Shown piece after piece: positions 1 through 64,000 of a stretch of DNA of 64,000 bases. The notes beneath the pieces are model-generated. The model had not been told where the DNA came from, did no database searches, and saw nothing but the letters and a program-made list of their open reading frames with translations. Every line of letters starts with the position of its first letter. The stretch's first letter is position 1. The stretch comes from Nitrosomonas supralitoralis (GTDB lineage Bacteria; Pseudomonadota; Gammaproteobacteria; Burkholderiales; Nitrosomonadaceae): positions 1 through 64,000 of the forward strand of contig NZ_PXXU01000014.1 in assembly GCF_003011925.2 (NCBI RefSeq), in the 5' to 3' direction. The position numbers and the translations under genes were made by a program.

Positions 1-85
1 ATTAGTTATGATGCTGCTTTTATATCGTTTTTTCACAAATAAGTTATATACTTAACTATCAAGTAAAATAGAGAGGGTAAACACG

Positions 86-523
86 ATGACTAAAATCTGG
101 GTTCTCACCGCAAACAGCGGCAATGCCACACTATATACTGCAGACTCACCGATTGCGACCTTGACCGAGCTTGAGACCTTTAATAATCCTGACGCACGCG
201 TAAAACAGATGGAACTGAGCAGTGACCGTCCGGGACGCAGCTTCGACAGCCACGGCGAAGGCCGCCATGCGATGGCGGTCGAAGTGGAACCCAAGCAACA
301 GGAACAAATTCGCTTCGCCAAATTGATTGTTGATCGGCTCGAACAAGAACGCGTGGAGAACGCGTTTGAACGCCTCGTAATAGTGGCAGCACCTGCGTTT
401 CTTGGCCTACTACGCTCTAACTTCAGTGCTCCACTCAGTTCTCTGGTGTCGCTGGAAATAGACAAGGACTACTCGTCGCTCCGGCCTGAAGAGTTGCGCG
501 CTCGTCTACCAGAACGACTTTAA
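86..523 (+). CDS. Host-attachment family protein
   Basis: A 145-residue soluble protein resembling the family named 'protein required for attachment to host cells'. The N-terminal half has the usual 'KIWVLTANSGNATLY' strand, a variable middle with 'RPGRSFDSHGEGRHAM', and a C-terminal half with 'IVAAPAFLGLLR'. The family is common in proteobacteria that have no host; the name comes from plant-associated species and says little about the role here. The ATG follows 'gagaggg' at a normal distance. There is no signal peptide or membrane segment. An HPF-like gene follows 44 bases downstream on the same strand, so the pair may be co-transcribed in a stress response (inference). Confidence 0.8.
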   Translation: MTKIWVLTANSGNATLYTADSPIATLTELETFNNPDARVKQMELSSDRPGRSFDSHGEGRHAMAVEVEPKQQEQIRFAKLIVDRLEQERVENAFERLVIVAAPAFLGLLRSNFSAPLSSLVSLEIDKDYSSLRPEELRARLPERL

Positions 524-567
524 ATACTGTCAGATCGAGTTAATCACAATTTTACAAAGGAAAAATC

Positions 568-882
568 ATGCAGATACAAATTAATACTGACCGTAATATT
601 GAAGGTCACGAGGAATTTTCCCAGCAAGTCAAAACCAAGATTGAGGGTGTGCTGAATCGTTTCAGCGCACATGTCACTCGAGTTGAAGTACATATCAGCG
701 ACGAAAATAGCGACAAGGGTGGTATTAATGACAAACGTTGCCTGATGGAAGCACGTTTGGAAGGTCGCCAACCTATCGCAGTTACTCACCAAGCAGAAAA
801 CCTGGATGCAGCAGTCCAGGGTGCTGTGGATAAGTTGAAGAAAGTGATCGAGAGTACTCTCGGAAAATTGGATAATCGTTAA
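568..882 (+). CDS. HPF/RaiA-like ribosome-associated protein
   Basis: 104 residues with the beta-alpha-beta-beta-beta-alpha pattern of the sigma-54 modulation/ribosome hibernation family: 'MQIQINTDRNIEGHEEF' at the start and 'NLDAAVQGAVDKLKKVIE' in the last helix. Family members bind the 30S subunit and inactivate or dimerise ribosomes under starvation. It lacks the long C-terminal domain of long HPF, so it is a short form. The middle is less basic than E. coli HPF, so it may be a divergent paralogue. The start is set by 'aaagga' 8 bases upstream of ATG. It is downstream of, and probably co-transcribed with, the host-attachment-like gene. Confidence 0.8.
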   Translation: MQIQINTDRNIEGHEEFSQQVKTKIEGVLNRFSAHVTRVEVHISDENSDKGGINDKRCLMEARLEGRQPIAVTHQAENLDAAVQGAVDKLKKVIESTLGKLDNR

Positions 883-932
883 TCAATCAGAATACAAGTG
901 ATAAGTGATGATTGATGCGAAAATATCCCAAT

Positions 933-958
933 CAGTCATGCTAAGCATCGCATGACTG
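933..958 (+). terminator. Hairpin downstream of the HPF-like gene
   Basis: Perfect 9-bp inverted repeat CAGTCATGC/GCATGACTG with an 8-base loop, 50 bases after the HPF-like stop. No T-run follows on either strand, so this is at best a weak terminator or an mRNA-stabilising hairpin. Confidence 0.35.
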
Positions 959-1458
959 AAGAACACTCCATGGGTTCTCTTATCAACATTGATAGAGTGC
1001 TTGATATAATCTGAACGCCCTCTCGGCTATGTACCTCGCCTCTTTAATTTGATTAGGCATGAGCGATTCCCTTGTATCACTCAGCATTCCAGCAATTATT
1101 ACGCCAACTGCAGCAAAATCAAACGCCAGCAGCTTAGCAATGCCAGCTGCTTTGAGGCGATCGGATAATCATGTCTGCCTCGCCGTTTCTTCTGAAGGTA
1201 TCATCCACGATTCACTCAAAATTTCCCAGTATTGCTTGTTCCAATCAATATAAACCATTTGCTTCATACCAAAGCCTGCACTGAGTTTCAATTGAAAATG
1301 CGGTATCTTGTTGTCATTACAGCTCAGATTGGAGATTATTGGCCAGACGGTAATGACTGCACAATACCCTGCTTAAATTATTGTCACGATGAGGACAGCG
1401 CTCGATAGCCTAACGATAAGCCATATGACGAAACAGCCTGGCAATATCTTATCGAAAA
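959..1458. other. Gene-free stretch with a possible decayed minus-strand reading frame
   Basis: No convincing gene. On the minus strand, from about 1380 down to 1010, one frame reads protein-like sequence such as 'YIDWNKQYWEILSESW', then a TGA at about 1170, then 'LSDRLKAAGIAKLLAFDFAA' in the same frame up to a stop near 1010. It has no clear start or ribosome site. It may be a decayed gene; I do not recognise the family. Confidence 0.3.
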
Positions 1459-1704
1459 CTAATGCTTTGTTTTCTCCTGCGGCACCGGATCAATGCCGCC
1501 CGGATTCCAAGGATGGCATCGCATAATACGTCGCACTGCAAACCAACCACCTTGCAAAACGCCATGAAGCTCAAGCGCTTCTATGGCGTAATTTGAGCAC
1601 GTCGGATAAAAACGGCAACGAGAGCCTAAAAATGGGCTAATCGTATATTGATAAAGTTTAATGATTCCAATCAGGATTAGTCGAAAAAATGCACTCACAC
1701 TCAA
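1459..1704 (-). CDS. yidD: Membrane protein insertion efficiency factor YidD
   Basis: 81 residues with the full YidD signature: an amphipathic N-terminus, '[17 protein letters not shown]', '[15 protein letters not shown]' with the conserved cysteines, and '[17 protein letters not shown]'. YidD sits on the inner face of the membrane and assists YidC insertase. The gene normally lies in rpmH-rnpA-yidD-yidC. Here none of those partners is within several kilobases; upstream is 370 bp of non-coding sequence and then a divergent permease. The length is normal and the frame is intact, so it is probably functional but relocated. Confidence 0.92.
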
Positions 1705-2074
1705 ATTCCTTTAGTCTTCTCCACCCGGCATCGCATGCTATTCATGTTATCCAGAGCATGTATCTGGGAAAAATTAAAAATGCTTTCAGTACATGACCAC
1801 TACCTATACTAAAAGCTATCACATTCCTCATAATAGCAAGATATGGTATATTCAAGAAGTTGTTAGTCTCTAGGTATTATTTTCTTGAAAAAACACGTTT
1901 GGCTAATTCAGGTACCAGGTAATAGATCACAACTCAACCTGAACAGGCATTTTCTTAAGTTCTAAGTTCTTGCTTGATACAACATAAGTTTTCAATCTCA
2001 AAAATTCTTGTACACTATTCCCGCAAAATTTACGGCTTATCGAAGACAATCGCATTAAACAAAAGGAAGAATAC
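1705..2074. promoter_or_regulatory. Divergent intergenic region between yidD and the permease
   Basis: 370 bp, AT-rich, with no gene. It must carry the promoters for yidD (minus) and the amino-acid permease (plus). A good ribosome site, 'aaaggaag', precedes the permease ATG. I could not assign a -35/-10 pair with confidence. Confidence 0.4.
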
Positions 2075-3646
2075 ATGATTTTCTGGCGCGTAAAACCACT
2101 TGACGCCATTCTGGCTACAGCAGAAAAGAAAGGCCTTCATCGATCTTTAGGGGCATTGCAGTTAACTCTCCTGGGCGTAGGTGCAATCATTGGAACAGGT
2201 ATCTTTGTACTAACGGCCGAAGCTGCGCAGAAAGCCGGGCCCGGAATGATGTTCTCCTTCATTATTGCCAGTTTTGTGTGTATGGTGGCTGCTCTTTGTT
2301 ATTCCGAATTATCTTCAATGGTTCCAGTCTCCGGTTCTGCTTATACTTATTCCTATGCTGTACTAGGGGAATTGGTGGCCTGGATGGTAGGCTGGGCGTT
2401 AATACTCGAATATTCAGTCGCTGCGAGTGCGGTTGCTGTCGGATGGTCAGGCTATTTCGTCGGTTTGCTCGATAACTCGCTTGGAATAAAAATCCCTATC
2501 GCACTAGCCAATGGCCCGTTCGCCGGCGGCATCATCAATCTGCCGGCAGTTTTTGTCTGCATCCTCGTTGTCGGACTATTGGTTATTGGCACGCGCGAAA
2601 GTGCCTCGTTTAATGCTGTACTTGTCACAATCAAGATTGCAGCTTTGACACTTTTTATTGCACTGACACTACCCGTTACTGAACTCGAAAATTTCCATCC
2701 TTTTTTGCCTTTGGGAGAGACAGGCGTAGTCGCTGCAGCCTCCTCCATTTTTTTCGCTTATGTCGGATTCGATGCAGTTTCGACTGCTGCTGAGGAAACC
2801 GAGAATCCTCAACGCAATGTGCCGATTGGACTCATCAGTTCACTCGTAATTTGCACCATCTTCTATATATTGGTTTCAGCGGGTGCGGTCGGCTCTATCG
2901 GCGCACAGCCAATACTCGACGAAACTGGCAAAGGTCTAATGCCTGGCTCAATAGCCTTGGCTGAACAATGTCAAACCCTTGCTGCTGTTGGACAGCATCC
3001 ACTCGTTTGCTCGCGTGAAGCTCTGGCGCTGGTTTTACGTGAGATTGGATGGGAAAGATTTGGCAATTTACTCGGCTTGACTGCATTCCTGGCATTGCCT
3101 TCGGTTGTTTTAATGATGTTATTTGGGCAGACACGCATTTTTTTTGTTATGGCACGCGATGGATTGCTTCCAGAAGTATTGAGTCGAGTGCATTCACGAT
3201 TCAAAACACCCCATATTGTGACTTACGTAACTGGTATTGGCGTAACAGTTGCTGCCGCTTTTTTTCCAGTTGGGAAGCTAGCAGACATCTCCAATTCCGG
3301 CACGTTGTTCGCTTTCATGGTGGTTGCATTGTCGGTAATGATACTGCGCACCAAAGATAAGCATCGCGTGCGGCCTTTCAGGGCACCGGTAATCTGGCTA
3401 GTGGGGCCACTTGCAGTGATTGGTTGCATCACACTTTTTTGGTTTCTGCCGAATGATGCGAAACTGGTATTCCCGATTTGGTCTGGAATCGGATTGATTT
3501 TCTATTTTTTATACGGTTATCGAAAAAGTCATCTCGCCCTCGGCATCGATAGTTCGTCGGGCGGTGAAGATATTATCAAACCGATTCGATCACTAACCGA
3601 TCGCAGCCAAGATTCCATAGCATCAAAGAGCAAAAGCAAAGACTGA
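2075..3646 (+). CDS. APC-family amino-acid permease (cationic amino acid transporter type)
   Basis: 523 residues with about 12 membrane segments. 'LGVGAIIGTGIFVLTAEAA' near residues 32-50 is the substrate-binding first helix of the APC superfamily. 'FFAYVGFDAVSTAAEETENP' near 220-240 is the characteristic sixth-helix motif. The nearest relatives by motif are YfnA and CAT-type transporters, which import basic or branched amino acids by proton coupling; the substrate here cannot be read from sequence. The C-terminal 30 residues are hydrophilic and serine- and lysine-rich, likely cytoplasmic. The start is supported by 'aaaggaag' 8 bases upstream. It is monocistronic, with a hairpin 12 bases after the stop and a convergent DedA gene beyond. 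Confidence 0.88.
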   Translation: MIFWRVKPLDAILATAEKKGLHRSLGALQLTLLGVGAIIGTGIFVLTAEAAQKAGPGMMFSFIIASFVCMVAALCYSELSSMVPVSGSAYTYSYAVLGELVAWMVGWALILEYSVAASAVAVGWSGYFVGLLDNSLGIKIPIALANGPFAGGIINLPAVFVCILVVGLLVIGTRESASFNAVLVTIKIAALTLFIALTLPVTELENFHPFLPLGETGVVAAASSIFFAYVGFDAVSTAAEETENPQRNVPIGLISSLVICTIFYILVSAGAVGSIGAQPILDETGKGLMPGSIALAEQCQTLAAVGQHPLVCSREALALVLREIGWERFGNLLGLTAFLALPSVVLMMLFGQTRIFFVMARDGLLPEVLSRVHSRFKTPHIVTYVTGIGVTVAAAFFPVGKLADISNSGTLFAFMVVALSVMILRTKDKHRVRPFRAPVIWLVGPLAVIGCITLFWFLPNDAKLVFPIWSGIGLIFYFLYGYRKSHLALGIDSSSGGEDIIKPIRSLTDRSQDSIASKSKSKD

Positions 3647-3657
3647 GATCTGTATTT

Positions 3658-3684
3658 CCCAGGAAGGAGTTGCTGATTCCTGGG
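3658..3684. terminator. Hairpin between convergent genes
   Basis: Perfect 8-bp stem CCCAGGAA/TTCCTGGG with an 11-base loop, between the permease stop and the end of the DedA gene. There is no clear T-run, so terminator function is inferred from position only. Confidence 0.4.
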
Positions 3685-3708
3685 CAAATAGATCGTATGG
3701 CAATCATC

Positions 3709-4341
3709 CTATTTTTTGTATCGATGCTTCAGATATTCTATTATTGGAGGAGTTATCGATAAAATAATAATAGCCAAAATAACCAGCTTGAAGTTTTGTT
3801 GAACCATCGGAAGCTGCCCGAAGTAAAATCCGGAATAAATAAATATACCAACCCACAATATGGCACCGATAATATTATAGGTTATAAAAGTGCGATAAGG
3901 CATCGTTCCAATCCCAGCAACGAAGGGAGCGAAGGTTCGGATAATCGGAATGAATCGCGCAATAATTATCGTTTTGGCTCCGTATTTAAGATAAAAAGCA
4001 TGCGTCCTATCCAAGTATTCGCGTTTAAAGAAACGAGATTCCTGAGAAGTAAAAACTCTAGGCCCGGTCTTTTTTCCTATCCAATAATTTACGCTATCTC
4101 CCAAAATACCTGCAATACATAGCCCAACAAAAAGAACATGGGGATTGAGTTGCGAATCCTCAAATGAGGCTAAAGTACCTGCTGCAAACAAAAGTGAGTC
4201 TCCAGGTAACAAAGGCATTACAACCAACCCCGTTTCACAAAATATTATCAGAAAAAGAATGCCATAAACCCATAGCCCATATTCTGAAGCCAGCGCATAA
4301 AGATGCCGGTCAATGTGAAGAATAAAATCGATAAGAAACAT
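3709..4341 (-). CDS. DedA/VTT-domain membrane protein
   Basis: 210 residues with four to five membrane helices and the DedA-family core: 'ETGLVVMPLLPGDSLLFAAG' near residues 35-55, 'GDSVNYWIGKKTG' near 80-93, and 'IIIARFIPIIRTFAPFVAG' near 120-142. DedA proteins are proton-dependent lipid-carrier or phospholipid flippases of the inner membrane, linked to undecaprenyl-phosphate recycling in several bacteria. The essential acidic and arginine residues of the family are present (E in ETG, D in GDS, R in ARFIP). The upstream ribosome site is weak. An AI-2E-family gene on the same strand lies 200 bases upstream, so co-transcription is possible but unproven. Confidence 0.87.
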   Translation of the reverse strand: MFLIDFILHIDRHLYALASEYGLWVYGILFLIIFCETGLVVMPLLPGDSLLFAAGTLASFEDSQLNPHVLFVGLCIAGILGDSVNYWIGKKTGPRVFTSQESRFFKREYLDRTHAFYLKYGAKTIIIARFIPIIRTFAPFVAGIGTMPYRTFITYNIIGAILWVGIFIYSGFYFGQLPMVQQNFKLVILAIIILSITPPIIEYLKHRYKK

Positions 4342-4542
4342 GAAAATAAAAAGTAAGCGTTATAAATCAATACTGCATGAAAGAGATTGTTCTGCATTCA
4401 CTACATAATCTGATTTTTCTTAAAATGAATAGCCACAAGCTCCCTCACGACAGCGAATAATATTTTATGTAGCACTATTCTGAATAGTTATGCCACTTCT
4501 GCCTAAAGGTTTTGCAGGATAACAGATAAACCCAATTAACAA

Positions 4543-5775
4543 TTAATCAGTTATGCTTGGCTCTAATCGGTGCCTATCCCATAAAGGCACCCCAAACACA
4601 TCATGGATAAAATAGTATGCAACTGGAACGCCCAGTATCATTCCCCACAAACCAAAGCTGTGATAAGCAATAAGTAAAATAATAAGCACCAAGACAGGAT
4701 TGAGCTTGAGATGCTTACCATAGATCAGCGGATTAAGGCCATAGGCTTCAATAATATGGATAATGGTTATCATACCGACTATTCCTAACGCCAAGGTCAA
4801 TCCACCCGTATTCAATGCAACCAGCACCATCGGTGTAGTAGAAATAAATACGCCCAGTACCGGAATAAAACTGCACACAAAAACAATTAACGATAACAAT
4901 GCTACCGACGGAATTCCAAGCATGATCAGTCCTATCATAGTCAGAAAAGTATTGACGCATGCAATCATCGCTTGTGCTTGAATGGCGCGACCAACGACAT
5001 AAGCAAAACGGATTACCGGCTGTGCAGTCTCCTGATAAAAATCCTTTAGCCGCGACTCATGCAAACTTTTCATCAAACCACTCAGGCGGACATTGTCAAA
5101 CAAAATCAAGAAACTGAATAATAGAGCCAGCGACATCGTACCAATCGCTTGATAAAGGTAATTGATAAGCTTAGGCAGCTCTTCACGAACTTTACTTATT
5201 TGTTTTGTCATGAGAACATCTACCAGTAGCTCAGCTTCTCTGTCGTAATACTTTCTCAGTTTTTCATATGTGTCTTCAGTAATCTCGCTATCACTGACGT
5301 CATCCAGGTGCTCGATATCAGAAAAGTGGATCTTTTGACGGAATCGATTAAGTTTGGAGTCAATTATTCGCAGACTATCTTCATCCAGAATACTGCGCGC
5401 ATAACCATGCAGAGGACGCTCAATACCTGGATAATTACCAATTATGTCTCGTTTCATTTCTATCAGCTTTAACTGCACTTCACTGAAGTTATTGATGAAG
5501 CGATTGGCCTCTCCGATGACACTGGGTGTCACATAACGAAAAAAACCACCCAGCACGGCTAGAAAAAAAATGTATACCAGCACCAGAGATGCTCGATGCG
5601 GTAGTTTCAATTTGTTCCGACCAATATGCACTAACGGAGTCGCAATAAAAGTAAGTACAAATGTTATAAAAATCAATCCAAAAAAGTCTTGCAATAGCCA
5701 TAAAATACCAATCAGAATGAGCCAGATCAGTATGCGACGGTTGGCCTCATAAAAACTATCAAAGCTAAATGACAT
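4543..5775 (-). CDS. AI-2E family (PerM-type) membrane protein
   Basis: 410 residues. Two N-terminal helices ('LIWLILIGILWLLQDFFGLIF'), a long hydrophilic central segment (about 80-205) and a C-terminal bundle with 'GLNPLIYGKHLKLNPV' and 'GLWGMILGVPVAY'. These C-terminal motifs define the AI-2E transporter/PerM family. Members include the AI-2 exporter TqsA and Na+/H+ antiporter-like proteins, so the substrate is open. The central insert is longer and more charged than in TqsA. The gene begins with ATG and is preceded by about 600 bp with no gene on this strand. Confidence 0.82.
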   Translation of the reverse strand: MSFSFDSFYEANRRILIWLILIGILWLLQDFFGLIFITFVLTFIATPLVHIGRNKLKLPHRASLVLVYIFFLAVLGGFFRYVTPSVIGEANRFINNFSEVQLKLIEMKRDIIGNYPGIERPLHGYARSILDEDSLRIIDSKLNRFRQKIHFSDIEHLDDVSDSEITEDTYEKLRKYYDREAELLVDVLMTKQISKVREELPKLINYLYQAIGTMSLALLFSFLILFDNVRLSGLMKSLHESRLKDFYQETAQPVIRFAYVVGRAIQAQAMIACVNTFLTMIGLIMLGIPSVALLSLIVFVCSFIPVLGVFISTTPMVLVALNTGGLTLALGIVGMITIIHIIEAYGLNPLIYGKHLKLNPVLVLIILLIAYHSFGLWGMILGVPVAYYFIHDVFGVPLWDRHRLEPSITD

Positions 5776-5954
5776 TATTTTTAAATTCTCTGTGTTGTTA
5801 ACAATTATATTTATTGACCCGTATCAAGAGGTTACTTGACAAATACTATGGGAGTATTTCAAAGGTATTATGTTACTCAAACGCATATGAGATATTATTT
5901 TCAGATGCAGCAAAAAATATCTAATGAAAACTATGAGCTATCTTTAACAAATCC

Positions 5955-5972
5955 CTAAACCTGCAGGTTTAG
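5955..5972. repeat. 18-bp perfect palindrome
   Basis: CTAAACCTGCAGGTTTAG reads the same on both strands, with a PstI-like CTGCAG centre. It could be a dimeric repressor operator or a small hairpin in a transcript. Confidence 0.6.
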
Positions 5973-6009
5973 CCTCCAATGGGTTAAGCTAAAGCAGTGA
6001 TATTATCCC

Positions 6010-6029
6010 ATGGCATTAGCTAATGCCAT
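6010..6029. repeat. 20-bp perfect palindrome
   Basis: ATGGCATTAGCTAATGCCAT is a perfect 20-bp palindrome, 37 bases after the first palindrome. No loop separates the arms, which fits a protein-binding site at least as well as an RNA hairpin. Confidence 0.6.
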
Positions 6030-6230
6030 TAATAGTTTCTCTACACGGTAGAGCGATAGGATAGAAACAGATGATGCGGCTCTTTAAGATTATGTTGTAC
6101 AAAAGAACACTCTATAAGTCCGAGTTACAGAAGAATAACATTATCTCTATACATTCGAGCTCAAACAATCATCATTGCTTATAAGGAAGATGGAAGACAA
6201 CCGCGATTTGGCTGTATATGACATAAAACA

Positions 6231-6283
6231 ATGCCTATCTAGCAGGATTAACTTTTGTCCGCTAGATAGGCATTTTTTGTTTT
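6231..6283 (+). terminator. Strong intrinsic terminator
   Basis: Perfect 13-bp stem ATGCCTATCTAGC/GCTAGATAGGCAT with a 17-base loop, followed on the plus strand by six T, G, then more T. It is one of the best intrinsic terminators in the window, yet no plus-strand gene lies upstream within 2.5 kb. Confidence 0.82.
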
Positions 6284-6393
6284 AGTAGCATTGACTGTCA
6301 CTGCCTTATTTCTCATTTTTTGAGATGACATAAGTTTCGATAGAAAACTAACAAAACTTAAACCAAACAAGGATCAGCGATAAGATTTTCAGT

Positions 6394-6501
6394 CTAGAAT
6401 ATGCCGTAAACAACTGCTCCGATAACAATAAAAACAGCTGCTGAAATAAAGAACAATCTCAAAACTTGTGCATCTGTTTCTCTTCTGTTGATTTCGCTCA
6501 T
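6394..6501 (-). CDS. Small single-pass membrane protein, 35 residues
   Basis: A short frame running ATG to TAG on the minus strand encodes 35 residues: a charged start 'MSEINRRETDAQVLR', then one hydrophobic helix 'LFFISAAVFIVIGAVVYGIF' reaching the C-terminus. The ATG is preceded by 'taaggag' at ideal spacing, the strongest reason to accept it. The positive-inside rule places the N-terminus in the cytoplasm. I do not recognise the family; small proteins of this shape often accompany respiratory complexes or transporters, but no such neighbour is present. Confidence 0.6.
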   Translation of the reverse strand: MSEINRRETDAQVLRLFFISAAVFIVIGAVVYGIF

Positions 6502-6822
6502 AATTTATCTCCTTATTTAAGGTACATTTCTTTGATTTAGATTTAAAGCCGATAAATTATCGACTCCCCTTGCTCACACAATCACAAAATTTGTAATCGT
6601 GAATCTTATCTCTGCCCCTCAGATTCACTGCTGCAGCGATCTTTATGCGTGGAGCCGAGTAATTTATTCGCAATCATCTTGTACCACTTAGATTACTGCG
6701 CCATTGGATTCTAACTCACATTTAACAACAATGAAAGTGTTGAAATTAAGTACTCTTTATTATTTATCAGAAAAGCGCATGGTTGCCAATATATCCGCAC
6801 ATTATCGGATCTATCTTAAGTA
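6502..6822. other. Intergenic, nothing recognised
   Basis: 320 bp holding the promoter side of the 35-residue protein and the 3' end of the three-gene ABC operon. No hairpin with a T-run and no frame with a ribosome site were found. Confidence 0.4.
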
Positions 6823-7923
6823 TTATAATGACAAAGGTTTCACATAGCCCGTCAACTCAAGATAACCGCGTCCTGCCGGCTGATTATCTTTGGTCAACGT
6901 CACGGCTCCTTCCCAATATACTGCTGCAGTCGATTGACGCGAATCCAGTTCCTGATCGTCCAGCAATGGTGTAAGTCTCCATTCAATCTCACCGGTACGA
7001 ATATGCATCGCAACCGGGTAAACCGCATCAGTATGCGGTGAGTGCCAAGTACGTATCGGCGTAAACTCCACTTGATCGGGATCAAACATCGTCATATTTC
7101 CCTCAGCATCTCGCAATGCCGCATACGCCCATATTTTCCCACCTTGCTTCGCTCGTATTTGGAATGCCATCAGCGCTGAACCATCATCCAGGTTGGCGCC
7201 TACCCAATCCCACCCAGCGGCATCAGGATCCAAATAGACGGTCGACCATTCATGATCCAGCCACGCGCGTCCATTAACGGGTACTGGTTTGTTTTCTCTC
7301 AATACTGTACCGGTTACGCTCAAATGCGGTTCGCTGTAGTAATAACTGGCTTGCTCCGGTTTTGGGCCTTTACGGGAAAAACCTTTCATGTCTTGCAGCA
7401 TCACGCTTTGCGTGGGCGTTAATGTTAATTGCAAGCCAAAATCGCTGGCTTGCATCTCCACCTGATAACGCCCATCCTCCTCGCGCACCAACGTCCAATC
7501 GTCCAATTTAACATCCGTATTATCCAGTTTGGCATAGGCGAGTTCAAAACCCTCCCGGGCGGTTCTTTCTGAATGCATCAATTTACCGACCGTGGGATCG
7601 GACAAAGCCAAATGCGCGATAATTAAGTGTTTGGCAGCAAAGCGACTTGGATTATCGTGATTGTGGTCAGTGGCATATCGAAAGAAAGTAACCTGAAAAC
7701 CCAATGGCTTCTTATCTTCTGTTTCCAGCCACCCGGTGATATACCACCATTCCAGGCGAAAATCCTGATGTGCGCCATAATCCTTAGGAAAGGAGAGCTT
7801 GTAATCGGGGGTCACCGGTTTTAATCGGTTCGATTCGGCATATGCCAGGGTGACGAGCAAGCTAAAAAACAGCCCTACAAAAACGATAAAACCATTGCCG
7901 AATTTATTCCATTTCATCACCAA
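6823..7923 (-). CDS. CrtC/AttH-like lipocalin-domain protein
   Basis: 366 residues. An N-terminal hydrophobic signal ('FIVFVGLFFSLLVTLAYA') points to export or membrane anchoring. The body shows the hydroxyneurosporene synthase/CrtC-AttH family: 'FRLEWWYITGWLET' near residues 55-68, 'GFQVTFFRYAT' near 75, 'GRAWLDHEWST' near 217-228 and 'GWDWVGANLDDGSALM' near 235-250. CrtC is a carotenoid hydratase; AttH-type members are encoded next to an ABC transporter and have no known reaction. It is the last gene of a three-gene operon and overlaps the permease by 7 bases, so it probably works with that transporter on a lipid at the periplasmic face (inference). No carotenoid genes are nearby. Confidence 0.82.
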   Translation of the reverse strand: MVMKWNKFGNGFIVFVGLFFSLLVTLAYAESNRLKPVTPDYKLSFPKDYGAHQDFRLEWWYITGWLETEDKKPLGFQVTFFRYATDHNHDNPSRFAAKHLIIAHLALSDPTVGKLMHSERTAREGFELAYAKLDNTDVKLDDWTLVREEDGRYQVEMQASDFGLQLTLTPTQSVMLQDMKGFSRKGPKPEQASYYYSEPHLSVTGTVLRENKPVPVNGRAWLDHEWSTVYLDPDAAGWDWVGANLDDGSALMAFQIRAKQGGKIWAYAALRDAEGNMTMFDPDQVEFTPIRTWHSPHTDAVYPVAMHIRTGEIEWRLTPLLDDQELDSRQSTAAVYWEGAVTLTKDNQPAGRGYLELTGYVKPLSL

Positions 7924-10466
7924 TCCTCCCGTACAGCGCGAATTACCTGAACAGAAACTGCCTTATGCCCGAAAAACAAGGCTGTCAATGTGGCCGAGAT
8001 CAACATAATCACGGCAATCGCCAATAACCAGCTCCATGGCATGTGTAATTGCATCGTCCAATGAAAGGACTGTGGATTGACGATAAAAACCAGGATCAAA
8101 CTGATACTCCATCCGAATATAAAACCCAGCACAACACCGAATGCAGTCAGCAAACCACCTTCCGCAGCCAACATGATGAGAATCTGTCGACGCATTACGC
8201 CGATATGCCGCAACATGCCAAATTCCTTAGCGCGCGCCAGTATTTGCGCAGAAAAACTAGCTGCCACACCGAGTAATCCAATAACCACTGCTACTAATTC
8301 CAACAAATATGTCACCGCAAAGCTCCGATCAAAAATTTCCAGACTTAAAGCGCGCATATCACTTGATCTCGATATTTCAAGCGCTGCACCAAAGGATAAT
8401 TGCCGCAAGTTCGCGATGACTGTGTCCAATGACGTGCCAGCTCGCAGCCACAACGCCACATTATTGACGCTCAAATCCCCTGTCAATCTCTGATAATCCG
8501 TCAACTGCATCTGTATTGCACCAAACTGGCGACCATAATCACGCCATACCCCGGCGACCAGAAACTCGACGGATACCGCACCAATCGGCAAAACCACGCT
8601 TTCACCCACACGATAACCATATAAATCGACCATCGCTTCAGACACCCAGACCGGAATTACATTCTCAGGCAACGATCCTGGCGCAATCATGTCATCCGTT
8701 AGTGGCAGCGTATTGCGTGGATCCATCTTATCCACAGGCCGAGCAAACAAAGTGATATCCGGACGATTGATATCAAGTGTCAACTGCTGCGTTCGAAAAA
8801 AATCCACTCGATCAAATCCTGGCATCGCGATAATCGCATTTTGCGCATCGGGTTGAAAACCACCCTGATCACCGCTGGCAGCAGCACGCACATACAAATC
8901 GGCTGGCAATACGTAACCAAGCCAATTATCGATTGATACGCGAAAACTTGTCACCATAATCGCCATTGCCACCATCAGGCTAAAGCTGGCCAGTATGCCA
9001 CCCAATGCAATTGCAGCCTGATTTGGCGCATTCGCCAAACGAGCCAGCACCAAGGTAAAAACAGCACCGATCCGAACATGGCGCAAACGGATCAATAAAA
9101 AAGAAAATACCCATGCAGCAAATCGCGGCATCAACGCGATACCACCAACCAACAATAATGCAATCGCGAGATAACCAAATACCGGTAGCTCGAAAACAGG
9201 AGGCAACTGCGTGAACAGCAGTGCAAGCAATAAACAAATCACCGCAAACCACGGTGGAGACAATTTTGCCATGGCCGTATCTTCAGCGCCTGAGCGTAAT
9301 GCCAATGCAGGCTTGGCACGAACTGCCTCCAATGCTGGCGCGATGCTTCCCAACAGCGTCACACTTAAACCAATTGCAAAAAATATCACAACGTCCCAAG
9401 GATCAAGAAAAATACTCGGCTTAACACCCGGGAAAAAATTTGCCCCTAAATCTCCCCCCAAAAACTGGATTACAGTCATTGCAACAGCATAGCCCAGCCC
9501 CAATCCCAGTACTGAGCCCATTACCCCCAAAAACCCGCCCTCAGTGATGATCTGCTGCAACAATTGCTGTCGCGTAAAACCCAGCACGCGCAACAATGCA
9601 AATTGTTGGCGTCGTCGTATTACTGATAAAGCCTGAGTGGAAAACACCAGGAACGTACCTGTAAATAGCGCCACCAGAGCTAACATATTCAGATTAATAC
9701 GATAAGCACGCGACATATTGGCAATCCGCGCTTCCTGATCCGCTGCTTCCATAACCCAGTAGGATTCACCTAATTCCTCAGTCAGTTTGGCTTTAAATGC
9801 TGCGTGATTAATGCCTTCCTTGAGTTTCAGTTCGATCCGTGACAATCGTCCGAGCTGTTCAAAGCGCCACTGAGCCGCACCTATATCCATCACCGCAATG
9901 CGTTGACCTGCACGCGCTCGCACCAAACCGCCCGCAACACGCAGTATGATTGTTTGCAATCCAGCCTGTAATTGCAGCGCATCACCTTGTTCAACCTGCA
10001 ACCATTCCATTGCAGCAGGGGATAGAAATATTGTATCGCTGGCTATACGGTCCAGTGTTTCCCCTTCTTCAGGCAATCCCAGCCAATCGGGAGAAATCTG
10101 TACCGCCCTAAACGGGTCGATACCGATGATTTTCAGCTTGTAATCATTCCTGTCCTGCTGTTTCCCAGGCACCGACACCTCCAATTCCAGGATAGGGTTT
10201 GCTAACGCAATGCTTGGGTGTTCAGCCAGTACGGGATAAAGCGCCTCATCAAGAAATGTTTTCCGTCCACGTACCTGCAAATCCGATTGACCTGAAAGAC
10301 TCCTGCTAGCCGCGGAAAATTCATTAAAAGCCGCGCTGTTGATCAGATGAATTGTAAATGCCATAGCAACCCCGATGGCTATAGCGATAAGTGCAACAAC
10401 TAATTGTAGTGTATGTGCACGCCATTCACTGACCAGCATCCAACGGAATATCGATGCTGCTTTCAT
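7917..10466 (-). CDS. FtsX-type ABC permease, long fused form (AttF/AttG-like)
   Basis: 849 residues with an N-terminal anchor helix (about 20-45), a large periplasmic domain, three helices with FtsX signature near 265-385 ('RRRQQFALLRVLGFTRQQL'), a central pair of helices near 410-460, then a second periplasmic domain and three more FtsX helices near 725-840 ('AKEFGMLRHIGVMRRQILIM'). This is the duplicated layout of MacB/LolC-like 'DUF214' permeases, fused in one chain. Such systems extract or move lipids and lipoproteins rather than import solutes. It overlaps the ATPase gene by 4 bases (ATGA) and the downstream lipocalin gene by 7, which shows tight translational coupling. Confidence 0.87.
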   Translation of the reverse strand: MKAASIFRWMLVSEWRAHTLQLVVALIAIAIGVAMAFTIHLINSAAFNEFSAASRSLSGQSDLQVRGRKTFLDEALYPVLAEHPSIALANPILELEVSVPGKQQDRNDYKLKIIGIDPFRAVQISPDWLGLPEEGETLDRIASDTIFLSPAAMEWLQVEQGDALQLQAGLQTIILRVAGGLVRARAGQRIAVMDIGAAQWRFEQLGRLSRIELKLKEGINHAAFKAKLTEELGESYWVMEAADQEARIANMSRAYRINLNMLALVALFTGTFLVFSTQALSVIRRRQQFALLRVLGFTRQQLLQQIITEGGFLGVMGSVLGLGLGYAVAMTVIQFLGGDLGANFFPGVKPSIFLDPWDVVIFFAIGLSVTLLGSIAPALEAVRAKPALALRSGAEDTAMAKLSPPWFAVICLLLALLFTQLPPVFELPVFGYLAIALLLVGGIALMPRFAAWVFSFLLIRLRHVRIGAVFTLVLARLANAPNQAAIALGGILASFSLMVAMAIMVTSFRVSIDNWLGYVLPADLYVRAAASGDQGGFQPDAQNAIIAMPGFDRVDFFRTQQLTLDINRPDITLFARPVDKMDPRNTLPLTDDMIAPGSLPENVIPVWVSEAMVDLYGYRVGESVVLPIGAVSVEFLVAGVWRDYGRQFGAIQMQLTDYQRLTGDLSVNNVALWLRAGTSLDTVIANLRQLSFGAALEISRSSDMRALSLEIFDRSFAVTYLLELVAVVIGLLGVAASFSAQILARAKEFGMLRHIGVMRRQILIMLAAEGGLLTAFGVVLGFIFGWSISLILVFIVNPQSFHWTMQLHMPWSWLLAIAVIMLISATLTALFFGHKAVSVQVIRAVREDW

Positions 10467-11128
10467 GGCTGATGCTCTGACTGCGCCGGATGCAATCCAT
10501 CCTTGGTCAAATTCAGCACCCTGTCCGCCGTAGCAGCCGCCACATGGGAATGCGTCACGATAATACCGATCGCACCATTCGCTTTGATTTCTTTGCGCAT
10601 CAACTGAAGAATTTCGTGAGCGGTGTCCGGGTCAAGATTACCCGTAGGCTCATCTGCAAGAACCAGTTTGGGTCGATGTATCAATGCACGAGCAATGGCA
10701 ACGCGCTGCAATTCACCGCCGGACAACTGACGCGGAAAGTGATGCCCGCGACCAAACAGCCCTACTTGCTCCAACATCTGATCCACGCAATCCGTCGTCA
10801 CACCATTCAACAACAATGGCAACGCAATATTCTGTGCCAGAGTCAAATGAGGCAACACGTGGAATGCCTGAAAGATAAAACCAAATTGTTCTCGCCGCAA
10901 TTGCGTCGCGGCATCATCCTGCATTGATGAAATGGCAATTCCGTTAATCCGGATTTCGCCGGAATCAGGCGAATCCAAACCAGCAATAAGGTTCAACAGC
11001 GTCGATTTGCCCACTCCCGATTCACCCATAATCGCGACGTACTCGCCCACATTCAGCGTATAACTTAAATTTTCCAGCACTTTCCGATCTTCGGCATAAC
11101 CTTTAGTAAGGTTGCGTATCTCCAGCAT
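10463..11128 (-). CDS. ABC transporter ATPase of the LolD/MacB type
   Basis: 221 residues with Walker A '[16 protein letters not shown]' near 35-50, Q-loop '[14 protein letters not shown]' near 87, signature '[15 protein letters not shown]' near 134-148, Walker B '[12 protein letters not shown]' near 155-166 and H-loop 'GIIVTHSH' near 188. This is the LolD/FtsE/MacB subfamily that powers FtsX-like permeases. It is the first gene of the operon with the permease and the CrtC/AttH-like protein. The gene order ATPase-permease-AttH-like matches the Agrobacterium att arrangement as I recall it. Confidence 0.9.
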
Positions 11129-11409
11129 ATTCGATAATACTCCGGCAATTCATTGAAAATAGTTGGCCAGTGGTACTGAAAAAAGCAGTGCAAGTATCGC
11201 TCGACCAAGGTATGCTTTAACTGTACCACGATAATTAATTAATCGAGGGCACTTCTAGAAATCCAAAATCCTGAACCAAGTAAAACACAAGCATAAAATA
11301 GGAACGCCACATATATTTTATATATTATTCAAGTAGTTTTCGTGAGCAAACTAACATTGCAAAGGTGCTGTAATTTCTAAAAGAGTCCGTTAAAAATAGG
11401 AGAAAAATC

Positions 11410-11691
11410 ATGTCACGAGCCAGTGCACGTCATATTCTGGTTAAAACCGAAGATCAATGTAACAACCTGAAAGCAGAAATTGAAAGTGGTGCTGATTTTG
11501 GCACTCTGGCCCAGCAACACTCATTATGCCCGTCTGGCAAGCAAGGCGGGGAATTGGGTGAATTCGGCCGCGGACAAATGGTGCAGGAATTCGATACTGT
11601 CGTCTTCAGCGCTCCGGTCGGTGAAGTACAAGGTCCGGTTAAAACCCAGTTTGGCTTTCATCTATTGGAAGTAACTCAACGTAGCGATTAA
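11410..11691 (+). CDS. ppiC: Parvulin-type peptidyl-prolyl isomerase (PpiC)
   Basis: 93 residues, a single parvulin domain without signal peptide, so cytoplasmic. Typical motifs are 'ARHILVKTEDQCNNLK' at 6-21, 'DFGTLAQQHSLCPSG' near 32-46, 'GGELGEFGRGQMVQEF' near 48-63 and 'VKTQFGFHLLEVTQR' at the end. It isomerises peptidyl-prolyl bonds in newly made proteins. The ATG has 'taggagaaaaatc' upstream. An HlyC-like gene follows 41 bases later on the same strand, then the RTX protein, so a shared transcript is possible. Confidence 0.93.
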   Translation: MSRASARHILVKTEDQCNNLKAEIESGADFGTLAQQHSLCPSGKQGGELGEFGRGQMVQEFDTVVFSAPVGEVQGPVKTQFGFHLLEVTQRSD

Positions 11692-11732
11692 AATCCGCGG
11701 CGTAGTTCACCACGACTTACGAAAATCAGACT

Positions 11733-12251
11733 TTGCCGGAAAAAACATCAACAACACAAACTGATGCTTCCAAAATTCGTCTTTTGACGGGAATCAACCC
11801 TGCGCAAGCGCTTGGATTCGCAGTCAGTTATCTGATGACTAAACCGGCGTTCGCGCGCCTGCCATTCGGGCATTGGTCCCGTATACTGGTCGGACAAATT
11901 AACCGCGGCCACTATCTCATCGCATCGGACAATGGACGCATTGTCGGATTTCTCGGCTGGGCACTAACCACTCAGAAAAAAGGTGAAATGTGGCTTGCGG
12001 AACAGGGCGAACTTTCCTTCGAGGATAGCCAAGCCGGTGAAATACTGTTGATCAATGCCTGGGCGTCGGAATCGAACGATATCACGCACATCATCCTCGA
12101 GCGCTTACGCGAGATTGGACGCGCTCAGATAATGGTCTATTTCAAGCGTCATTACCCAAATGGTCGTACCCGCCCCGGCCGCCTCAGCGTCAATGCTTTC
12201 GTCGATGCACATATTCACGCTGCCCAATCGGAAGAAAAATCCATCATCTAA
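11733..12251 (+). CDS. HlyC-like toxin-activating lysine acyltransferase homologue
   Basis: 172 residues. The pattern follows the RTX toxin acyltransferase family: 'ALGFAVSYLMTKPAFARLP' near 25-44, 'QINRGHYLIASDNGRIVGFLGWA' region near 54-76, and 'SQAGEILLINAWAS' near 97-110 in place of HlyC 'SGDRKWFIDWIAP'. HlyC enzymes attach fatty acids to lysines of RTX toxins before secretion, and an RTX protein is encoded 311 bases downstream. By hand alignment the positions of HlyC His23 and Asp92 fall on F (or A) and N, so the canonical catalytic pair may be missing. The only available start is TTG at 11733 without a clear ribosome site; an in-frame TAG lies 28 bases before it. The C-terminal 30 residues have no HlyC counterpart that I recognise. 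Confidence 0.65.
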   Translation: MPEKTSTTQTDASKIRLLTGINPAQALGFAVSYLMTKPAFARLPFGHWSRILVGQINRGHYLIASDNGRIVGFLGWALTTQKKGEMWLAEQGELSFEDSQAGEILLINAWASESNDITHIILERLREIGRAQIMVYFKRHYPNGRTRPGRLSVNAFVDAHIHAAQSEEKSII

Positions 12252-12431
12252 ACTTCCCCATAGCAGGGATAGTTGAATCCCATTAATACCAGATATCCTC
12301 AATAACATACGAATGTGCTATCCCTAACAAAACTAGAAGGTAAATCACTTTACTAGCAATTAGCAGGCAGCTCTTCAACGTTCCAATCACTCAGAATTGC
12401 AACCTGATCACAATTTATCTCATTGTGTCAA

Positions 12432-12451
12432 AGCTGGAAATCATTCCAGCT
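12432..12451 (+). terminator. Hairpin between the acyltransferase-like gene and the RTX gene
   Basis: Perfect 8-bp stem AGCTGGAA/TTCCAGCT with a 4-base loop ATCA, followed by 'CTGTGACTTTTC'. It could end the ppiC-acyltransferase transcript or sit in the RTX leader. The T-run is short. Confidence 0.45.
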
Positions 12452-12562
12452 CTGTGACTTTTCTCACAAGCGATATAGTCTGTGTTCAGTAATCTAGCGC
12501 TTGATGATCTTTATTCATCAACTGACAGACAAAGCGATTCATCTATTTCAAGGAGCTTCAAA

Positions 12563-13990
12563 ATGGCTATAGTCAATGGAACAAATAATAATGACACAAT
12601 TTCGGTGGCACTCATCTCAGCGGGTGTTTCCGGGTTTCCAACACAAATGGCCGACACCATCAATGGTTTCGGCGGTAACGACAACATCAGCAGCGCTGGC
12701 GGTGCCGATACTGTTTTTGGCGGCAGTGGCGACGATACAATTTACGGAAACGGAGGTAATGATACGCTTAATGGCGGCACCGGCAATGACACCATCGACG
12801 GTGGAGCAGACAACGACACAATCAATGGGGATGATGGTAACGACGTTATATTTGGCGGCTTTGGCAACGATACATTGCGAGGAAATGCTGGAGTTGATCA
12901 ACTGAATGGCGGCGGCGGCAACGATAACATTCTCTCCGATGGAGATGGTGGCACCTATAATGGCGATGCGGGTAATGATCTGATGTTTTCAGGTCTTGGT
13001 CCCGAAACCATGGATGGTGGAACGGGCATCGACACCATAGACCATACTATCTGGAGTGGAGACTATACCTTCAACATGGCAACCGGCCTGACAAATTTTG
13101 GCGGCGAGCTTTACACTAATTTTGAAATAGCCAAAATGGGCGCAGGCAATGATACCGTAACCGGCAATAATGCTGACAACACGATTTTCGGCGGCGCAGG
13201 CAATGATACCCTGGAAGGTGGCGGTGGCGTTGACAAGTTATTCGGTGGCGCAGGTAATGACACAATTACTTCTGATGGCGACGGCGGAACCTATAATGGT
13301 GATGCGGGCAATGATTACATGAAGTCAGGTTTAGGTGGCGAAACCATGGATGGCGGAACGGGTGTCGACACCATCGATCATACGGTTTTTAATGGCAACT
13401 ATGTGTTCAATATGGCGACCGGATTGACAAATTTTGGCAATGAAAGCTATACCAATTTCGAGAATGCCTTTATGGGGAATGGCAATGACAATGTCACTGG
13501 CAATGCCTCCAATAACACGATCAAAGGCGGTGGCGGCGCGGATACGCTGAATGGTGCAAATGGTAATGATACGATCTACGGTCAAGATGGCAATGACATC
13601 ATTTTTGGTGGATCAGGGCAAGACACTTTGATTGGAGGCGCTGGCAGAGATGTGATGTCCGGCGGTGGCGGTAACGATACTTTTGACTTTAATGCACTAA
13701 ACGAAAGTGCGGTCGGCGTTAACCGGGATGTGATCAATGATTTTACTCCCGGGGTTGACAAAATTGACCTGTCATCCATCGATGCCGTGACGGGGGGAGG
13801 TGACAATGCTTTCATTTTCAAAGGTACAGGTAATTTTGCCGGTGGCGGTGAGGTTCGATATTTTCAAGATACTATTAATAACATGACTCTTGTTCAGGCA
13901 GAGTTCGAAGGTGATGGCGATTTAGTTGTCGATATGGAAATCCAGTTAAATGGACTTCACGTACTTGCTGCTACCGATTTTATACTCTAA
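12563..13990 (+). CDS. RTX (haemolysin-type calcium-binding) repeat protein
   Basis: 475 residues from the ATG at 12563, chosen because 'aaggagcttcaaa' precedes it and the first residues 'MAIVNGTNNNDTI' are typical; an upstream in-frame ATG at 12482 lacks a ribosome site. Almost the whole chain is glycine-aspartate nonapeptides of the GGxGxDxUx type, which bind calcium outside the cell. Residues roughly 100-330 contain two copies of a 112-residue unit (DNA period 336 bp) sharing 'SDGDGGTYNGDAGND' and 'NMATGLTNFG'. The C-terminal 100 residues ('DVINDFTPGVDKIDLSSID') form the usual secretion-signal region of type I substrates. There is no protease or lipase domain, so a surface or matrix role is more likely than toxicity. 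A strong terminator follows. Confidence 0.9.
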   Translation: MAIVNGTNNNDTISVALISAGVSGFPTQMADTINGFGGNDNISSAGGADTVFGGSGDDTIYGNGGNDTLNGGTGNDTIDGGADNDTINGDDGNDVIFGGFGNDTLRGNAGVDQLNGGGGNDNILSDGDGGTYNGDAGNDLMFSGLGPETMDGGTGIDTIDHTIWSGDYTFNMATGLTNFGGELYTNFEIAKMGAGNDTVTGNNADNTIFGGAGNDTLEGGGGVDKLFGGAGNDTITSDGDGGTYNGDAGNDYMKSGLGGETMDGGTGVDTIDHTVFNGNYVFNMATGLTNFGNESYTNFENAFMGNGNDNVTGNASNNTIKGGGGADTLNGANGNDTIYGQDGNDIIFGGSGQDTLIGGAGRDVMSGGGGNDTFDFNALNESAVGVNRDVINDFTPGVDKIDLSSIDAVTGGGDNAFIFKGTGNFAGGGEVRYFQDTINNMTLVQAEFEGDGDLVVDMEIQLNGLHVLAATDFIL

Positions 13991-14005
13991 CTAATTTTAA
14001 GATTA

Positions 14006-14042
14006 GGATCTGTTGAAAAATCCAACAGATCCGGTTTTCATT
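14006..14042 (+). terminator. Intrinsic terminator of the RTX gene
   Basis: Perfect stem GGATCTGTTG/CAACAGATCC with a short A-rich loop, then GGTTTTCATTT, starting 15 bases after the RTX stop codon. Confidence 0.75.
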
Positions 14043-14343
14043 TCCGTTGTATCGATTTTTCGAATACTTCGAGACCATCTCGCTTTACTAAAAAGCTTGG
14101 GTCGATAGCCATTCACAAGCCCAGTTAGTAATTCCATTTCTCATTTGTTACAATCATAAATCTCTATCTATTGCAGCAAGGACACTCTTAGATAAACCAG
14201 AAGAAGTTCTTTGTGCAGCATAACTCTGAGTTGCTCCAAAAACACACATAGATCTCGACAATTAATACCGCACATTACATCATTTCCTGGTGCAATAACG
14301 AATGCACACGCACTGGCTCTCCTTGGAAAATAATTAAAGATCT
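14043..14343. other. Intergenic before the ABC exporter
   Basis: 300 bp with no gene. It probably carries the promoter of the MsbA-like exporter. The ribosome site before its ATG is weak ('taaagatct'). Confidence 0.4.
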
Positions 14344-16116
14344 ATGAAAAACTCTCAGGAAGGCATTCAAACACGCTGGCAGGCAGTCAAAATGGCAGCA
14401 GATTTTATTACACCCTACAAGCGCCAGGTCATCTACAGCTTGCTGGCATTATTATTTACAGCGACAATTACATTATCAATTGGACAAGGCATCCGCTTGC
14501 TGATAGACCAAGGCTTCGCGACGCAATCAAAAGAGCTTTTGAGTCAATATGTGGGGATATTTCTGCTGCTGGTGATTGCCTTAGCTGTGGGCACATTCAC
14601 TCGCTATTACTGGGTCACTTGGTTGGGCGAACGGGTCATTGCCGATATTCGCCGGAAAGTATTCAACCACTTGATCTACCTTCATCCCGGTTTTTTCGAA
14701 CAGAACCGCAGTCTCGAAATTCAATCACGTCTGACCGCTGATATGACGTTACTACAAACCGTGATCGGATCTTCCGTTTCATTCGCGCTGCGCAATTTGA
14801 TTATGATGATAGGGGGCATTATTTGGCTATTCATCACCAATGCCAAGCTCACCGCGCTGGTGATGGTATGTGTGCCGTTGGTCGTGGCACCTATTTTAAT
14901 ATACGGCCGCCGGGTACGGCATTTGTCGCGTCAAAGCCAGGACAAAATTGCTTTGGTCGGCGCGTATGTCGGCGAAGTGCTTGGACAAATAAAAACCGTA
15001 CAGGCTTACAATCACCAATCCATCGACCAATCCACGTTCCACGATCAGGTCGAAGAAGCATTCGCTGTTGCCAAACAACGCACCACACAACGTGCGTTAC
15101 TCATCACTATCGTCATAATCCTGGTCCTCGGCGCCGTCGGATTAATGCTATGGGTAGGCGGTATGGATGTAATCGAAGGCCGCATCAGTGCCGGCGAATT
15201 GGCTGCTTTTGTTTTCTATAGCGTTATTGTCGGCTCCGCCGTTGCGTCCATTTCGGAACTCATCGGCGAGTTGCAGCGTGCTGCCGGTGCCGCCGAACGG
15301 ACAATAGAATTATTACATGCACCTAATCTGATTCAATCTCCAGCAAAACCCCATCCATTGCCAGAAGTATTCGGAAATATAACCATTGATCGACTGAACT
15401 TTGCCTACCCGTCCCGCCCCGAAGTTTTGGCTATCAGCCAGCTATCACTCACGATTCATGCAGGCGAAACATTGGCGCTGGTAGGTCCTTCCGGCGCAGG
15501 AAAATCGACGTTGTTTGATCTGCTGCTACGCTTTTTTGATAGTCAATCCGGAAGTATTGAGTTAGAAGGCATTGATATTCGACAATTGGATCTTTTTGCA
15601 TTAAGACATTGTTTCGCCTTGGTATCGCAAAATCCGTCGCTATTTTACGGTACGATTAGCGAAAATCTTCGCTATGCTCGCCCCGATGCAACTGATGCTG
15701 AAGTCGAGTTAGCTGCCAAGACAGCTTATGCGCACGATTTCATTCGCATGCTGCCGCAAGGCTATCAAACACACCTAGGGGATTCAGGATTAGGTTTATC
15801 CGGCGGCCAGAAACAGCGACTGGCAATAGCACGCGCATTGTTAGCCGACACACCCATTTTGTTACTGGATGAGGCCACCAGTGCGCTGGATGCACAAAGT
15901 GAGTTTTGGGTGCAGCAAGCGTTGCAACATCTGATGCGCAATCGCACAACCTTGGTCATTGCCCATCGTTTGGCTACTGTGCAGTCTGCCGATCGGATTG
16001 CAGTACTCGATCATGGCCATTTGGACGCACTGGGAACGCATACTGAATTGCTGCAATCGAGCGCTTTATACGCGCAACTGGCAGCATTGCAACTACAGCC
16101 ACACTCAGAAATATAA
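14344..16116 (+). CDS. MsbA-like ABC exporter (fused membrane and ATPase domains)
   Basis: 590 residues: six helices in the first 320, then an ATPase with Walker A 'GPSGAGKSTLFDLLLRFF' near 380-397, signature 'LSGGQKQRLAIARALLAD' near 485-502 and Walker B 'ILLLDEATSALD' near 505-516. It works as a homodimer in the inner membrane. It belongs to the MsbA-related half-transporters whose substrates are lipids or hydrophobic compounds. It has no N-terminal C39-like domain as in HlyB, and the membrane part does not look like the PrtD type. So despite lying next to an RTX gene it is unlikely to be its type I exporter; HlyD and TolC partners are also absent. It ends 3 bases before the convergent hpnG gene. 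Confidence 0.85.
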   Translation: MKNSQEGIQTRWQAVKMAADFITPYKRQVIYSLLALLFTATITLSIGQGIRLLIDQGFATQSKELLSQYVGIFLLLVIALAVGTFTRYYWVTWLGERVIADIRRKVFNHLIYLHPGFFEQNRSLEIQSRLTADMTLLQTVIGSSVSFALRNLIMMIGGIIWLFITNAKLTALVMVCVPLVVAPILIYGRRVRHLSRQSQDKIALVGAYVGEVLGQIKTVQAYNHQSIDQSTFHDQVEEAFAVAKQRTTQRALLITIVIILVLGAVGLMLWVGGMDVIEGRISAGELAAFVFYSVIVGSAVASISELIGELQRAAGAAERTIELLHAPNLIQSPAKPHPLPEVFGNITIDRLNFAYPSRPEVLAISQLSLTIHAGETLALVGPSGAGKSTLFDLLLRFFDSQSGSIELEGIDIRQLDLFALRHCFALVSQNPSLFYGTISENLRYARPDATDAEVELAAKTAYAHDFIRMLPQGYQTHLGDSGLGLSGGQKQRLAIARALLADTPILLLDEATSALDAQSEFWVQQALQHLMRNRTTLVIAHRLATVQSADRIAVLDHGHLDALGTHTELLQSSALYAQLAALQLQPHSEI

Positions 16117-16118
16117 AC

Positions 16119-16847
16119 CTACGCTACTGCCAATCGATCAATTTCCTGACTATCCAGACCGACACCTGCAGATTGGATCACTCGTGATAATGTTTTCCGA
16201 GCTGCGCGCATACCGACTCCCATCTGCATAAGTGTGCGCAGATGCACGGAGCGTTTCAACAAAAGTGTCATTAGACGCAACGGATCCACACTGCCATCTG
16301 GATACACCGCACCAAACAACGCTTGCGGCGGAGAGAATTGAATCGGGTCGACAATAGCACGCACGGCAATAAAAGGAACACCTGCTTTTGCAGCTATCGC
16401 TGCAATTGCGCCACTCTCCATATCCACCGCACAGGCACCTGTAGCATGAGCCAATTCCATTTTTGCTTTTTCGCTTGTCAAGGGTACCGGACTATCAGCC
16501 AATAAACCGCCAAACACAACAATATCAACTGGTAATAATTGTTGCAACCGGTTGCGCCAACTCATATTTACGGATAACTGCTCAGTGGAATGAATAGCCT
16601 CCGGCAACACCAAATCACCTGGCTTCAAATGAGAACTCAATGCGCCGGCAACACCAAAACTTACCAATCCTGTGACGCCCTGTTGAAGCAACCCTTCTGC
16701 CCCTGTTCGTGCCGCCTGAGCGCCCATGCCACTCAGCCACAAAATAGCCTGATCATCAATCTGCACCATTTCGTTGAACGGAATCCGCCTCGATGATACA
16801 CAACCGGCTTCAGCTCTTAAAGCTGTCACTAAGCCAGTTACACACAT
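16119..16847 (-). CDS. hpnG: Hopanoid-associated phosphorylase HpnG
   Basis: About 242 residues from the ATG inside the end of shc. The frame is open further upstream, but that part reads the shc sequence out of frame, so 'MCVTGLVTALRAEAGCV' is the proper start. It has the nucleoside phosphorylase fold: 'LWLSGMGAQAARTGAEGLL', 'GVTGLVSFGVAGALS', and 'CAVDMESGAIAAIAAKAGVPF' with the conserved DMES substrate loop. HpnG releases adenine from adenosylhopane to give ribosylhopane, the first step to extended hopanoids. It overlaps squalene-hopene cyclase by 10 bases, so the two are translationally coupled. Confidence 0.88.
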   Translation of the reverse strand: MCVTGLVTALRAEAGCVSSRRIPFNEMVQIDDQAILWLSGMGAQAARTGAEGLLQQGVTGLVSFGVAGALSSHLKPGDLVLPEAIHSTEQLSVNMSWRNRLQQLLPVDIVVFGGLLADSPVPLTSEKAKMELAHATGACAVDMESGAIAAIAAKAGVPFIAVRAIVDPIQFSPPQALFGAVYPDGSVDPLRLMTLLLKRSVHLRTLMQMGVGMRAARKTLSRVIQSAGVGLDSQEIDRLAVA

Positions 16848-18835
16848 CCAGCTTCTGTCCTGGTCAGTACACGGTAACGTGCCAGCGCCCAGATCGGAAA
16901 AAATTTTGAATACCCGTGATAGCGAAGATAAAAAACTCGCGGGAAACCAGGAGCAGTAAACCAAGGATCTTCCCACAAATGATCATCCGTCTGATTACGC
17001 AATAAGTAGTTGACTCCCTTGCGTACCGATTCACTGTTGACTTCTCCGGCTGCCATGAGGCCCAGCACGGCCCAGGCGGTTTGAAATGCAGTACTGGTCT
17101 CGGAAAACTTTCCGGCTAGCTGTGTGTCCAGATAGGAATCGTTCGTTTCACCCCATCCGCCATCGACTCTTTGTACTGATTCCAACCACTTCACTGCCCG
17201 ACGCACCGATGTATGTTGCATATCGAACTTGGTCAACCGAAAGGCTTCCAGTACGGACCATGTGCCATAAATATAATTGGTACCCCAGCGGCCGAACCAG
17301 GATCCATTTTTTTCCTGTTCACGCAGCAGAAAACTAATACCACGCCAGACTTCGCGTTGATGCTTCCCATATTTTCCCAGCAAACCGACACAACGCGCCG
17401 TCACATCGCTCGTTGGGGGATCAATCAACGCACCGTGATCGGCAAAAGGAATTTCATTCAAATAGTGATAAGTATTATCAATATCAAAGGCCGCAAATCC
17501 ACCCTTACGTGATTGCATGCCTGCTAGCCAATTTGCTGCGCGATCCAGGGGTTTCTGGTAACGTTGCGCATCTCCTTGATCCAATGCCCAGGCCACAGCA
17601 GCGGTATCATCCAGATCCGGATAATGCGGATTCGCATACTGAAATGCCCAACCACCTCCTGGCAAATCGGATTGTTTGTCGCGCCAATCACCCGGCTCAT
17701 CCAAGACCTGTTGCTCAACCAGCCAATCCAGTGCTTGTAGCACAGGGGCTTGATCTGTCGTTGGATCTTCCTGCAACGCCAAACTTGTCAATACCGTGTC
17801 CCAAACCGGTGAGGTACATGGCTGAACCCATGCGCGCTCTCCTTCGTCAATTAACAAGCCTCGCAACGCATTACGACATTGCACTCGATTGGGATGATCA
17901 TAGGCATAGCCCAGCAATGCCAGTGATTCATGCGCGTTGACCATTGCAGGGAAAATAGCACCAATTCCACATTCTCCATTCAACCGCTCAAGCGTCCAAT
18001 TTTCTGCTTTGCGTATCGAATATTGACGTATCGATTGAGGAAGCTTGGGTTCCACGCGTGATAAAATTCGTTCGACCAGCATGAAAACACGCTTCAACAG
18101 AGTATCTGCTTTCGGAAAATAATTCTTTTCCTGATCTGGCGGAACGATGAATAACTCGCGAACATCGACACTACGAGGATTGATTGCACGCGCCTTGATC
18201 GTACACAAAATAGAGAGCGGAACCATTACCGTACGCGACCAGTAAGAAACCTTACTGATATGAAATGGAAACCAGCTAGGTAATAATATCAATTCCGAAG
18301 GCACAACCGGCACTCCGCTCCATGGAATCTGATCATACATCGCTAACAGCAAACGAGTAAAAACATTGGCTTTGGCTGCACCGCCGCGCTCCAGAATAGC
18401 TTCTCTGGCGCGTATCATGTGTGCTGCGTCGGGTGAGTCACCCACCAACTTCAAGGCATAATAGGATTTAATGGTACAGCTGATATCAAGCGCTCCACCA
18501 TAATACAGAGGCCATCCACCATGAGTCATATCCTGTTTTTCACGAATAAAACGAGCAATCTTATTTTCCAGAATGACATCGACTTCATCCATGAAGTGCA
18601 TCATTAGAATATATTCTGCCGGGATTGTACAATCCGCCTCTAGCGGAAAACACCAATGCCCATCAGATTTCTGCAGAGATAACATAGCCGAACGAGCTTG
18701 AGCATACTTATTTTCCAGCTCATCGACATTGATCTCATTCTGATTAAGGGCTGAATGCGCTAATGGCGTTTCATCACTCACAGAAAACCCACCCGGTTGT
18801 TGCAATACATTTGATATTCTCTGTAGCCCGTCCAT
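16838..18835 (-). CDS. shc: Squalene-hopene cyclase
   Basis: 665 residues, normal for the family. The catalytic acid motif DxDDTA is seen as 'DLDDTAAVAW' near residue 407. Repeated QW-type motifs include 'GGWPLYYGGALDISCTIKSY' near 110, 'GGWAFQYANPHYPDLDD' near 393, 'GGFAAFDIDN', 'GSWFGRWGTNYIYGTW' and 'GGWGETNDSYLDT'. It cyclises squalene to hopene at the inner membrane. Hopanoids are known in Nitrosomonas. The gene is followed by overlapping hpnG and preceded by mlaA on the same strand, 113 bases upstream. Squalene synthesis genes (hpnC, hpnD, hpnE) are not in the window. Confidence 0.95.
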   Translation of the reverse strand: MDGLQRISNVLQQPGGFSVSDETPLAHSALNQNEINVDELENKYAQARSAMLSLQKSDGHWCFPLEADCTIPAEYILMMHFMDEVDVILENKIARFIREKQDMTHGGWPLYYGGALDISCTIKSYYALKLVGDSPDAAHMIRAREAILERGGAAKANVFTRLLLAMYDQIPWSGVPVVPSELILLPSWFPFHISKVSYWSRTVMVPLSILCTIKARAINPRSVDVRELFIVPPDQEKNYFPKADTLLKRVFMLVERILSRVEPKLPQSIRQYSIRKAENWTLERLNGECGIGAIFPAMVNAHESLALLGYAYDHPNRVQCRNALRGLLIDEGERAWVQPCTSPVWDTVLTSLALQEDPTTDQAPVLQALDWLVEQQVLDEPGDWRDKQSDLPGGGWAFQYANPHYPDLDDTAAVAWALDQGDAQRYQKPLDRAANWLAGMQSRKGGFAAFDIDNTYHYLNEIPFADHGALIDPPTSDVTARCVGLLGKYGKHQREVWRGISFLLREQEKNGSWFGRWGTNYIYGTWSVLEAFRLTKFDMQHTSVRRAVKWLESVQRVDGGWGETNDSYLDTQLAGKFSETSTAFQTAWAVLGLMAAGEVNSESVRKGVNYLLRNQTDDHLWEDPWFTAPGFPRVFYLRYHGYSKFFPIWALARYRVLTRTEAGCV

Positions 18836-18948
18836 ATATTCCTAAGCGATTATATCTATTTATAATTCTAAAAAATGGTGCATTTTCAACAAAACTGACT
18901 TCACGGTTAATCAGATACTCGATGGCTATCGAATCAAGATCAAAAACA

Positions 18949-19755
18949 CTATTTCTTCTTTTTTACATCACTATCAAAGGGATTGTCCTGAAAAGGATCA
19001 TAATAAAGGTCTAGGGGTAGTTTGCCATCATGTACCAAGAATTCACGTTGTTGTAAGGATGCTTCACGTACAAACAGGTACGGATCCAGTGCAGCTTCAT
19101 CTCGCACCCGCATCGGACCAATTAAACGAGCACGCTTGTCAATAGCGCCCAAGATGGTCAGCGGCGCAGCAAAATACGTTCCTACCGCAAGACCGGCATA
19201 AAAAAGCACATTGGTAACAATGCTCATTGGAATATTGGTTACGTCGCGCTCGCTACTGGGCCCTAATAGTGGAACAAATAAATAAGAACCCGGATCAACT
19301 CCCCATACACCTAGCGTCTGACCAAAATCCTCATCGTGCTTTTCTAGCCCCATATGGGTCGCCATATCAAAAAACCCAAATAAACCAATTGTCGAGTTAA
19401 CAAGAAAGCGTAGCGTATCCCCGGCACCCTGCTTTACCTTTCCTTGTAAAAAAGAATTTAGGACGACATTCGGATATGCCAGATTATCGTAGAAATTTCC
19501 AATTGATCGCTGTGCGGCAGTAGGTACATAATCAGCGTATACATTCACAATGGGTACAAAAATTTTCCGATCGACACTGTCCGTAAAATCATAAGAAGCA
19601 CGATTTATTTTCTCATGTGGATCAATTGGATCAAAATCCGTATCACCACTCTCTGGCGTTGTCGCACACCCCTGCAAGATTGTCATACAAAGAAAAAATA
19701 TAAAAATCAGACAATGATAATCAGTACTTCTCAAGATTCCAGTATTCTCATTCAT
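18949..19755 (-). CDS. mlaA: MlaA/VacJ family outer-membrane lipoprotein
   Basis: 268 residues. A signal with lipobox 'TILQGC' places the lipidated cysteine at residue 30. Then comes the MlaA body: 'DPHEKINRASYDFTDSVDR', 'QRSIGNFYDNLAYPNVVLNS', 'GLFGFFDMATHMGLEKHDED', 'GQTLGVWGVDPGSYLFVPLL' and a hydrophilic C-terminus. MlaA removes mislocalised phospholipid from the outer leaflet of the outer membrane. It is placed upstream of shc-hpnG; hopanoid clusters of other bacteria also carry Mla-like genes, so it may help hopanoid or lipid trafficking here (inference). The other mla genes are not seen. Confidence 0.9.
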   Translation of the reverse strand: MNENTGILRSTDYHCLIFIFFLCMTILQGCATTPESGDTDFDPIDPHEKINRASYDFTDSVDRKIFVPIVNVYADYVPTAAQRSIGNFYDNLAYPNVVLNSFLQGKVKQGAGDTLRFLVNSTIGLFGFFDMATHMGLEKHDEDFGQTLGVWGVDPGSYLFVPLLGPSSERDVTNIPMSIVTNVLFYAGLAVGTYFAAPLTILGAIDKRARLIGPMRVRDEAALDPYLFVREASLQQREFLVHDGKLPLDLYYDPFQDNPFDSDVKKKK

Positions 19756-20406
19756 TTACTTTTAATATCACCAGCTTTCATGTTTCCTTTTGCAAGTGCA
19801 GATGCCATTCAACAGGCTCATCAATCCCGGTTCAACAGTCATTTAATTTCATCGACTGTTGCTTGATGTACTGCGTTTACAGACAAACCAATTTCATAAA
19901 TTCTTTAATATGCTCTCAAAATGATAGATGGGCGCTCCCTAGTGGACAGTTAAGATAAGTGCAACATCACTTCAAACAATTCCATCTAAATCGCTTGAAA
20001 TACTCCTTGTGCAACAAGCATTTTTCAACGGCGGAAAGAATGCCCAGCATCCCACTTATAACTATGGCCACCTGCCTTTTCCAACGTTCATTCCCTGTCA
20101 AAATCGATTCAGCCGAAGTATACACTACCTCAGGATCATACTTTGTTACTTCAATTAAGAATTGTTTGTATCCTTCAAAGTTTACAAGATTAGAGTCATT
20201 TTTATTCCGTATCACCCATAAATTGAGATTTGCTGCGCAATGTTAAAGTCTTTGAATGCCTTCAATCGCTATAAAAAAGCACACAAGCATCGCAAATCAA
20301 ACTACTCACTCGCTCACGACATTAGCCGCAACCTCAATAGCTCTCATGACTATTATTTTTCCGTTTTCCTGCAAATATCTTATCAACTGAGAGCCCAATC
20401 AGAAAA
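19756..20406. other. Gene-poor stretch between mlaA and the ExbB-like gene
   Basis: 650 bp. The only candidate is a minus-strand frame at 19967-20215 with a GTG start, encoding about 82 residues that include 'TGNERWKRQVAIVISGML'. It has no ribosome site and I do not recognise it; it may be a remnant. Otherwise nothing was recognised, and there is no ExbD/TolR gene where one would be expected. Confidence 0.35.
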
Positions 20407-21015
20407 TTAATTTTCTCTCTCTCCATGCACGATTTCTACTAATTTTAACGCTTGCAATTCCATTTCGATCACGAAGTCATCAACTTTTGCTCTGAAGTGG
20501 CGATAAAAAATCATGCTAGGGATAGCCACAAGTATGCCAAATGCAGCATTATATAGCGCAACTGAAATCCCGTAAGCAAGCTGAGCCGGATTGCTTCCAG
20601 TAGGAGAATTTGATCCGAAGATTTCGATCATACCCACCAATGTGCCAAACAAGCCCATCAGAGGACTCAATGCAGCAATGGTTCCTAGGGTAGTCAGGTA
20701 ACGACTCAAATCATGCACAATTATTCGACCTGATTCCTCAATCGACTCCTTCATTACCTCACGTGTGCTTTTGACATTTCTAAGTCCGGCCGCAAAAATT
20801 TGCCCTAACGGAGAATGCATTTGCAATCGCGCCAGCATCTCTGGGTTCACACCGTTGCGTTTATATTCACTTAACACCCTGGGTAACAACTCTTTAGGCG
20901 AAACAATGCTCAAACGCAATGTCCACATCCGTTCTCCGATAATGGCCAGGGCAACTATGGAAGCAATTATGATTGGCCAAATTGGCCAACCTGCTGCTTG
21001 AATTAAAGATAACAC
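20407..21015 (-). CDS. MotA/TolQ/ExbB proton-channel family protein
   Basis: 202 residues with three membrane helices: an N-terminal one ('GWPIWPIIIASIVALAIIGE'), and a pair near 105-130 and 150-175 carrying 'LGTIAALSPLMGLFGTLVGM' and 'YGISVALYNAAFGILVAIPS'. These are the conserved core of ExbB/TolQ stators that use the proton gradient. ExbB is normally encoded directly upstream of an ExbD/TolR partner, but none follows within 1.4 kb. So it either pairs with a partner elsewhere or is a relict. The ATG is preceded by 'aaggagattgtcgcgtgtt'. Confidence 0.87.
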   Translation of the reverse strand: MLSLIQAAGWPIWPIIIASIVALAIIGERMWTLRLSIVSPKELLPRVLSEYKRNGVNPEMLARLQMHSPLGQIFAAGLRNVKSTREVMKESIEESGRIIVHDLSRYLTTLGTIAALSPLMGLFGTLVGMIEIFGSNSPTGSNPAQLAYGISVALYNAAFGILVAIPSMIFYRHFRAKVDDFVIEMELQALKLVEIVHGEREN

Positions 21016-21321
21016 GCGACAATCTCCTTACTCACTTTAGATCCAGGTATTAAGGTAATATTCCGTAACCTGATATATTACCTGATTTACATATATTATT
21101 ACCAAGCAGTTAATTCAATATGAGCTGCATCTGAATGCATGTAATTCTGGCGGTCGGTTAATAAACATTCCTCTCTGCCCCATGTTCATTATCTAAATGA
21201 ATCGTGTCCCATAAACAACCTTGCACATAAGTTATGTGACAATCCTTGATAAAGCACAACACCGAATAGCGCCAATGAACGAATCGAAAGAATACAATTT
21301 TGAAGACCCTCTTAAAAAGCA
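21016..21321. other. Intergenic, nothing recognised
   Basis: 305 bp, AT-rich, between the GNAT gene and the ExbB-like gene on the same strand. It presumably contains the ExbB promoter. No clear hairpin or frame was seen. Confidence 0.35.
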
Positions 21322-21759
21322 TCATTTGATTTCCATCACATGATGATGCTTTGCTTCGCCAATCCGCAGAAAACCCAGTTTCTGATATAGTCGGTATGCG
21401 CTCTGATTTGCATGCAGAACTCTCAAGCGCAATGGCAAATAACGTGCACGGGCTCTGGCAATCAATTGTCTGATCACTGTCGTGCCGATGCCTTGATTCT
21501 GACAATGATGGTCAAGCTGAATCTCATCCAGCCATATATGATCCGCATGTTCATCGACAATGAACATGCCAGCAGGCATGTCATGCTGTAAAATAATTTC
21601 GATCTTTTTTGATTCCCATGCCTTCTTGAACAAACCCAATTCCTCGTCATTATCCCAATAACCGAACTCTTTCGTTATCAGATCATGGTACACGGTATGG
21701 TGCAATTCAAGCAGCCATTGATAATCTGAATCTCGCACGGACCGTATCCGGATTTTCAT
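21322..21759 (-). CDS. GNAT-family N-acetyltransferase
   Basis: 145 residues with the GNAT order: an N-terminal 'IRSVRDSDYQWLLELH', the strand 'IWLDEIQLDHHCQNQGIGTT' carrying the acetyl-CoA pyrophosphate loop (QNQGIGT, near 87-93), and C-terminal 'NQSAYRLYQKLGFLRIGE'. It transfers an acetyl group from acetyl-CoA to an amine; the substrate is not predictable. The length is typical for a single domain. The neighbours, a methyltransferase upstream and the ExbB-like gene downstream, are 210 or more bases away, so it is probably a single transcription unit. Confidence 0.85.
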   Translation of the reverse strand: MKIRIRSVRDSDYQWLLELHHTVYHDLITKEFGYWDNDEELGLFKKAWESKKIEIILQHDMPAGMFIVDEHADHIWLDEIQLDHHCQNQGIGTTVIRQLIARARARYLPLRLRVLHANQSAYRLYQKLGFLRIGEAKHHHVMEIK

Positions 21760-21972
21760 TGAAAATCAGCAAGTATTAAAAGAGCTGCCCAGCCGCAAAG
21801 CATTCTGGAGCTTGTCACGATAAGCCTGACTCACGCTCGTGACATCGGAGTGATTACTCCTGCACGAAACCACTTGCTGCACTTGCATACCGAATTATCT
21901 TGTATTGTCCACATTTCGAACTAATCACTTCCTCGACAACGATAAAGCGAGTTAAAAGAATAAAACAAAAAA

Positions 21973-22809
21973 TCACAACTTACGCTTCAAATAATTGACA
22001 ATTCTTTGATAGCTTGGAATATGTGCGAGGAGCTGATCGGATGGGCGTCGATAGATATGCTCCTCCAGCCGGAATGACGATGGATTGTCGATAATACGCG
22101 ATCCCCGCTCAACAGCTATAAAACCTTGATAAATAGCAATATCACTGATGATATTGGTCCACGATCCGACGGATTCAGTCAGTTCAGTGACCAGTTGCGT
22201 AAGCGGTTTCTTTCCCGCCCATTCACGAGGTGCAACGAAATCCCGCCAATGACCCCAGGCCCAGTCTTCGATAATATATAAACCGCCTGGCGCCATGAGT
22301 GGAAACAAAGCTTCAAAACTGGCAAGAGTTGGTTCGTATAAATGCGACGCATCATCAATGATGAGATCCGGTGGAGCTTCAAACAGGGTTTTGATCAGAT
22401 GCGAAAGTTTTGATTTATCTGCTTGATTGGTTTTCCAGACAGTTTGAATTCGATCCGATAAACCACGCGACATCAAGTATTTCTGAAAATAGGAACCATC
22501 GATGCGATCCGCCAAATCCACCGCGACATGTTTGTGCGGTTTAAACAACTCATGCCAGAATACAATACTGCCGCCATCATAAATGCCTAGTTCAAAGATA
22601 TTCTTTGGCTGGAAATCGCAACGTCGCCGAAAATAATGCGCATACTGATCAATTAAGGGTTGAATCTTATAAAAAATGAAATGCTCGCCACCAGTCCAAT
22701 CGCCAGTGTTCTGATGCATTATCCGAAACACGAGATCATCAAGGAGCAAACAGTCATCGGTTTTCCAGATCAGCCGATCAAACACATTCCCTTGCTCAGT
22801 ACGCTGCAT
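21973..22809 (-). CDS. Class I SAM-dependent methyltransferase
   Basis: 278 residues. The SAM-binding glycine loop is 'IFELGIYDGGSIVFWHEL' near residues 72-89, the acidic residue ending strand 2 is in 'HVAVDLADR' near 95, and 'PDLIIDDASHLYEPTLASFE' near 145-164 is like the methyltransferase-24 group that includes cephalosporin-hydroxylase-like and sugar methyltransferases. 'GGLYIIEDWAWG' follows. Such enzymes usually modify sugars or natural products. There is no glycan cluster nearby, so the substrate is unknown. The start ATG has 'aaaaggggaatggg' upstream. Confidence 0.75.
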   Translation of the reverse strand: MQRTEQGNVFDRLIWKTDDCLLLDDLVFRIMHQNTGDWTGGEHFIFYKIQPLIDQYAHYFRRRCDFQPKNIFELGIYDGGSIVFWHELFKPHKHVAVDLADRIDGSYFQKYLMSRGLSDRIQTVWKTNQADKSKLSHLIKTLFEAPPDLIIDDASHLYEPTLASFEALFPLMAPGGLYIIEDWAWGHWRDFVAPREWAGKKPLTQLVTELTESVGSWTNIISDIAIYQGFIAVERGSRIIDNPSSFRLEEHIYRRPSDQLLAHIPSYQRIVNYLKRKL

Positions 22810-23454
22810 CCCATTCCCCTTTTGTTTTATTAATCTTCATTAAGATCAATCTTTCGATTGAAGAAACTTTAACATAAACTTACAAAATCTCCGGGTAATC
22901 GATTATCCCTTTGAAAAACTGCACGCACACTGCAACATTGATTTCTGCTTTATAAACCACGGAATCCTTATCTTAATTTACCGTCTCCTCTCTCTCATTC
23001 TGACTGATTCCTAAAGTTCCCGGAGAAATAAAGCAAATTTTAAGAAGTGCGCAGGATAATACTCTTTTTGCAAATGCTTCTGTGTTGATGGATATGGTTT
23101 AGGCAGAAAGGCACATTTCAGGCACGTACTACAATTCCGCAATAACCATGGCAGTTTAATGCATGAAAATGCTATATGTCTGAGGTACAAATTTTTTTAG
23201 CCGCACAAGTTGCAGGCGCAGAGGCCCTTACTTTTACTGCATTCGTGAAGCACATCCTGGAAAACTATCAATGTATCTAAATCATGACTAATTTATGTGC
23301 GATAAATTGTCGTCTGAAATCATGTTTAATCTTCAATCGTCGCACGAATCGCTTTTGTAAAGCTTGTTAGAAACATGCCAGCTTTCTCCTTGTATGTTAT
23401 ATTAAAAACGGCATTGATAACGCCACTCCTGTTAACGTCATAAGGAGGATCAAG
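22810..23454. other. Intergenic upstream of the TetR-like gene
   Basis: 645 bp with no convincing frame. The end nearest the regulator has a strong ribosome site 'taaggagg'. An imperfect palindrome GGCATTGATAACGCC near 23410-23424 could be an autoregulatory operator (weak). Confidence 0.35.
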
Positions 23455-24165
23455 ATGAAAAAAGGTAAACCGGAAGTACGCGAGATGATTGTAGATAAGG
23501 CTATTGAAATCGCCGAACGTTCATCCTGGGAAGCGGTACGTTTGTTTGATGTAGCCACTGAATTGAATATTTCTCTGGATGATATCCGCATTCATTTCTG
23601 CGAAAAAGAAGATCTGGTTGACGCCTGGTTTGACCGTGCTGACGGTCAAATGCTTAATGCAGCGGAAACCGTGGAGTTTCAATCTTTATCATCCCGCGAA
23701 CGTCTGCAGCATCTCATCATGGCTTGGCTGGATGCGCTGGCTGCACACCGCATGGTTACGCGGCAGATGATCGGCGCTAAGCTGGAGCCCGGTCACCTGC
23801 ATATCCAAATTCCTGCCATCATGCGCATTAGCCGTACGGTGCAATGGATGCGCGAAGCCGCACAACGTGATGCCACCTTTGTGCGACGCGCGCTGGAAGA
23901 AACTGCTCTGACCACGATTTATTTAGCCACGTTTACTTACTGGATGCAGGACACATCAGAAAATTCACAACGCACGCGTGATTTTCTGGAACACAAACTG
24001 CTGCTGGCTGAATCGCTTGATAATAGGATTTATGGGGCTTCGCACAAAGCAGCCACAACCGATTCCACTGAGCAGTCCGAGTCCGCAAGTGAAATTTCCA
24101 CGGTAGACAAGTCTTCTCCACTGACAGACCCGATTACGCCCAGAATGCACGCTAAATCGAGCTAA
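23455..24165 (+). CDS. TetR-like transcriptional regulator
   Basis: 236 residues. The N-terminal 60 form a TetR helix-turn-helix: 'MIVDKAIEIAERSSWEAVRL' then 'DVATELNISLDDIRIHFCEK'. The middle (70-190) is helical and resembles a ligand or dimer domain. The last 45 residues are rich in serine, threonine and charge and look disordered. The ligand is unknown. It lies 8 bases before the YdjM-type membrane protein on the same strand, so the two are probably co-transcribed. The ribosome site 'aaggaggatcaag' is excellent. Confidence 0.78.
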   Translation: MKKGKPEVREMIVDKAIEIAERSSWEAVRLFDVATELNISLDDIRIHFCEKEDLVDAWFDRADGQMLNAAETVEFQSLSSRERLQHLIMAWLDALAAHRMVTRQMIGAKLEPGHLHIQIPAIMRISRTVQWMREAAQRDATFVRRALEETALTTIYLATFTYWMQDTSENSQRTRDFLEHKLLLAESLDNRIYGASHKAATTDSTEQSESASEISTVDKSSPLTDPITPRMHAKSS

Positions 24166-24173
24166 AACAGGCC

Positions 24174-25229
24174 ATGGATCCGCTCACGCATGCGTTAAGC
24201 GGCGCTTTACTGGCAAGAGCTGCGGCGCGCGCTCCGCCGCAAACCCAGCCGAAACAAAATGCATTGCCACTTCGTCTGCAAATTGCCGCCGGCTTTGCCG
24301 CAGCAGCATTTCCAGATGTGGATTTTGCGCTTCGATTCATTGACACGCTCACGTATCTGAATTGGCATCAGGGCCCCACGCACTCGCTGGTTCTTTTACC
24401 GCTATGGACATGTTTGTTGTCATGGCTGTTTTCATGGCTTACTCAAAAGCGCTATGTCTGGAAATTGTTTGTCCTGCCCGCATGCCTCGGCATTACCATT
24501 CATATCGTGGGAGACTTGATCACTTCATATGGATTGATGCTGTTTGCACCCTTCTCCACCAAACGCTTCTCACTGCCGCTGGTATTTGTCATTGACCCCT
24601 GGTTCAGCCTGATCGTCATTGCCGGTCTGATCATTTCGTGGCGCTATCCACGACAAAGAGTCGCAGCCGTCACGGCTTTGGCAAGTTTGTGCGGATATGT
24701 AATTTTTTTATGGACTCTGCAGCAGCAGGCCAACGGAATCGCCTTCCATCATGCCGTAGCTCAAGACATGCCGCAAGCACACATTAGCGTGCTGCCACAG
24801 CCACTATCCCCGTTTCACTGGAAAATCATCATCCGGCACGATGAAACCTATCATCTTGCTGATGTTAATCTGCGACAATCCATCGATCAATACCAAACTA
24901 CCTGGCTCCTACCGAAAATGGCGGCTACTTACCGCCCGATTTCAGAAATTAATTGGCACGTACAACAGCAATTCGGCGGTGATCCAGCAAATAGTCCACA
25001 CATCCGTGAAGCGTGGCTTAGCCCTGCTTTTGAGCCTTTTCGCACTTTCACCCAATTCCCGATACTGGAACGCATCGATACCTCGGAACAAGGACTGTGT
25101 GTCTGGTTCTACGATTTACGCTTCAAATTTCCGGAGTTACCTCCCTCTTTTCGTTACGGTGTATGTCGTCGAAACGATCATTCTGACTGGCAGATTATTC
25201 GGCATCGTGGATTATTCTATATAGATTGA
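24174..25229 (+). CDS. Membrane-bound metal-dependent hydrolase, YdjM family
   Basis: 351 residues. It opens with the family signature 'MDPLTHALSGALLARAAA', followed by 'FPDVDFALRF' and 'NWHQGPTHSLVLLPLW', where the His and Asp residues are the predicted metal ligands, then 'HIVGDLITSYGLMLFAP'. There are five or six membrane helices in the first 190 residues and a soluble C-terminal domain. Relatives (LexA-regulated YdjM in E. coli) have no firmly known reaction. The ATG is 8 bases after the TetR-like stop, so a shared transcript is likely. Confidence 0.8.
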   Translation: MDPLTHALSGALLARAAARAPPQTQPKQNALPLRLQIAAGFAAAAFPDVDFALRFIDTLTYLNWHQGPTHSLVLLPLWTCLLSWLFSWLTQKRYVWKLFVLPACLGITIHIVGDLITSYGLMLFAPFSTKRFSLPLVFVIDPWFSLIVIAGLIISWRYPRQRVAAVTALASLCGYVIFLWTLQQQANGIAFHHAVAQDMPQAHISVLPQPLSPFHWKIIIRHDETYHLADVNLRQSIDQYQTTWLLPKMAATYRPISEINWHVQQQFGGDPANSPHIREAWLSPAFEPFRTFTQFPILERIDTSEQGLCVWFYDLRFKFPELPPSFRYGVCRRNDHSDWQIIRHRGLFYID

Positions 25230-25337
25230 GAGAACAGTGTAAAAACTCTAATTTCAAGATAAAATGCATTAAAAGCCAGACGACACAAGAATTTTATTTC
25301 ATTTTATGATGTAATTGACCACACAAGGAGAACGATC

Positions 25338-25412
25338 ATGGCCAAAGGACAGCAACGCAAAAACAAGGAAACGAAGAAACCTAAAAAAGAAGTTCCGAAG
25401 TCATCAGCATAG
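25338..25412 (+). CDS. Very small basic protein, 24 residues
   Basis: ATG to TAG frame of 25 codons with 'acaaggagaacgatc' just before the ATG, a textbook ribosome site. The product begins 'MAKGQQRKNKETKKPKKE' and is half lysine and arginine. Short proteins beginning 'MAKGQ.R.NKE.KKPKK' are widespread in proteobacteria, from memory, with no assigned role; RNA or ribosome binding would suit the charge (inference). It is too short to be found by most callers. Confidence 0.6.
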   Translation: MAKGQQRKNKETKKPKKEVPKSSA

Positions 25413-26013
25413 TTAGCTTTAATATATATGTAAGCTACTAATAAACTAAAAAGCATATCCCTGTATTAGCTTTGGAGAAATTTTATCAAGAAAAATAACT
25501 TGTGATTTCACTTGATCAAATTAATAATAATCGCATATCGACAAACGATCAGACACAAAGTTGTTCTCAGTCGTGTAATCAGTTGCTTAAAGTGAAGTAT
25601 GCTCGATTCTCCAGCATACTTCACACGTAACAACATTGCCTGTATTAAATAATAGCTGCTGCAATCTTCAGTTTCATTACGGCGATTATCGCTTAGGATG
25701 CACCTCTTTGGTTTCTCAATCCTGCGAAAACGATAAATCGACTGCTTGATTTTATTGCCTGTTATTGTTCTTGCCGCAATGCGCGGCATATAATACAGTA
25801 AAATAAAAAAATAACTGATGAACTCAGAACATCCAACTTCTCATTAACCAGGAGTTCTTCCTTAATTAAATTCTAACAGCCCACTCGCGGTATTGGAGAA
25901 TTCGATATTGACATATGGAATCAGCCCATCTAGAGTAAGTGTTGCTTACGTACCAAAAAGTGCGGAGCAAGCACCATAATACTAAAATATATAATTCAAG
26001 AGGAAAATCTACT
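25413..26013. other. Intergenic upstream of nitrosocyanin
   Basis: 600 bp. It contains a 12-bp perfect hairpin (25592-25624) and the promoter region of nitrosocyanin. A minus-strand frame over the hairpin (25508-25789) has no ribosome site or family resemblance and was rejected. Confidence 0.4.
25592..25624. repeat. 12-bp perfect inverted repeat
   Basis: GTGAAGTATGCT/AGCATACTTCAC with a 9-base loop. On the minus strand TTTAAG follows, a weak terminator tail. No gene on that strand ends here, so it may be part of an untranslated RNA or a remnant of a mobile element. Confidence 0.5.
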
Positions 26014-26457
26014 ATGAAAATAACCAAAATCATGTTCGTAAGCTCTATTCTGGGATTGCTATTAACAGGCATTACGCACGCTGGGGAGCAAAAAGCAGGC
26101 GAAAAGCATCATGCTGCGGAGCAAAATTTCAAAGTAATTATGAATGCATATGACACCACAATTCCAGAACTCAAAGTGGAAGGCGTAACAGTCACCAACA
26201 TCCGTGCTTTTAATGTTCTCAACGAACCAGAAACATTAACAGTCCGAAAGGGAACCAAAGTTAACATCACTGTAGAAAATAAATCGCCCATCAGCGAAGG
26301 ATTTACCATTGATGAATACGAAATTAAAGACATAATTAAAGCAGGCGAAACAAAAGTCATTTCTTTCGTAGCAGATAAAGCTGGCGCCTTTACTATTTGG
26401 TGTCAACTTCACCCCAAGAATATCCATTTACCAGGCTCTTTGAATGTTATTGAATAA
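26014..26457 (+). CDS. ncyA: Nitrosocyanin (red copper protein)
   Basis: 147 residues with a signal peptide ending near residue 23 (...GITHA), so periplasmic. The ATG at 26014 is chosen over the upstream frame start because the signal begins there and 'agaggaaaa' precedes it. The mature part matches nitrosocyanin of Nitrosomonas europaea as I know it: '[17 protein letters not shown]', '[10 protein letters not shown]' and '[16 protein letters not shown]'. The copper ligands are all present at the right spacing: Glu95, Cys130, His133 and His138, corresponding to Glu60, Cys95, His98 and His103 of the mature protein. It is a homotrimeric mononuclear copper protein found mainly in ammonia oxidisers, of uncertain function. 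It appears to be monocistronic. Confidence 0.95.
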
Positions 26458-26656
26458 AGAGCCTTGATGCATTGAGAGGTAGTTACTTTAAACTTCACAA
26501 TGCATTGGCATCGGCTTGGTTAAATAGAATTCGACTGAATGATTCTCCTGTCTTTAATAATTAAATCATATTTGTTCTTTGTGATTTGTGATCAAGGGCA
26601 GGATTTGGAATGGAATAATATTTAACCTCGCAGAAAGCCAGCGAAAGAAATAAAAA
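26458..26656. other. Nitrosocyanin 3' region
   Basis: About 200 bp. A long-loop inverted repeat ATGCATTG/CAATGCAT (near 26468-26507) could end the nitrosocyanin mRNA, but there is no T-run. No gene. Confidence 0.3.
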
Positions 26657-26696
26657 GGCAATTTGACAAGCTTCATTGATCGCACGTCAAATTGCC
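26657..26696 (-). terminator. Terminator downstream of the DUF5062 gene
   Basis: Perfect 11-bp stem GGCAATTTGAC/GTCAAATTGCC, 18-base loop, followed on the minus strand by TTTTTATTT. It lies 180 bases past the DUF5062 stop. Confidence 0.65.
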
Positions 26697-26875
26697 AACA
26701 TTCCCAGAAATTTTCCGCACCCATTTCATCGCTTGGGTTTTACTTTCCCTAATCCTCGCAGGAAAAATCTTAATTGCATCAATTGAAATAATGCTCGCAA
26801 AAATAGGGAAAATCGACAGGTCACTTCAAACATCCAGTAATAATGCGCTTTGTTCGAGTGACGCCTATGTTATTT

Positions 26876-27136
26876 TTATTTCAGCAGCGGATGATCTTTT
26901 GGTAATTGCTTGGCGTACCACATGGCCAGCTTATGCCGCATGGATTTTTCAGCGACTTGATCCTCCGGTAAGGGTTGCATGACTTTATCGTGAACCAGTA
27001 GTCGATAGATATAAAGCAACTTTTCACTCGCCGAATCGGTGGCTTCAAACTGAACCACACCGCGTCCTTCGGCATATTTCACTCCGGCCAGCATAGCTTC
27101 TTTAAATAAGGCCGCTTCATTTTTCAATTTTTTCAT
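26876..27136 (-). CDS. DUF5062 family protein
   Basis: 86 residues from the ATG at 27136, which has 'aagagga' 7 bases upstream; the frame is open from a TTG further up but that start has no ribosome site. The sequence fits my recollection of DUF5062: 'MKKLKNEAALFKEAMLAGVK', 'IYRLLVHDKVMQPLPEDQ' and 'SMRHKLAMWYAKQLPKDHPL'. It is helical and soluble. The function is unknown. It lies between nitrosocyanin and cytochrome P460 with its own terminator, so it need not share their roles. Confidence 0.75.
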   Translation of the reverse strand: MKKLKNEAALFKEAMLAGVKYAEGRGVVQFEATDSASEKLLYIYRLLVHDKVMQPLPEDQVAEKSMRHKLAMWYAKQLPKDHPLLK

Positions 27137-27397
27137 GCCGATCCTCTTCAATTGATCCTCATCCAGTGTTTCAGACCTGTAAATGCTCTCGTGCTTTGAT
27201 TGCTAGCTGTCCATTGCAATGGAGACATAACAGTATACAGACAAGTAACAAAGGGGTCTGCTGCAGGAGATAAAATTGGACAAGCAAAGGTATAATGAAT
27301 GGGATACTGCGGCCGAAGTAAAAAAACAACGGAGTTCAGGAGTAACCTGATAAAAGGAAAATAAAAACCGAAACAACTTTTACGGTCTACTGGCAGC
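27137..27397. other. Intergenic between DUF5062 gene and cytochrome P460
   Basis: About 260 bp upstream of the DUF5062 gene. A minus-strand frame at 27148-27429 lacks a ribosome site and family resemblance and overlaps the P460 terminator; it was rejected. Nothing else was seen. Confidence 0.35.
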
Positions 27398-27435
27398 AAA
27401 AAGGCAATTTGGCATAGCAAATACACCAAATTGCC
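27398..27435 (-). terminator. Terminator of the cytochrome P460 gene
   Basis: Perfect 10-bp stem GGCAATTTGG/CCAAATTGCC with a 13-base loop, followed on the minus strand by TTTTTG, 40 bases after the P460 stop. The stem shares its first nine bases with the terminator at 26657-26696. Confidence 0.75.
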
Positions 27436-27475
27436 TTATAACAAAACTTGCCGACTCAGGGCCGGTTACTCATTA

Positions 27476-28066
27476 TTATTTACTGGGTTTACCCGCACGT
27501 AAAACGGGATAAAACTGGGTAAATACCATATCGTGTGCAGCATGTTCCTTATGGCAGGCAGCACATGACTCATCATCCTGGATAATGCCTTGTTTGGCTT
27601 CATACGATTCAAAACCAAAGAATGCCCAGTTACCGGGTCTTTCAGGATAGCGTTTGGAATCTTTCACCATAGCGGCAATGCCATTGTATTCCCCTGGGAA
27701 ATATCCATGCCCGCTAGGAGCTTCTTTGCTTCCTATGCTAGCTAATTCTTTAACGATAACGGTTCCATCCCGAAATTCACCTGTTTTTTTCCAGTGAAAC
27801 CAGCTTGTAGGATCAATATAGACATTATGAAATTCCGGAAAGGCTGCCTTATCATCATTTAATTCATTGGGCGTCACGGCTGCGCCAATAAAAACCCATT
27901 CACGATAATCTTTTGGAGTTAGCAATACATTCTCTTTAGTAAAGTGACCATAATTAAGCCCTTTGTGTGCATGATGAGCATCAGAAGCAATCGCTGGGCT
28001 TGCCAGCGCAATGAACAACAATACTGGGACGATACTGCTTAATAACGCTTTCTTAAAAAGTAACAT
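27476..28066 (-). CDS. cytL: Cytochrome P460
   Basis: 196 residues with a signal peptide (cleavage near ...SPAIASDA, residue 28) and one c-type haem site 'CAACH' (Cys168, Cys171, His172), so periplasmic. The body aligns well by eye with N. europaea cytochrome P460: 'PKDYREWVFIGAAVTPNELN', 'HWKKTGEFRDGTVIVKEL' and 'MVFTQFYPVLRAGK'. The lysine that crosslinks to the haem is kept (Lys106, equal to Lys70 of N. europaea). Two distal-pocket residues differ: Arg44 becomes His80 and Glu96 becomes Ala131. In N. europaea the protein oxidises hydroxylamine to nitrous oxide; the distal glutamate is important for that, so this form may be poor at it. It has its own terminator. Confidence 0.94.
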   Translation of the reverse strand: MLLFKKALLSSIVPVLLFIALASPAIASDAHHAHKGLNYGHFTKENVLLTPKDYREWVFIGAAVTPNELNDDKAAFPEFHNVYIDPTSWFHWKKTGEFRDGTVIVKELASIGSKEAPSGHGYFPGEYNGIAAMVKDSKRYPERPGNWAFFGFESYEAKQGIIQDDESCAACHKEHAAHDMVFTQFYPVLRAGKPSK

Positions 28067-28392
28067 AATAAGCCCTTAAATTGGTTAAAGAAACATAAAG
28101 AAAACAGCAATGACACTTGTACTGCCTTCCTTTTTTATGGTAGTCAGACAAAGTATCTTCGTCAAGGTATTATCCTTTCGATGCTATGAGCATAGCTCCT
28201 TAATACTTAAGGGCGAACGATCATTGTTTAGTCTAATTCTAATTGAAGTACAGCTAAATTCCTGATCGCTCTCAATTTATTAATCATAAATTCAGGTTAA
28301 ACTAGCCTTTACAAGAACAGCATAATCAAATGTTTTCTTACTGTATTTGATAAATAATTACCACTTGATACCATATCTCATACTAATACGTG
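28067..28392. promoter_or_regulatory. Divergent promoter region, cytochrome P460 / DUF1614 gene
   Basis: 326 bp without a gene. It must contain promoters for the two divergent genes. The region is AT-rich; no operator with clear dyad symmetry was assigned. Confidence 0.4.
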
Positions 28393-29061
28393 ATGAAAAA
28401 TTATTTTTCCCCGATTCACCTGTTATTTTTTATTGCTTTGCTTGGCATCTTAGTAATATTGATCCAGGTAGAGCTATTATCCTTTGCTTTCGTAAAACTT
28501 GGATTGCCGCCTGATTTCGGATTGATGATACTGTTTCTTTCCTTACTCGGCAGCGCCGTAAATCTGCCGGTTACAAGAATTAAAAACAGTGCAACGGGGC
28601 AGTCCTCCACACAGCCTGTTTATAGAGGCTTGCTTAGAATACCCGTGCAACCGATCCATAATGAAACGCAGATTTTCATCAATCTAGGTGGTTGCTTGAT
28701 ACCGGTGACACTATCGATTTACTTATTCTCCAATAGCGCCCTGAGCTTATCTTCCACTCTGCTGGGGATCGCTATTATCAGCAGTGTGAGCTATGTTTTC
28801 AGTCGCCCGATTCAAGGACTTGGCATCGGCATGCCGATTTTGATTGCTCCAATCTGTGCGGCGTTAGTGGGATTATCAATCAGTCCGGAACAAAGCGCTC
28901 CGCTGGCGTATATAAGCGGCACCTTAGGAGTATTGATTGGCGCAGATTTACTACGCATGAAAGATATTTACCGACTTGGCACACCGTTTGCTTCGATCGG
29001 AGGAGCAGGTACATTTGACGGAATTTTTATCACCGGTATTGTAGCGGCTCTGCTGGCTTGA
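28393..29061 (+). CDS. DUF1614 family membrane protein
   Basis: 222 residues, seven or so membrane helices. DUF1614-like features are 'GLMILFLSLLGSAVNLPVTR' near residues 42-61, 'INLGGCLIPVTLSIYLF' near 95-111 and 'IGGAGTFDGIFITGIVAALL' at the end. The function is unknown. The ATG at 28393 is used; a GTG lies one codon before it. Neither has a good ribosome site. It is 70 bases upstream of hoxF on the same strand and may be co-transcribed, though no role in hydrogenase is established for the family. Confidence 0.7.
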   Translation: MKNYFSPIHLLFFIALLGILVILIQVELLSFAFVKLGLPPDFGLMILFLSLLGSAVNLPVTRIKNSATGQSSTQPVYRGLLRIPVQPIHNETQIFINLGGCLIPVTLSIYLFSNSALSLSSTLLGIAIISSVSYVFSRPIQGLGIGMPILIAPICAALVGLSISPEQSAPLAYISGTLGVLIGADLLRMKDIYRLGTPFASIGGAGTFDGIFITGIVAALLA

Positions 29062-29131
29062 AGCCCTCATCATTAGGCATTCCCTGTTCTGTTCCTGTTA
29101 CTTTAAGGTCAATCCCGCTATACTCATTGAC

Positions 29132-30895
29132 ATGAAGAATTCATGCCAGCACAGTTCTTTACATTTACCGCAGGAGCACTTTCTGCATCGACTGCATGCG
29201 TTGCAACAGGAATTTCTGCATATCTCACCACAGGCCATGCAACAGGTTGCGACAGAATTTAATTTGCCGCTCAGTCAAGTAGCTGCGGTAGTGGCGTTTT
29301 ATTCGTTCTTTTCCACACAACCATGTGGCCGTTTTCACATACTGTTCAGTAATTGCACCAGTTGCGGCTATCTGTCAGATGAACAAAACCTGATGCAATT
29401 GTTGAGCCAGCAGTTGCATGCCACTCCCGGCCAAACGCGCGCGGATGGATTGGTCAGCATTGACGAAACTTCCTGTATCGGGTTATGTAATCAGGGCGCA
29501 TCGTTGCTGGTCAATGGCATACCTCTTACTCATTTGAGTCCGGACAAAATTGCACAAATCGCGCAGCGGATTACAGCCCATATACCGACGGCTGAGTGGC
29601 CAGTTGAGTGGTTTGAAATAAATGACACAATCTATCAACGCAACCTTTTGCTGACAGCACCGCTTGTGCCATATGACGCGCTACAAAAGGCAATAATTCA
29701 CGGTGCAGCGGAAACATTGGCAATCATCCAACAGTCCGGCTTAAATGGTCGCGGCGGCGCCGGATTCAATACAGGTCAGAAATGGCAGTTGTGCCGCGAG
29801 GCGCCCGGTGATACACATTATGTCGTGTGCAACGCCGACGAAGGTGAGCCCGGCACGTTTAAAGATCGCGTGTTACTTCGCGATCACGCCGAAGCACTGT
29901 TTGAAGGCATGTCTGTGTGTGCTTTTGTTATCGGCGCAAAAAAGGGCTTTGTCTATCTGCGCGCGGAATACCGCTATCTGCAATCTCACCTGCAAGCTGT
30001 TCTTGCACGTCGGCGAACTCAAGGATTGTTGGGAAGGCACATTCTGAATCATTTGGATTTTCACTTTGACATTGACATTGTCGTGGGTGCAGGTGCCTAT
30101 ATTTGCGGCGAGGAATCGGCGCTGATCGAATCACTTGAAGGCAAGCCCGGCATCCCACGTATCCGTCCGCCGTTTCCAGTCACTCATGGTTATTTAGGGC
30201 AACCCACAGTAGTTAATAATGTTGAAACCTTGATTGCTGCAGCACATATCGTCGAGCATGGCAGTGGATGGTTCAATTCCGTCGGCACCGAGAAATCAAA
30301 GGGGACCAAAATTCTCAGCGTCAGTGGTGATTGCCAGTTACCGGGAATCTACGAATATCCGTTTGGCGTACGCATTCAACGAATTCTGGATGATTGTGGC
30401 GCGCAGAATGTTCAAGCGGTGCAAATAGGCGGTCCTGCTGGAAAACTGATCAACGTGACTGAATTCGACCGCACTATCAGTTTTGAAGATATATCCACCG
30501 GTGGATCGTTTCTAGTCTTTGGACAGCCACGTGATTTGCTGACAATTCATCGTAATTTTGCGCATTTTTTTGCACATGAGAGCTGCGGTTTTTGTGCTCC
30601 TTGTCGCGTCGGCACTCAACTTCTGAAAAACAATCTGGATAAAATCGCCGAAGGACGCGGCACAACTTATGATATCGAAGAACTGAAACAACTCAGCTCT
30701 TTGATTCAGCATCACTCGCACTGTGGCCTGGGGCATACTGCCGCCAATCATGTAATGGACAGTTTGCAGCATTTTCCGCAAGCTTTTACAGCCCATCTGA
30801 AACAGCATTTCACCGCACAATTCGATCTTGATCAGGCACTTAAAAATGCTCGGCAGATTACGCACCGCGACGATGCTGCAGCTCATCTGGATTAA
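29132..30895 (+). CDS. hoxF: NAD-reducing hydrogenase diaphorase subunit HoxF
   Basis: 587 residues, close to the usual 600. The N-terminal 150 form a HoxE/NuoE-like thioredoxin-fold [2Fe-2S] domain ('FFSTQPCGRFHILFSNCTSC', 'ETSCIGLCNQGASLLVNG'). The NuoF-like part has the NAD/FMN-binding 'GLNGRGGAGFNTGQKW' near 205-220, 'NADEGEPGTFKDR' and 'GAGAYICGEESALIESLEG', then the [4Fe-4S] motif 'ESCGFCAPCRVGT' near 485-497. It passes electrons between HoxU and NAD+. The gene stops 3 bases before hoxU. It is the flavin subunit of a group 3d bidirectional [NiFe] hydrogenase in the cytoplasm. Confidence 0.95.
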   Translation: MKNSCQHSSLHLPQEHFLHRLHALQQEFLHISPQAMQQVATEFNLPLSQVAAVVAFYSFFSTQPCGRFHILFSNCTSCGYLSDEQNLMQLLSQQLHATPGQTRADGLVSIDETSCIGLCNQGASLLVNGIPLTHLSPDKIAQIAQRITAHIPTAEWPVEWFEINDTIYQRNLLLTAPLVPYDALQKAIIHGAAETLAIIQQSGLNGRGGAGFNTGQKWQLCREAPGDTHYVVCNADEGEPGTFKDRVLLRDHAEALFEGMSVCAFVIGAKKGFVYLRAEYRYLQSHLQAVLARRRTQGLLGRHILNHLDFHFDIDIVVGAGAYICGEESALIESLEGKPGIPRIRPPFPVTHGYLGQPTVVNNVETLIAAAHIVEHGSGWFNSVGTEKSKGTKILSVSGDCQLPGIYEYPFGVRIQRILDDCGAQNVQAVQIGGPAGKLINVTEFDRTISFEDISTGGSFLVFGQPRDLLTIHRNFAHFFAHESCGFCAPCRVGTQLLKNNLDKIAEGRGTTYDIEELKQLSSLIQHHSHCGLGHTAANHVMDSLQHFPQAFTAHLKQHFTAQFDLDQALKNARQITHRDDAAAHLD

Positions 30896-30898
30896 ATC

Positions 30899-31636
30899 AT
30901 GATGTCAGTAATCGAAAACACGCTTCGCATTGACGGTCAGGAAATTCCGTTCACACCGGGACAAACGATCATGGATGCCGCATTAGCTGCTAAGCTTTAT
31001 ATTCCGCATTTATGCCACTATCCCGGTTTGTCGCCGAGCGGCAATTGCCGTTTATGCATAGTGGAAATTGGAAATCGCAGCGTCGCCGCATGCATTACAC
31101 CAGCGGCAGCAAGTCAAGAAATCCACAGCAACACACCGGAATTGAACCAAGCACGCAAAGCGCTCACGCAAATGCTATTCGTGGAAGGCGATCACATTTG
31201 CCCATCGTGCGAAAAAACCGGTAATTGTAAACTGCAGGCTATGGCTTATTATCTCGGCTTGCTGGACGATCACTTCCCACCGTTTTATCAGCGCCGCGAA
31301 ATCGATGCATCACACCCCGATATCCTGCTTGATCGCAGACGCTGCATCCTGTGCGATTTATGCGTACGCGCCAGCAGCGAAGTGGACGGAAAAAATGTGT
31401 TTGCTATTGCCGGACGCGGCACACAGGCCCATTTAATCGTCAATTCCCCGAGCGGTAAACTGGTCGACAGCCCGATAGCGAAGACCGATCTGGCAGCGAC
31501 CATCTGCCCGGTTGGTGCGATTTTGATCAAAGAACAAGGTTATCAAATCCCAATTGGTCAACGCATTTATGATCAACAAACGATTCGAGAAACCGGTTTG
31601 CAGGAAAACATCACGAAGCAACACGATGAAAAATGA
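30899..31636 (+). CDS. hoxU: NAD-reducing hydrogenase subunit HoxU
   Basis: 245 residues. It resembles the N-terminal part of NuoG: a [2Fe-2S] ferredoxin domain with 'HLCHYPGLSPSGNCRLCIVE' near 37-56, a His-Cys3 [4Fe-4S] site 'GDHICPSCEKTGNCKLQ' near 97-113, and a further cluster region 'RRCILCDLCVRAS' near 148-160 with 'CPVGAI' near 202. It links HoxF to the hydrogenase module HoxYH. In intact operons hoxY follows at once; here the stop overlaps (ATGA) the start of a broken hoxY fragment, and the intact hoxY lies 6.2 kb away. Confidence 0.94.
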   Translation: MMSVIENTLRIDGQEIPFTPGQTIMDAALAAKLYIPHLCHYPGLSPSGNCRLCIVEIGNRSVAACITPAAASQEIHSNTPELNQARKALTQMLFVEGDHICPSCEKTGNCKLQAMAYYLGLLDDHFPPFYQRREIDASHPDILLDRRRCILCDLCVRASSEVDGKNVFAIAGRGTQAHLIVNSPSGKLVDSPIAKTDLAATICPVGAILIKEQGYQIPIGQRIYDQQTIRETGLQENITKQHDEK

Positions 31637-31817
31637 CGATTGAATACGCGACCAAACAGAAAATTAAAATCACGACCTCGTCGCTAGCCAGTTGCTTTCG
31701 TTACTACATGCACTGCTCGACATGCATGAACACTGAGTTGGTGTGCAGCAATTCAAGCCGATAGCAGACAAACTAGGTCGTTGGTTGCATTGCGGCCAGA
31801 TTCTGCGGTTGCGAGGA
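31633..31817 (+). pseudogene. Decayed hoxY-hoxH fragment after hoxU
   Basis: The first about 110 bases match the start of the intact hoxY at 37838 codon for codon: 'MTIEYATKQKIKITTSSLAS' here against 'MTTEYAIKHKIKIATTSLAG' there. The cluster cysteine motif GCFGC has become SCFRY, and the frame stops at TAG near 31768. From about 31743 the DNA instead follows intact hoxH near 38678-38755, including TTGCATT..GGCCAGATTCTGC. The rest of hoxY and most of hoxH are deleted. It overlaps the hoxU stop by 4 bases, just as a functional hoxY would. It cannot make a hydrogenase subunit. Confidence 0.85.
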
Positions 31818-31920
31818 AAAACTTACTCAAACGAGCGATCAGTCATTTAAATCTATTCACACATGTGTATCTTCACATCGAAACACAGAAACTTTGAACT
31901 ATTCGGGTTAATTTCCATTT

Positions 31921-34900
31921 TTAAGTGGGATATTTTAATTTAGGTAAAATTTTACTGGGTCTACCGAAGTTATACCCCTGCGCAAGATCTATACCCAGCT
32001 TTTTAATCATTTTAAAAGTATCTTCATCTTCAACATATTCCGCCACGGTTATTTTACCTAGCCCATGTGCTACATCTACCATAGCTTTAACAAAAACCTG
32101 GTTGTCCCGATTATTATGTAGATCACTGATGAATAAGCCATCTATCTTCAAGATTTCCACGCCTAAATACTTCAGATAACCAAAGGTAGAAAAACCGCTG
32201 CCAAAATCATCCAGGCAGACTTTACAACCTGCTTGATGAATCGATTCAATAAAACGTTGAGCATCCTGAATATCGGAAACGGCTGCCGTTTCGGTCAATT
32301 CAATAATCAATCGACTTGGCTCGACGTTTCGCTCCACCAACAACTGCCGGATATACTGCGGCAAAGAAGGTTCATCAAATGTTCGCCCGGAAATATTGAT
32401 CGCCAGTGACGGCATATTGGAGTCATTGGCCAATTTCTCGATACTCTGTTTCACGACCCAGCGATCAATATCCAAAATTTGACCACTTTTCTCTGCGATC
32501 GGAATGAATTGACCTGGCATGATCAAGTGATCCGGTTGCTCCAGATCGCGCATTCTGATCAGCACTTCAGCATGGCTGAGCGTTTTATCACTCGTTAAAT
32601 ATACGCCTTGAAAATGCAGCTCGAACAGATCTTGTTCTAAAGCCTGGGCAATCCGGTTACGCCACGTCATTCGTCGTAACATAGCCTCCGAATCATCACG
32701 TGACGAATCATAGATTGCCCATGTATTTTTGCCCTGAGTTTTAGCCTGATACATGGCGGTATCCGCATGCGCGATCAAATCTTCGGTGGTTTCCCCGTGT
32801 TCTGGAAAGATCGCCACACCCAAGCTACTCGTCAGACGAATATTGGTGCCGTGAAAACGCAATGGAATTGATGCAATCGCAGTGACAATACGAGATGGTA
32901 AAGCACTGATATCTTCGCCTGGATTGATAAGACTTAATATGGCGAACTCGTCACCGCCCAAACGAGCGAAAATTTCGATTTGCCGAATTATGCTGGTTAT
33001 TTCTCCGGCGGCTCTAACAAGCACTGTATCGCCCGCACTATGTCCGAAAGTGTCGTTGATATATTTGAAGTCGTCCAGATCAAAATACAGCAAAGCAAAC
33101 TTACCCTTGTTACGCAGAGACTTCGCGATCAGAGATTCAAGTTGCTCCTGAAAACGATGCCGATTGTATAGACCGGTTAAAGGGTCACGCTCGGCTAGAT
33201 ATAGCAGTTGTTGAGCAGTTTGGCGTTCTTGAGTAATATCTTCATAAATCCATAATCGTCCCAGGATCTTCCCTTCTGCATCAGTAACCGGATAGGAAAG
33301 CTGAGTTAGCATGCGACCATCGCTTAGTTCGAGCTCGAAGCGCTCGCTAATTTCATGAGTATTCATGATGTTAAGAACAAACTTAGAAGCATGCGTCGGC
33401 TGTGCAAATCGTTCGGTGGATCGCTCCAGCACGATTTTTGTGGGTAACCCTGTCAGATCGTCATGTTCGTTGATTAACCACATTTTCAAGAAAGCCGGGT
33501 TCACGTACTCAACACGGCGCTCGTTGTCTTCAAACAGAATGCCAATATTCATGGCTGCAAGCAGTGCACCCATGCGGCGTTGTTCGCGTTCCGCCAGAAT
33601 GCGTAGGTCACGTTGATGCTTTTCGGACAACTTCAAGTCTTCCAAAGAATGGCTCAGTGCTTCTTCACTTCGCTGTAAAGCGATTTCCCGGGTTTTGCGT
33701 TCTTCAATATCAGCGTGTGTGCCCAACATGCGCAACGGGCGATTTTGGTCGTCGTATTCAACCATCTTGCCAAGCGACAATATCCATTTCCAGGTACCTT
33801 GTTGAGTAAGTTGCCGAAATTCCACCTGAAAATTTTCACTCAAACCGTTGATGTAATCCTGAAAGATTTTATATACCCGCTCACGATCATCCGGATGCAG
33901 CCGATCTCTCCATTTACTGTGGGTTTCCACAAATGTATCCGGGACATAGCCTAGCATCAAAGCATATTCTGGGCTTACTAAGACCTCACCGTTTTGCACA
34001 TTGAGATCCCACAAGCCTTGATTGGCCGCAGTTAGCGCCAGACGCAGACGCGATTCGCTCGCATGCAACTCTCGATCGGCACTCTTGCGCAAAATCTGGA
34101 TACCGGTGATCGCGCATGACATCAGCATAATGGTGCCGACAAAAATACACAGAATCAAATGACCTAATGAAGTAGGATTTTTTGCAAAGGGTCCCAAACC
34201 CTGGGCAGTACCCCAGGCTGCAATCATGGAAATGATCGTTGCCGCCAGCACAGCCCCAAATAGACCCAAGCGCAAACTTGCCCAAATTAATGGGGGAAAT
34301 ACCATAAAAGCCAGTGATAATTTAAATTCTCCGATTGACAGAACACTTCCGAATACTGACCACGCAATAACGGCACAGATAGTTATAATTAAGACGGATT
34401 CCACATTCGCAGCTTCTTGGCGAATAGACTTATTCTTAAAATGAGCCGCCCAGACCAGTATTAACGGAGCAAAAATCAGTATGCCCACGATATCGCCAAA
34501 CCACCAACTAAGCCAGGCTTGCTGTATCTGATCTGCTATCAGGTTACCGCTAGTAAATAAAGCCAACACACCAAAGCTAGAGGACAGAAGCATGCTAAGC
34601 GGCACGATGAAGATAAAAGCCACTATATCGCGACCGCGTGTAAAGTCATGGTGAAAACCCACCGCTTTTTTAAGGAGTAACGCACATGAAATCGGCCCTA
34701 GCGTGTTACCTAATGCAATAATGCTAGCAGTGGATAACATAAGGTCGCCCGTGGTCAGATTGACTAGGAGTGCACCAAAAAAGATGCCAGGCCAATATCG
34801 CCATCCCCAGATCATGAGGGCTGCAAGAGCTATTCCGGTTGGAGGCCAGAATAAGGTGATGTTCGATCCCATATAGGGAAACATCAACCCCAATTTTCCA

Positions 34901-34977
34901 GTTATAAAATATGCCGCGGCCAATACAACAATTCCTAACGCCTGCGCCCCCAATGTTGCAATTTTCTTTTTGTTCAT
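31921..34977 (-). CDS. MASE1-PAS-GGDEF-EAL membrane signalling protein
   Basis: 1018 residues. Residues 1-300 form a MASE1 sensor with about eight helices. A PAS domain near 305-430 ('RLALTAANQGLWDLNVQNGE') and a second near 460-580 follow, then GGDEF ('FARLGGDEFAIL', motif near 674) and EAL near 775-1010 with 'EVLIRMRD', 'DDFGSGFSTFGYL' and 'KIDGLFI'. Such proteins make and/or break cyclic di-GMP. The GGDEF motif is intact, so cyclase activity is plausible. The EAL tripeptide reads EVL, common in active enzymes. The I-site position reads RQIE rather than RxxD, so product inhibition may be weak. It is encoded alone on the minus strand inside the segment that splits the hox genes. Confidence 0.9.
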   Translation of the reverse strand: MNKKKIATLGAQALGIVVLAAAYFITGKLGLMFPYMGSNITLFWPPTGIALAALMIWGWRYWPGIFFGALLVNLTTGDLMLSTASIIALGNTLGPISCALLLKKAVGFHHDFTRGRDIVAFIFIVPLSMLLSSSFGVLALFTSGNLIADQIQQAWLSWWFGDIVGILIFAPLILVWAAHFKNKSIRQEAANVESVLIITICAVIAWSVFGSVLSIGEFKLSLAFMVFPPLIWASLRLGLFGAVLAATIISMIAAWGTAQGLGPFAKNPTSLGHLILCIFVGTIMLMSCAITGIQILRKSADRELHASESRLRLALTAANQGLWDLNVQNGEVLVSPEYALMLGYVPDTFVETHSKWRDRLHPDDRERVYKIFQDYINGLSENFQVEFRQLTQQGTWKWILSLGKMVEYDDQNRPLRMLGTHADIEERKTREIALQRSEEALSHSLEDLKLSEKHQRDLRILAEREQRRMGALLAAMNIGILFEDNERRVEYVNPAFLKMWLINEHDDLTGLPTKIVLERSTERFAQPTHASKFVLNIMNTHEISERFELELSDGRMLTQLSYPVTDAEGKILGRLWIYEDITQERQTAQQLLYLAERDPLTGLYNRHRFQEQLESLIAKSLRNKGKFALLYFDLDDFKYINDTFGHSAGDTVLVRAAGEITSIIRQIEIFARLGGDEFAILSLINPGEDISALPSRIVTAIASIPLRFHGTNIRLTSSLGVAIFPEHGETTEDLIAHADTAMYQAKTQGKNTWAIYDSSRDDSEAMLRRMTWRNRIAQALEQDLFELHFQGVYLTSDKTLSHAEVLIRMRDLEQPDHLIMPGQFIPIAEKSGQILDIDRWVVKQSIEKLANDSNMPSLAINISGRTFDEPSLPQYIRQLLVERNVEPSRLIIELTETAAVSDIQDAQRFIESIHQAGCKVCLDDFGSGFSTFGYLKYLGVEILKIDGLFISDLHNNRDNQVFVKAMVDVAHGLGKITVAEYVEDEDTFKMIKKLGIDLAQGYNFGRPSKILPKLKYPT

Positions 34978-35488
34978 CTGTTTAATTATAAAATCTCATA
35001 TCACAACATTTCGACAATAAAGCCATTAGCTTTATATATTTAATGATGCCCAGGCATTATTTTTTCCAGTGCGAACTATACAGACTATGAAGCTTTAATA
35101 AAATAGTCATCATGCACTGATAAACTTAGGTTATTTTAACAATTTTGGTACGCAGCTCCTGCCATCATCTTTGATCTTCAATTCATCGAACGGCAAACTA
35201 AAATAACTCTGCTAACAACGATGAATCTGATTGAGGTAGGCGTGCGCTGAAGGAAATAAGCATGTGTCGCGCGAATTTAGGTTCAAAACTGTAACTCGAT
35301 TATTAGCGTTATTGTTTTTCTGCGATATATGATATAAAGAGTATGCGTGTTAAGAGTCATGTTATGTAAAAGATGTAACCGACCGGATTACTTTTACATA
35401 GCAGTTGCATACGCAGCTAGCTTGCTAGTACGATCTTTTCGAGTATGATTTGACATTATTTATCTTTTACAAAATAAGGAGAATGGTC
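34978..35488. promoter_or_regulatory. Divergent intergenic region upstream of smbP
   Basis: 511 bp without a gene, between the signalling protein (minus) and smbP (plus). It holds a notable inverted repeat at 35364-35399 and the smbP ribosome site 'ataaggagaatggtc'. Confidence 0.45.
35364..35399. repeat. Inverted repeat upstream of smbP
   Basis: ATGTAAAAG/CTTTTACAT arms (9 bp) around an 18-base centre that itself has GTAA/TTAC arms. It lies about 90-125 bases before the smbP start and may be an operator or leader hairpin. Confidence 0.45.
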
Positions 35489-35842
35489 ATGAAAGCGATA
35501 TCAACTATTATTGCAATGGGAATATTGGCGTTATTCTTGAGCGCTCAAGCCTCTGCATCGGATGCGCCTGAGAAGATGAAAGCAATGGAGCATATTGATG
35601 AAGCTATCAAGCACGGAAAAATGGGGCATGCCAAAGAGTTGCTCGAACATGCCAAGGAAAGCAGAAATGATGCCAAAGCTGCACTGGCAGCGGGCGCAGA
35701 TGCTCATATGGAACAAGCTGTCAAACATTTAGATGAAGCTATAAAACATGCTGAAATGGGACATGCCGATGAAGCAACGAAACACGCGGAAGAAGCGCAC
35801 AGTCATATGCATGAATCAGGTGGCAGAACACACAGTTATTAA
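35489..35842 (+). CDS. smbP: Small metal-binding protein SmbP
   Basis: 117 residues: a signal peptide (MKAISTIIAMGILALFLSAQASA), then a histidine-rich helical protein of heptad-like repeats such as 'HIDEAIKHGKMGHAKELLEH' and 'HLDEAIKHAEMGHADEATKH', ending 'HSHMHESGGRTHSY'. It matches SmbP of Nitrosomonas europaea as I know it, a periplasmic protein that binds several copper or other divalent ions. The ATG at 35489 is chosen for the signal and the 'aaggag' site; earlier in-frame starts lack both. It may buffer copper for this copper-demanding organism. A strong hairpin follows. Confidence 0.9.
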   Translation: MKAISTIIAMGILALFLSAQASASDAPEKMKAMEHIDEAIKHGKMGHAKELLEHAKESRNDAKAALAAGADAHMEQAVKHLDEAIKHAEMGHADEATKHAEEAHSHMHESGGRTHSY

Positions 35843-35857
35843 TTTTGGCAACAAACC

Positions 35858-35887
35858 ATGTGCCCCCGGCATCACCGGGGGTACATA
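35858..35887. terminator. Hairpin between convergent smbP and regulator gene
   Basis: GC-rich stem CCCCCGG/CCGGGGG with a 5-base loop CATCA, extended by ATGT/ACAT on the outside. It lies between two converging genes and probably stops transcription from both sides, though T-runs are poor. Confidence 0.65.
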
Positions 35888-35896
35888 TGTAAATTT

Positions 35897-36541
35897 CTAA
35901 TCGGCATGGTTCGCAATCGAAAAACAACAGTAATTTCCCTTTTTGACAATACATTCTTTATGCTGAATATCAGTTTTTAACAAAGCAGCCAGGAAACTCA
36001 GGTCGAGAGCACAAAATCCCTGGTGCTCCTCAGCAAGTTTATAAAAAATACAGTTATTCGCAACAATCTCGGCATAATTCTCCGAAATCCTTTTCACACT
36101 TGCATCATAGCCAAGCTCACACATGATGGCCACCACTTCACCAAGCCTGTCTGCAGATGATAGCTGTTTCGACATTCGATTCTCAAACTCTCCAGCCATT
36201 TGTTCTCCAAGTGACCGCAAACACTGCTGTGATTCCTGCTCGCCCAGATTTTTATCAACCCAGGAAAGAAGTAACTTTGCAATAAACGAATAGCGTCTTT
36301 GGAAAAGTTCTAAGCCACTGGGAGACAATGAATAAATTTTACCTGGCCTGCCTCCTGTACTTTCCAGTGTTGCGCTCTGAATAAAACCGCTACTTCCAAG
36401 ACTGGATAGATGCTGGTTTACTGCATTACGAGAGATAGATAATAAATGTGACAACTCATCCACCGTAAGTCCATTACGGTGCCGAAGTAAAGCCGTGACT
36501 AATGATTGCTGACTCTGACCCAGAAACGATAGAGTGGACAT
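35897..36541 (-). CDS. HTH regulator with C-terminal cysteines (SufR-like)
   Basis: 214 residues. A winged helix near 10-75 ('LTVDELSHLLSISRNAVNQH', 'STGGRPGKIYSLSPSGLELF') resembles SufR/ArsR-type repressors. The C-terminal part carries Cys164-x12-Cys177-x19-Cys197-x7-Cys205-Cys206. SufR-like regulators ligate a [4Fe-4S] cluster with such cysteines; the first C-x12-C spacing agrees, the rest differs, so cluster binding is only likely. It is divergent from two small membrane-protein genes 120 bases away, which are the natural targets. It contains no kinase or other enzymatic domain. Confidence 0.72.
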   Translation of the reverse strand: MSTLSFLGQSQQSLVTALLRHRNGLTVDELSHLLSISRNAVNQHLSSLGSSGFIQSATLESTGGRPGKIYSLSPSGLELFQRRYSFIAKLLLSWVDKNLGEQESQQCLRSLGEQMAGEFENRMSKQLSSADRLGEVVAIMCELGYDASVKRISENYAEIVANNCIFYKLAEEHQGFCALDLSFLAALLKTDIQHKECIVKKGNYCCFSIANHAD

Positions 36542-36661
36542 TTTAAATTTTTGTAAAAATTGATCTTGGCAGTTTTGACATATTTTTATTGCAAAAGTCT
36601 CAAAATATAAAGTAAAGTATAAGTCCTTACATTATTAATTATAGGGAAAGAGGGAAAATTC

Positions 36662-37000
36662 ATGCTTACATATTTAATCATAGTTTTAGCAATTGCGGCT
36701 GTCGGCGGTGTTGCATTAGCCATGAAAGTATTTTCCGGTCAGTTGGCGCCGTGGCCTTTATCCATTATTCATGCTTTATTAGGTGCAACAGGCTTGGTCA
36801 TGTTGATTATGCTGGTTCTGGAAGGTTCAGGAGATGCGCGTTTAACGGCTGCACTTGGCCTGCTTGTTGTCGCTGCATTAGGTGGATTCTATCTTGCTTC
36901 AATACATGTAAAAGGTAGCGTTGCACCAAAAAATGTAGTGCTCATCCATGCGGGCGTAGCAGTGGCAGGCTTCCTTACGCTCCTGAGTTTGTTTATTTAA
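36662..37000 (+). CDS. Small four-helix membrane protein
   Basis: 112 residues, almost entirely four hydrophobic helices: 'LIIVLAIAAVGGVALAMKVF', then 'IIHALLGATGLVMLIMLVLE', 'AALGLLVVAALGGFYLASIH' and 'VVLIHAGVAVAGFLTLLSLF'. Two histidines (in IIHALLG and LIHAGVA) sit inside helices and could bind haem or metal (inference). I do not recognise a named family. The ribosome site 'agagggaaaattc' supports the ATG. The DUF2231 gene follows after 17 bases, so the two form an operon divergent from the cysteine-rich regulator. Confidence 0.72.
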   Translation: MLTYLIIVLAIAAVGGVALAMKVFSGQLAPWPLSIIHALLGATGLVMLIMLVLEGSGDARLTAALGLLVVAALGGFYLASIHVKGSVAPKNVVLIHAGVAVAGFLTLLSLFI

Positions 37001-37017
37001 TAAATAAAGGTAAAAAC

Positions 37018-37458
37018 ATGAAACACCCCATCCATCCGATGCTAGTTCATTTTCCAATAGCAACCTGGTTTCTTGCAACAATAGCAGACGTTGCCAGTCT
37101 ATTTACAAATGAACAAGTAGGTTGGGTCGCTGGGGTGTTACTTGTCACTGGAACAGTCACGGCGTTGTTTGCTATGATGACCGGGCTATTAGAACTTGGA
37201 AAAATTGACCCACAAAGCCCTGCAATCAAGATAGCGAATCAACACATGATACTTATCATGATCAGCTGGTCTTTTTATGCGGTCAGCTTGTTTCTGCGGC
37301 TGAATGGCACAAATCTTGAACAGCCCGGTTTAATTGCCATTTCTTTTTCCATTATTGGATTCATTTTTCTTTGTTATGCAGGATGGATGGGAGGAAAACT
37401 TGTCTATGAGCATGGTGTTGGCATCCATTATCTAAACAAAGAAAAATTAAATCAGTAG
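37018..37458 (+). CDS. DUF2231 family membrane protein
   Basis: 146 residues with four helices. It begins with the typical 'MKHPIHPMLVHFPIATWFLA', whose histidines are conserved in DUF2231, then 'LLVTGTVTALFAMMTGLLEL', 'NQHMILIMISWSFYAVSLFL' and 'CYAGWMGGKLVYEHGVG'. The family resembles haem-binding four-helix membrane proteins, but no function is proven. It lies 17 bases after the four-helix gene and shares its promoter. Redox or haem function under the SufR-like regulator is a reasonable hypothesis, not shown. Confidence 0.8.
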   Translation: MKHPIHPMLVHFPIATWFLATIADVASLFTNEQVGWVAGVLLVTGTVTALFAMMTGLLELGKIDPQSPAIKIANQHMILIMISWSFYAVSLFLRLNGTNLEQPGLIAISFSIIGFIFLCYAGWMGGKLVYEHGVGIHYLNKEKLNQ

Positions 37459-37772
37459 CTGCACAATGCACTTTTCCTTGTAATACTTGTGATCTGGTTT
37501 ATTGACTGCTCCGCTAGAGTCTAATTGTAATACATACAGCATAGCCTTTCATCCGGTTTTCTGAGTTTGGTTAAACAAGAGGATCAAGACTATACTTTCT
37601 CTCAATTTATCAGTTGCTCGTCATGACCGAAAGATTATCTTCATTGATACATAGCGGTCTCTACCAGATTATCCACCCCTTTTAAGTCCATTCATGAAAA
37701 GTTCTTCATAGCTCTTTTTGATTGCCATGCTATTATTTAAGATCTGAGCATGCTGGGCAAACTAGCAGTGCA
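37459..37772. other. Intergenic between DUF2231 gene and the hoxU remnant
   Basis: About 310 bp with no gene. It presumably contains the promoter now used for hoxYH, unless transcription reads through from the DUF2231 gene. I saw no terminator with a good T-run. Confidence 0.35.
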
Positions 37773-37837
37773 GTTGTGATAGCACAGATCCTGGAAACCG
37801 GTTTGTAAGAACACATCGCCGAGCAGCAAGATGAACA
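37773..37837 (+). pseudogene. Decayed 3' end of hoxU before the intact hoxY
   Basis: The 48 bases before the hoxY ATG mirror the last codons of intact hoxU: GAAACCGGTTTG followed by TAAGAACACATCGCCGAGC here against CAGGAAAACATCACGAAGC in hoxU. Similarity fades upstream of about 37773. The frame is broken by TAA. It is therefore a remnant of a second hoxU. Confidence 0.75.
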
Positions 37838-38395
37838 ATGACGACTGAATACGCCATCAAACACAAAATAAAAATCGCGACCACATCACTGGCCGGTTGC
37901 TTTGGTTGTCACATGTCTTTTCTGGATATGGATGAATGCTTGGCTGGCTTGCTTGAGCAAATTGAATTTGACCGTTCGCCGTTCACTGATATCAAGAAAT
38001 GTGGGTCATGCGACATTGGTTTGATCGAAGGTGGCGTATGCACAACCGAAAATGTGCACGTGTTACGCGAATTCCGTGCCAACTGCACCACGCTAGTGGC
38101 TGTCGGCGCTTGCGCGATCAATGGCGGTGTGCCCGCGATGCGCAATTATTTTGACTTGCAGGAATGCCTTCAGGAAGTCTATCTGAACGGAGTCGGTGTC
38201 ACGAACCCTCAAATTCCCGACGATATTGAATTGCCGCTGCTGCTGGACAAGGTCTACCCCATCAGCGAAGTGGTGCACATCGATTATTTTCTGCCCGGTT
38301 GCCCACCATCCGCCGATGCTTTCTTGCAACTGCTGGAGTCGCTATTGGCCGGACAGAAACCGATCATTCAAAAATCGCAGTTGCATTACGATTAA
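37838..38395 (+). CDS. hoxY: NAD-reducing hydrogenase small subunit HoxY
   Basis: 185 residues, the short cytoplasmic-type small subunit without signal peptide. It carries the proximal cluster cysteines in 'TSLAGCFGCHMSFLDMDE' near 14-31, then 'CDIGLIEGGVCTTENVHVLR' near 63-82, 'VAVGACAINGGVPAMRN' near 89-105 and 'YFLPGCPPSADAFL' near 150-163. It relays electrons from the nickel-iron site in HoxH to HoxU/HoxF. The upstream sequence is a broken copy of the hoxU end, so it now lacks its normal upstream neighbours. It is followed 5 bases later by hoxH. Confidence 0.94.
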   Translation: MTTEYAIKHKIKIATTSLAGCFGCHMSFLDMDECLAGLLEQIEFDRSPFTDIKKCGSCDIGLIEGGVCTTENVHVLREFRANCTTLVAVGACAINGGVPAMRNYFDLQECLQEVYLNGVGVTNPQIPDDIELPLLLDKVYPISEVVHIDYFLPGCPPSADAFLQLLESLLAGQKPIIQKSQLHYD

Positions 38396-38400
38396 TCGTT

Positions 38401-39879
38401 ATGGAACCAGATAAATCCTCATCACCACCGGTCACCCGCCGCATCGCCATCGACCCGGTCACTCGCGTCGAAGGACACGGCAAAATCACACTGATGCTGG
38501 ACGAAAACAATCACATCGTCGAGGCACGGTTGCATATTGTCGAGTTTCGTGGTTTTGAGAAATTCATCCAAGGCCGTCCGTATTGGGAAGTTCCGTTTCT
38601 TGTGCAACGGTTGTGCGGCATTTGCCCAGTCAGCCATCAATTGGCAGCAGCCAAAGCGGTGGATCAAATCGTGGGGATGCAGCAACTCACGCCAACAGCT
38701 ACCAAGTTGCGCAGATTGTTGCATTTTGGCCAGATTCTGCAATCGCATGCACTGCATTTTTTCCATCTCTCCTCTCCTGATTTTCTATTCGGCTTCGGCA
38801 GTAACCCGGCACAGCGTAATATCGCCGGTGTATTGGAACATTATCCGGAAATCGCATTGAAAGGCGTCAAGTTGCGCAAATTCGGCCAGCAAGTCATCGA
38901 AGCCATTACCGGCAAGCGCATTCACGGCACCGGCACCGTACCAGGCGGCATGAACAAACCACTGACGCCCACCGAACGTGATACGTTACTCGCAGATGTC
39001 GATAATATTCTGCAATGGAGCGGGGAAGCGCTGTCGCTGAACGAACACATTCACACTGAGCACCCGGAGCATCGCGATTTCGCCACGCTGCATAGCCATT
39101 TCCTCAGCATGACCGGAACCAGCGGCGAACTGGAGTTCTATCATGGAGGATTGCGCGCGCGTACCGCCGATAGCAGCGTTATTTTCGACCAATTCAACTA
39201 CTGCGATTATCAGCACATCCTGCGTGAAGAAGTGCGTCCGTGGAGCTACATGAAATTCCCCTACTTCACCGCATTAGGCACGGAGCAAGGCTGGTACCGC
39301 GTTGGTCCGCTGGCTCGCATCAATAACTGCGATAGCATTTCTACCCCGCTGGCCGAAAATGCCCGCCAGCGTTTCAAGGCATTTGGCCAAGGCGGATTAG
39401 TGCACGATACGCTCGCATATCACTGGGCACGCATGATTGAAGCACTGCACTGCGCCGAATCAATACACGCTTTGCTACACGATGCAGACATCACCGACAC
39501 CGAATTAATGGTTGACAAAGGTGAACACCAGTCGCAAGGCATCGGTGTCATCGAAGCACCGCGCGGCACGCTGTTCCATCACTATCAGGTCAACGCAGAA
39601 GGCTTGATCACCCAAGCCAATCTTATCGTATCAACCACCAGCAACAACCAAGCCATGAATGAATCGATACGCGCCGTTGCGAATCAATATCTGGATGGCC
39701 AGGAAATCACCGAAGCATTATTAAATCATCTCGAAGTAGCGGTACGCGCATATGATCCTTGCCTTTCCTGTGCCACACATGCACTGGGTAAAATGCCGTT
39801 GCAAGTCACGTTGCAGGATATGAACGGCAGTGTAGTCGATCAATTAACCAAAGGAATGGCGGGAGAAATAACCCGATAA
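38401..39879 (+). CDS. hoxH: NAD-reducing hydrogenase large subunit HoxH
   Basis: 492 residues from the ATG at 38401, chosen because it directly follows hoxY; the frame is open further upstream but that part is hoxY out of frame. The nickel ligands are '[11 protein letters not shown]' near 63-73 and '[20 protein letters not shown]' near 459-478. The sequence continues about 30 residues past the second cysteine motif; this tail is normally removed by a HoxW protease after nickel insertion. No HoxW or Hyp maturation gene is in the window, so they must be elsewhere. Together with hoxF and hoxU it would form a complete group 3d hydrogenase. Confidence 0.94.
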
Positions 39880-39890
39880 CCGGAAATTTC

Positions 39891-40091
39891 TTACTTGCGT
39901 ATCCACCACAATATCAATGTCAACACTGCCGAGAACAACAATCCTGTCATTAACGGAAAATAAAAGCTGAAATTCTCGCGTTCAATATGAATATCGCCAG
40001 GCAAGCGACCTAATGGCAATTGCGACAACCAAGGCCACAATAAGCCCAAAACAAGTAGCAGGATTCCTAGGGAAATAAATAATTGTTGCAT
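39891..40091 (-). CDS. DUF2905 family small membrane protein
   Basis: 66 residues from the ATG at 40091: 'MQQLFISLGILLLVLGLLWP', then 'LPLGRLPGDIHIERENFSFY', the DUF2905 hallmark, and a second helix 'MTGLLFSAVLTLILWWIRK'. It has two membrane helices and unknown function. The frame extends to a TTG 18 bases earlier without a better ribosome site. It converges with hoxH, 11 bases from its stop. Confidence 0.8.
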   Translation of the reverse strand: MQQLFISLGILLLVLGLLWPWLSQLPLGRLPGDIHIERENFSFYFPLMTGLLFSAVLTLILWWIRK

Positions 40092-40124
40092 GGCGTATAT
40101 TGTAATCAAATTAATTAAATCGAT

Positions 40125-40364
40125 TCAATCTTGTTGTGGAAAGATCAACTGATCAGTTGAAAAACTCAATGCATCGGATTGTTGCTCAAACCAATCGTTC
40201 AATTCTTCGTAACCCCGGCTGTGCTTCCTAACAACCATAGATATGATTTGCCATAGCTCGTCACGAAAGCGGATAGTCTTCCCGGTCCAGTTCAAATACA
40301 ACATACGTGCCGAGAACTTTGCACGGGTAAAGTCAATTGCAGATGCGTTCCAGAAGATAATCAT
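40125..40364 (-). CDS. Hypothetical 79-residue protein
   Basis: ATG frame without a clear ribosome site. The product is soluble, with an aromatic-rich basic stretch 'MLYLNWTGKTIRFRDELWQI' and 'HSRGYEELNDWFEQQSDAL'. I recognise no family. Composition is protein-like rather than random, and it sits 33 bases upstream of the DUF2905 start on the same strand, so it may be the first gene of a pair. A mobile-like repeat lies upstream. Confidence 0.45.
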   Translation of the reverse strand: MIIFWNASAIDFTRAKFSARMLYLNWTGKTIRFRDELWQIISMVVRKHSRGYEELNDWFEQQSDALSFSTDQLIFPQQD

Positions 40365-40435
40365 GTTTTTAATAAAATACTTGAGTTAATTGATATAAGT
40401 CTTTCGTTATCAAATTCAACAACGAATCGTTACAT

Positions 40436-40587
40436 GGCCAAACTAGCAAGACGTTGAAATACGTTATCGAGACGACTGATACAAGGCAAAAACAGGCGAG
40501 AAAGCTCAGTTTATGCTTAATAAATGAGTATTTTGAGCCTGTTGTTAACACCGTAACAGTAACGCAGATAGTTTTTCAACGGCCTGT
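40436..40587. repeat. Repeat element copy A (MITE-like)
   Basis: Shares long stretches with 53681-53820: TGATACAAGGC, AAACAGGC, a TTAATAAA core, CATTTTG/TATTTTG plus GCCTGTT, AACACCGTA, GTAACGCAGAT and TTTTCAACGGCCTGT. The right end is clear; the left end is degenerate, with an apparent insertion after GGCC. It carries no coding sequence. Complementary halves would let it fold into a long hairpin. Confidence 0.7.
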
Positions 40588-40717
40588 TAGGTTCAAGCCT
40601 TTCAAAAATTATTGTGAAATAAGTGTGAAATATGTGTGAACTTTTTGTGAAGTTATCCGTCATAAGCAGTACAATATATTTTTTCAATTTCAATAATTTT
40701 TAAGCAAGGAGATGCTC

Positions 40718-40912
40718 ATGACTACCAATCAAGTTTTTGCTATCACGGCTTTAGTCATTGTCGGGATATTTTTTGGAATCGTAGCGATGCTTGGATTACC
40801 ACAATCAATTCTGGAATGGATAATCACTGATGGTGCGCTTGCAATCATCCTTTATATAAGCTACCTAGCAATAGGTGTATTCCAAGGACCTTCCAAGCCA
40901 AGAATGCGTTGA
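40718..40912 (+). CDS. Two-helix small membrane protein, paralogue 1
   Basis: 64 residues from the ATG at 40718, which has 'caaggagatgctc' before it; an earlier in-frame ATG at 40712 lies inside the ribosome site. Two helices: 'VFAITALVIVGIFFGIVAML' and 'ALAIILYISYLAIGVFQG', with 'GLPQSILEWIITDG' between. It is clearly a paralogue of the next gene ('FFGI..., LP.S...W.I.D, ILYI.YL'). The function is unknown. It ends in a short basic tail. Confidence 0.72.
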   Translation: MTTNQVFAITALVIVGIFFGIVAMLGLPQSILEWIITDGALAIILYISYLAIGVFQGPSKPRMR

Positions 40913-40933
40913 TTTAAAAATCGGCACAAGAAA

Positions 40934-40986
40934 GCGTGTTAAGAGAATAACGACACTACACCTAGTGTGAGATTCGCTTAACACGC
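40934..40986 (+). terminator. Long hairpin between the two paralogues
   Basis: Nested stem GCGTGTTAAG/CTTAACACGC, then GAAT/ATTC, then ACACTA/TAGTGT, loop CACC, followed by AATTTTAATAATCTTT. It could partly terminate after paralogue 1 or stabilise its message. Confidence 0.65.
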
Positions 40987-41019
40987 AATTTTAATAATCT
41001 TTACCTAAAAGGAGATTTT

Positions 41020-41238
41020 ATGAAAACAAGTCAAATTTTTGCAATTTCAGCAGTAGTCATTACAGCCACATTTTTCGGTATTCTGTCGGTGTTTGACTTA
41101 CCGGAATCTATGACGCAGTGGGTTATTTCTGATATAATTCTCGGCGCAATTTTGTACATCAATTATCTGGTAATTGTCATGCTAAGTAACACATCAAAAA
41201 CCAGAACATACTACCCGAGCAAAAAAGTTATTGCATAA
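41020..41238 (+). CDS. Two-helix small membrane protein, paralogue 2
   Basis: 72 residues with 'taaaaggagatttt' before the ATG. Helices 'IFAISAVVITATFFGILSVF' and 'IILGAILYINYLVIVMLS' flank 'DLPESMTQWVISD'. It shares its layout and many residues with the gene upstream, so the pair arose by tandem duplication. The C-terminal tail is longer and basic (TSKTRTYYPSKK). The function is unknown. Confidence 0.74.
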   Translation: MKTSQIFAISAVVITATFFGILSVFDLPESMTQWVISDIILGAILYINYLVIVMLSNTSKTRTYYPSKKVIA

Positions 41239-41251
41239 ACTCTCCAATTTA

Positions 41252-41290
41252 ATGGGGCTAAAGCAATTGAATATTTTGCATTAACCCCAT
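41252..41290 (+). terminator. Terminator after paralogue 2
   Basis: Stem ATGGGG/CCCCAT with further pairing inside (TTGC/GCAA), followed by CTCTTTAATTTATT, 13 bases after the stop codon. Confidence 0.6.
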
Positions 41291-41336
41291 CTCTTTAATT
41301 TATTCAGAACCCTGAACATCAATTAAGTTGGATGAA

Positions 41337-42305
41337 TCATAGTTGCTTGAATCTTTCAGATGGCTGATCAAGCCAATGGATCAATCCTTGTGCATTCAAC
41401 CGAATGTCCGAACTCAGAAGCTCATTGATTTCAGGCAACGGTAATTGACAACCGTGTTCTGACAACTTTTTCAACAGCAATTCGCTTAATGCTTTGGAAA
41501 TGATTGCCTTTCTATCAGTTCCATTATTTTTTGCGCGTTGTGCAATTTCAACGTGCGCATCAATCAAATCATGCAGTGATTGCGCATGTTTTTCTAAACT
41601 ACCGATCTGACTGTAATGCGTCAAATACGCATAATGCGGCTGATAGCTTATAATGCGGTCAATTGATGCATGTGCCGCTACAGGATCAAATTGCACAGGC
41701 GAGGTAGTCGGAAAGACAAATTCTCTTCCATCCACATCGAACTCACGATACGAAACTCCAAAAGTATCGCCCGTAAAAAAAGACTGGCTGCGTTCATCAT
41801 AGATGCAATTATGATGACGTGCATGACCCGGCGTGTCGAGAAACAATAACGAGCGCCCATTGAGATCAATTCGACTCTCGTCAGGCGCTTCCACAATCCG
41901 TTCGACATCAATCGGAATAATCTCACCATACACACGCTTAAATTCAGCTTCTCCATAAACACTCATTGCACCGGCAACGAGTCGTGCCGGATTTGCCATA
42001 TGGCTTGCTCCACGGGGATGGACAACTAGCTTGGCACGCGGAAAAAGTCGCATGCATTCACTTGCGCCGCCAGCATGATCGAGATGAATATGTGTCAAAA
42101 TTACATAGGCCAAGTCTTCAGTAGCAATATTCTTTTGCTTGAGTGCTGCAACCACACCTGGAATGGAAAAAGATGTGCCTGTGTCCACTAATGCGGCCAC
42201 TCCCTTTTCGACAATCAAATGTATCGCTGCTCGTCCAGGACGGTGAAACTGTGCATCAATGGCACTGATCCCATATTTATAATCGGTAACAAGTGATAAT
42301 GACAT
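41337..42305 (-). CDS. Metallo-beta-lactamase-fold hydrolase
   Basis: 322 residues. The metal-binding motif HxHxDH is 'LTHIHLDHAGG' near 70-80, with further ligands in 'DTPGHARHHNCIY' near 157-169, 'FFTGDTFG' near 175 and 'YAYLTHYSQIG' near 224. It is soluble, with no signal. The last 80 residues are helical and outside the core fold. The family spans glyoxalase II-like and many unknown hydrolases; the substrate is not predicted. It lies downstream of acetyl-CoA synthetase on the same strand (50-base gap) and may be co-transcribed. Confidence 0.85.
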   Translation of the reverse strand: MSLSLVTDYKYGISAIDAQFHRPGRAAIHLIVEKGVAALVDTGTSFSIPGVVAALKQKNIATEDLAYVILTHIHLDHAGGASECMRLFPRAKLVVHPRGASHMANPARLVAGAMSVYGEAEFKRVYGEIIPIDVERIVEAPDESRIDLNGRSLLFLDTPGHARHHNCIYDERSQSFFTGDTFGVSYREFDVDGREFVFPTTSPVQFDPVAAHASIDRIISYQPHYAYLTHYSQIGSLEKHAQSLHDLIDAHVEIAQRAKNNGTDRKAIISKALSELLLKKLSEHGCQLPLPEINELLSSDIRLNAQGLIHWLDQPSERFKQL

Positions 42306-42355
42306 ATCTCTCCGGTTTTTTCGTAAAACTTACGCGTACATTGCGATTTAGAACG

Positions 42356-44326
42356 TTATTTTGTTGGATATTTTAATTGTTCCAGAATCGCTGGATTTTC
42401 CAGCGTGGAAATATCCTGAGTAATTTCTTCGCCTTTGGCAAGTGTGCGCAACAGTCGGCGCATAATTTTACCAGATCGGGTTTTTGGTAGATTTTCTCCA
42501 AAGCGAACTTCATCAGGTTTCGCAATTGGGCCAATCTCTTTGGCTACCCATTCGCGCAAAGTATGGGCAATCTGCTCAATTTCCTTTCCATGCGGATATT
42601 GACCTTTTAACACCACAAAAGCTATTACGGACTCTCCCTTAACTTCATGCGGCTTGCCAACCACAGCGGCCTCCGCAACTAATGGATGCGCTACTAGCGC
42701 CGATTCAATTTCCATCGTTCCCAACCTGTGTCCTGATACGTTCAGCACATCGTCAACACGCCCCATGATCCAGAAATAACCCTCCTTATCACGATACGCG
42801 GAATCACCCGCCAGATAATATTTTCCGTGACAAATTTCGTCTGGAAAATAAGTCGTTCTGAAACGTTCCGGATCACTCCAGAGAGTACGTACTTGCGAAG
42901 GAAAAGGTTTTTTGATCACTAGAAAACCGCCCTTGCCGTTTTCAACATCCTGCCCAGTTTCGTCAATAACAGCCGCGGAAATTCCTGGCAAAGGAAAAGT
43001 GCATGAGCCGGGTTTGAGCGCGACCGCTCCTGGCATTGGCGCAATCGTATGACTACCTGTTTCCGTTTGCCACCAGGTATCCACAATCGGACAACGTGAC
43101 CGCCCCACTTTTTCATAAAACCATATCCATGCTTCTGGATTAATCGGTTCACCTACTGAGCCCAGCAAACGCAATGATGAAAGTTCAAATTGTTCCGGCA
43201 AATCAGCACCCAGCTTAATCAATGACCGAATTGCAGTAGGCGCCGTGTAAAATGTCGTGACTTGATGTTTCTGAATAATTTCCCAAAAACGTCCGGCATG
43301 AGGATAGGTAGGTATTCCTTCAAAAATCACTTGGGTAGCACCCATCGCCAGAGGCCCATAAGCAACATAACTATGACCGGTAATCCAACCAACATCGGCA
43401 GTACACCAAAATACATCTGTAGGTTTATAGTCAAAAACCCATTGCATACTTACCTTAGTTCCAAGTAAATACCCTGCGCTGGAGTGCTGAACACCCTTAG
43501 GCTTGCCAGTAGATCCAGAGGTATACAGTGTGAACAATGGATGTTCAGCACTTACCCATTCGGGTTCACATTGGGAGCTGGCATTTTTCGTAAGCTCATG
43601 CCACCAGACATCACGCGCAGGATTAAATTCTATGTCCGCACCTGTTCGTTGATAAATCACAACCAATCGCACAGAAATATCGTCAGTCTTACTCAAGGCT
43701 TCATCAACAATTGCTTTGAGTGGATTTCGTTTACCGCCGCGTATCTGCTCATCGGCTGTAATAACTGCAACTGCACCGGCATCATGGATGCGTTCATGCA
43801 GGCTTTTGGCCGAAAAACCACCAAACACCACCGAATGAATTGCGCCAATGCGCGCGCAAGCCTGCATCGCAATAACCGCTTCAGTGCGCATTGGCATATA
43901 TATGACAACTCGATCACCTTTTCTGATATTTTGTGATTTCAATGCATTGGCAAGCTGACAAACTCGTTGATGAAGGTCATGGTATGTTGTTCGTATTACT
44001 TCACCGTCATCGGATTCAAAAATGATGGCGATTTTATCGCCTTGCTTTTCCAAATGTCGATCAAGACAATTATAAGAAACGTTTAACTCACCATCGCCGA
44101 ACCATTCAAAAAACGGTGCTTTCTGATCATTCAGTACTTGCGTAAAAGGCTTATGCCATACGATTTGTTCTCTTGCTCGATTTGCCCAAAATTTCTGATA
44201 ATCCTGTTCAGCTTCCGCACATAAAGCTTCATATGCCTGGAAACTGGGTATGTTAGCTTTGCTGGCAAACGCGTCAGATGGTGGAAAAACTCGAGCCTCA
44301 TTTAATATTGATTCAATGGTCGACAT
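42356..44326 (-). CDS. acs: Acetyl-CoA synthetase
   Basis: 656 residues, the normal length. The adenylation P-loop is '[20 protein letters not shown]' near 265-284. '[11 protein letters not shown]' near 415-425 and '[16 protein letters not shown]' near 523-538 are family signatures. '[13 protein letters not shown]' contains Lys620, the lysine regulated by acetylation in related enzymes. It activates acetate to acetyl-CoA with ATP. In an obligate autotroph it would allow acetate assimilation or recycling. The likely downstream partner is the metallo-beta-lactamase-fold gene. Confidence 0.96.
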
Positions 44327-44576
44327 GCTTAATCTCCAGTTTCAGTACTAAATATTTCAATATAGTGGATCAGGATTGTATCATTGGCTCCCAATCGATA
44401 CGGAACTCTTATTTTTAGAGATAGCAAATTGCGCATAGCTTATGGAATCTCTCAAATTGGCTGAAAGCAGAAACACGAACAATAACGCCGAAAATCGCTA
44501 AGGCACTGCCATTTTCGAAGTAAGTTTATGTTTCATATTTTATAAATATTTGTTAAAATTAACGTAGTAGTTGGGG

Positions 44577-44603
44577 TGGGCTTTTTCAGCCCATTTTTTA
44601 TTT
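44577..44603 (+). terminator. Attenuator-like terminator in the rimP leader
   Basis: Stem TGGGCT/AGCCCA with a T-rich loop, then TTTTTTATTT, ending 12 bases before the rimP ATG. Its place just upstream of the start suggests partial termination controlling the rimP-nusA-infB operon, whose product NusA affects termination (inference). Confidence 0.7.
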
Positions 44604-44614
44604 GTGGTGGAGCT

Positions 44615-45043
44615 ATGGCACTGGAAGAATTACTGGAATCAACTCTGGAAGGCATGGGCTATGAGTTGGTTGAAGTGGAGCGATCAGCACACAACAAATT
44701 GCTAAGAATATTTGTAGATAAGGCAGGAGGCATATGCATTGATGATTGCGTGACCATCAGCAATCACTTGAGCCGATTACTGGTGGTTGAGAATATTGAT
44801 TATGGTCGATTAGAAGTTTCATCGCCGGGGCTCGACAGACCTTTACGAAAAGAAGCAGATTTCCTTCGATTTAGAGGAGAAGCAGTCAAATTAAAGCTGC
44901 GTGTCCCTTTACAAGGTCAAAAAAATTTTGTTGGAATTTTACGAGAAGTGGATAATGGCATTATAAAACTTGAAACCGAAGGAAAGATATTAGACATTGA
45001 ATTAAGTAACCTTGGAAAAGCTCGTTTGGTTCCAAAATTGTAG
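44615..45043 (+). CDS. rimP: Ribosome maturation factor RimP
   Basis: 142 residues from ATG 44615, preceded by 'tggtggagct'; the frame extends 39 bases upstream into the terminator hairpin and is not used. The two RimP domains are visible: '[20 protein letters not shown]' and '[20 protein letters not shown]', with '[20 protein letters not shown]' between them. It helps assembly of the 30S subunit. It is the first gene of rimP-nusA-infB-rbfA-truB; nusA starts 23 bases later. Confidence 0.95.
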
Positions 45044-45066
45044 GATAGAGATTTGACTGGAGGATT

Positions 45067-46539
45067 ATGAGCCGCGAAATATTACTGTTAGTTGATGCAT
45101 TAGCGCGTGAGAAAGCAGTTGAAAAAGAAATTGTTTTTACAGCGCTGGAGCTTGCATTATCATCCGCTACCAAGAAACGGTTTCAAGAAGATATTGAAAC
45201 ACGCATTGCTATCGACAGATTAACAGGAAATCACCAATCTTTCCGCCGTTGGCTGGTTGTAAGCGACGAATCGGTGGAAGATCCAGCACGTCAGATTGCT
45301 TTAAGTGAAGCAATAAAAACGGATGTTAATATCCAAGTCGGCGATTATCTTGAAAAAACACTGGAGCCCATTGAATTCGGTCGTATCGGAGCGCAAGCAG
45401 CAAAACAGGTAATTTTCCAAAAAATTCGTGATGCGGAACGTGAACAAACTTTGAATGACTTTCTTGAACGAGAAGATTATTTAATTAACGGCACGATCAA
45501 ACGCATGGAACGCGGCAATGCCATTATTGAATCAGGAAAAATTGAGGCGGAATTGCCGCGCGACCAGATGATACCGAAAGAAAACTTGCGTGTCGGTGAT
45601 CGTGTGCGCGCCTATTTATACAAAGTTGATCGCGCTGCCAGAGGACCTCAGCTAAAACTCTCACGTATCTCTCCAGAATTTCTGATGAAGTTATTTGAAT
45701 TGGAAGTACCAGAGATTGAAGAAGGCTTATTAGAAATTAAAGCAGCAGCACGCGACCCCGGATCGCGCGCCAAGATTGCCGTGAAATCGAACGATCAGCG
45801 TGTTGACCCAATCGGAACCTGTGTTGGTATGCGTGGATCTCGAGTGCAGGCAGTTATTAGCGAACTGGCTGGCGAGCGTGTTGATATCATCCTGTGGGCT
45901 GATGATCCTGCCACTTTTATAATTAATGCACTAGCACCCGCAGAAATCAGCAGCATCATGGTTGATGAAGAAAAACACAGCATGGATATTGTTGTTGATG
46001 ATGATAACCTGGCTCAAGCTATCGGGCGGGGTGGGCAAAACGTACGATTAGCTTCCGAGCTGACAGGTTGGGAGCTCAATATCATGACCGTAGAGGAATC
46101 TAAAACCAAACACGAACAGGAAACATCCCAAATCTGTCAACTTTTTATGCAAAAACTGGATGTTGATGAAGAAATTGCAGAAATACTTGTGCAAGAGGGT
46201 TTTGTTTCTATTGAAGAAGTAGCCTACGTTCCGTTAAACGAGATGCTGGAAATCGAATCCTTGGATGAAGAAACAGTAAATGAGTTACGAAATCGAGCAA
46301 GAAATGTATTGTTAACAGATGCTATTGTTAATGAAGAAAAAGTTGAACATATTGCTGAGGATTTGCTTTCCATCGAAGGCATGGATATCAATATTATCCG
46401 AGAATTAGCAGCAAAAGGTATTAAGACTCAAGCTGATTTAGCTGATTTGGCTGCTGATGACTTGGTAGAGATAACTGGTATTGATATTGAACGTGCAAAT
46501 CAATTAATTATCAAAGCACGTGAACCATGGTTTATTTAA
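45067..46539 (+). CDS. nusA: Transcription termination/antitermination protein NusA
   Basis: 490 residues: N-terminal RNA polymerase-binding domain (1-125), S1 domain near 135-200 ('[20 protein letters not shown]'), two KH domains near 230-345 ('[20 protein letters not shown]', '[19 protein letters not shown]'), and two C-terminal acidic helix-hairpin repeats near 365-490. It binds RNA polymerase and influences pausing, termination and antitermination. The ribosome site is 'ctggaggatt'. The C-terminal repeats are as in E. coli NusA. Confidence 0.97.
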
Positions 46540-46626
46540 TTTTAATAACTGGTTGATAATGGATTGATCGGTTTATTTATTTTATAGTGAAACCTGTCTG
46601 TAGTTCTGACTGTTGAAAGGTTATAA

Positions 46627-49290
46627 ATGGCTCAAATGAGTGTGGAACAATTTGCGAATGAACTGGGTCTGCTACCAGCAGTACTGCTGGAGCAGCTTAG
46701 GGCTGCTGGCGTAAAAAAAATGGTAGTCGAAGACAGTCTGACCGAGCAAGATAAAGCACTGTTACTTGATTATCTTAGAAAAACACACGGCACAACCGAA
46801 ACCAAAAGTAAAGTTACTCTGACACGCCGACAAACCTCTGAAATTCGAAAATCTGACAGTACCGGCCGAGCACGGACCATTCAAGTAGAAGTCAGAAAAA
46901 GGCGCATCCTTACGAAGCCAGCAATGGCTGCAGATGCAGATGTCGATGCCATACCGACAACAACAAGCAAATCACTAGATGTTACAAATCAACCTGCTTC
47001 TGGATCTGTGATTGATGAAGATCAACTCGCGTTACGCAATGAAGAAGCAAGAAAACAAGCGGAATTGATGGCTCGCCAGGCTGAAGAAGTAAGACAAAAA
47101 AGAGCACGCAAAAACTTAGAAACGACCGATCAAACGCAAAAGAAAATAGCTGAATCGGAAAAAATTATTGATAAAACTCCAACTACAATAAAATCACAGC
47201 CATCAGACTCGACTAAGTCTGTAACTGATGAGCACTTAATCACTGCAAAGACCAATGAAAGTGAGCAACAGAGCAATTTAGACTCACAATCCAGCTCGAC
47301 TGACGGCACATTACATAAGCCTATAGTAAAGCCTGAAGAAAAAGCGGATAAGAAAAAGAAGCAAGCCAAACAGCAAGTCATTTGGAAAGATGAAAATGCC
47401 AAGAAGCGAGGTGTTAAAACTCATGGCGATCTTTCCGGTGGGCAGGGTTGGAGAACTCGTAGAGAGAAGCATAGTAAACCTGTACACGCTGCTGAGGAAC
47501 AAAATATTCATGGATTCTCCGCCCCGACTGAGCCGATTGTGCGCGAAATCATGGTTCCGGAAACCATATCCGTGAGTGGGCTTGCGCAGAAAATGTCGGT
47601 CAAAGCTGCTGACGTTATCAAGGTATTAATGAAAATGGGCAGCATGGTGACGATCAATCAAATGTTGGATCAAGACACTGCCATGATTGTCGTTGAAGAA
47701 ATGGGGCATATTCCAAAATATGCCGAAATGGATAATCCAGAGAGTTTCCTTACTGATCATGAATCTTCGATAACTGAGTCCGAATTGGTAGCCCGAGCTC
47801 CCGTAGTCACTGTTATGGGACATGTGGATCATGGAAAAACTTCGTTGTTGGATTATATTCGTCGTACGCGTGTTGCCGGGGGCGAGGCTGGAGGCATTAC
47901 CCAGCATATTGGCGCCTATCATGTAGAAACTGATCATGGCATGATTACTTTCCTGGATACACCCGGTCATGAAGCATTTACCGCAATGCGTGCCCGCGGC
48001 ACAAAAATTACCGATATTGTTATTCTCGTAGTCGCTGCAGATGACGGTGTTATGCCTCAAACTATTGAAGCTATTCATCATGCAAAAGCGGCAAAGCTGC
48101 CTATTATTGTAGCAGTTAATAAGATTGACAAGCCGGAAGCAAATCCCGAAAGAATTCGGCAGGAATTGATTGCCCACGAGGTTCTGCCTGAAGAATGGGG
48201 GGGGGATACAATGTTCGTTGAAGTTTCGGCAAAATCCGGTCAAGGTATTGATAACTTACTGGAAGCTATATTGCTGCAAGCTGAAGTATTGGAACTCAAG
48301 GCACCAACCAACACGCCTGCCAAGGGGGTTGTGATTGAATCTCGTTTGGATAAAGGGCGTGGACCCGTCGCTACAATCCTGGTGCAATCAGGAATGTTAA
48401 ATCGTGGCGATATACTAATAGCGGGTGCGGTATTTGGCAAGGTGCGGGCCATGAGCGATGAAAATGGCAAAAACATAAAACAAGCTGGAACATCTATTCC
48501 AGTTGAAATTCAAGGCTTATCCGAAGTACCCGAGGCTGGCGAGACGGTGCTAGTGCTGGACGATGAGCGGAAAGCACGAGAAATTGCATTATTTCGCCAA
48601 GGTAAATACCGGGATGTAAAATTTGCCAAACAACATGCCGCAAAACTTGAAAACGTTTTTGATCAACAAGAAGATGTAAAAATTCTATCGCTGATCATTA
48701 AAGCTGATGTTCAAGGATCCTGTGAAGCTTTGGCATATGCCTTGCAAAAACTTGCAACCGATGAAGTCAAAGTCAATATCATTCACAGCGGAGTGGGGGC
48801 AATCATTGAATCAGACGTCAATCTATCTTTAGCATCAAAAGCTGTGATTATCGGTTTTAATGTTCGTGCGGATGTAAGTGCGCGCAAATTGATAGCGTCC
48901 AACGACATTGATGTGCGGTATTACAATATTATTTATGAAGCAGTCGATGAGATAAAAGCGGCACTCTCAGGATTGATGTCGCCTGAACGTAAAGAAAGCA
49001 TCCTGGGTTTGATTGACATTCGTGAAGTTTATCGCATACCTAAAGTTGGTGTAGTCGCAGGATGTTACGTCTTGGATGGCACTGTCAAAAAAAATTCATT
49101 GGTCAGAGTACTGCGAGATGGCTTGGTAATCCATAGTTGCGAGCTGGATTCACTGAAGCGTTTTAAAGATGATGTGAAAGAAGTTAGAGAAGGCTTTGAA
49201 TGTGGTTTATCGCTCAAGAATTTTAATGATATTCAAGTAGGCGATCAATTGGAAATCTATGAAATTGTCGAAACTGCACGTTTCCTGTAA
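46627..49290 (+). CDS. infB: Translation initiation factor IF-2
   Basis: 887 residues. The N-terminus (1-55) is the conserved IF2-N fold, followed by a charged, lysine- and glutamine-rich linker to about 290 and a second N-domain. The GTPase starts with '[20 protein letters not shown]' near 394-413, then '[15 protein letters not shown]', and '[13 protein letters not shown]' for guanine recognition. The C-terminal domains II-IV follow. It brings initiator tRNA to the ribosome. It lies 87 bases after nusA in the standard operon, with 'tgaaaggtt' as ribosome site. Confidence 0.97.
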
Positions 49291-49315
49291 CGAGCGTTTA
49301 TACGACCTATAGCAC

Positions 49316-49699
49316 ATGTCCAGAGATTTTTCCCGTAGCTTACGAATTGCTGACCAAATACAGCGCGAAATAGCTGACTTAATACAAAATGAAATCAAGG
49401 ACCCGCGCGTCAAGCATATTACAATTACGGCCGTCGAAGTAACTCGTGATTATAGTCACGCCAAGATTTTTTACACCACATTAGTTCAGCGGGATGAAAA
49501 TTTTCTGATAGAGAAAGGTCTGGAGCACGCTAAAGGTTTTTTGCGCTCAAACTTATCTCACCGTATGAAACTCCGCGTTGTACCACAATTACATTTTGTT
49601 TATGATGAGTCGGTTGAGCGTGGCTTCCGCTTGTCAAAATTAATCGATGAAGCCATTGCTCAAGAAAAAGACATCCATCAAACAGATTCAGACAACTAA
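49316..49699 (+). CDS. rbfA: Ribosome-binding factor A
   Basis: 127 residues, a single KH-like fold: 'SRSLRIADQIQREIADLIQN', 'DPRVKHITITAVEVTRDYSH', 'RSNLSHRMKLRVVPQLHFVY' and the C-terminal 'GFRLSKLIDEAIAQE'. It matures the 16S rRNA 5' end and is required in the cold. It is 25 bases after infB and 32 bases before truB. Confidence 0.96.
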   Translation: MSRDFSRSLRIADQIQREIADLIQNEIKDPRVKHITITAVEVTRDYSHAKIFYTTLVQRDENFLIEKGLEHAKGFLRSNLSHRMKLRVVPQLHFVYDESVERGFRLSKLIDEAIAQEKDIHQTDSDN

Positions 49700-49731
49700 T
49701 CAATTTCAATTGATTAGTTGTAAACATTTCA

Positions 49732-50700
49732 TTGAATAATTTGAGTAAACCAAGAAAACGTAATATTAGTGGCGTTTTATTATTGGATAAGCCCTATGGA
49801 ATTTCATCCAATAAGGCATTACAAATAGCAAAAAATTTCTTCTTTGCTGCCAAATGTGGGCATACCGGCACACTGGATCCTATGGCAACCGGATTACTCC
49901 CGATTTGTTTTGGTGAAGCCACCAAGTTCTCGTCGATATTGCTGAACGCCAACAAAACCTATGAAGCAACATTGAAAGTTGGCTATATAAGCACTACAGG
50001 GGATGCGGAAGGCATAATCACTCAGGTTACAACAATTGCTCAGAATCCGACATTACATGAGTGTCAACAGACACTTACGCAATTCATCGGCAAAACAAAA
50101 CAAGTACCTCCTATGTTTAGCGCACTTAAACATCAGGGTAAACCACTCTATTCTTATGCAAGAAATGGTGAAGTCATTGAGCGTCAGGAACGCGAAATAG
50201 TCATTCATGGAATTCAAATTCAGTCACTTAGCCAAAATGAATTGCAGTTAGAAATTCAATGCGGCACTGGCACTTACATCCGGGTACTTGCTGAAGACAT
50301 TGGCAAAGCACTTGGATACGGCGGTGCTTATTTGACTGGTTTACGCCGTACTGTAATTAATCGTTTTGATCTATCACTAGCACACTCCTTAATCGCGCTT
50401 GAAAATATGAGCGTACCTGAGCGGGACAATTCATTATTCCCTATCGATTATTTGTTACAAGATTATCCATCAGTCATTTTAGACCAATTAGGTGCTTTAC
50501 ATATACAGCAGGGCCGCAACATTTTATGTCCATCAGACATCCATATAACGAAGAAGGATGAAAGACTAGTACGATTATATACCGAGCAGCATCAATTCTT
50601 GGGGCTGGGAGAAATTACAACAGAACAAACAATCGCACCCAAGCGGTTGCTTTCAGATGCTTATTTACTAGAATATGCAGCACAGAATCTTCCCGGATAA
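49732..50700 (+). CDS. truB: tRNA pseudouridine-55 synthase TruB
   Basis: 322 residues. The catalytic aspartate is in 'CGHTGTLDPMATGLLPICFG' (Asp49 from the TTG start). 'KQVPPMFSALKHQGKPLYSY' and 'CGTGTYIRVLAEDIGKALG' are further TruB signatures; a C-terminal PUA-like region follows. It makes pseudouridine 55 in tRNA. No ATG is available near the start; TTG at 49732 or 49741 are the candidates and neither has a clear ribosome site, so the true start is uncertain. Translation may depend on coupling with rbfA. Confidence 0.93.
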   Translation: MNNLSKPRKRNISGVLLLDKPYGISSNKALQIAKNFFFAAKCGHTGTLDPMATGLLPICFGEATKFSSILLNANKTYEATLKVGYISTTGDAEGIITQVTTIAQNPTLHECQQTLTQFIGKTKQVPPMFSALKHQGKPLYSYARNGEVIERQEREIVIHGIQIQSLSQNELQLEIQCGTGTYIRVLAEDIGKALGYGGAYLTGLRRTVINRFDLSLAHSLIALENMSVPERDNSLFPIDYLLQDYPSVILDQLGALHIQQGRNILCPSDIHITKKDERLVRLYTEQHQFLGLGEITTEQTIAPKRLLSDAYLLEYAAQNLPG

Positions 50701-50859
50701 GGTAAAATTTTTTGTTCTTAACAGATCAATTACGTCAGCAATCTCGTTACCGATGTGACAAGATAGCTTCAAAATCAACTTGTATTTAGGTGCGATAATT
50801 TTCTCTTAATGATTCATAAGCTCAGTTGTTGAGTCTGGTATCAGATTACATTTATTAAT
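50701..50859. other. Region between convergent truB and rimO
   Basis: 160 bp, AT-rich, without a gene. No strong terminator hairpin was recognised. Confidence 0.3.
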
Positions 50860-52224
50860 TTAGTGAGCGCTGCTATGACGTGAAGTATCACTATCTAGCG
50901 CAACAGCAAATAAATCATGTGCATCCGAGCCAGTAACTTGAACTTCGATGAAATCACCGGGCTGCATCTGTTCGGCATTTTTTACATAAACCAATCCATC
51001 AATTTCCGGCGCATCCGCACTACTACGAGCAATCACCTCATTCTCAGTCAATTCGTCAATCATGACCGTCATTTTTTGGCCTACTTTCGCAGCCAATCGA
51101 AGGCGGCTGATCTCTTCCTGTCTATGCATGAAACGTGCTCGACGCTCTTGTTTGATTGCCTCGGGTATGTGATCAGGCAATTGATTGGCAACAGCACCCT
51201 CAACTGGAGAATACGTAAAGCAACCGACTCGATCCAATTGCGCTTCCTGTAAAAAGTCTAAAAGATCTTCAAATTCCGCCTCTGTTTCACCCGGAAAGCC
51301 GACAATGAAGGTACTCCGCAATGTAATATCAGGACAAATTTTCCGCCATTGTTGAATTCGCGCCAAATTATTCTCAACACTTGCCGGCCGCTTCATCATT
51401 TTCAGAATGCGTGGACTTGCATGCTGGAACGGCACATCTAAATAAGGTAAAATTTTTCCATCGGCCATCAGCGGAATGACTTCATTCACATGCGGATAAG
51501 GATAAACATAGTGCAACCGCACCCACACACCCAACGACCCCAAGGCCTGCGTAAGCTCGGTTAGGCGTGTTCTCACTGGCCTCCCTTGCCAAAAACCAGT
51601 TCGATATTTCACGTCAACGCCGTATGCACTGGTATCTTGCGAAATAATCAATAATTCTTTAACACCGGCATTAACTAAGTGTTCGGCTTCCTGCATCACC
51701 TGATGAATTGGACGGCTAACCAAATCACCACGCATTGACGGGATAATACAAAACGTGCACCGATGATTACATCCCTCGGAAATTTTCACATACGCATAAT
51801 GTTTCGGTGTTAACCGAACTCCCTGCGGTGGAATCAAGCTAATATAAGGATCATGGGGTTGCGGCAAATGCGTATGTATAGCGGACATGACTTCCGGCAA
51901 TGCATGAGGTCCGGTAACTGCCAGCACTTGAGGGTGCGCTTTTTTGACCACATCACCATCTTCTTTAGCGCCGAGGCAGCCTGTCACTATCACTTTACCA
52001 TTTTCTGCCAGAGCTTCACCAATGGCATCCAGAGATTCTTCAACAGCACTATCAATAAACCCGCACGTATTGACCACGACCAGATCGGCATCTTGGTATG
52101 AAGCCGATATTTCATAACCTTCGGCACGTAACTGAGTCAATATTTGCTCGGAGTCAACCAGGGCCTTGGGACACCCTAGAGAGACGAAACCAACTTTCTG
52201 TGAAACCTGCTTAGCTGACGACAT
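50860..52224 (-). CDS. rimO: Ribosomal protein S12 methylthiotransferase RimO
   Basis: 454 residues. The N-terminal UPF0004 domain has '[20 protein letters not shown]', '[13 protein letters not shown]' and 'GCLGAKEDG' with three cluster cysteines. The radical-SAM motif CxxxCxxC is '[17 protein letters not shown]' near 150-166. A C-terminal TRAM domain follows. RimO adds a methylthio group to Asp88 of ribosomal protein S12, using two [4Fe-4S] clusters. The SLGCPK start distinguishes it from MiaB. Confidence 0.96.
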
Positions 52225-52419
52225 AAAATATTTAGTTTGGAATAGCTATTGTGAAAACATCGAATTGTATCTGAATACGAATTAAAACAATTCTTTTCTG
52301 TCATTCCGCAATAAAAAGTAACCATATAATCTTTTAGAAAGGGGTGACAATTGAGTCATACATGCTACAGACTCGAAAAGAGCCATCGAGAGACTAATTA
52401 GAGCTTCAACGAGGATTGA

Positions 52420-52644
52420 TTACCTAGATCCGATAAATCTGGCTGCATCAATAATCGACCAGAGATGAAAAATTCCGGCAATTACTGCGGGAATAATCAG
52501 TACCGCAAAAAAATAGCCAGTACCACAAATAACAAAAAACAAAAAAGCTGGCAGCAAACGCCCCTGTACTAACTGTCCTAATCCCGGTATAAAAAAACTG
52601 CATACTGCAGCTATAACATTTCCACCCGATCCCTGCCCTGCCAT
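52420..52644 (-). CDS. Small two-helix membrane protein
   Basis: 74 residues with 'aagaggatgaata' before the ATG. Two hydrophobic stretches, 'VIAAVCSFFIPGLGQLVQGR' and 'LPAFLFFVICGTGYFFAVLI', and the tail 'HLWSIIDAARFI'. The 'FIPGLGQ..QGR' and 'WSIIDA' elements are like TM2-type small membrane proteins. The function is unknown. It starts 19 bases after the sensor-like gene, so the two are co-transcribed. Confidence 0.72.
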   Translation of the reverse strand: MAGQGSGGNVIAAVCSFFIPGLGQLVQGRLLPAFLFFVICGTGYFFAVLIIPAVIAGIFHLWSIIDAARFIGSR

Positions 52645-52663
52645 TATTCATCCTCTTTATTTA

Positions 52664-53335
52664 TTACACCAGCTTATTTTGCGTACCAGTCGTTTCTTCA
52701 CCTTTAGGTGTGAGTTCATAATCGATACCAACCATATCTCCCGCCATCTTTTTTTCGCGTATTTCATCCACACTTGCTAATTTGTCTAATCGCTGCGTTG
52801 TTTCCTGAGTCAATTGATCAAGCTTTTTGATTGACTCGGCTGACAGCGTACTATTTCTATCAATCTCCAATTTGAAGAAATGTAGATTGTTCAAGAAATT
52901 GCCAATAATATCATGTACCGTTCTCATAGTCGCTTTGAGCATTTTTAATTTTTCTTGCTGAATCTCTGTTTCTATTCTCGACTGTAAGTTTCTTAGTCGC
53001 TCTTGATGTAATTGGTTAATGCTGTCGCGCTGCGACAATGTCAAAATGGTTGTGACCCAGATTGCCAAAATACTCAGAAAACGATTGATATAAATTTGAT
53101 ATGTATCGACATCACCTGGCGGCGATCCTACATATCCGATCCAAACTAGTACGGTACATAGCATTGCGGCCGCTATGGTGAAGCGTTTGTAAGGTGATTT
53201 TAATGAAATTAAGATTACAATGATATAGGGGACTCCACTGGCAATACCCAGTGGGGTTATAAAATCAACCATTAAAATCAATAGTGCACTTAACCCGCAC
53301 CACAAATTAACAATTACTGTAGTAGATTTACTCAC
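52664..53335 (-). CDS. Membrane protein resembling a histidine kinase without ATPase domain
   Basis: 223 residues: four to five helices in the first 100, a coiled coil near 105-135 ('INQLHQERLRNLQSRIETEI'), then a helical hairpin with 'TMRTVHDIIGNFLNNLHFFK', which looks like the dimerisation and phospho-acceptor region of a histidine kinase (candidate His141). The chain ends where the ATPase domain would begin; the next 40 residues are polar ('YELTPKGEETTGTQ'). It may be a phosphotransfer or dimerisation module, or a truncated kinase. No response regulator is adjacent. The gene is followed by the two-helix protein. Confidence 0.6.
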   Translation of the reverse strand: MSKSTTVIVNLWCGLSALLILMVDFITPLGIASGVPYIIVILISLKSPYKRFTIAAAMLCTVLVWIGYVGSPPGDVDTYQIYINRFLSILAIWVTTILTLSQRDSINQLHQERLRNLQSRIETEIQQEKLKMLKATMRTVHDIIGNFLNNLHFFKLEIDRNSTLSAESIKKLDQLTQETTQRLDKLASVDEIREKKMAGDMVGIDYELTPKGEETTGTQNKLV

Positions 53336-54156
53336 GTCGAAAGCAGTTTTATCAATCTAGGGTAGATTAATCATTAGCACTATACTTAACTAATAGCCGG
53401 AAAATTCGTACGTCTTAAGAATGAGCGATAATTCATCTTTAGTCAAAGTATTATATGCTGACGAGCCATTTTCAGTTTTTCTCACCTCTTTATAAAGTTG
53501 AATAAGATATTAATTCTGGTAATGAAAAGGAAAGAGACTAACTTGCAGGATTCGCAAAAGCGATATAAAACAGAGTGGGCCTGTGCACTAACCCGTTGTT
53601 TTGGTAACACTGGTCTCAAGATTTCCGTTGTCTTCACTGCGTTTATCCTAACAAATCAACATATCATGAACTACAGTTAACAGGCCGTAGGAAAAACGTT
53701 TTCGAAACAGTTGATACAAGGCAGAAACAGGCAAAAAAGCGCAGTTTGTACTTAATAAACGGGCATTTTGGGCCTGTTATAACACCGTATCAGAAACGCA
53801 GATGGTTTTCAACGGCCTGTCAAACAACATCTTTCTCCTGATCAACAGATGCGCAGCAGTGCATTGCGTTTAGTAGCAGAGATTAGTGAAACGCAGGGTC
53901 ATCCCGCACATGTGACCCCTCCCGAAAAAAGCAGGCAATGATTACCTTGGTTATAAAATAGTCATCGGCAACCTCAAGGCTTATTTGTCGGGTATATAGC
54001 ACGGCGTATCGTCACAATATATTACACCTGTAACTCAATGAATTTTGCTAATGTTTCAACCGACAGATAAGGAAAATCGAACTACTCTCGGGATTAATCA
54101 ATACAAGTTTGATTCATTCCCTAATTAAACTGCAAATGACATAGAGCCATAAAATA
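53336..54156. other. Long gene-free region with a repeat element
   Basis: 820 bp between the sensor-like gene and cbbR. It contains repeat copy B at 53681-53820. After it, the plus-strand frame at 53821-53940 reads 'KQHLSPDQQMRSSALRLV' and on to a TGA without a start, possibly the end of a broken gene. The frame before the repeat (53498-53680) has no ribosome site. Confidence 0.4.
53681..53820. repeat. Repeat element copy B (MITE-like)
   Basis: 140 bp bounded by CAGGCCGT...GAAAAAC and GTTTTCAACGGCCTG, imperfect terminal inverted repeats of about 16 bp. The interior again has complementary parts (AAACAGGC / GGCCTGTT). It shares its interior with copy A at 40436-40587. No coding capacity. It fits a non-autonomous mobile element, though the TSD is not clear. 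Confidence 0.75.
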
Positions 54157-55074
54157 TTATGATCGCTTTGAAGCTAGCATCAGTTTTTCTGCTTCTTTCA
54201 GCAAGAACACTCTAAATGCATTTGCAACACTGGATAAACGTTTATTTTTCCGATTTACGACATGCCAATAACGCACAATGGGAAAACCTTGAACATCCAG
54301 AATTTTCAACCGATTCGTTTCAATTTCCAGTTCCGCAGTATGCTGCGACATAATGCCCAAACCCATGCCTGCTTGCACAGCTTGTTTGATAGCTTCAGTC
54401 GTGTCTGTTTCCATGCCTTTATTGATCGTGATTTTATGTGCGGCGAAAAAGCGTTCCATGGCACTGCGTGTGCCGGAACCGGATTCCCGCACTAAAAAGA
54501 TCTCCTCGGCCAATCGTTCTACCGGAATAAATCGCTCACTACACAATGGATGATCCGGTGGCGCCACAACAACCAATGGATTCTCCATGAAAGATTCACT
54601 GTCAATATCCAGATTCTCGGGAGGCTGCCCCATGATCGCAAGATCAATCAAATTATCCGCCAATTGTTTTAAAACTGCTTCACGATTAGAAACATTTAAA
54701 CTCACTGTAACACCTTGGTAACGCTGGCAGAATTTAGCTAATAAATGTGGCGCGAAATAATTCGCCGTAGTGACAACTGAAATATTTAGCTTGCCACGCT
54801 CCATCCCTTTTAATTCATCTAATGCCACTTCCATATCCGATAATTGCTGGGCAATTAATCGACTGTAATGATACAGTTCACGCCCTGCTTCGGTCAGATA
54901 AATTCGTTTACCAAGTTGCTCTAATAATGGTACGCCAATGTTGTTTTCCAATTGTCTAATCTGCATAGAAACAGCAGGTTGGGTCAAATAAAGCTCATCA
55001 GCCGCACGCGAATAACTCAGGTGCCGAGCAACCGATTCAAATACTTGCAATTGACGTAATGTAAGATGCAGCAT
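54157..55074 (-). CDS. cbbR: LysR-type regulator CbbR
   Basis: 305 residues. The N-terminal helix-turn-helix 'RQLQVFESVARHLSYSRAAD' then 'LYLTQPAVSMQIRQLENNIG' is typical of LysR and especially CbbR; the C-terminal substrate domain starts near 90. It is divergent from cbbL, with 186 bases between the starts, the classic position for CbbR. CbbR activates the Calvin-cycle operon in response to redox or metabolite signals such as RuBP or NADPH. Confidence 0.92.
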   Translation of the reverse strand: MLHLTLRQLQVFESVARHLSYSRAADELYLTQPAVSMQIRQLENNIGVPLLEQLGKRIYLTEAGRELYHYSRLIAQQLSDMEVALDELKGMERGKLNISVVTTANYFAPHLLAKFCQRYQGVTVSLNVSNREAVLKQLADNLIDLAIMGQPPENLDIDSESFMENPLVVVAPPDHPLCSERFIPVERLAEEIFLVRESGSGTRSAMERFFAAHKITINKGMETDTTEAIKQAVQAGMGLGIMSQHTAELEIETNRLKILDVQGFPIVRYWHVVNRKNKRLSSVANAFRVFLLKEAEKLMLASKRS

Positions 55075-55260
55075 GTATAGAATAATATAAGTAAAACCTT
55101 ATTATACATATCAATATTATTGATTTGTCCTTATATATAAATAACGTTATAGTTGATCCATCGTTTTAAGTAGTCATATGTGTTGTTTGTAACGCAACCT
55201 CCTCTCGTTTCTGTCCGAGCTGTTGACTGAAGTTGAGTGGAATTTAACTGGAGAAAAATT
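55075..55260. promoter_or_regulatory. cbbR-cbbL divergent control region
   Basis: 186 bp. AT-rich dyads include CAATATTATTG (55112-55122) inside a longer TTATA...TATAA symmetry, in keeping with LysR T-N11-A sites, close to the cbbR start. The cbbL ribosome site is 'ctggagaaaaatt'. Operator assignment is inference from position and symmetry. Confidence 0.55.
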
Positions 55261-56682
55261 ATGGCAGTAAAAACATATAATGCAGGTGTAAAAGAATATC
55301 GACAAACTTACTGGACCCCTGATTACACCCCATTAGATACAGATATTCTGGCTTGTTTTAAAATTACGCCACAACCCGGAGTACCTCGTGAAGAAGTAGC
55401 AGCCGCTGTAGCTGCAGAATCTTCTACAGGCACCTGGACTACGGTATGGACCGATCTGCTGACCGATTTAGATTACTACAAAGGGCGTGCTTATAAGATT
55501 GAAGACGTGCCTGGAGACGACACTTGTTTTTATGCTTTCATAGCTTACCCAATCGATTTGTTTGAAGAAGGTTCTGTAGTTAACGTATTAACCTCGCTCG
55601 TAGGTAACGTATTTGGTTTTAAAGCACTGCGTGCATTGCGTTTGGAAGATGTCCGTTTCCCGATTGCTTATGTCAAAACCTGCGGTGGACCTCCTGCAGG
55701 TATTCAAGTGGAACGCGATCGCTTTAATAAGTATGGCCGCGCGCTATTGGGATGTACCATTAAGCCTAAACTCGGTCTATCTGCAAAGAACTACGGCCGT
55801 GCCGTATACGAATGTCTGCGCGGCGGCTTGGATCTGACTAAGGACGATGAGAACATTAACAGCCAACCTTTCATGCGCTGGCGCGATCGTTTTGAATTCG
55901 TGGTGGAAGCTTGCCAGAAAGCCGAGCGAGAAACCGGGGAACGTAAAGGCCACTATCTTAACGTAACCGCGCCCACTCCAGAAGAAATGTATAAACGCGC
56001 AGAGTTTGCTAAGGAATTAGGCGCGCCAATCATCATGCATGACTACTTAACGGGTGGTTTGACAGCCAATACGGGTCTGGCAAACTGGTGCCGCAACAAT
56101 GGAATGCTGCTGCACATTCACCGCGCTATGCACGCTGTGCTCGATCGCAATCCGCATCATGGTATTCACTTCCGCGTCTTAACCAAGGTGCTTCGTTTAT
56201 CGGGTGGCGATCACCTGCATTCAGGTACTGTGGTCGGCAAACTGGAAGGTGACCGCGCAGCAACTCTTGGCTGGATCGATACCATGCGCGATAAATTCAT
56301 CAAGGAAGACCGCAGTCGCGGTTTGTTCTTCGACCAGGACTGGGGATCTATGCCAGGAGTATTCCCGGTTGCTTCAGGTGGTATTCACGTTTGGCATATG
56401 CCTGCACTGGTCGCGATCTTCGGTGACGATGCCTGCTTGCAGTTTGGCGGTGGTACCTTGGGCCATCCATGGGGTAACGCTGCTGGTGCTGCTGCTAACC
56501 GGGTCGCATTAGAAGCCTGCGTAGAAGCACGTAACCAAGGTGTTGAAATCGAAAAAGAAGGCAAAACTATTCTGACCAAGGCAGCCAAAAGCAGTCCTGA
56601 ACTAAAAATTGCCATGGAAACATGGAAAGAGATTAAGTTCGAGTTTGATACTGTTGACAAGCTAGATGTAGCCCACAAGTAA
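55261..56682 (+). CDS. cbbL: RuBisCO large subunit, form I
   Basis: 473 residues from ATG 55261 ('[18 protein letters not shown]'). The active-site elements are '[11 protein letters not shown]' (Lys168, Lys170), '[17 protein letters not shown]' with carbamylated Lys194, '[12 protein letters not shown]' and loop 6 '[11 protein letters not shown]'. The start and the company of cbbQ and cbbO fit a form IA (green-like proteobacterial) enzyme. It fixes CO2 onto ribulose bisphosphate. First gene of cbbLSQO under CbbR. No carboxysome shell genes follow, so this is a cytosolic enzyme. Confidence 0.98.
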
Positions 56683-56761
56683 GCAATGCATAACTGAAGG
56701 AGAAGGGCTGATGGTTCACCATGCTTTTCTTCTTCATCTCTCTAAAAATGAGGAATAAATT

Positions 56762-57118
56762 ATGACCGAAGTAATAGATTACAAATCACGAGTCAGTGAT
56801 CCAGCAAGCCGCAAGTTCGAAACATTTTCATACCTGCCTGCCATGGCTGACAAAGATATTAAGAAACAAGTGGAGTATTTAATCAGTAAAGGCTGGAATC
56901 CAGCCATTGAGCATACAGAGCCTGAATATATAATGGACTCTTACTGGTATATGTGGAAGCTGCCCATGTTTGGTGAAACTGATGTGGAGCGGGTGCTGGC
57001 TGAGGCTGCCGCGTGCCATAAAGCTAATCCGAATAATCATGTGCGCTTGATTGGCTACAACAATTTCAACCAGTCACAAGGCACGGCCATGGTGATATAT
57101 CGCGGCAAGACTGTTTAG
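56762..57118 (+). CDS. cbbS: RuBisCO small subunit
   Basis: 118 residues with the small-subunit pattern: '[20 protein letters not shown]', '[20 protein letters not shown]', '[20 protein letters not shown]' and '[20 protein letters not shown]'. Caps the octameric large-subunit core. It lies 79 bases after cbbL with 'gaggaataaatt' before the ATG. A strong terminator follows, so cbbLS is probably made in excess of cbbQO. Confidence 0.97.
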
Positions 57119-57143
57119 ACACAACGGGTTTCGTACCCAGGAG

Positions 57144-57179
57144 CCCCCTCACCTGTAACAGGATCGGGGGTTTTTTTTT
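57144..57179 (+). terminator. Terminator between cbbS and cbbQ
   Basis: Stem CCCCC/GGGGG with inner CCTG/CAGG, followed by nine T. Strong intrinsic terminator. Some read-through is needed if cbbQ and cbbO share the cbbL promoter. Confidence 0.85.
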
Positions 57180-57224
57180 GATCAAAATAAAATACTTTTC
57201 AGATAGCAATAACAGGAGTTCATC

Positions 57225-58031
57225 ATGAGCAAAATCATTGATCAATACCATGTAACCACTGAGCCCTATTACCATCCTGTAGCTGATGAGGTGAAATTAT
57301 ATGAAGCGGCCTATTCTGTACGCATGCCCATGATGCTGAAAGGCCCAACCGGCTGTGGAAAAACTCGTTTTGTTGAGTACATGGCCTGGAAATTAAAAAA
57401 ACCACTGATTACCGTTGCTTGTAACGAAGACATGACAGCTTCAGATTTGGTGGGACGTTTTCTGCTAGATGCTAATGGCACAAGCTGGCAGGATGGGCCG
57501 TTGGCAGTAGCTGCACGTTACGGCGCAATCTGCTATCTGGATGAAGTGGTCGAAGCACGTCAAGACACTACGGTCGTCATTCATCCGTTAACGGACAATC
57601 GTCGTGTGCTGCCATTAGAAAAAAAAGGCGAACTCATTCATGCCCACGCCGACTTCCAAATTGTCATTTCTTACAATCCTGGCTACCAAAGCCTGATGAA
57701 GGACTTGAAGCAATCCACCAAACAACGTTTCGGGGCGCTGGACTTCAATTATCCCAGCCATGATATCGAAAGCGCGATTGTCGCGCATGAATCAGGCGTT
57801 CCTTCTGATATCGCCGAAAAATTAGTATCCATCGCCGAACGTGCACGCAATCTCAAAGGACATGGCCTGGATGAAGGTATTTCAACGCGTATGCTGATTT
57901 ATGCCGGCAGCTTGATCACCAAGAAAGTTGATGCCCAAGCAGCCTGCCGCGTCGCATTGGTGCGACCAATTACTGACGATCCTGATATGCGTGATGCACT
58001 GGACGCAGCGGTTAGCACTTTTTTTAATTAA
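57225..58031 (+). CDS. cbbQ: RuBisCO activase AAA+ subunit CbbQ
   Basis: 268 residues of the MoxR/AAA+ family: Walker A 'GPTGCGKT' at 40-47, Walker B '[10 protein letters not shown]' near 102-111, then sensor and arginine-finger regions ('[20 protein letters not shown]', '[10 protein letters not shown]'). CbbQ hexamers with CbbO remove inhibitory sugar phosphates from form I RuBisCO using ATP. The ATG is preceded by 'caggagttcatc'. cbbO follows after 57 bases. Confidence 0.95.
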
Positions 58032-58088
58032 ACAGTTTCCAAATTTAACAAATCGATTGATTGTTTTTGAAGATAAGCAGGTGTTCCC

Positions 58089-60416
58089 ATGAGTATTAAT
58101 CTGAATGACTACAAAGAACTACTGGAAGATCTGGAACCTGAATCCATTGAATTACTCCACCATGCCTGGCCTGAGGTCGTCAAAATTTTTTCGCCGCGAG
58201 GATTGGATAACTATCTAAAAGGCGTTTCAGCACTACAGAGATTGGGGCGTGGACGTAGCTTAGTTGATTGTTGGATTGATGAAATTCCTATGGTAGCTAA
58301 AGAAGTCGGGGAAGACATTATTGCTGATCTGGCCACTTCTGTTCTTTCACTTGCCTCGCGAACTTCGGGTGCTGTGATTGAATTGGTATTAGCCACCTCT
58401 CCTACAGCAGCCAAACGTCTCGGCGATATTCAGCTATTCCAGAATTATCTGCAATTCCTGAATACATTGATTGCACAAGCACCACGTGGCATGCGCCCGA
58501 TGCTCAATAAACTGGATATCCTGTTCGGGCAGCTAACTTTAGGGGGCTTGCGCCGCTGGGCAATGTGGGGTGCGCATGCGCATCGCACTAATTACGAAGA
58601 GCAAGTCAAATACTTCGGATTGGAATCCAAGGAATCGCTTGCAATCCTGCAGAAAGAACGTAAAGGCACGTTGTTTGTCGATGTGCAGCGCCGTATCAAT
58701 ATGTATCTACGCGCATTGTGGGGGCGCGATTTTTTCATGAAACCGACTTCCGGTGATTTTGAATCACGCGAAGGCTATAAGCCGTTCATTGAAAATTATT
58801 TCATGCATCTGCCAGATGCTTATGACAGTCATGGCAATATTTCTGCCACCGAAGTCTATCGCGCCGCCGCCGCGCACGCTGCCGCACATTTGGTGGAGAC
58901 CAAGGAACCGATTTCCGCGGAGGGCTTGAATCCAATGCAAATGGCGGTTATTGCCATCATCGAAGACGCACGCATCGAAGAACTCTCAATTCGCCGCTTT
59001 CCCGGCCTGCGCAAAACCTGGTCAGCGTTGCACAACGCCACTCCGGATATGAACGTTACAATGGGTGATTATCTCAACCGCCTGGCGCGCGCTTTACTCG
59101 ATCCGGAATACCAGGATAAAGATCCCTGGATCGTTGAAGGCCGCGAACTGTTTAGAACTGCACAAGACACTCTGAATCATTATCGTATTTCGTGGGATAT
59201 CGGCGTACAACTCGCACATAGCTTGCGCGCTAAAAATCTTCCATTCAATGCTCGCACCGATATACTTACGGCACCCTATCGCGACGACAATCGCTACTTT
59301 TGGGAATTTGAGGAATTTGATTTCAACCAATCGCTTACCGCTGGTTATCAAGCACCCAAGCAAGTTCGCAAATACGTCAATGTGATGGAACTTGCCAATG
59401 AAATCGAAGTTGAAACAGCGGGCGACGATGCGCAGGAAATATGGGTCATGGGAACCGAGTTCTTTCCCTATGAAGACAACGGCGTTTCATTCAATCAAAC
59501 AGAAGGCAAAGAGCCCGTTTCAGCGCCGTACCACTATTCCGAATGGGATTATCAGATTCAACTGGAACGTCCGGATTGGGCCACTGTGCAGGAAAAGCGC
59601 CCCAAACTGGGTGACATGCAATGTATCGATGAAATTGCATTACAGTACAAGCGCGAAATTGCGCGCATGAAATTCTTGCTCGACGCGATGCAACCGCAAG
59701 GCACACGGCGCATCCGCAAACTGGAAGACGGTGATGAAATAGACATCAACGCCGCCATTCGCTCGATGATCGATATTCGCATGGGCATGCAGCCCGATCC
59801 GCGCATCATGATGCGCTCAATAAGAAAAGTGCGCGATATCTCGGTACTGGTACTGCTCGATCTATCCGAATCCACCAACGAAAAAGTCTCCGGTCACGAC
59901 TACACTGTATTGGATCTGACTCGTCAGGCCACCGTACTCCTTGCCAATGCTATCAACAAAATCGGTGATCCATTTGCGATCCATGGTTTCTGCTCGGATG
60001 GACGACATGACGTGGAATATTACCGCTTCAAGGATTTTGAACAACCCTACAACGAAATTCCGAAAGCCCGTCTTGCAGGCATGACCGGACAATTGTCGAC
60101 TCGCATGGGTGCCGCAATGCGGCATGCCAATCATTACTTGAAACTACAAAAATCCGCAAAAAAACTGTTGCTCGTCATCACTGACGGTGAACCCGCTGAC
60201 GTCGATGTGCGCGACCCGCAGTATTTACGCCACGACACCAAGAAAGCGGTGGAAGAAGCAAGCCGCTCTGGCATTGTTACTTACTGCATGAGCCTCGACC
60301 CGCGCGCCGATCAATATGTGTCGCGCATTTTCGGCGAACGCAATTATCTAGTGGTGGATCACGTAGAGCGCTTGCCGGAAAAATTACCAGTGTTGTATGC
60401 GGGGTTGACGAGATAG
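58089..60416 (+). CDS. cbbO: RuBisCO activase adaptor CbbO (vWA domain)
   Basis: 775 residues, normal for CbbO. The C-terminal von Willebrand A domain (about 580-775) has the metal-ion site 'VLLDLSESTNEK' (DxSxS) near 589-600, with 'MTGQLSTRMGAAMRHANHYL' and 'LLLVITDGEPADVD'. The N-terminal 550 residues are helical. It links the CbbQ motor to RuBisCO, and the vWA site contacts RuBisCO in studied systems. It ends 14 bases before the convergent HD-GYP gene. Confidence 0.94.
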   Translation: MSINLNDYKELLEDLEPESIELLHHAWPEVVKIFSPRGLDNYLKGVSALQRLGRGRSLVDCWIDEIPMVAKEVGEDIIADLATSVLSLASRTSGAVIELVLATSPTAAKRLGDIQLFQNYLQFLNTLIAQAPRGMRPMLNKLDILFGQLTLGGLRRWAMWGAHAHRTNYEEQVKYFGLESKESLAILQKERKGTLFVDVQRRINMYLRALWGRDFFMKPTSGDFESREGYKPFIENYFMHLPDAYDSHGNISATEVYRAAAAHAAAHLVETKEPISAEGLNPMQMAVIAIIEDARIEELSIRRFPGLRKTWSALHNATPDMNVTMGDYLNRLARALLDPEYQDKDPWIVEGRELFRTAQDTLNHYRISWDIGVQLAHSLRAKNLPFNARTDILTAPYRDDNRYFWEFEEFDFNQSLTAGYQAPKQVRKYVNVMELANEIEVETAGDDAQEIWVMGTEFFPYEDNGVSFNQTEGKEPVSAPYHYSEWDYQIQLERPDWATVQEKRPKLGDMQCIDEIALQYKREIARMKFLLDAMQPQGTRRIRKLEDGDEIDINAAIRSMIDIRMGMQPDPRIMMRSIRKVRDISVLVLLDLSESTNEKVSGHDYTVLDLTRQATVLLANAINKIGDPFAIHGFCSDGRHDVEYYRFKDFEQPYNEIPKARLAGMTGQLSTRMGAAMRHANHYLKLQKSAKKLLLVITDGEPADVDVRDPQYLRHDTKKAVEEASRSGIVTYCMSLDPRADQYVSRIFGERNYLVVDHVERLPEKLPVLYAGLTR

Positions 60417-60430
60417 ATTATCGAACAGGG

Positions 60431-61654
60431 TTAAATTCCCTGAATCTTGTTGAGATCAAAACCCCATTTAGCCGGATCTTCAATGCTCTGAATAGCATCC
60501 GTATCTTTTGATAAATCTATAATCTCATAAGGAATGTGCGCATTAGCTCGAGTAGAGAAGAAAATTTTTATAATGGGCATGGTTAATTTTTTTGTAGACT
60601 GCTGAATCACCACCCCCAGTCGCCCGGATTTGAGTTTTAGCAGAGTACCGGATGGATAAATACCGATTGTCTTTACAAAAGCCTGGAAAATCGTTTCATC
60701 AAAATGCCCGTCTTTCCAAGAAGCCATTCTGCGAATCGATTCAGCGGGAGTCCAGGCTGATTTGTAACAACGTTCTGAAGAGATTGCATCATAAACATCG
60801 CAAACTGCGCCCATCCGCGCAAACAGGGTCAGTGCATCACCGGATAATTTTTCCGGATAACCCTTTCCATCCACCCGCTCGTGATGGTGCAAACAAACAT
60901 CCAAAGCAGATTCATGGACTTGATAACAGGATTGCAGAATTTCCCATCCGCGTTCTGGATGACTTTTCATCATAACAAACTCTTCATCTGTCAGTTTCCC
61001 GGGTTTATTGAGCACTTCATTTGGGATCACCATTTTTCCTATATCATGCAACAGTCCGGCGGTGCCTGCTTGTTTAATTTGCTCTAAGCTTAAATCCAGT
61101 ATTCTTCCCAATGCAACCATCAACATGCAAACCGCAACCGAATGCATGTAAGTGTATTCATTAACATTTTTCAAACGAATCAACGTGAGTAACGCATTGG
61201 GATTACGTTCAATCGATTGACTGATTTCTTCCACCAATGATTCTGCCTCAACGATTTCAAGCGCTTTACCCATACGCACATCTCTGAACATTGAGGTTAC
61301 CGTTTCTTTAGCTTTTTTATGGATTTTTTTGGCCACATCCAACTCTTCCTCGATTGGAATCTGTGCAATAGATTTTTTAATTGGTTTCTGCGGCTTACCG
61401 GAATTCTCGTGATCTGTATTCTCCACAGGATGAACTGGATTTATTACCGGTTTCTTTTCAGCTTTAGCAACATCAAGGCCTTTGCTGGTATCAATCCATA
61501 TTTCGTCCAGGTCGCAGTTCACTAACTTATCCAGGTCTTTTTGCTGATCCAGTTTAAAAGATTTTCTCCAGAACGGATGTTCCAGCCAGTTACCTCGGAT
61601 TGCATGAATGTACATTCCCAACCGGACCTCACTTGCTTGTACTTTTTTTATCAT
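60431..61654 (-). CDS. HD-GYP domain c-di-GMP phosphodiesterase
   Basis: 407 residues from ATG 61654 ('MIKKVQASEVRLGMYIHAIR'); an earlier TTG in frame is less likely. The N-terminal 100 residues look like DUF3391, which often precedes HD-GYP. The catalytic part has 'GLLHDIGKMVIPNEVLNKPG' and 'CLHHHERVDGKGYPEKLSGD', with the HD pair and the GYP motif intact, so c-di-GMP hydrolysis is plausible. It is cytoplasmic. Together with the GGDEF/EAL protein at 31921-34977 it shows c-di-GMP signalling in this organism. Confidence 0.9.
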   Translation of the reverse strand: MIKKVQASEVRLGMYIHAIRGNWLEHPFWRKSFKLDQQKDLDKLVNCDLDEIWIDTSKGLDVAKAEKKPVINPVHPVENTDHENSGKPQKPIKKSIAQIPIEEELDVAKKIHKKAKETVTSMFRDVRMGKALEIVEAESLVEEISQSIERNPNALLTLIRLKNVNEYTYMHSVAVCMLMVALGRILDLSLEQIKQAGTAGLLHDIGKMVIPNEVLNKPGKLTDEEFVMMKSHPERGWEILQSCYQVHESALDVCLHHHERVDGKGYPEKLSGDALTLFARMGAVCDVYDAISSERCYKSAWTPAESIRRMASWKDGHFDETIFQAFVKTIGIYPSGTLLKLKSGRLGVVIQQSTKKLTMPIIKIFFSTRANAHIPYEIIDLSKDTDAIQSIEDPAKWGFDLNKIQGI

Positions 61655-62068
61655 CAAATTCAGTATAAAAAGCAAAAATGAAATTTATTGTATTTGGTCA
61701 TGAGTTGAGCTATGGGTGTCGTTCGTCGAAGCCAACGCGATCACTAGCAATTTTTTACTCAAGAATTGATTGATTCAGTTTTCAGGCAAAAACCGCTGAT
61801 CGAAAAAATGGAAAAATATATTGTGCGCTTTTTCCTGGAGAAACTAACGACAGGAATGCGAGGTTTTATAGGTGTATTCAACCGGTAACCTATGTTAATT
61901 TCGTATATGCAGTTATCGAGCATTACGTCACGCCTGTTGTTATTGAATGTATTTAAACGCATACATTTTAAAGATTAATTACTTAAATGATGGCGTGTGA
62001 TTTTATGCATCAAATGTCATAGCAAATGATACCGGCAATATCGGCAACATTTGACTCACAGTGACCCC
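61655..62068. other. Intergenic, nothing recognised
   Basis: 413 bp between two minus-strand genes. A frame at 61759-61962 lacks a ribosome site and family resemblance. It probably contains the HD-GYP promoter. Confidence 0.35.
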
Positions 62069-62854
62069 CTACCCCAAACAATCCGTTCCTTTTCTTAAAG
62101 TACGTCGCGCATAGTACGCAAAAGCCACGGTACTGCGCTGTCCGCGCAGAATCCAGTCGCGTGCTTCTCGCCCTAAATTGGGATCAATCGGCTGAATCCT
62201 ACCGGCGGATGCTGCCAACAGATGCATGCGTGCCGCCCGCTCAAAAGCAAGCGCCAGTATGCACGCTTCTTCAATACTCGTACTGGCGATTAATAACCCA
62301 TGGTGAGCTAACAATAAGGCATGCTTGTCACCGATAGCTTTGGCAATCAATTCACCTTCATCATTGCCGACCGGAACACCGGGCCACTTGGGCAGAAAAG
62401 CCACATCGTCATAAAGTACGCAATTATCCATGTGGGAGATTTCCAGTGGCACCTCCAGCATACTCAGTGCAGCGGTATGTACGGCGTGCGTATGAATAAT
62501 GCACTGCACATCAGGCCGGGCACGATACAACCAGGAATGAAAGCGATTGGCAGGATTCGCCATACCGCCACCTTGAAGCACTTGCAGGTCTTCATTGACG
62601 AGCAATAAATTGCTGGCGCAAATTTCGTCAAAACCGAATCCCAACCGCTGTGTCAAATAAGTACCCGATTGTTCACTGCGTGCAGTGATTTGACCGGCCA
62701 ATCCGGAATCGTGTCCGTTATCAAACAAAATCCTGCAGGTCAACGCCAATTTCTGTGCTTGCGTATAATTTTCGCCTTGCAAATGCTTATCCATTTGCAC
62801 CAACGATTGTTTGATTAACTGTTCCCTATCTAATTTGAAGCTGTCATTGCTCAT
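62069..62854 (-). CDS. Class II aldolase/adducin family protein
   Basis: 261 residues. The zinc-binding histidines are in 'QCIIHTHAVHTAALS' near 117-131 and 'LLLAHHGLLIAS' near 180-191. The glycine-rich 'SGLAGQITAR' near 50-59 is the phosphate or substrate loop. The family includes fuculose-phosphate aldolase, ribulose-phosphate epimerase and decarboxylases. The missing details do not fix the substrate. It is the last of three closely spaced minus-strand genes. Confidence 0.82.
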   Translation of the reverse strand: MSNDSFKLDREQLIKQSLVQMDKHLQGENYTQAQKLALTCRILFDNGHDSGLAGQITARSEQSGTYLTQRLGFGFDEICASNLLLVNEDLQVLQGGGMANPANRFHSWLYRARPDVQCIIHTHAVHTAALSMLEVPLEISHMDNCVLYDDVAFLPKWPGVPVGNDEGELIAKAIGDKHALLLAHHGLLIASTSIEEACILALAFERAARMHLLAASAGRIQPIDPNLGREARDWILRGQRSTVAFAYYARRTLRKGTDCLG

Positions 62855-62871
62855 AATCTCTCACTAGATGC

Positions 62872-63276
62872 TCAAAATTCATCGGTGCCTGAAGTAAGCC
62901 GTTCAATTTCCCGTCGATCGCGTTTGGTTGGGCGCCCTCTCGTAAAGAAAGGCTGAGGCTGGGCTTTTAACCGTGCAGCCAACAACTCCCGTTGCTCTCG
63001 ACTCTCATCGGTTTCACGATAAAGCTGCTGTGCTTGTGACGCAGAGCCTCTTTTATTCGATAACCCCAGCACATCAATCGTATATATATAATTATTAATA
63101 CGAATTTCCACCTTATCTCCAACAGCAACAGTTTTAGCAGGCTTGATTCGTTGATCATTAATTGAGACGCGTCCACGATCAATCGCTTCGGCTGCTAATG
63201 AACGTGTTTTGAAAAAACGCGCTGCAAATAGCCACTTATCTATACGATATTTTTCATTATCATCATTAGATTGCAT
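62872..63276 (-). CDS. hslR: S4-domain RNA-binding protein, Hsp15-like
   Basis: 134 residues. The S4 fold is 'YRIDKWLFAARFFKTRSLAA' then 'EAIDRGRVSINDQRIKPAKT', typical for Hsp15. The C-terminal 45 residues are basic ('KAQPQPFFTRGRPTKRDRRE'). Hsp15 rescues stalled 50S subunits carrying peptidyl-tRNA after heat shock. It lies 7 bases after the hydrolase-OsmC gene and 17 bases before the aldolase-like gene, so an operon is likely. Confidence 0.88.
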   Translation of the reverse strand: MQSNDDNEKYRIDKWLFAARFFKTRSLAAEAIDRGRVSINDQRIKPAKTVAVGDKVEIRINNYIYTIDVLGLSNKRGSASQAQQLYRETDESREQRELLAARLKAQPQPFFTRGRPTKRDRREIERLTSGTDEF

Positions 63277-63283
63277 TTCAATA

Positions 63284-64000
63284 TTAATTCGTAAGATTAG
63301 TATTTATATGGATTTTGTTCTGCAGCGTTTTATGAACCGGACATTTATTGGCGATCTCCAGCAGCCGAGCCCGTTGTTGATCGCTCAAATTGCCTGTTAA
63401 TCGAATATTCCGTGTCATGACGTCAATAAGTGTCATCTGTTTCTCACAATCGACACAGTCTTCAGCATGAATTCGACTATGCTGTAACTCAACCTGAATA
63501 TCCTGCAAGTCAAGTTGCTTGTGATTTGCGTACATGCGCAAAGTCATTGAAGTGCAACTTCCAAGTGCTGCAAGTAATAATTCATAGGGATTTAATCCAA
63601 GATCAGAACCGCCCAGCGCAGTAGGTTCATCGCTGATCAATCGGTGATGCTGTGTCAGAATCTCGCGTGTAAACTTTTTATCACGTTCACGCACGATCAC
63701 AACGCCCTCTTCTACCGGTGGTCTTGCGGTTTCTTCTTGCCTGTCCGAAGTTTGATCTTTCTTTAGATACCGACTCGCCCAAGCGGCTAATACCTCTGCA
63801 ACATACATAGAATCTTGCGGATTGGATAACATATGATCTGCATGATCCAGCGATACAAAACTCTTCGGATGTTTGGCTGCGGTAAATATGCGTGCCGCTT
63901 CGTCTATCGAAACAATGCCATCCAATGGTGCGTGAAAGATCAGCAATGCCTTCCTTAACCCACCAATATGTGTCACAGAATTATATTTCTCCAAATCATC
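63284..64000 (-). CDS. Alpha/beta hydrolase-OsmC fusion (5' end outside the window)
   Basis: The frame is open to the window end, so the N-terminus is missing. The visible 236 or more residues begin inside an alpha/beta-hydrolase domain: 'ALLIFHAPLDGIVSIDEAAR' and 'SLDHADHMLS' with the likely catalytic histidine. After about residue 95 an OsmC domain follows: 'GGSDLGLNPYELLLAALGSC', 'TSMTLRMYANHKQ' and 'KCPVHKTLQNKI', carrying the two peroxidatic/resolving cysteines. Such bifunctional proteins occur in many proteobacteria and may remove organic peroxides. The true start cannot be seen here. Confidence 0.88.
   Translation of the reverse strand, partial: DDLEKYNSVTHIGGLRKALLIFHAPLDGIVSIDEAARIFTAAKHPKSFVSLDHADHMLSNPQDSMYVAEVLAAWASRYLKKDQTSDRQEETARPPVEEGVVIVRERDKKFTREILTQHHRLISDEPTALGGSDLGLNPYELLLAALGSCTSMTLRMYANHKQLDLQDIQVELQHSRIHAEDCVDCEKQMTLIDVMTRNIRLTGNLSDQQRARLLEIANKCPVHKTLQNKIHINTNLTN

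Follow-up and report, generated by a model that had tools for sequence, protein, structure and literature searches.

How did the four subunit genes of a single hydrogenase come to be divided between two half-operons, hoxFU and hoxYH, each bordered by the decayed remains of the other? We examined this question in a 64,000-nucleotide stretch of the Nitrosomonas supralitoralis genome (hereafter the window; Table 1). HoxFUYH is presumably a group 3d NAD-reducing [NiFe] hydrogenase. The best PDB match of HoxH is the large subunit of an NAD-reducing hydrogenase (5xf9, 5xf9_D; residues 6-460, E 2.7e-177), and the diaphorase subunits HoxF and HoxU and the small subunit HoxY possess Pfam domains above cut-off, HoxF comprising an N-terminal HoxE/NuoE-like domain fused to a NuoF-like part. 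Scores fell below the NCBIfam equivalog cut-offs for HoxU (177 bits vs 333, although this was its best family) and for the HoxE model (75 vs 224), which we take as distance from the members of these models. Judged by its sequence, the enzyme is an ordinary group 3d hydrogenase, with the same four subunits as the HoxFUYH of PDB 5xf9 and 5xfa and an intact maturation gene, hypD, in the genome; the subunits are encoded in one transcription unit there and, as predicted from the layout, in two here. Genome searches found no second hoxH; an earlier note on this DNA had considered that a second complete hox operon elsewhere could make the present copy irrelevant. Weak hoxY and hoxH matches in relatives had pointed to a divergent second hydrogenase in the gap, but were found to be truncated remnants.

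Table 1. Features at and around the divided hox locus, in positions of the window.
Feature	Position	Strand	Evidence and remarks
DUF1614 membrane protein gene	28390..29061	+	Pfam PF07758; left neighbour of hoxF
hoxF	29132..30895	+	Intact; Pfam 2Fe-2S_thioredx, Complex1_51K, NADH_4Fe-4S
hoxU	30899..31636	+	Intact; Pfam
Decayed hoxY 5' end	31634-31746	+	hoxY nt 2-115; nhmmer E 6e-13
Decayed hoxH fragment	31729-31809	+	hoxH nt 260-340; nhmmer E 6e-8
Non-hox flank	31810..31920	.	Separates hoxH remnant from MASE1 gene; common to window and G038
MASE1-PAS-GGDEF-EAL protein gene	31921..34977	-	In gap, strand opposite to hox; Pfam
Four-gene block	35096..37607	.	Missing from gap of G055 and G037
Small metal-binding protein gene	35450-35842		In four-gene block; Pfam/NCBIfam
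SufR-like HTH gene	35897-36541	-	In four-gene block; Pfam/NCBIfam
112-aa protein gene	36662-37000		In four-gene block
DUF2231 gene	37018-37458		In four-gene block; Pfam/NCBIfam
Candidate extended -10 element TGCTATTAT	37728..37736	+	Putative hoxYH promoter
Decayed hoxU 3' end	37766..37837	+	hoxU nt 661-732; nhmmer 37766-37835, E 0.01
hoxY	37838..38395	+	Intact; Pfam Oxidored_q6
hoxH	38401..39879	+	Intact; Pfam NiFeSe_Hases
DUF2905 gene	39891..40109	-	Pfam PF11146; right neighbour of hoxH

Both edges of the split carry decayed hox sequence. On the left, a hoxY remnant that still overlaps the hoxU stop is joined by a deletion to a hoxH fragment; on the right, a hoxU 3' remnant immediately precedes the intact hoxY. 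By blastn the two regions match over 143 bp (78%, E 3e-29), spanning the hoxU 3' end and the hoxY start, and over 63 bp (73%, E 7e-6) within hoxH. In local alignments, 31563-31730 matches 37770-37936 and 31744-31806 matches 38678-38740. Tested singly, the remnants of hoxU (37770-37835) and hoxY (31637-31730) are significant as well; in all four tests the observed score was reached by 0/1000 random sequences drawn from dinucleotide frequencies. A 24-base degenerate pattern built from the two hoxU ends has its sole matches, at two mismatches or fewer, at 31589 and 37794 (0 expected in 100 shuffles). The earlier note had described intact halves separated by broken pieces of hoxY, hoxH and hoxU, and had predicted collinear similarity between the two regions: Pfam and open frames agree with the former, nhmmer and the alignments recover the pieces to within about 10 bases of where they had been placed, and the matches are indeed collinear.

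The open frames of hoxF, hoxU, hoxY and hoxH are unbroken, and all four subunits are still encoded, as had been proposed. Between the window and its relative G055, dN/dS is 0.12 for hoxF and hoxU, 0.067 for hoxY and 0.066 for hoxH, with values of 0.04-0.15 across the four genes in six pairs of genomes. Purifying selection still acts on both the hoxFU and the hoxYH half.

The split is common to a clade and not private to this genome. Among 85 Nitrosomonas genomes, 55 possess hox genes, organized as hoxFUYH in 30, as separate hoxFU and hoxYH in 17 and as separate hoxFUY and hoxH in five, with three partial loci. An independent species tree (nuo) placed 16 of the 17 split genomes, all within one clade of 23 (support 99.9), the other members of which are three genomes with a contiguous operon (G044, G056 and G020) and four in which hox is partial or decayed. 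The seventeenth, G058, is not on this tree; with two nuoG-like matches of equal size and 7% contamination, it was given no weight as a link between stages. G052, with a long branch and an odd position, was left out of the final species test, and the outgroup of the nuo tree is not clean, G048 and G050 having fallen on its side. Contiguous hoxFUYH looks ancestral, because it is found in the genomes outside the split clade and also prevails in a set of 80 loci from named records that has members in common with the 85 genomes: 60 are contiguous, 5 are split and 15 have no hoxU or hoxY at the locus. A clade restricted to split and partial genomes was rejected in the nuo (p 2e-4), hoxFU (p 8e-4) and hoxYH (p 1e-68) trees, and the hoxFU tree also rejects a grouping of split genomes with G044, G056 and G020 that excludes G028 and G061 (p 0.0026). 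As a split-only clade is rejected, the history has to include a reversal, retention of a full copy, transfer or repeated splitting. In 10 of the 17 split genomes the distance between the halves is 3.5-9 kb; in G017 (about 737 kb), G068 and G036 it is 85-920 kb, and the near relatives of these three (G046, G015 and G035, respectively) keep the halves close.

Comparison with related Nitrosomonas, suggested in the earlier note, revealed remnants in other members of the clade. Left hoxY remnants were detected by nhmmer in G017, G046, G058, G038 and G084. The hoxU remnants preceding hoxY in G017 (E 0.01), G046 (E 2e-7) and G038 (E 0.02) all start near hoxU nt 347, and in these genomes and the window (G000) the hoxU alignment score was reached by 0/300 shuffles. 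Junctions are also common to some lineages: the hoxH pieces of the window and of G038, its non-sister in the nuo tree, end at the identical nt 340 and are followed by the same non-hox flank (30/38 bases identical; 0/1000 random sequences as high) and MASE1 gene. In G038, MASE1 is flanked by hoxH nt 1-340 and, on its opposite side, by hoxH nt 1-1181, and in G032 a hoxY 5' remnant is followed by ~7 kb and then by intact hoxYH. The concern that relatives might share the layout without remnants applies in part, since no left remnant was found in the sisters G055, G037 and G077. However, after residue 238 their hoxU reads into the MASE1-proximal flank (G055 vs the window flank and G037 vs the G038 flank, each 0/1000; G077 vs the G038 flank, 2/1000), which indicates that a deletion removed these remnants. 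Before hoxY, G077 (1/300 shuffles as high) and G037 (4/300) retain a faint trace of hoxU, with none above shuffles in G055 (55/300). Left remnants are about equally distant from their own hoxY and from that of other species, and the duplication therefore seems old.

Gap content differs by lineage, including METY, SPEE and tail-collar genes, MASE1 and others. From a search of 25 genomes (E 1e-200, best 32 candidates per genome scored), copies of the MASE1 gene at 83-84% were identified, besides the window, only in G055, G037, G077 and G038 among the matches listed, and all sit in the hox gap; weaker relatives (58-68%) occur elsewhere in G015, G017 and G033. The spacers of G055 and G037 match only the two edges of the four-gene block (about 35059-35095 and 37608-37761). 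DUF1614 lies left of hoxF in 14/17 split genomes, and DUF2905 within ~1.5 kb of hoxH in 13/17 split genomes and 7/19 contiguous loci examined; past DUF2905 the right flank varies: several contiguous loci have hyp genes there, and many split genomes have lipocalin and various other genes. Two candidate markers were discarded: SPEE, as a sign of the same event in the window's own clade, where it is located elsewhere, beside a recJ-like gene (named by eye), with a non-significant adjacent hox trace (best E 0.22), and an MBL gene near hoxYH, present in 16/17 genomes searched, as an indicator that contiguous genomes had lost a right copy. As a sign of whole-operon copying, the regions before hoxF and before hoxY were compared; five of six genomes gave no homology (40 to 246 of 300 as high), G033 being the exception (3/300).

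Taken together, the remnants in the window and its relatives are best fitted by the history put forward in the earlier note, and we consider it likely that an old local duplication, followed by complementary loss, made the split. The ancestor of one Nitrosomonas clade, which includes N. oligotropha and strain Is79, would have possessed hoxFUYH as a single operon, of which at least the hoxU 3' part, hoxY and the hoxH 5' part, and possibly the whole, was copied nearby. Subsequently hoxYH would have disappeared from the left copy, leaving hoxFU, and hoxU (with hoxF, if copied) from the right copy, leaving hoxYH, while other genes came between them, in the window the opposite-strand MASE1-GGDEF-EAL gene and the four-gene block. 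The duplication was presumably tandem and probably a single event. Duplication-degeneration-complementation describes two gene copies that undergo complementary losses until both are needed for one function; the same logic would here extend to a multi-gene operon, with the loss of whole subunits. In favour of duplication we count the DUF1614 and DUF2905 edges, the closeness of the halves, the remnants on both sides, hypD and the clade support. Against it stand the variable right flank beyond DUF2905 and the finding that none of the 85 genomes holds two complete hox copies, and against a single split the position of three contiguous genomes inside the clade, together with six right copies that lack the promoter-like motif discussed below.

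It is possible, although we lean away from this reading, that insertion and duplication were coupled, a hox fragment with cargo (e.g. on a circular molecule) having integrated by homologous recombination more than once, such that each insert arrived together with a direct repeat of its target. The lineage-specific gap genes, the restriction of the close MASE1 copies to hox gaps, and the arrangements in G038 and G032 are all consistent with such a process. Nevertheless, tandem duplication followed by insertion yields an identical picture, a Pfam scan of five gap proteins, one of them without a match, turned up no integrase, transposase or plasmid gene, and the position of SPEE beside the recJ-like gene in the window's clade implies that an outside source is not required for the gap genes seen in other lineages. 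Rather unlikely, in our estimation, are several independent, lineage-specific duplications and splits of a fragile operon in place of one ancestral event. These would accommodate the nested contiguous genomes, the rejection of split-only clades and the second kind of split (hoxFUY and hoxH) in five other genomes; moreover, left and right hoxY N-terminal types match within lineages (by eye), a pattern that lineage-specific duplications or gene conversion would explain equally well and that counts against a single event. Independent splits are harder to reconcile with the nt-340 hoxH end and flank common to the window and G038, the nt-347 hoxU start common to G017, G046 and G038, and the TGCTAT.AT element in 13/19 right copies.

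Displacement by transfer, in which a related bacterium supplied hoxYH anew and the original one decayed, appears improbable. G028 and G061 are placed differently by some hox trees than by the nuo tree, but the window groups with G055, G037 and G077 at support 100 in the hoxFU, hoxYH and nuo trees alike, and the right copy retains both a hoxU end and its DUF2905 neighbour. We likewise find it hard to credit that the layout marks a stage in the decay of an enzyme that no longer works: although relatives show losses (G043 has hoxFU, with no hoxYH found, and in both G038 and G084 the hox genes are broken and an intact hypD is lacking), the window combines four open, selectively constrained hox genes with an intact hypD.

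Divided hox operons are also known from cyanobacteria: several kb separate hoxEF from hoxUYH in Synechococcus PCC 6301 and Nostoc PCC 7120 (PMC2674450, PMC4463661). There the break falls between hoxF and hoxU; in the window it falls between hoxU and hoxY. The portions of these accounts available to us mention no remnants of duplicated halves. For Nitrosomonas sp. Is79, scattered hydrogenase genes have been remarked on (PMC3764937), with no duplication, remnant or mechanism described in the part consulted; in the literature searched, partly as excerpts, nothing that we found traces the division of hox in Nitrosomonas to a duplication. Duplication and loss offer an explanation for this scattered appearance. 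Operon break-up is usually inferred from gene order alone, whereas here an intermediate is still readable: both duplication scars persist, and the stage reached differs among several related lineages, some of which no longer have one of the modules.

Opposite-strand genes separate the halves. The HoxFUYH complex presumably still assembles, the two halves may be under separate regulation, and subunit stoichiometry may have changed. The locus lends itself to testing for separate regulation of two modules of one enzyme complex in a group of ammonia oxidisers. Perhaps hoxYH is driven by a conserved -10-like element, TGCTAT(T/C/G)AT, found ~28-109 nt upstream of hoxY in the 13 motif-bearing right-hand copies and missing from the other 6; N. 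oligotropha Nm45 does not have it. A -10-like motif is by itself not rare within the window, and a consensus promoter scan did not list the TGCTATTAT element. For 9/13 of the motif-bearing copies, one or more of 300 shuffles scored as high as the hoxU similarity, and for seven of them 30 or more did, which counts against the duplication. It is a tentative and rather doubtful proposal that the HoxFU diaphorase and HoxYH hydrogenase modules gained separate control by operon-level subfunctionalisation, the Tyr-Tyr codons TATTAT of a dying hoxU copy having turned into the -10 element of a new hoxYH promoter. If this were so, a lineage could use or lose either module without the other, as is suggested by G043, which has hoxFU alone.

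All four hydrogenase genes of the window, hoxF, hoxU, hoxY and hoxH, were found to be open frames with the expected domains, as the earlier note had claimed for hoxFU and hoxYH, and by its closest solved relative the predicted enzyme is a group 3d NAD-reducing hydrogenase. A search of the whole genome (3.75 Mb, 239 contigs) identified a single hoxH; a second complete hox operon, which the note had named as refuting its proposal, was not found. The collinear similarity anticipated between the region after hoxU and the right-hand hoxU-hoxY-hoxH was also recovered, as alignments of 143 bp (78%, E 3e-29) and 63 bp (73%, E 7e-6). Using random sequences generated from dinucleotide frequencies (1000 per test), the scores of the joined hoxU-hoxY alignment, the hoxH fragment, the lone hoxU remnant and the lone hoxY remnant were each reached by 0 of 1000.

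Features of the hox region in the window
Feature	Gene segment	Position	Method
hoxFU		29132-31636	
hoxY remnant	hoxY nt 2-115	31634-31746	DNA profile
hoxH remnant	hoxH nt 260-340	31729-31809	DNA profile
MASE1-PAS-GGDEF-EAL (MASE1) gene		31921-34977	
Metal-binding protein and SufR-like genes		35450-36541	
Candidate -10 element, TGCTATTAT		37728-37736	
hoxU remnant	hoxU nt 661-732	37766-37835	DNA profile
hoxYH		37838-39879	

Among 85 Nitrosomonas genomes (G numbers), including the window's (G000), searched with hoxH, hoxU and hoxY, 55 held hox genes (at least one of the four over >75% of its length): 30 with contiguous hoxFUYH (no more than 2.5 kb between hoxU and hoxY or between hoxY and hoxH), 17 split into hoxFU and hoxYH, five split into hoxFUY and hoxH, and three partial, with hoxYH only (G032, G038) or hoxFU only (G043). 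Among the 17 split genomes are N. oligotropha Nm45 and Nm75 as well as G017, taken as strain Is79; across the 17, the halves lie 3.5-9.0 kb apart in ten, 85-920 kb apart in three (G068, G017, G036), and on separate contigs in four (G016, G018, G058, G077). Contiguity is most likely the ancestral state, since it characterizes 60 of 80 loci with named records (partly overlapping with the 85 genomes; 5 split, 15 without hoxU or hoxY in the locus), including Gallionella, Nitrotoga, Mariprofundus, Thiothrix and Methylococcaceae.

hoxY remnants were also identified after hoxU, or at the former hoxU site, in G017, G046, G058, G038 and G084, while in G032 a hoxY 5' remnant precedes a further insertion. 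In this last genome (L046), ~7 kb separate the remnant from intact hoxYH on the same contig, a layout representing a further duplication or insertion within the same operon. The hoxU piece before hoxY starts near nt 347 in all three of G017, G046 and G038. Similarity to hoxU before hoxY was reached by none of 300 shuffles in G000, G046, G017 and G038, by one in G077 and by four in G037; it was not significant in G058, G055, G033, G035, G036, G018 and G032 (30 to 189 of 300 shuffles). With remnants in both the window and its relatives, a local duplication of at least part of the hox operon with subsequent complementary loss, in line with the duplication and loss put forward in the earlier note, is the best supported mechanism and, in our judgement, quite probable. 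An insertion carrying a piece of hox into the operon would be expected to leave the same marks.

Beyond nt 340, where the hoxH remnant of the window stops, come a non-hox flank and then the MASE1 gene. The same flank (identical at 30 of 38 bases, a score reached by 0 of 1000 random sequences) and the same MASE1 gene, at 83%, recur together with hoxH nt 1-340 in G038, a genome not sister to the window. Left remnants are absent from the close relatives G055, G037 and G077, a pattern the note had set against its own proposal; however, the bases beyond hoxU residue 238 in these genomes match the MASE1-proximal part of the flank. Random sequences scored as high against the window and G038 flanks, respectively, in 0 and 134 of 1000 cases for G055, 1 and 0 for G037, and 7 and 2 for G077, and against the normal hoxU end, where no match was found, in 314, 731 and 750 of 1000 (G055, G037, G077). 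Since hoxU there runs into this flank, the left remnants were lost by deletion. In G055 and G037, the MASE1-hoxY spacer corresponds to two stretches of the window, about 35059-35095 and about 37608-37761, which border the four-gene block, so that either the window gained this block by insertion or its sisters lost it. In the window, a small metal-binding protein gene adjoins an oppositely oriented gene for a SufR-like HTH regulator.

The split layout belongs to a clade: a species tree of 11 proteins from the complex I region (45 genomes, 16 of them split, G058 being absent) placed all 16 in one group, the named outgroup not being clean in this tree, with G048 and G050 on its side. In the final test, from which the long-branched G052 was omitted, a group of 23 genomes (support 99.9) comprised the 16 split genomes, G032, G038, G043, the decayed G084, and contiguous G044, G056 and G020; a group without these last three was rejected (p 2e-4). 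The hoxFU and hoxYH trees are concordant for the window with G055, G037 and G077, and in each of them a group limited to split and partial genomes is rejected (p 8e-4 for hoxFU, 1e-68 for hoxYH). Contrary to the species tree, both also draw G061 and G028 (loci L062, L063), which carry a contiguous hox-hyp operon, into the split group; keeping them outside is rejected by the hoxFU tree (p 0.0026), and transfer of this operon is hinted at. From the rejected split-only groups and the G028/G061 conflict, we infer that transfer, a reversal or repeated splitting also contributed to present layouts. We are less sure that the duplication was one event, since contiguous genomes are nested among the members of this clade and, within lineages, left and right copies have concordant hoxY start types.

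The duplication seems old, since the left hoxY remnants of G017, G046, G038 and G084, from which age was estimated (the window's being too short and diverged for placement), lie roughly as far from the hoxY of the same genome, where present, as from that of other species; identity of the G046 remnant is 75.5% to its own hoxY, 75% to that of G072 and 74% to that of G015. In these four genomes (L090, L037, L051, L101) a truncated hoxY frame of 68-83 codons, open in all four, separates the end of hoxU from a spermidine-synthase-like gene. Its dN/dS is 0.24-0.50, compared with 0.04-0.11 for intact hoxY, and a rough simulation of neutral evolution left the four frames all open in 0, 16 and 116 of 2000 trials at full, half and quarter branch length, respectively. 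Its stop overlaps the start codon of the next gene, and the frame may consequently play a role in translational coupling.

Across six pairs of split genomes, dN/dS of 0.04-0.15 for all four genes argues that selection maintains both halves. One shared transcript in the window is very unlikely, judging from gene order, because opposite-strand genes (MASE1 and one for an HTH protein) sit between the halves; it follows that hoxYH would be driven by its own promoter, for which we propose the TGCTATTAT element as a candidate. Of 19 right-hand copies, 13 carry a TGCTAT(T/C/G)AT element and six lack it; in G017, G046 and G038 it lies where the hoxU piece begins.

Divided hox clusters are described in cyanobacteria, but they break elsewhere than in Nitrosomonas (PMC2674450, PMC4463661), and scattered hydrogenase genes were noted for Is79 in 2013 (PMC3764937). 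The portions of the literature searched hold no account of a duplication scar behind the Nitrosomonas hox split; as far as they show, both this scar and its distribution across a clade are new.

Genomes with the hoxFUY and hoxH split, in which hoxH sits far from the other three genes or on a separate contig, cluster together in the hoxFU and hoxYH trees alike (G002: L096, L069; G003: L098, L082; G004: L099, L081; G014: L100, L083; G073: L097, L078). One TAG occurs within the hoxH match of G004. G043 (L095) has kept hoxF and hoxU, while hoxY and hoxH were not found in this 89% complete single-contig genome. The hydrogenase is undergoing loss in G038 (L051, L071) and G084 (L088, L101), since its genes are broken in both and hypD was not found in the former and is broken in the latter. 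The N. communis Nm2 announcement states that hoxH was not found (PMC4714114); it was probably overlooked, since G002, taken as Nm2, possesses a full-length hoxH far from hoxFUY.
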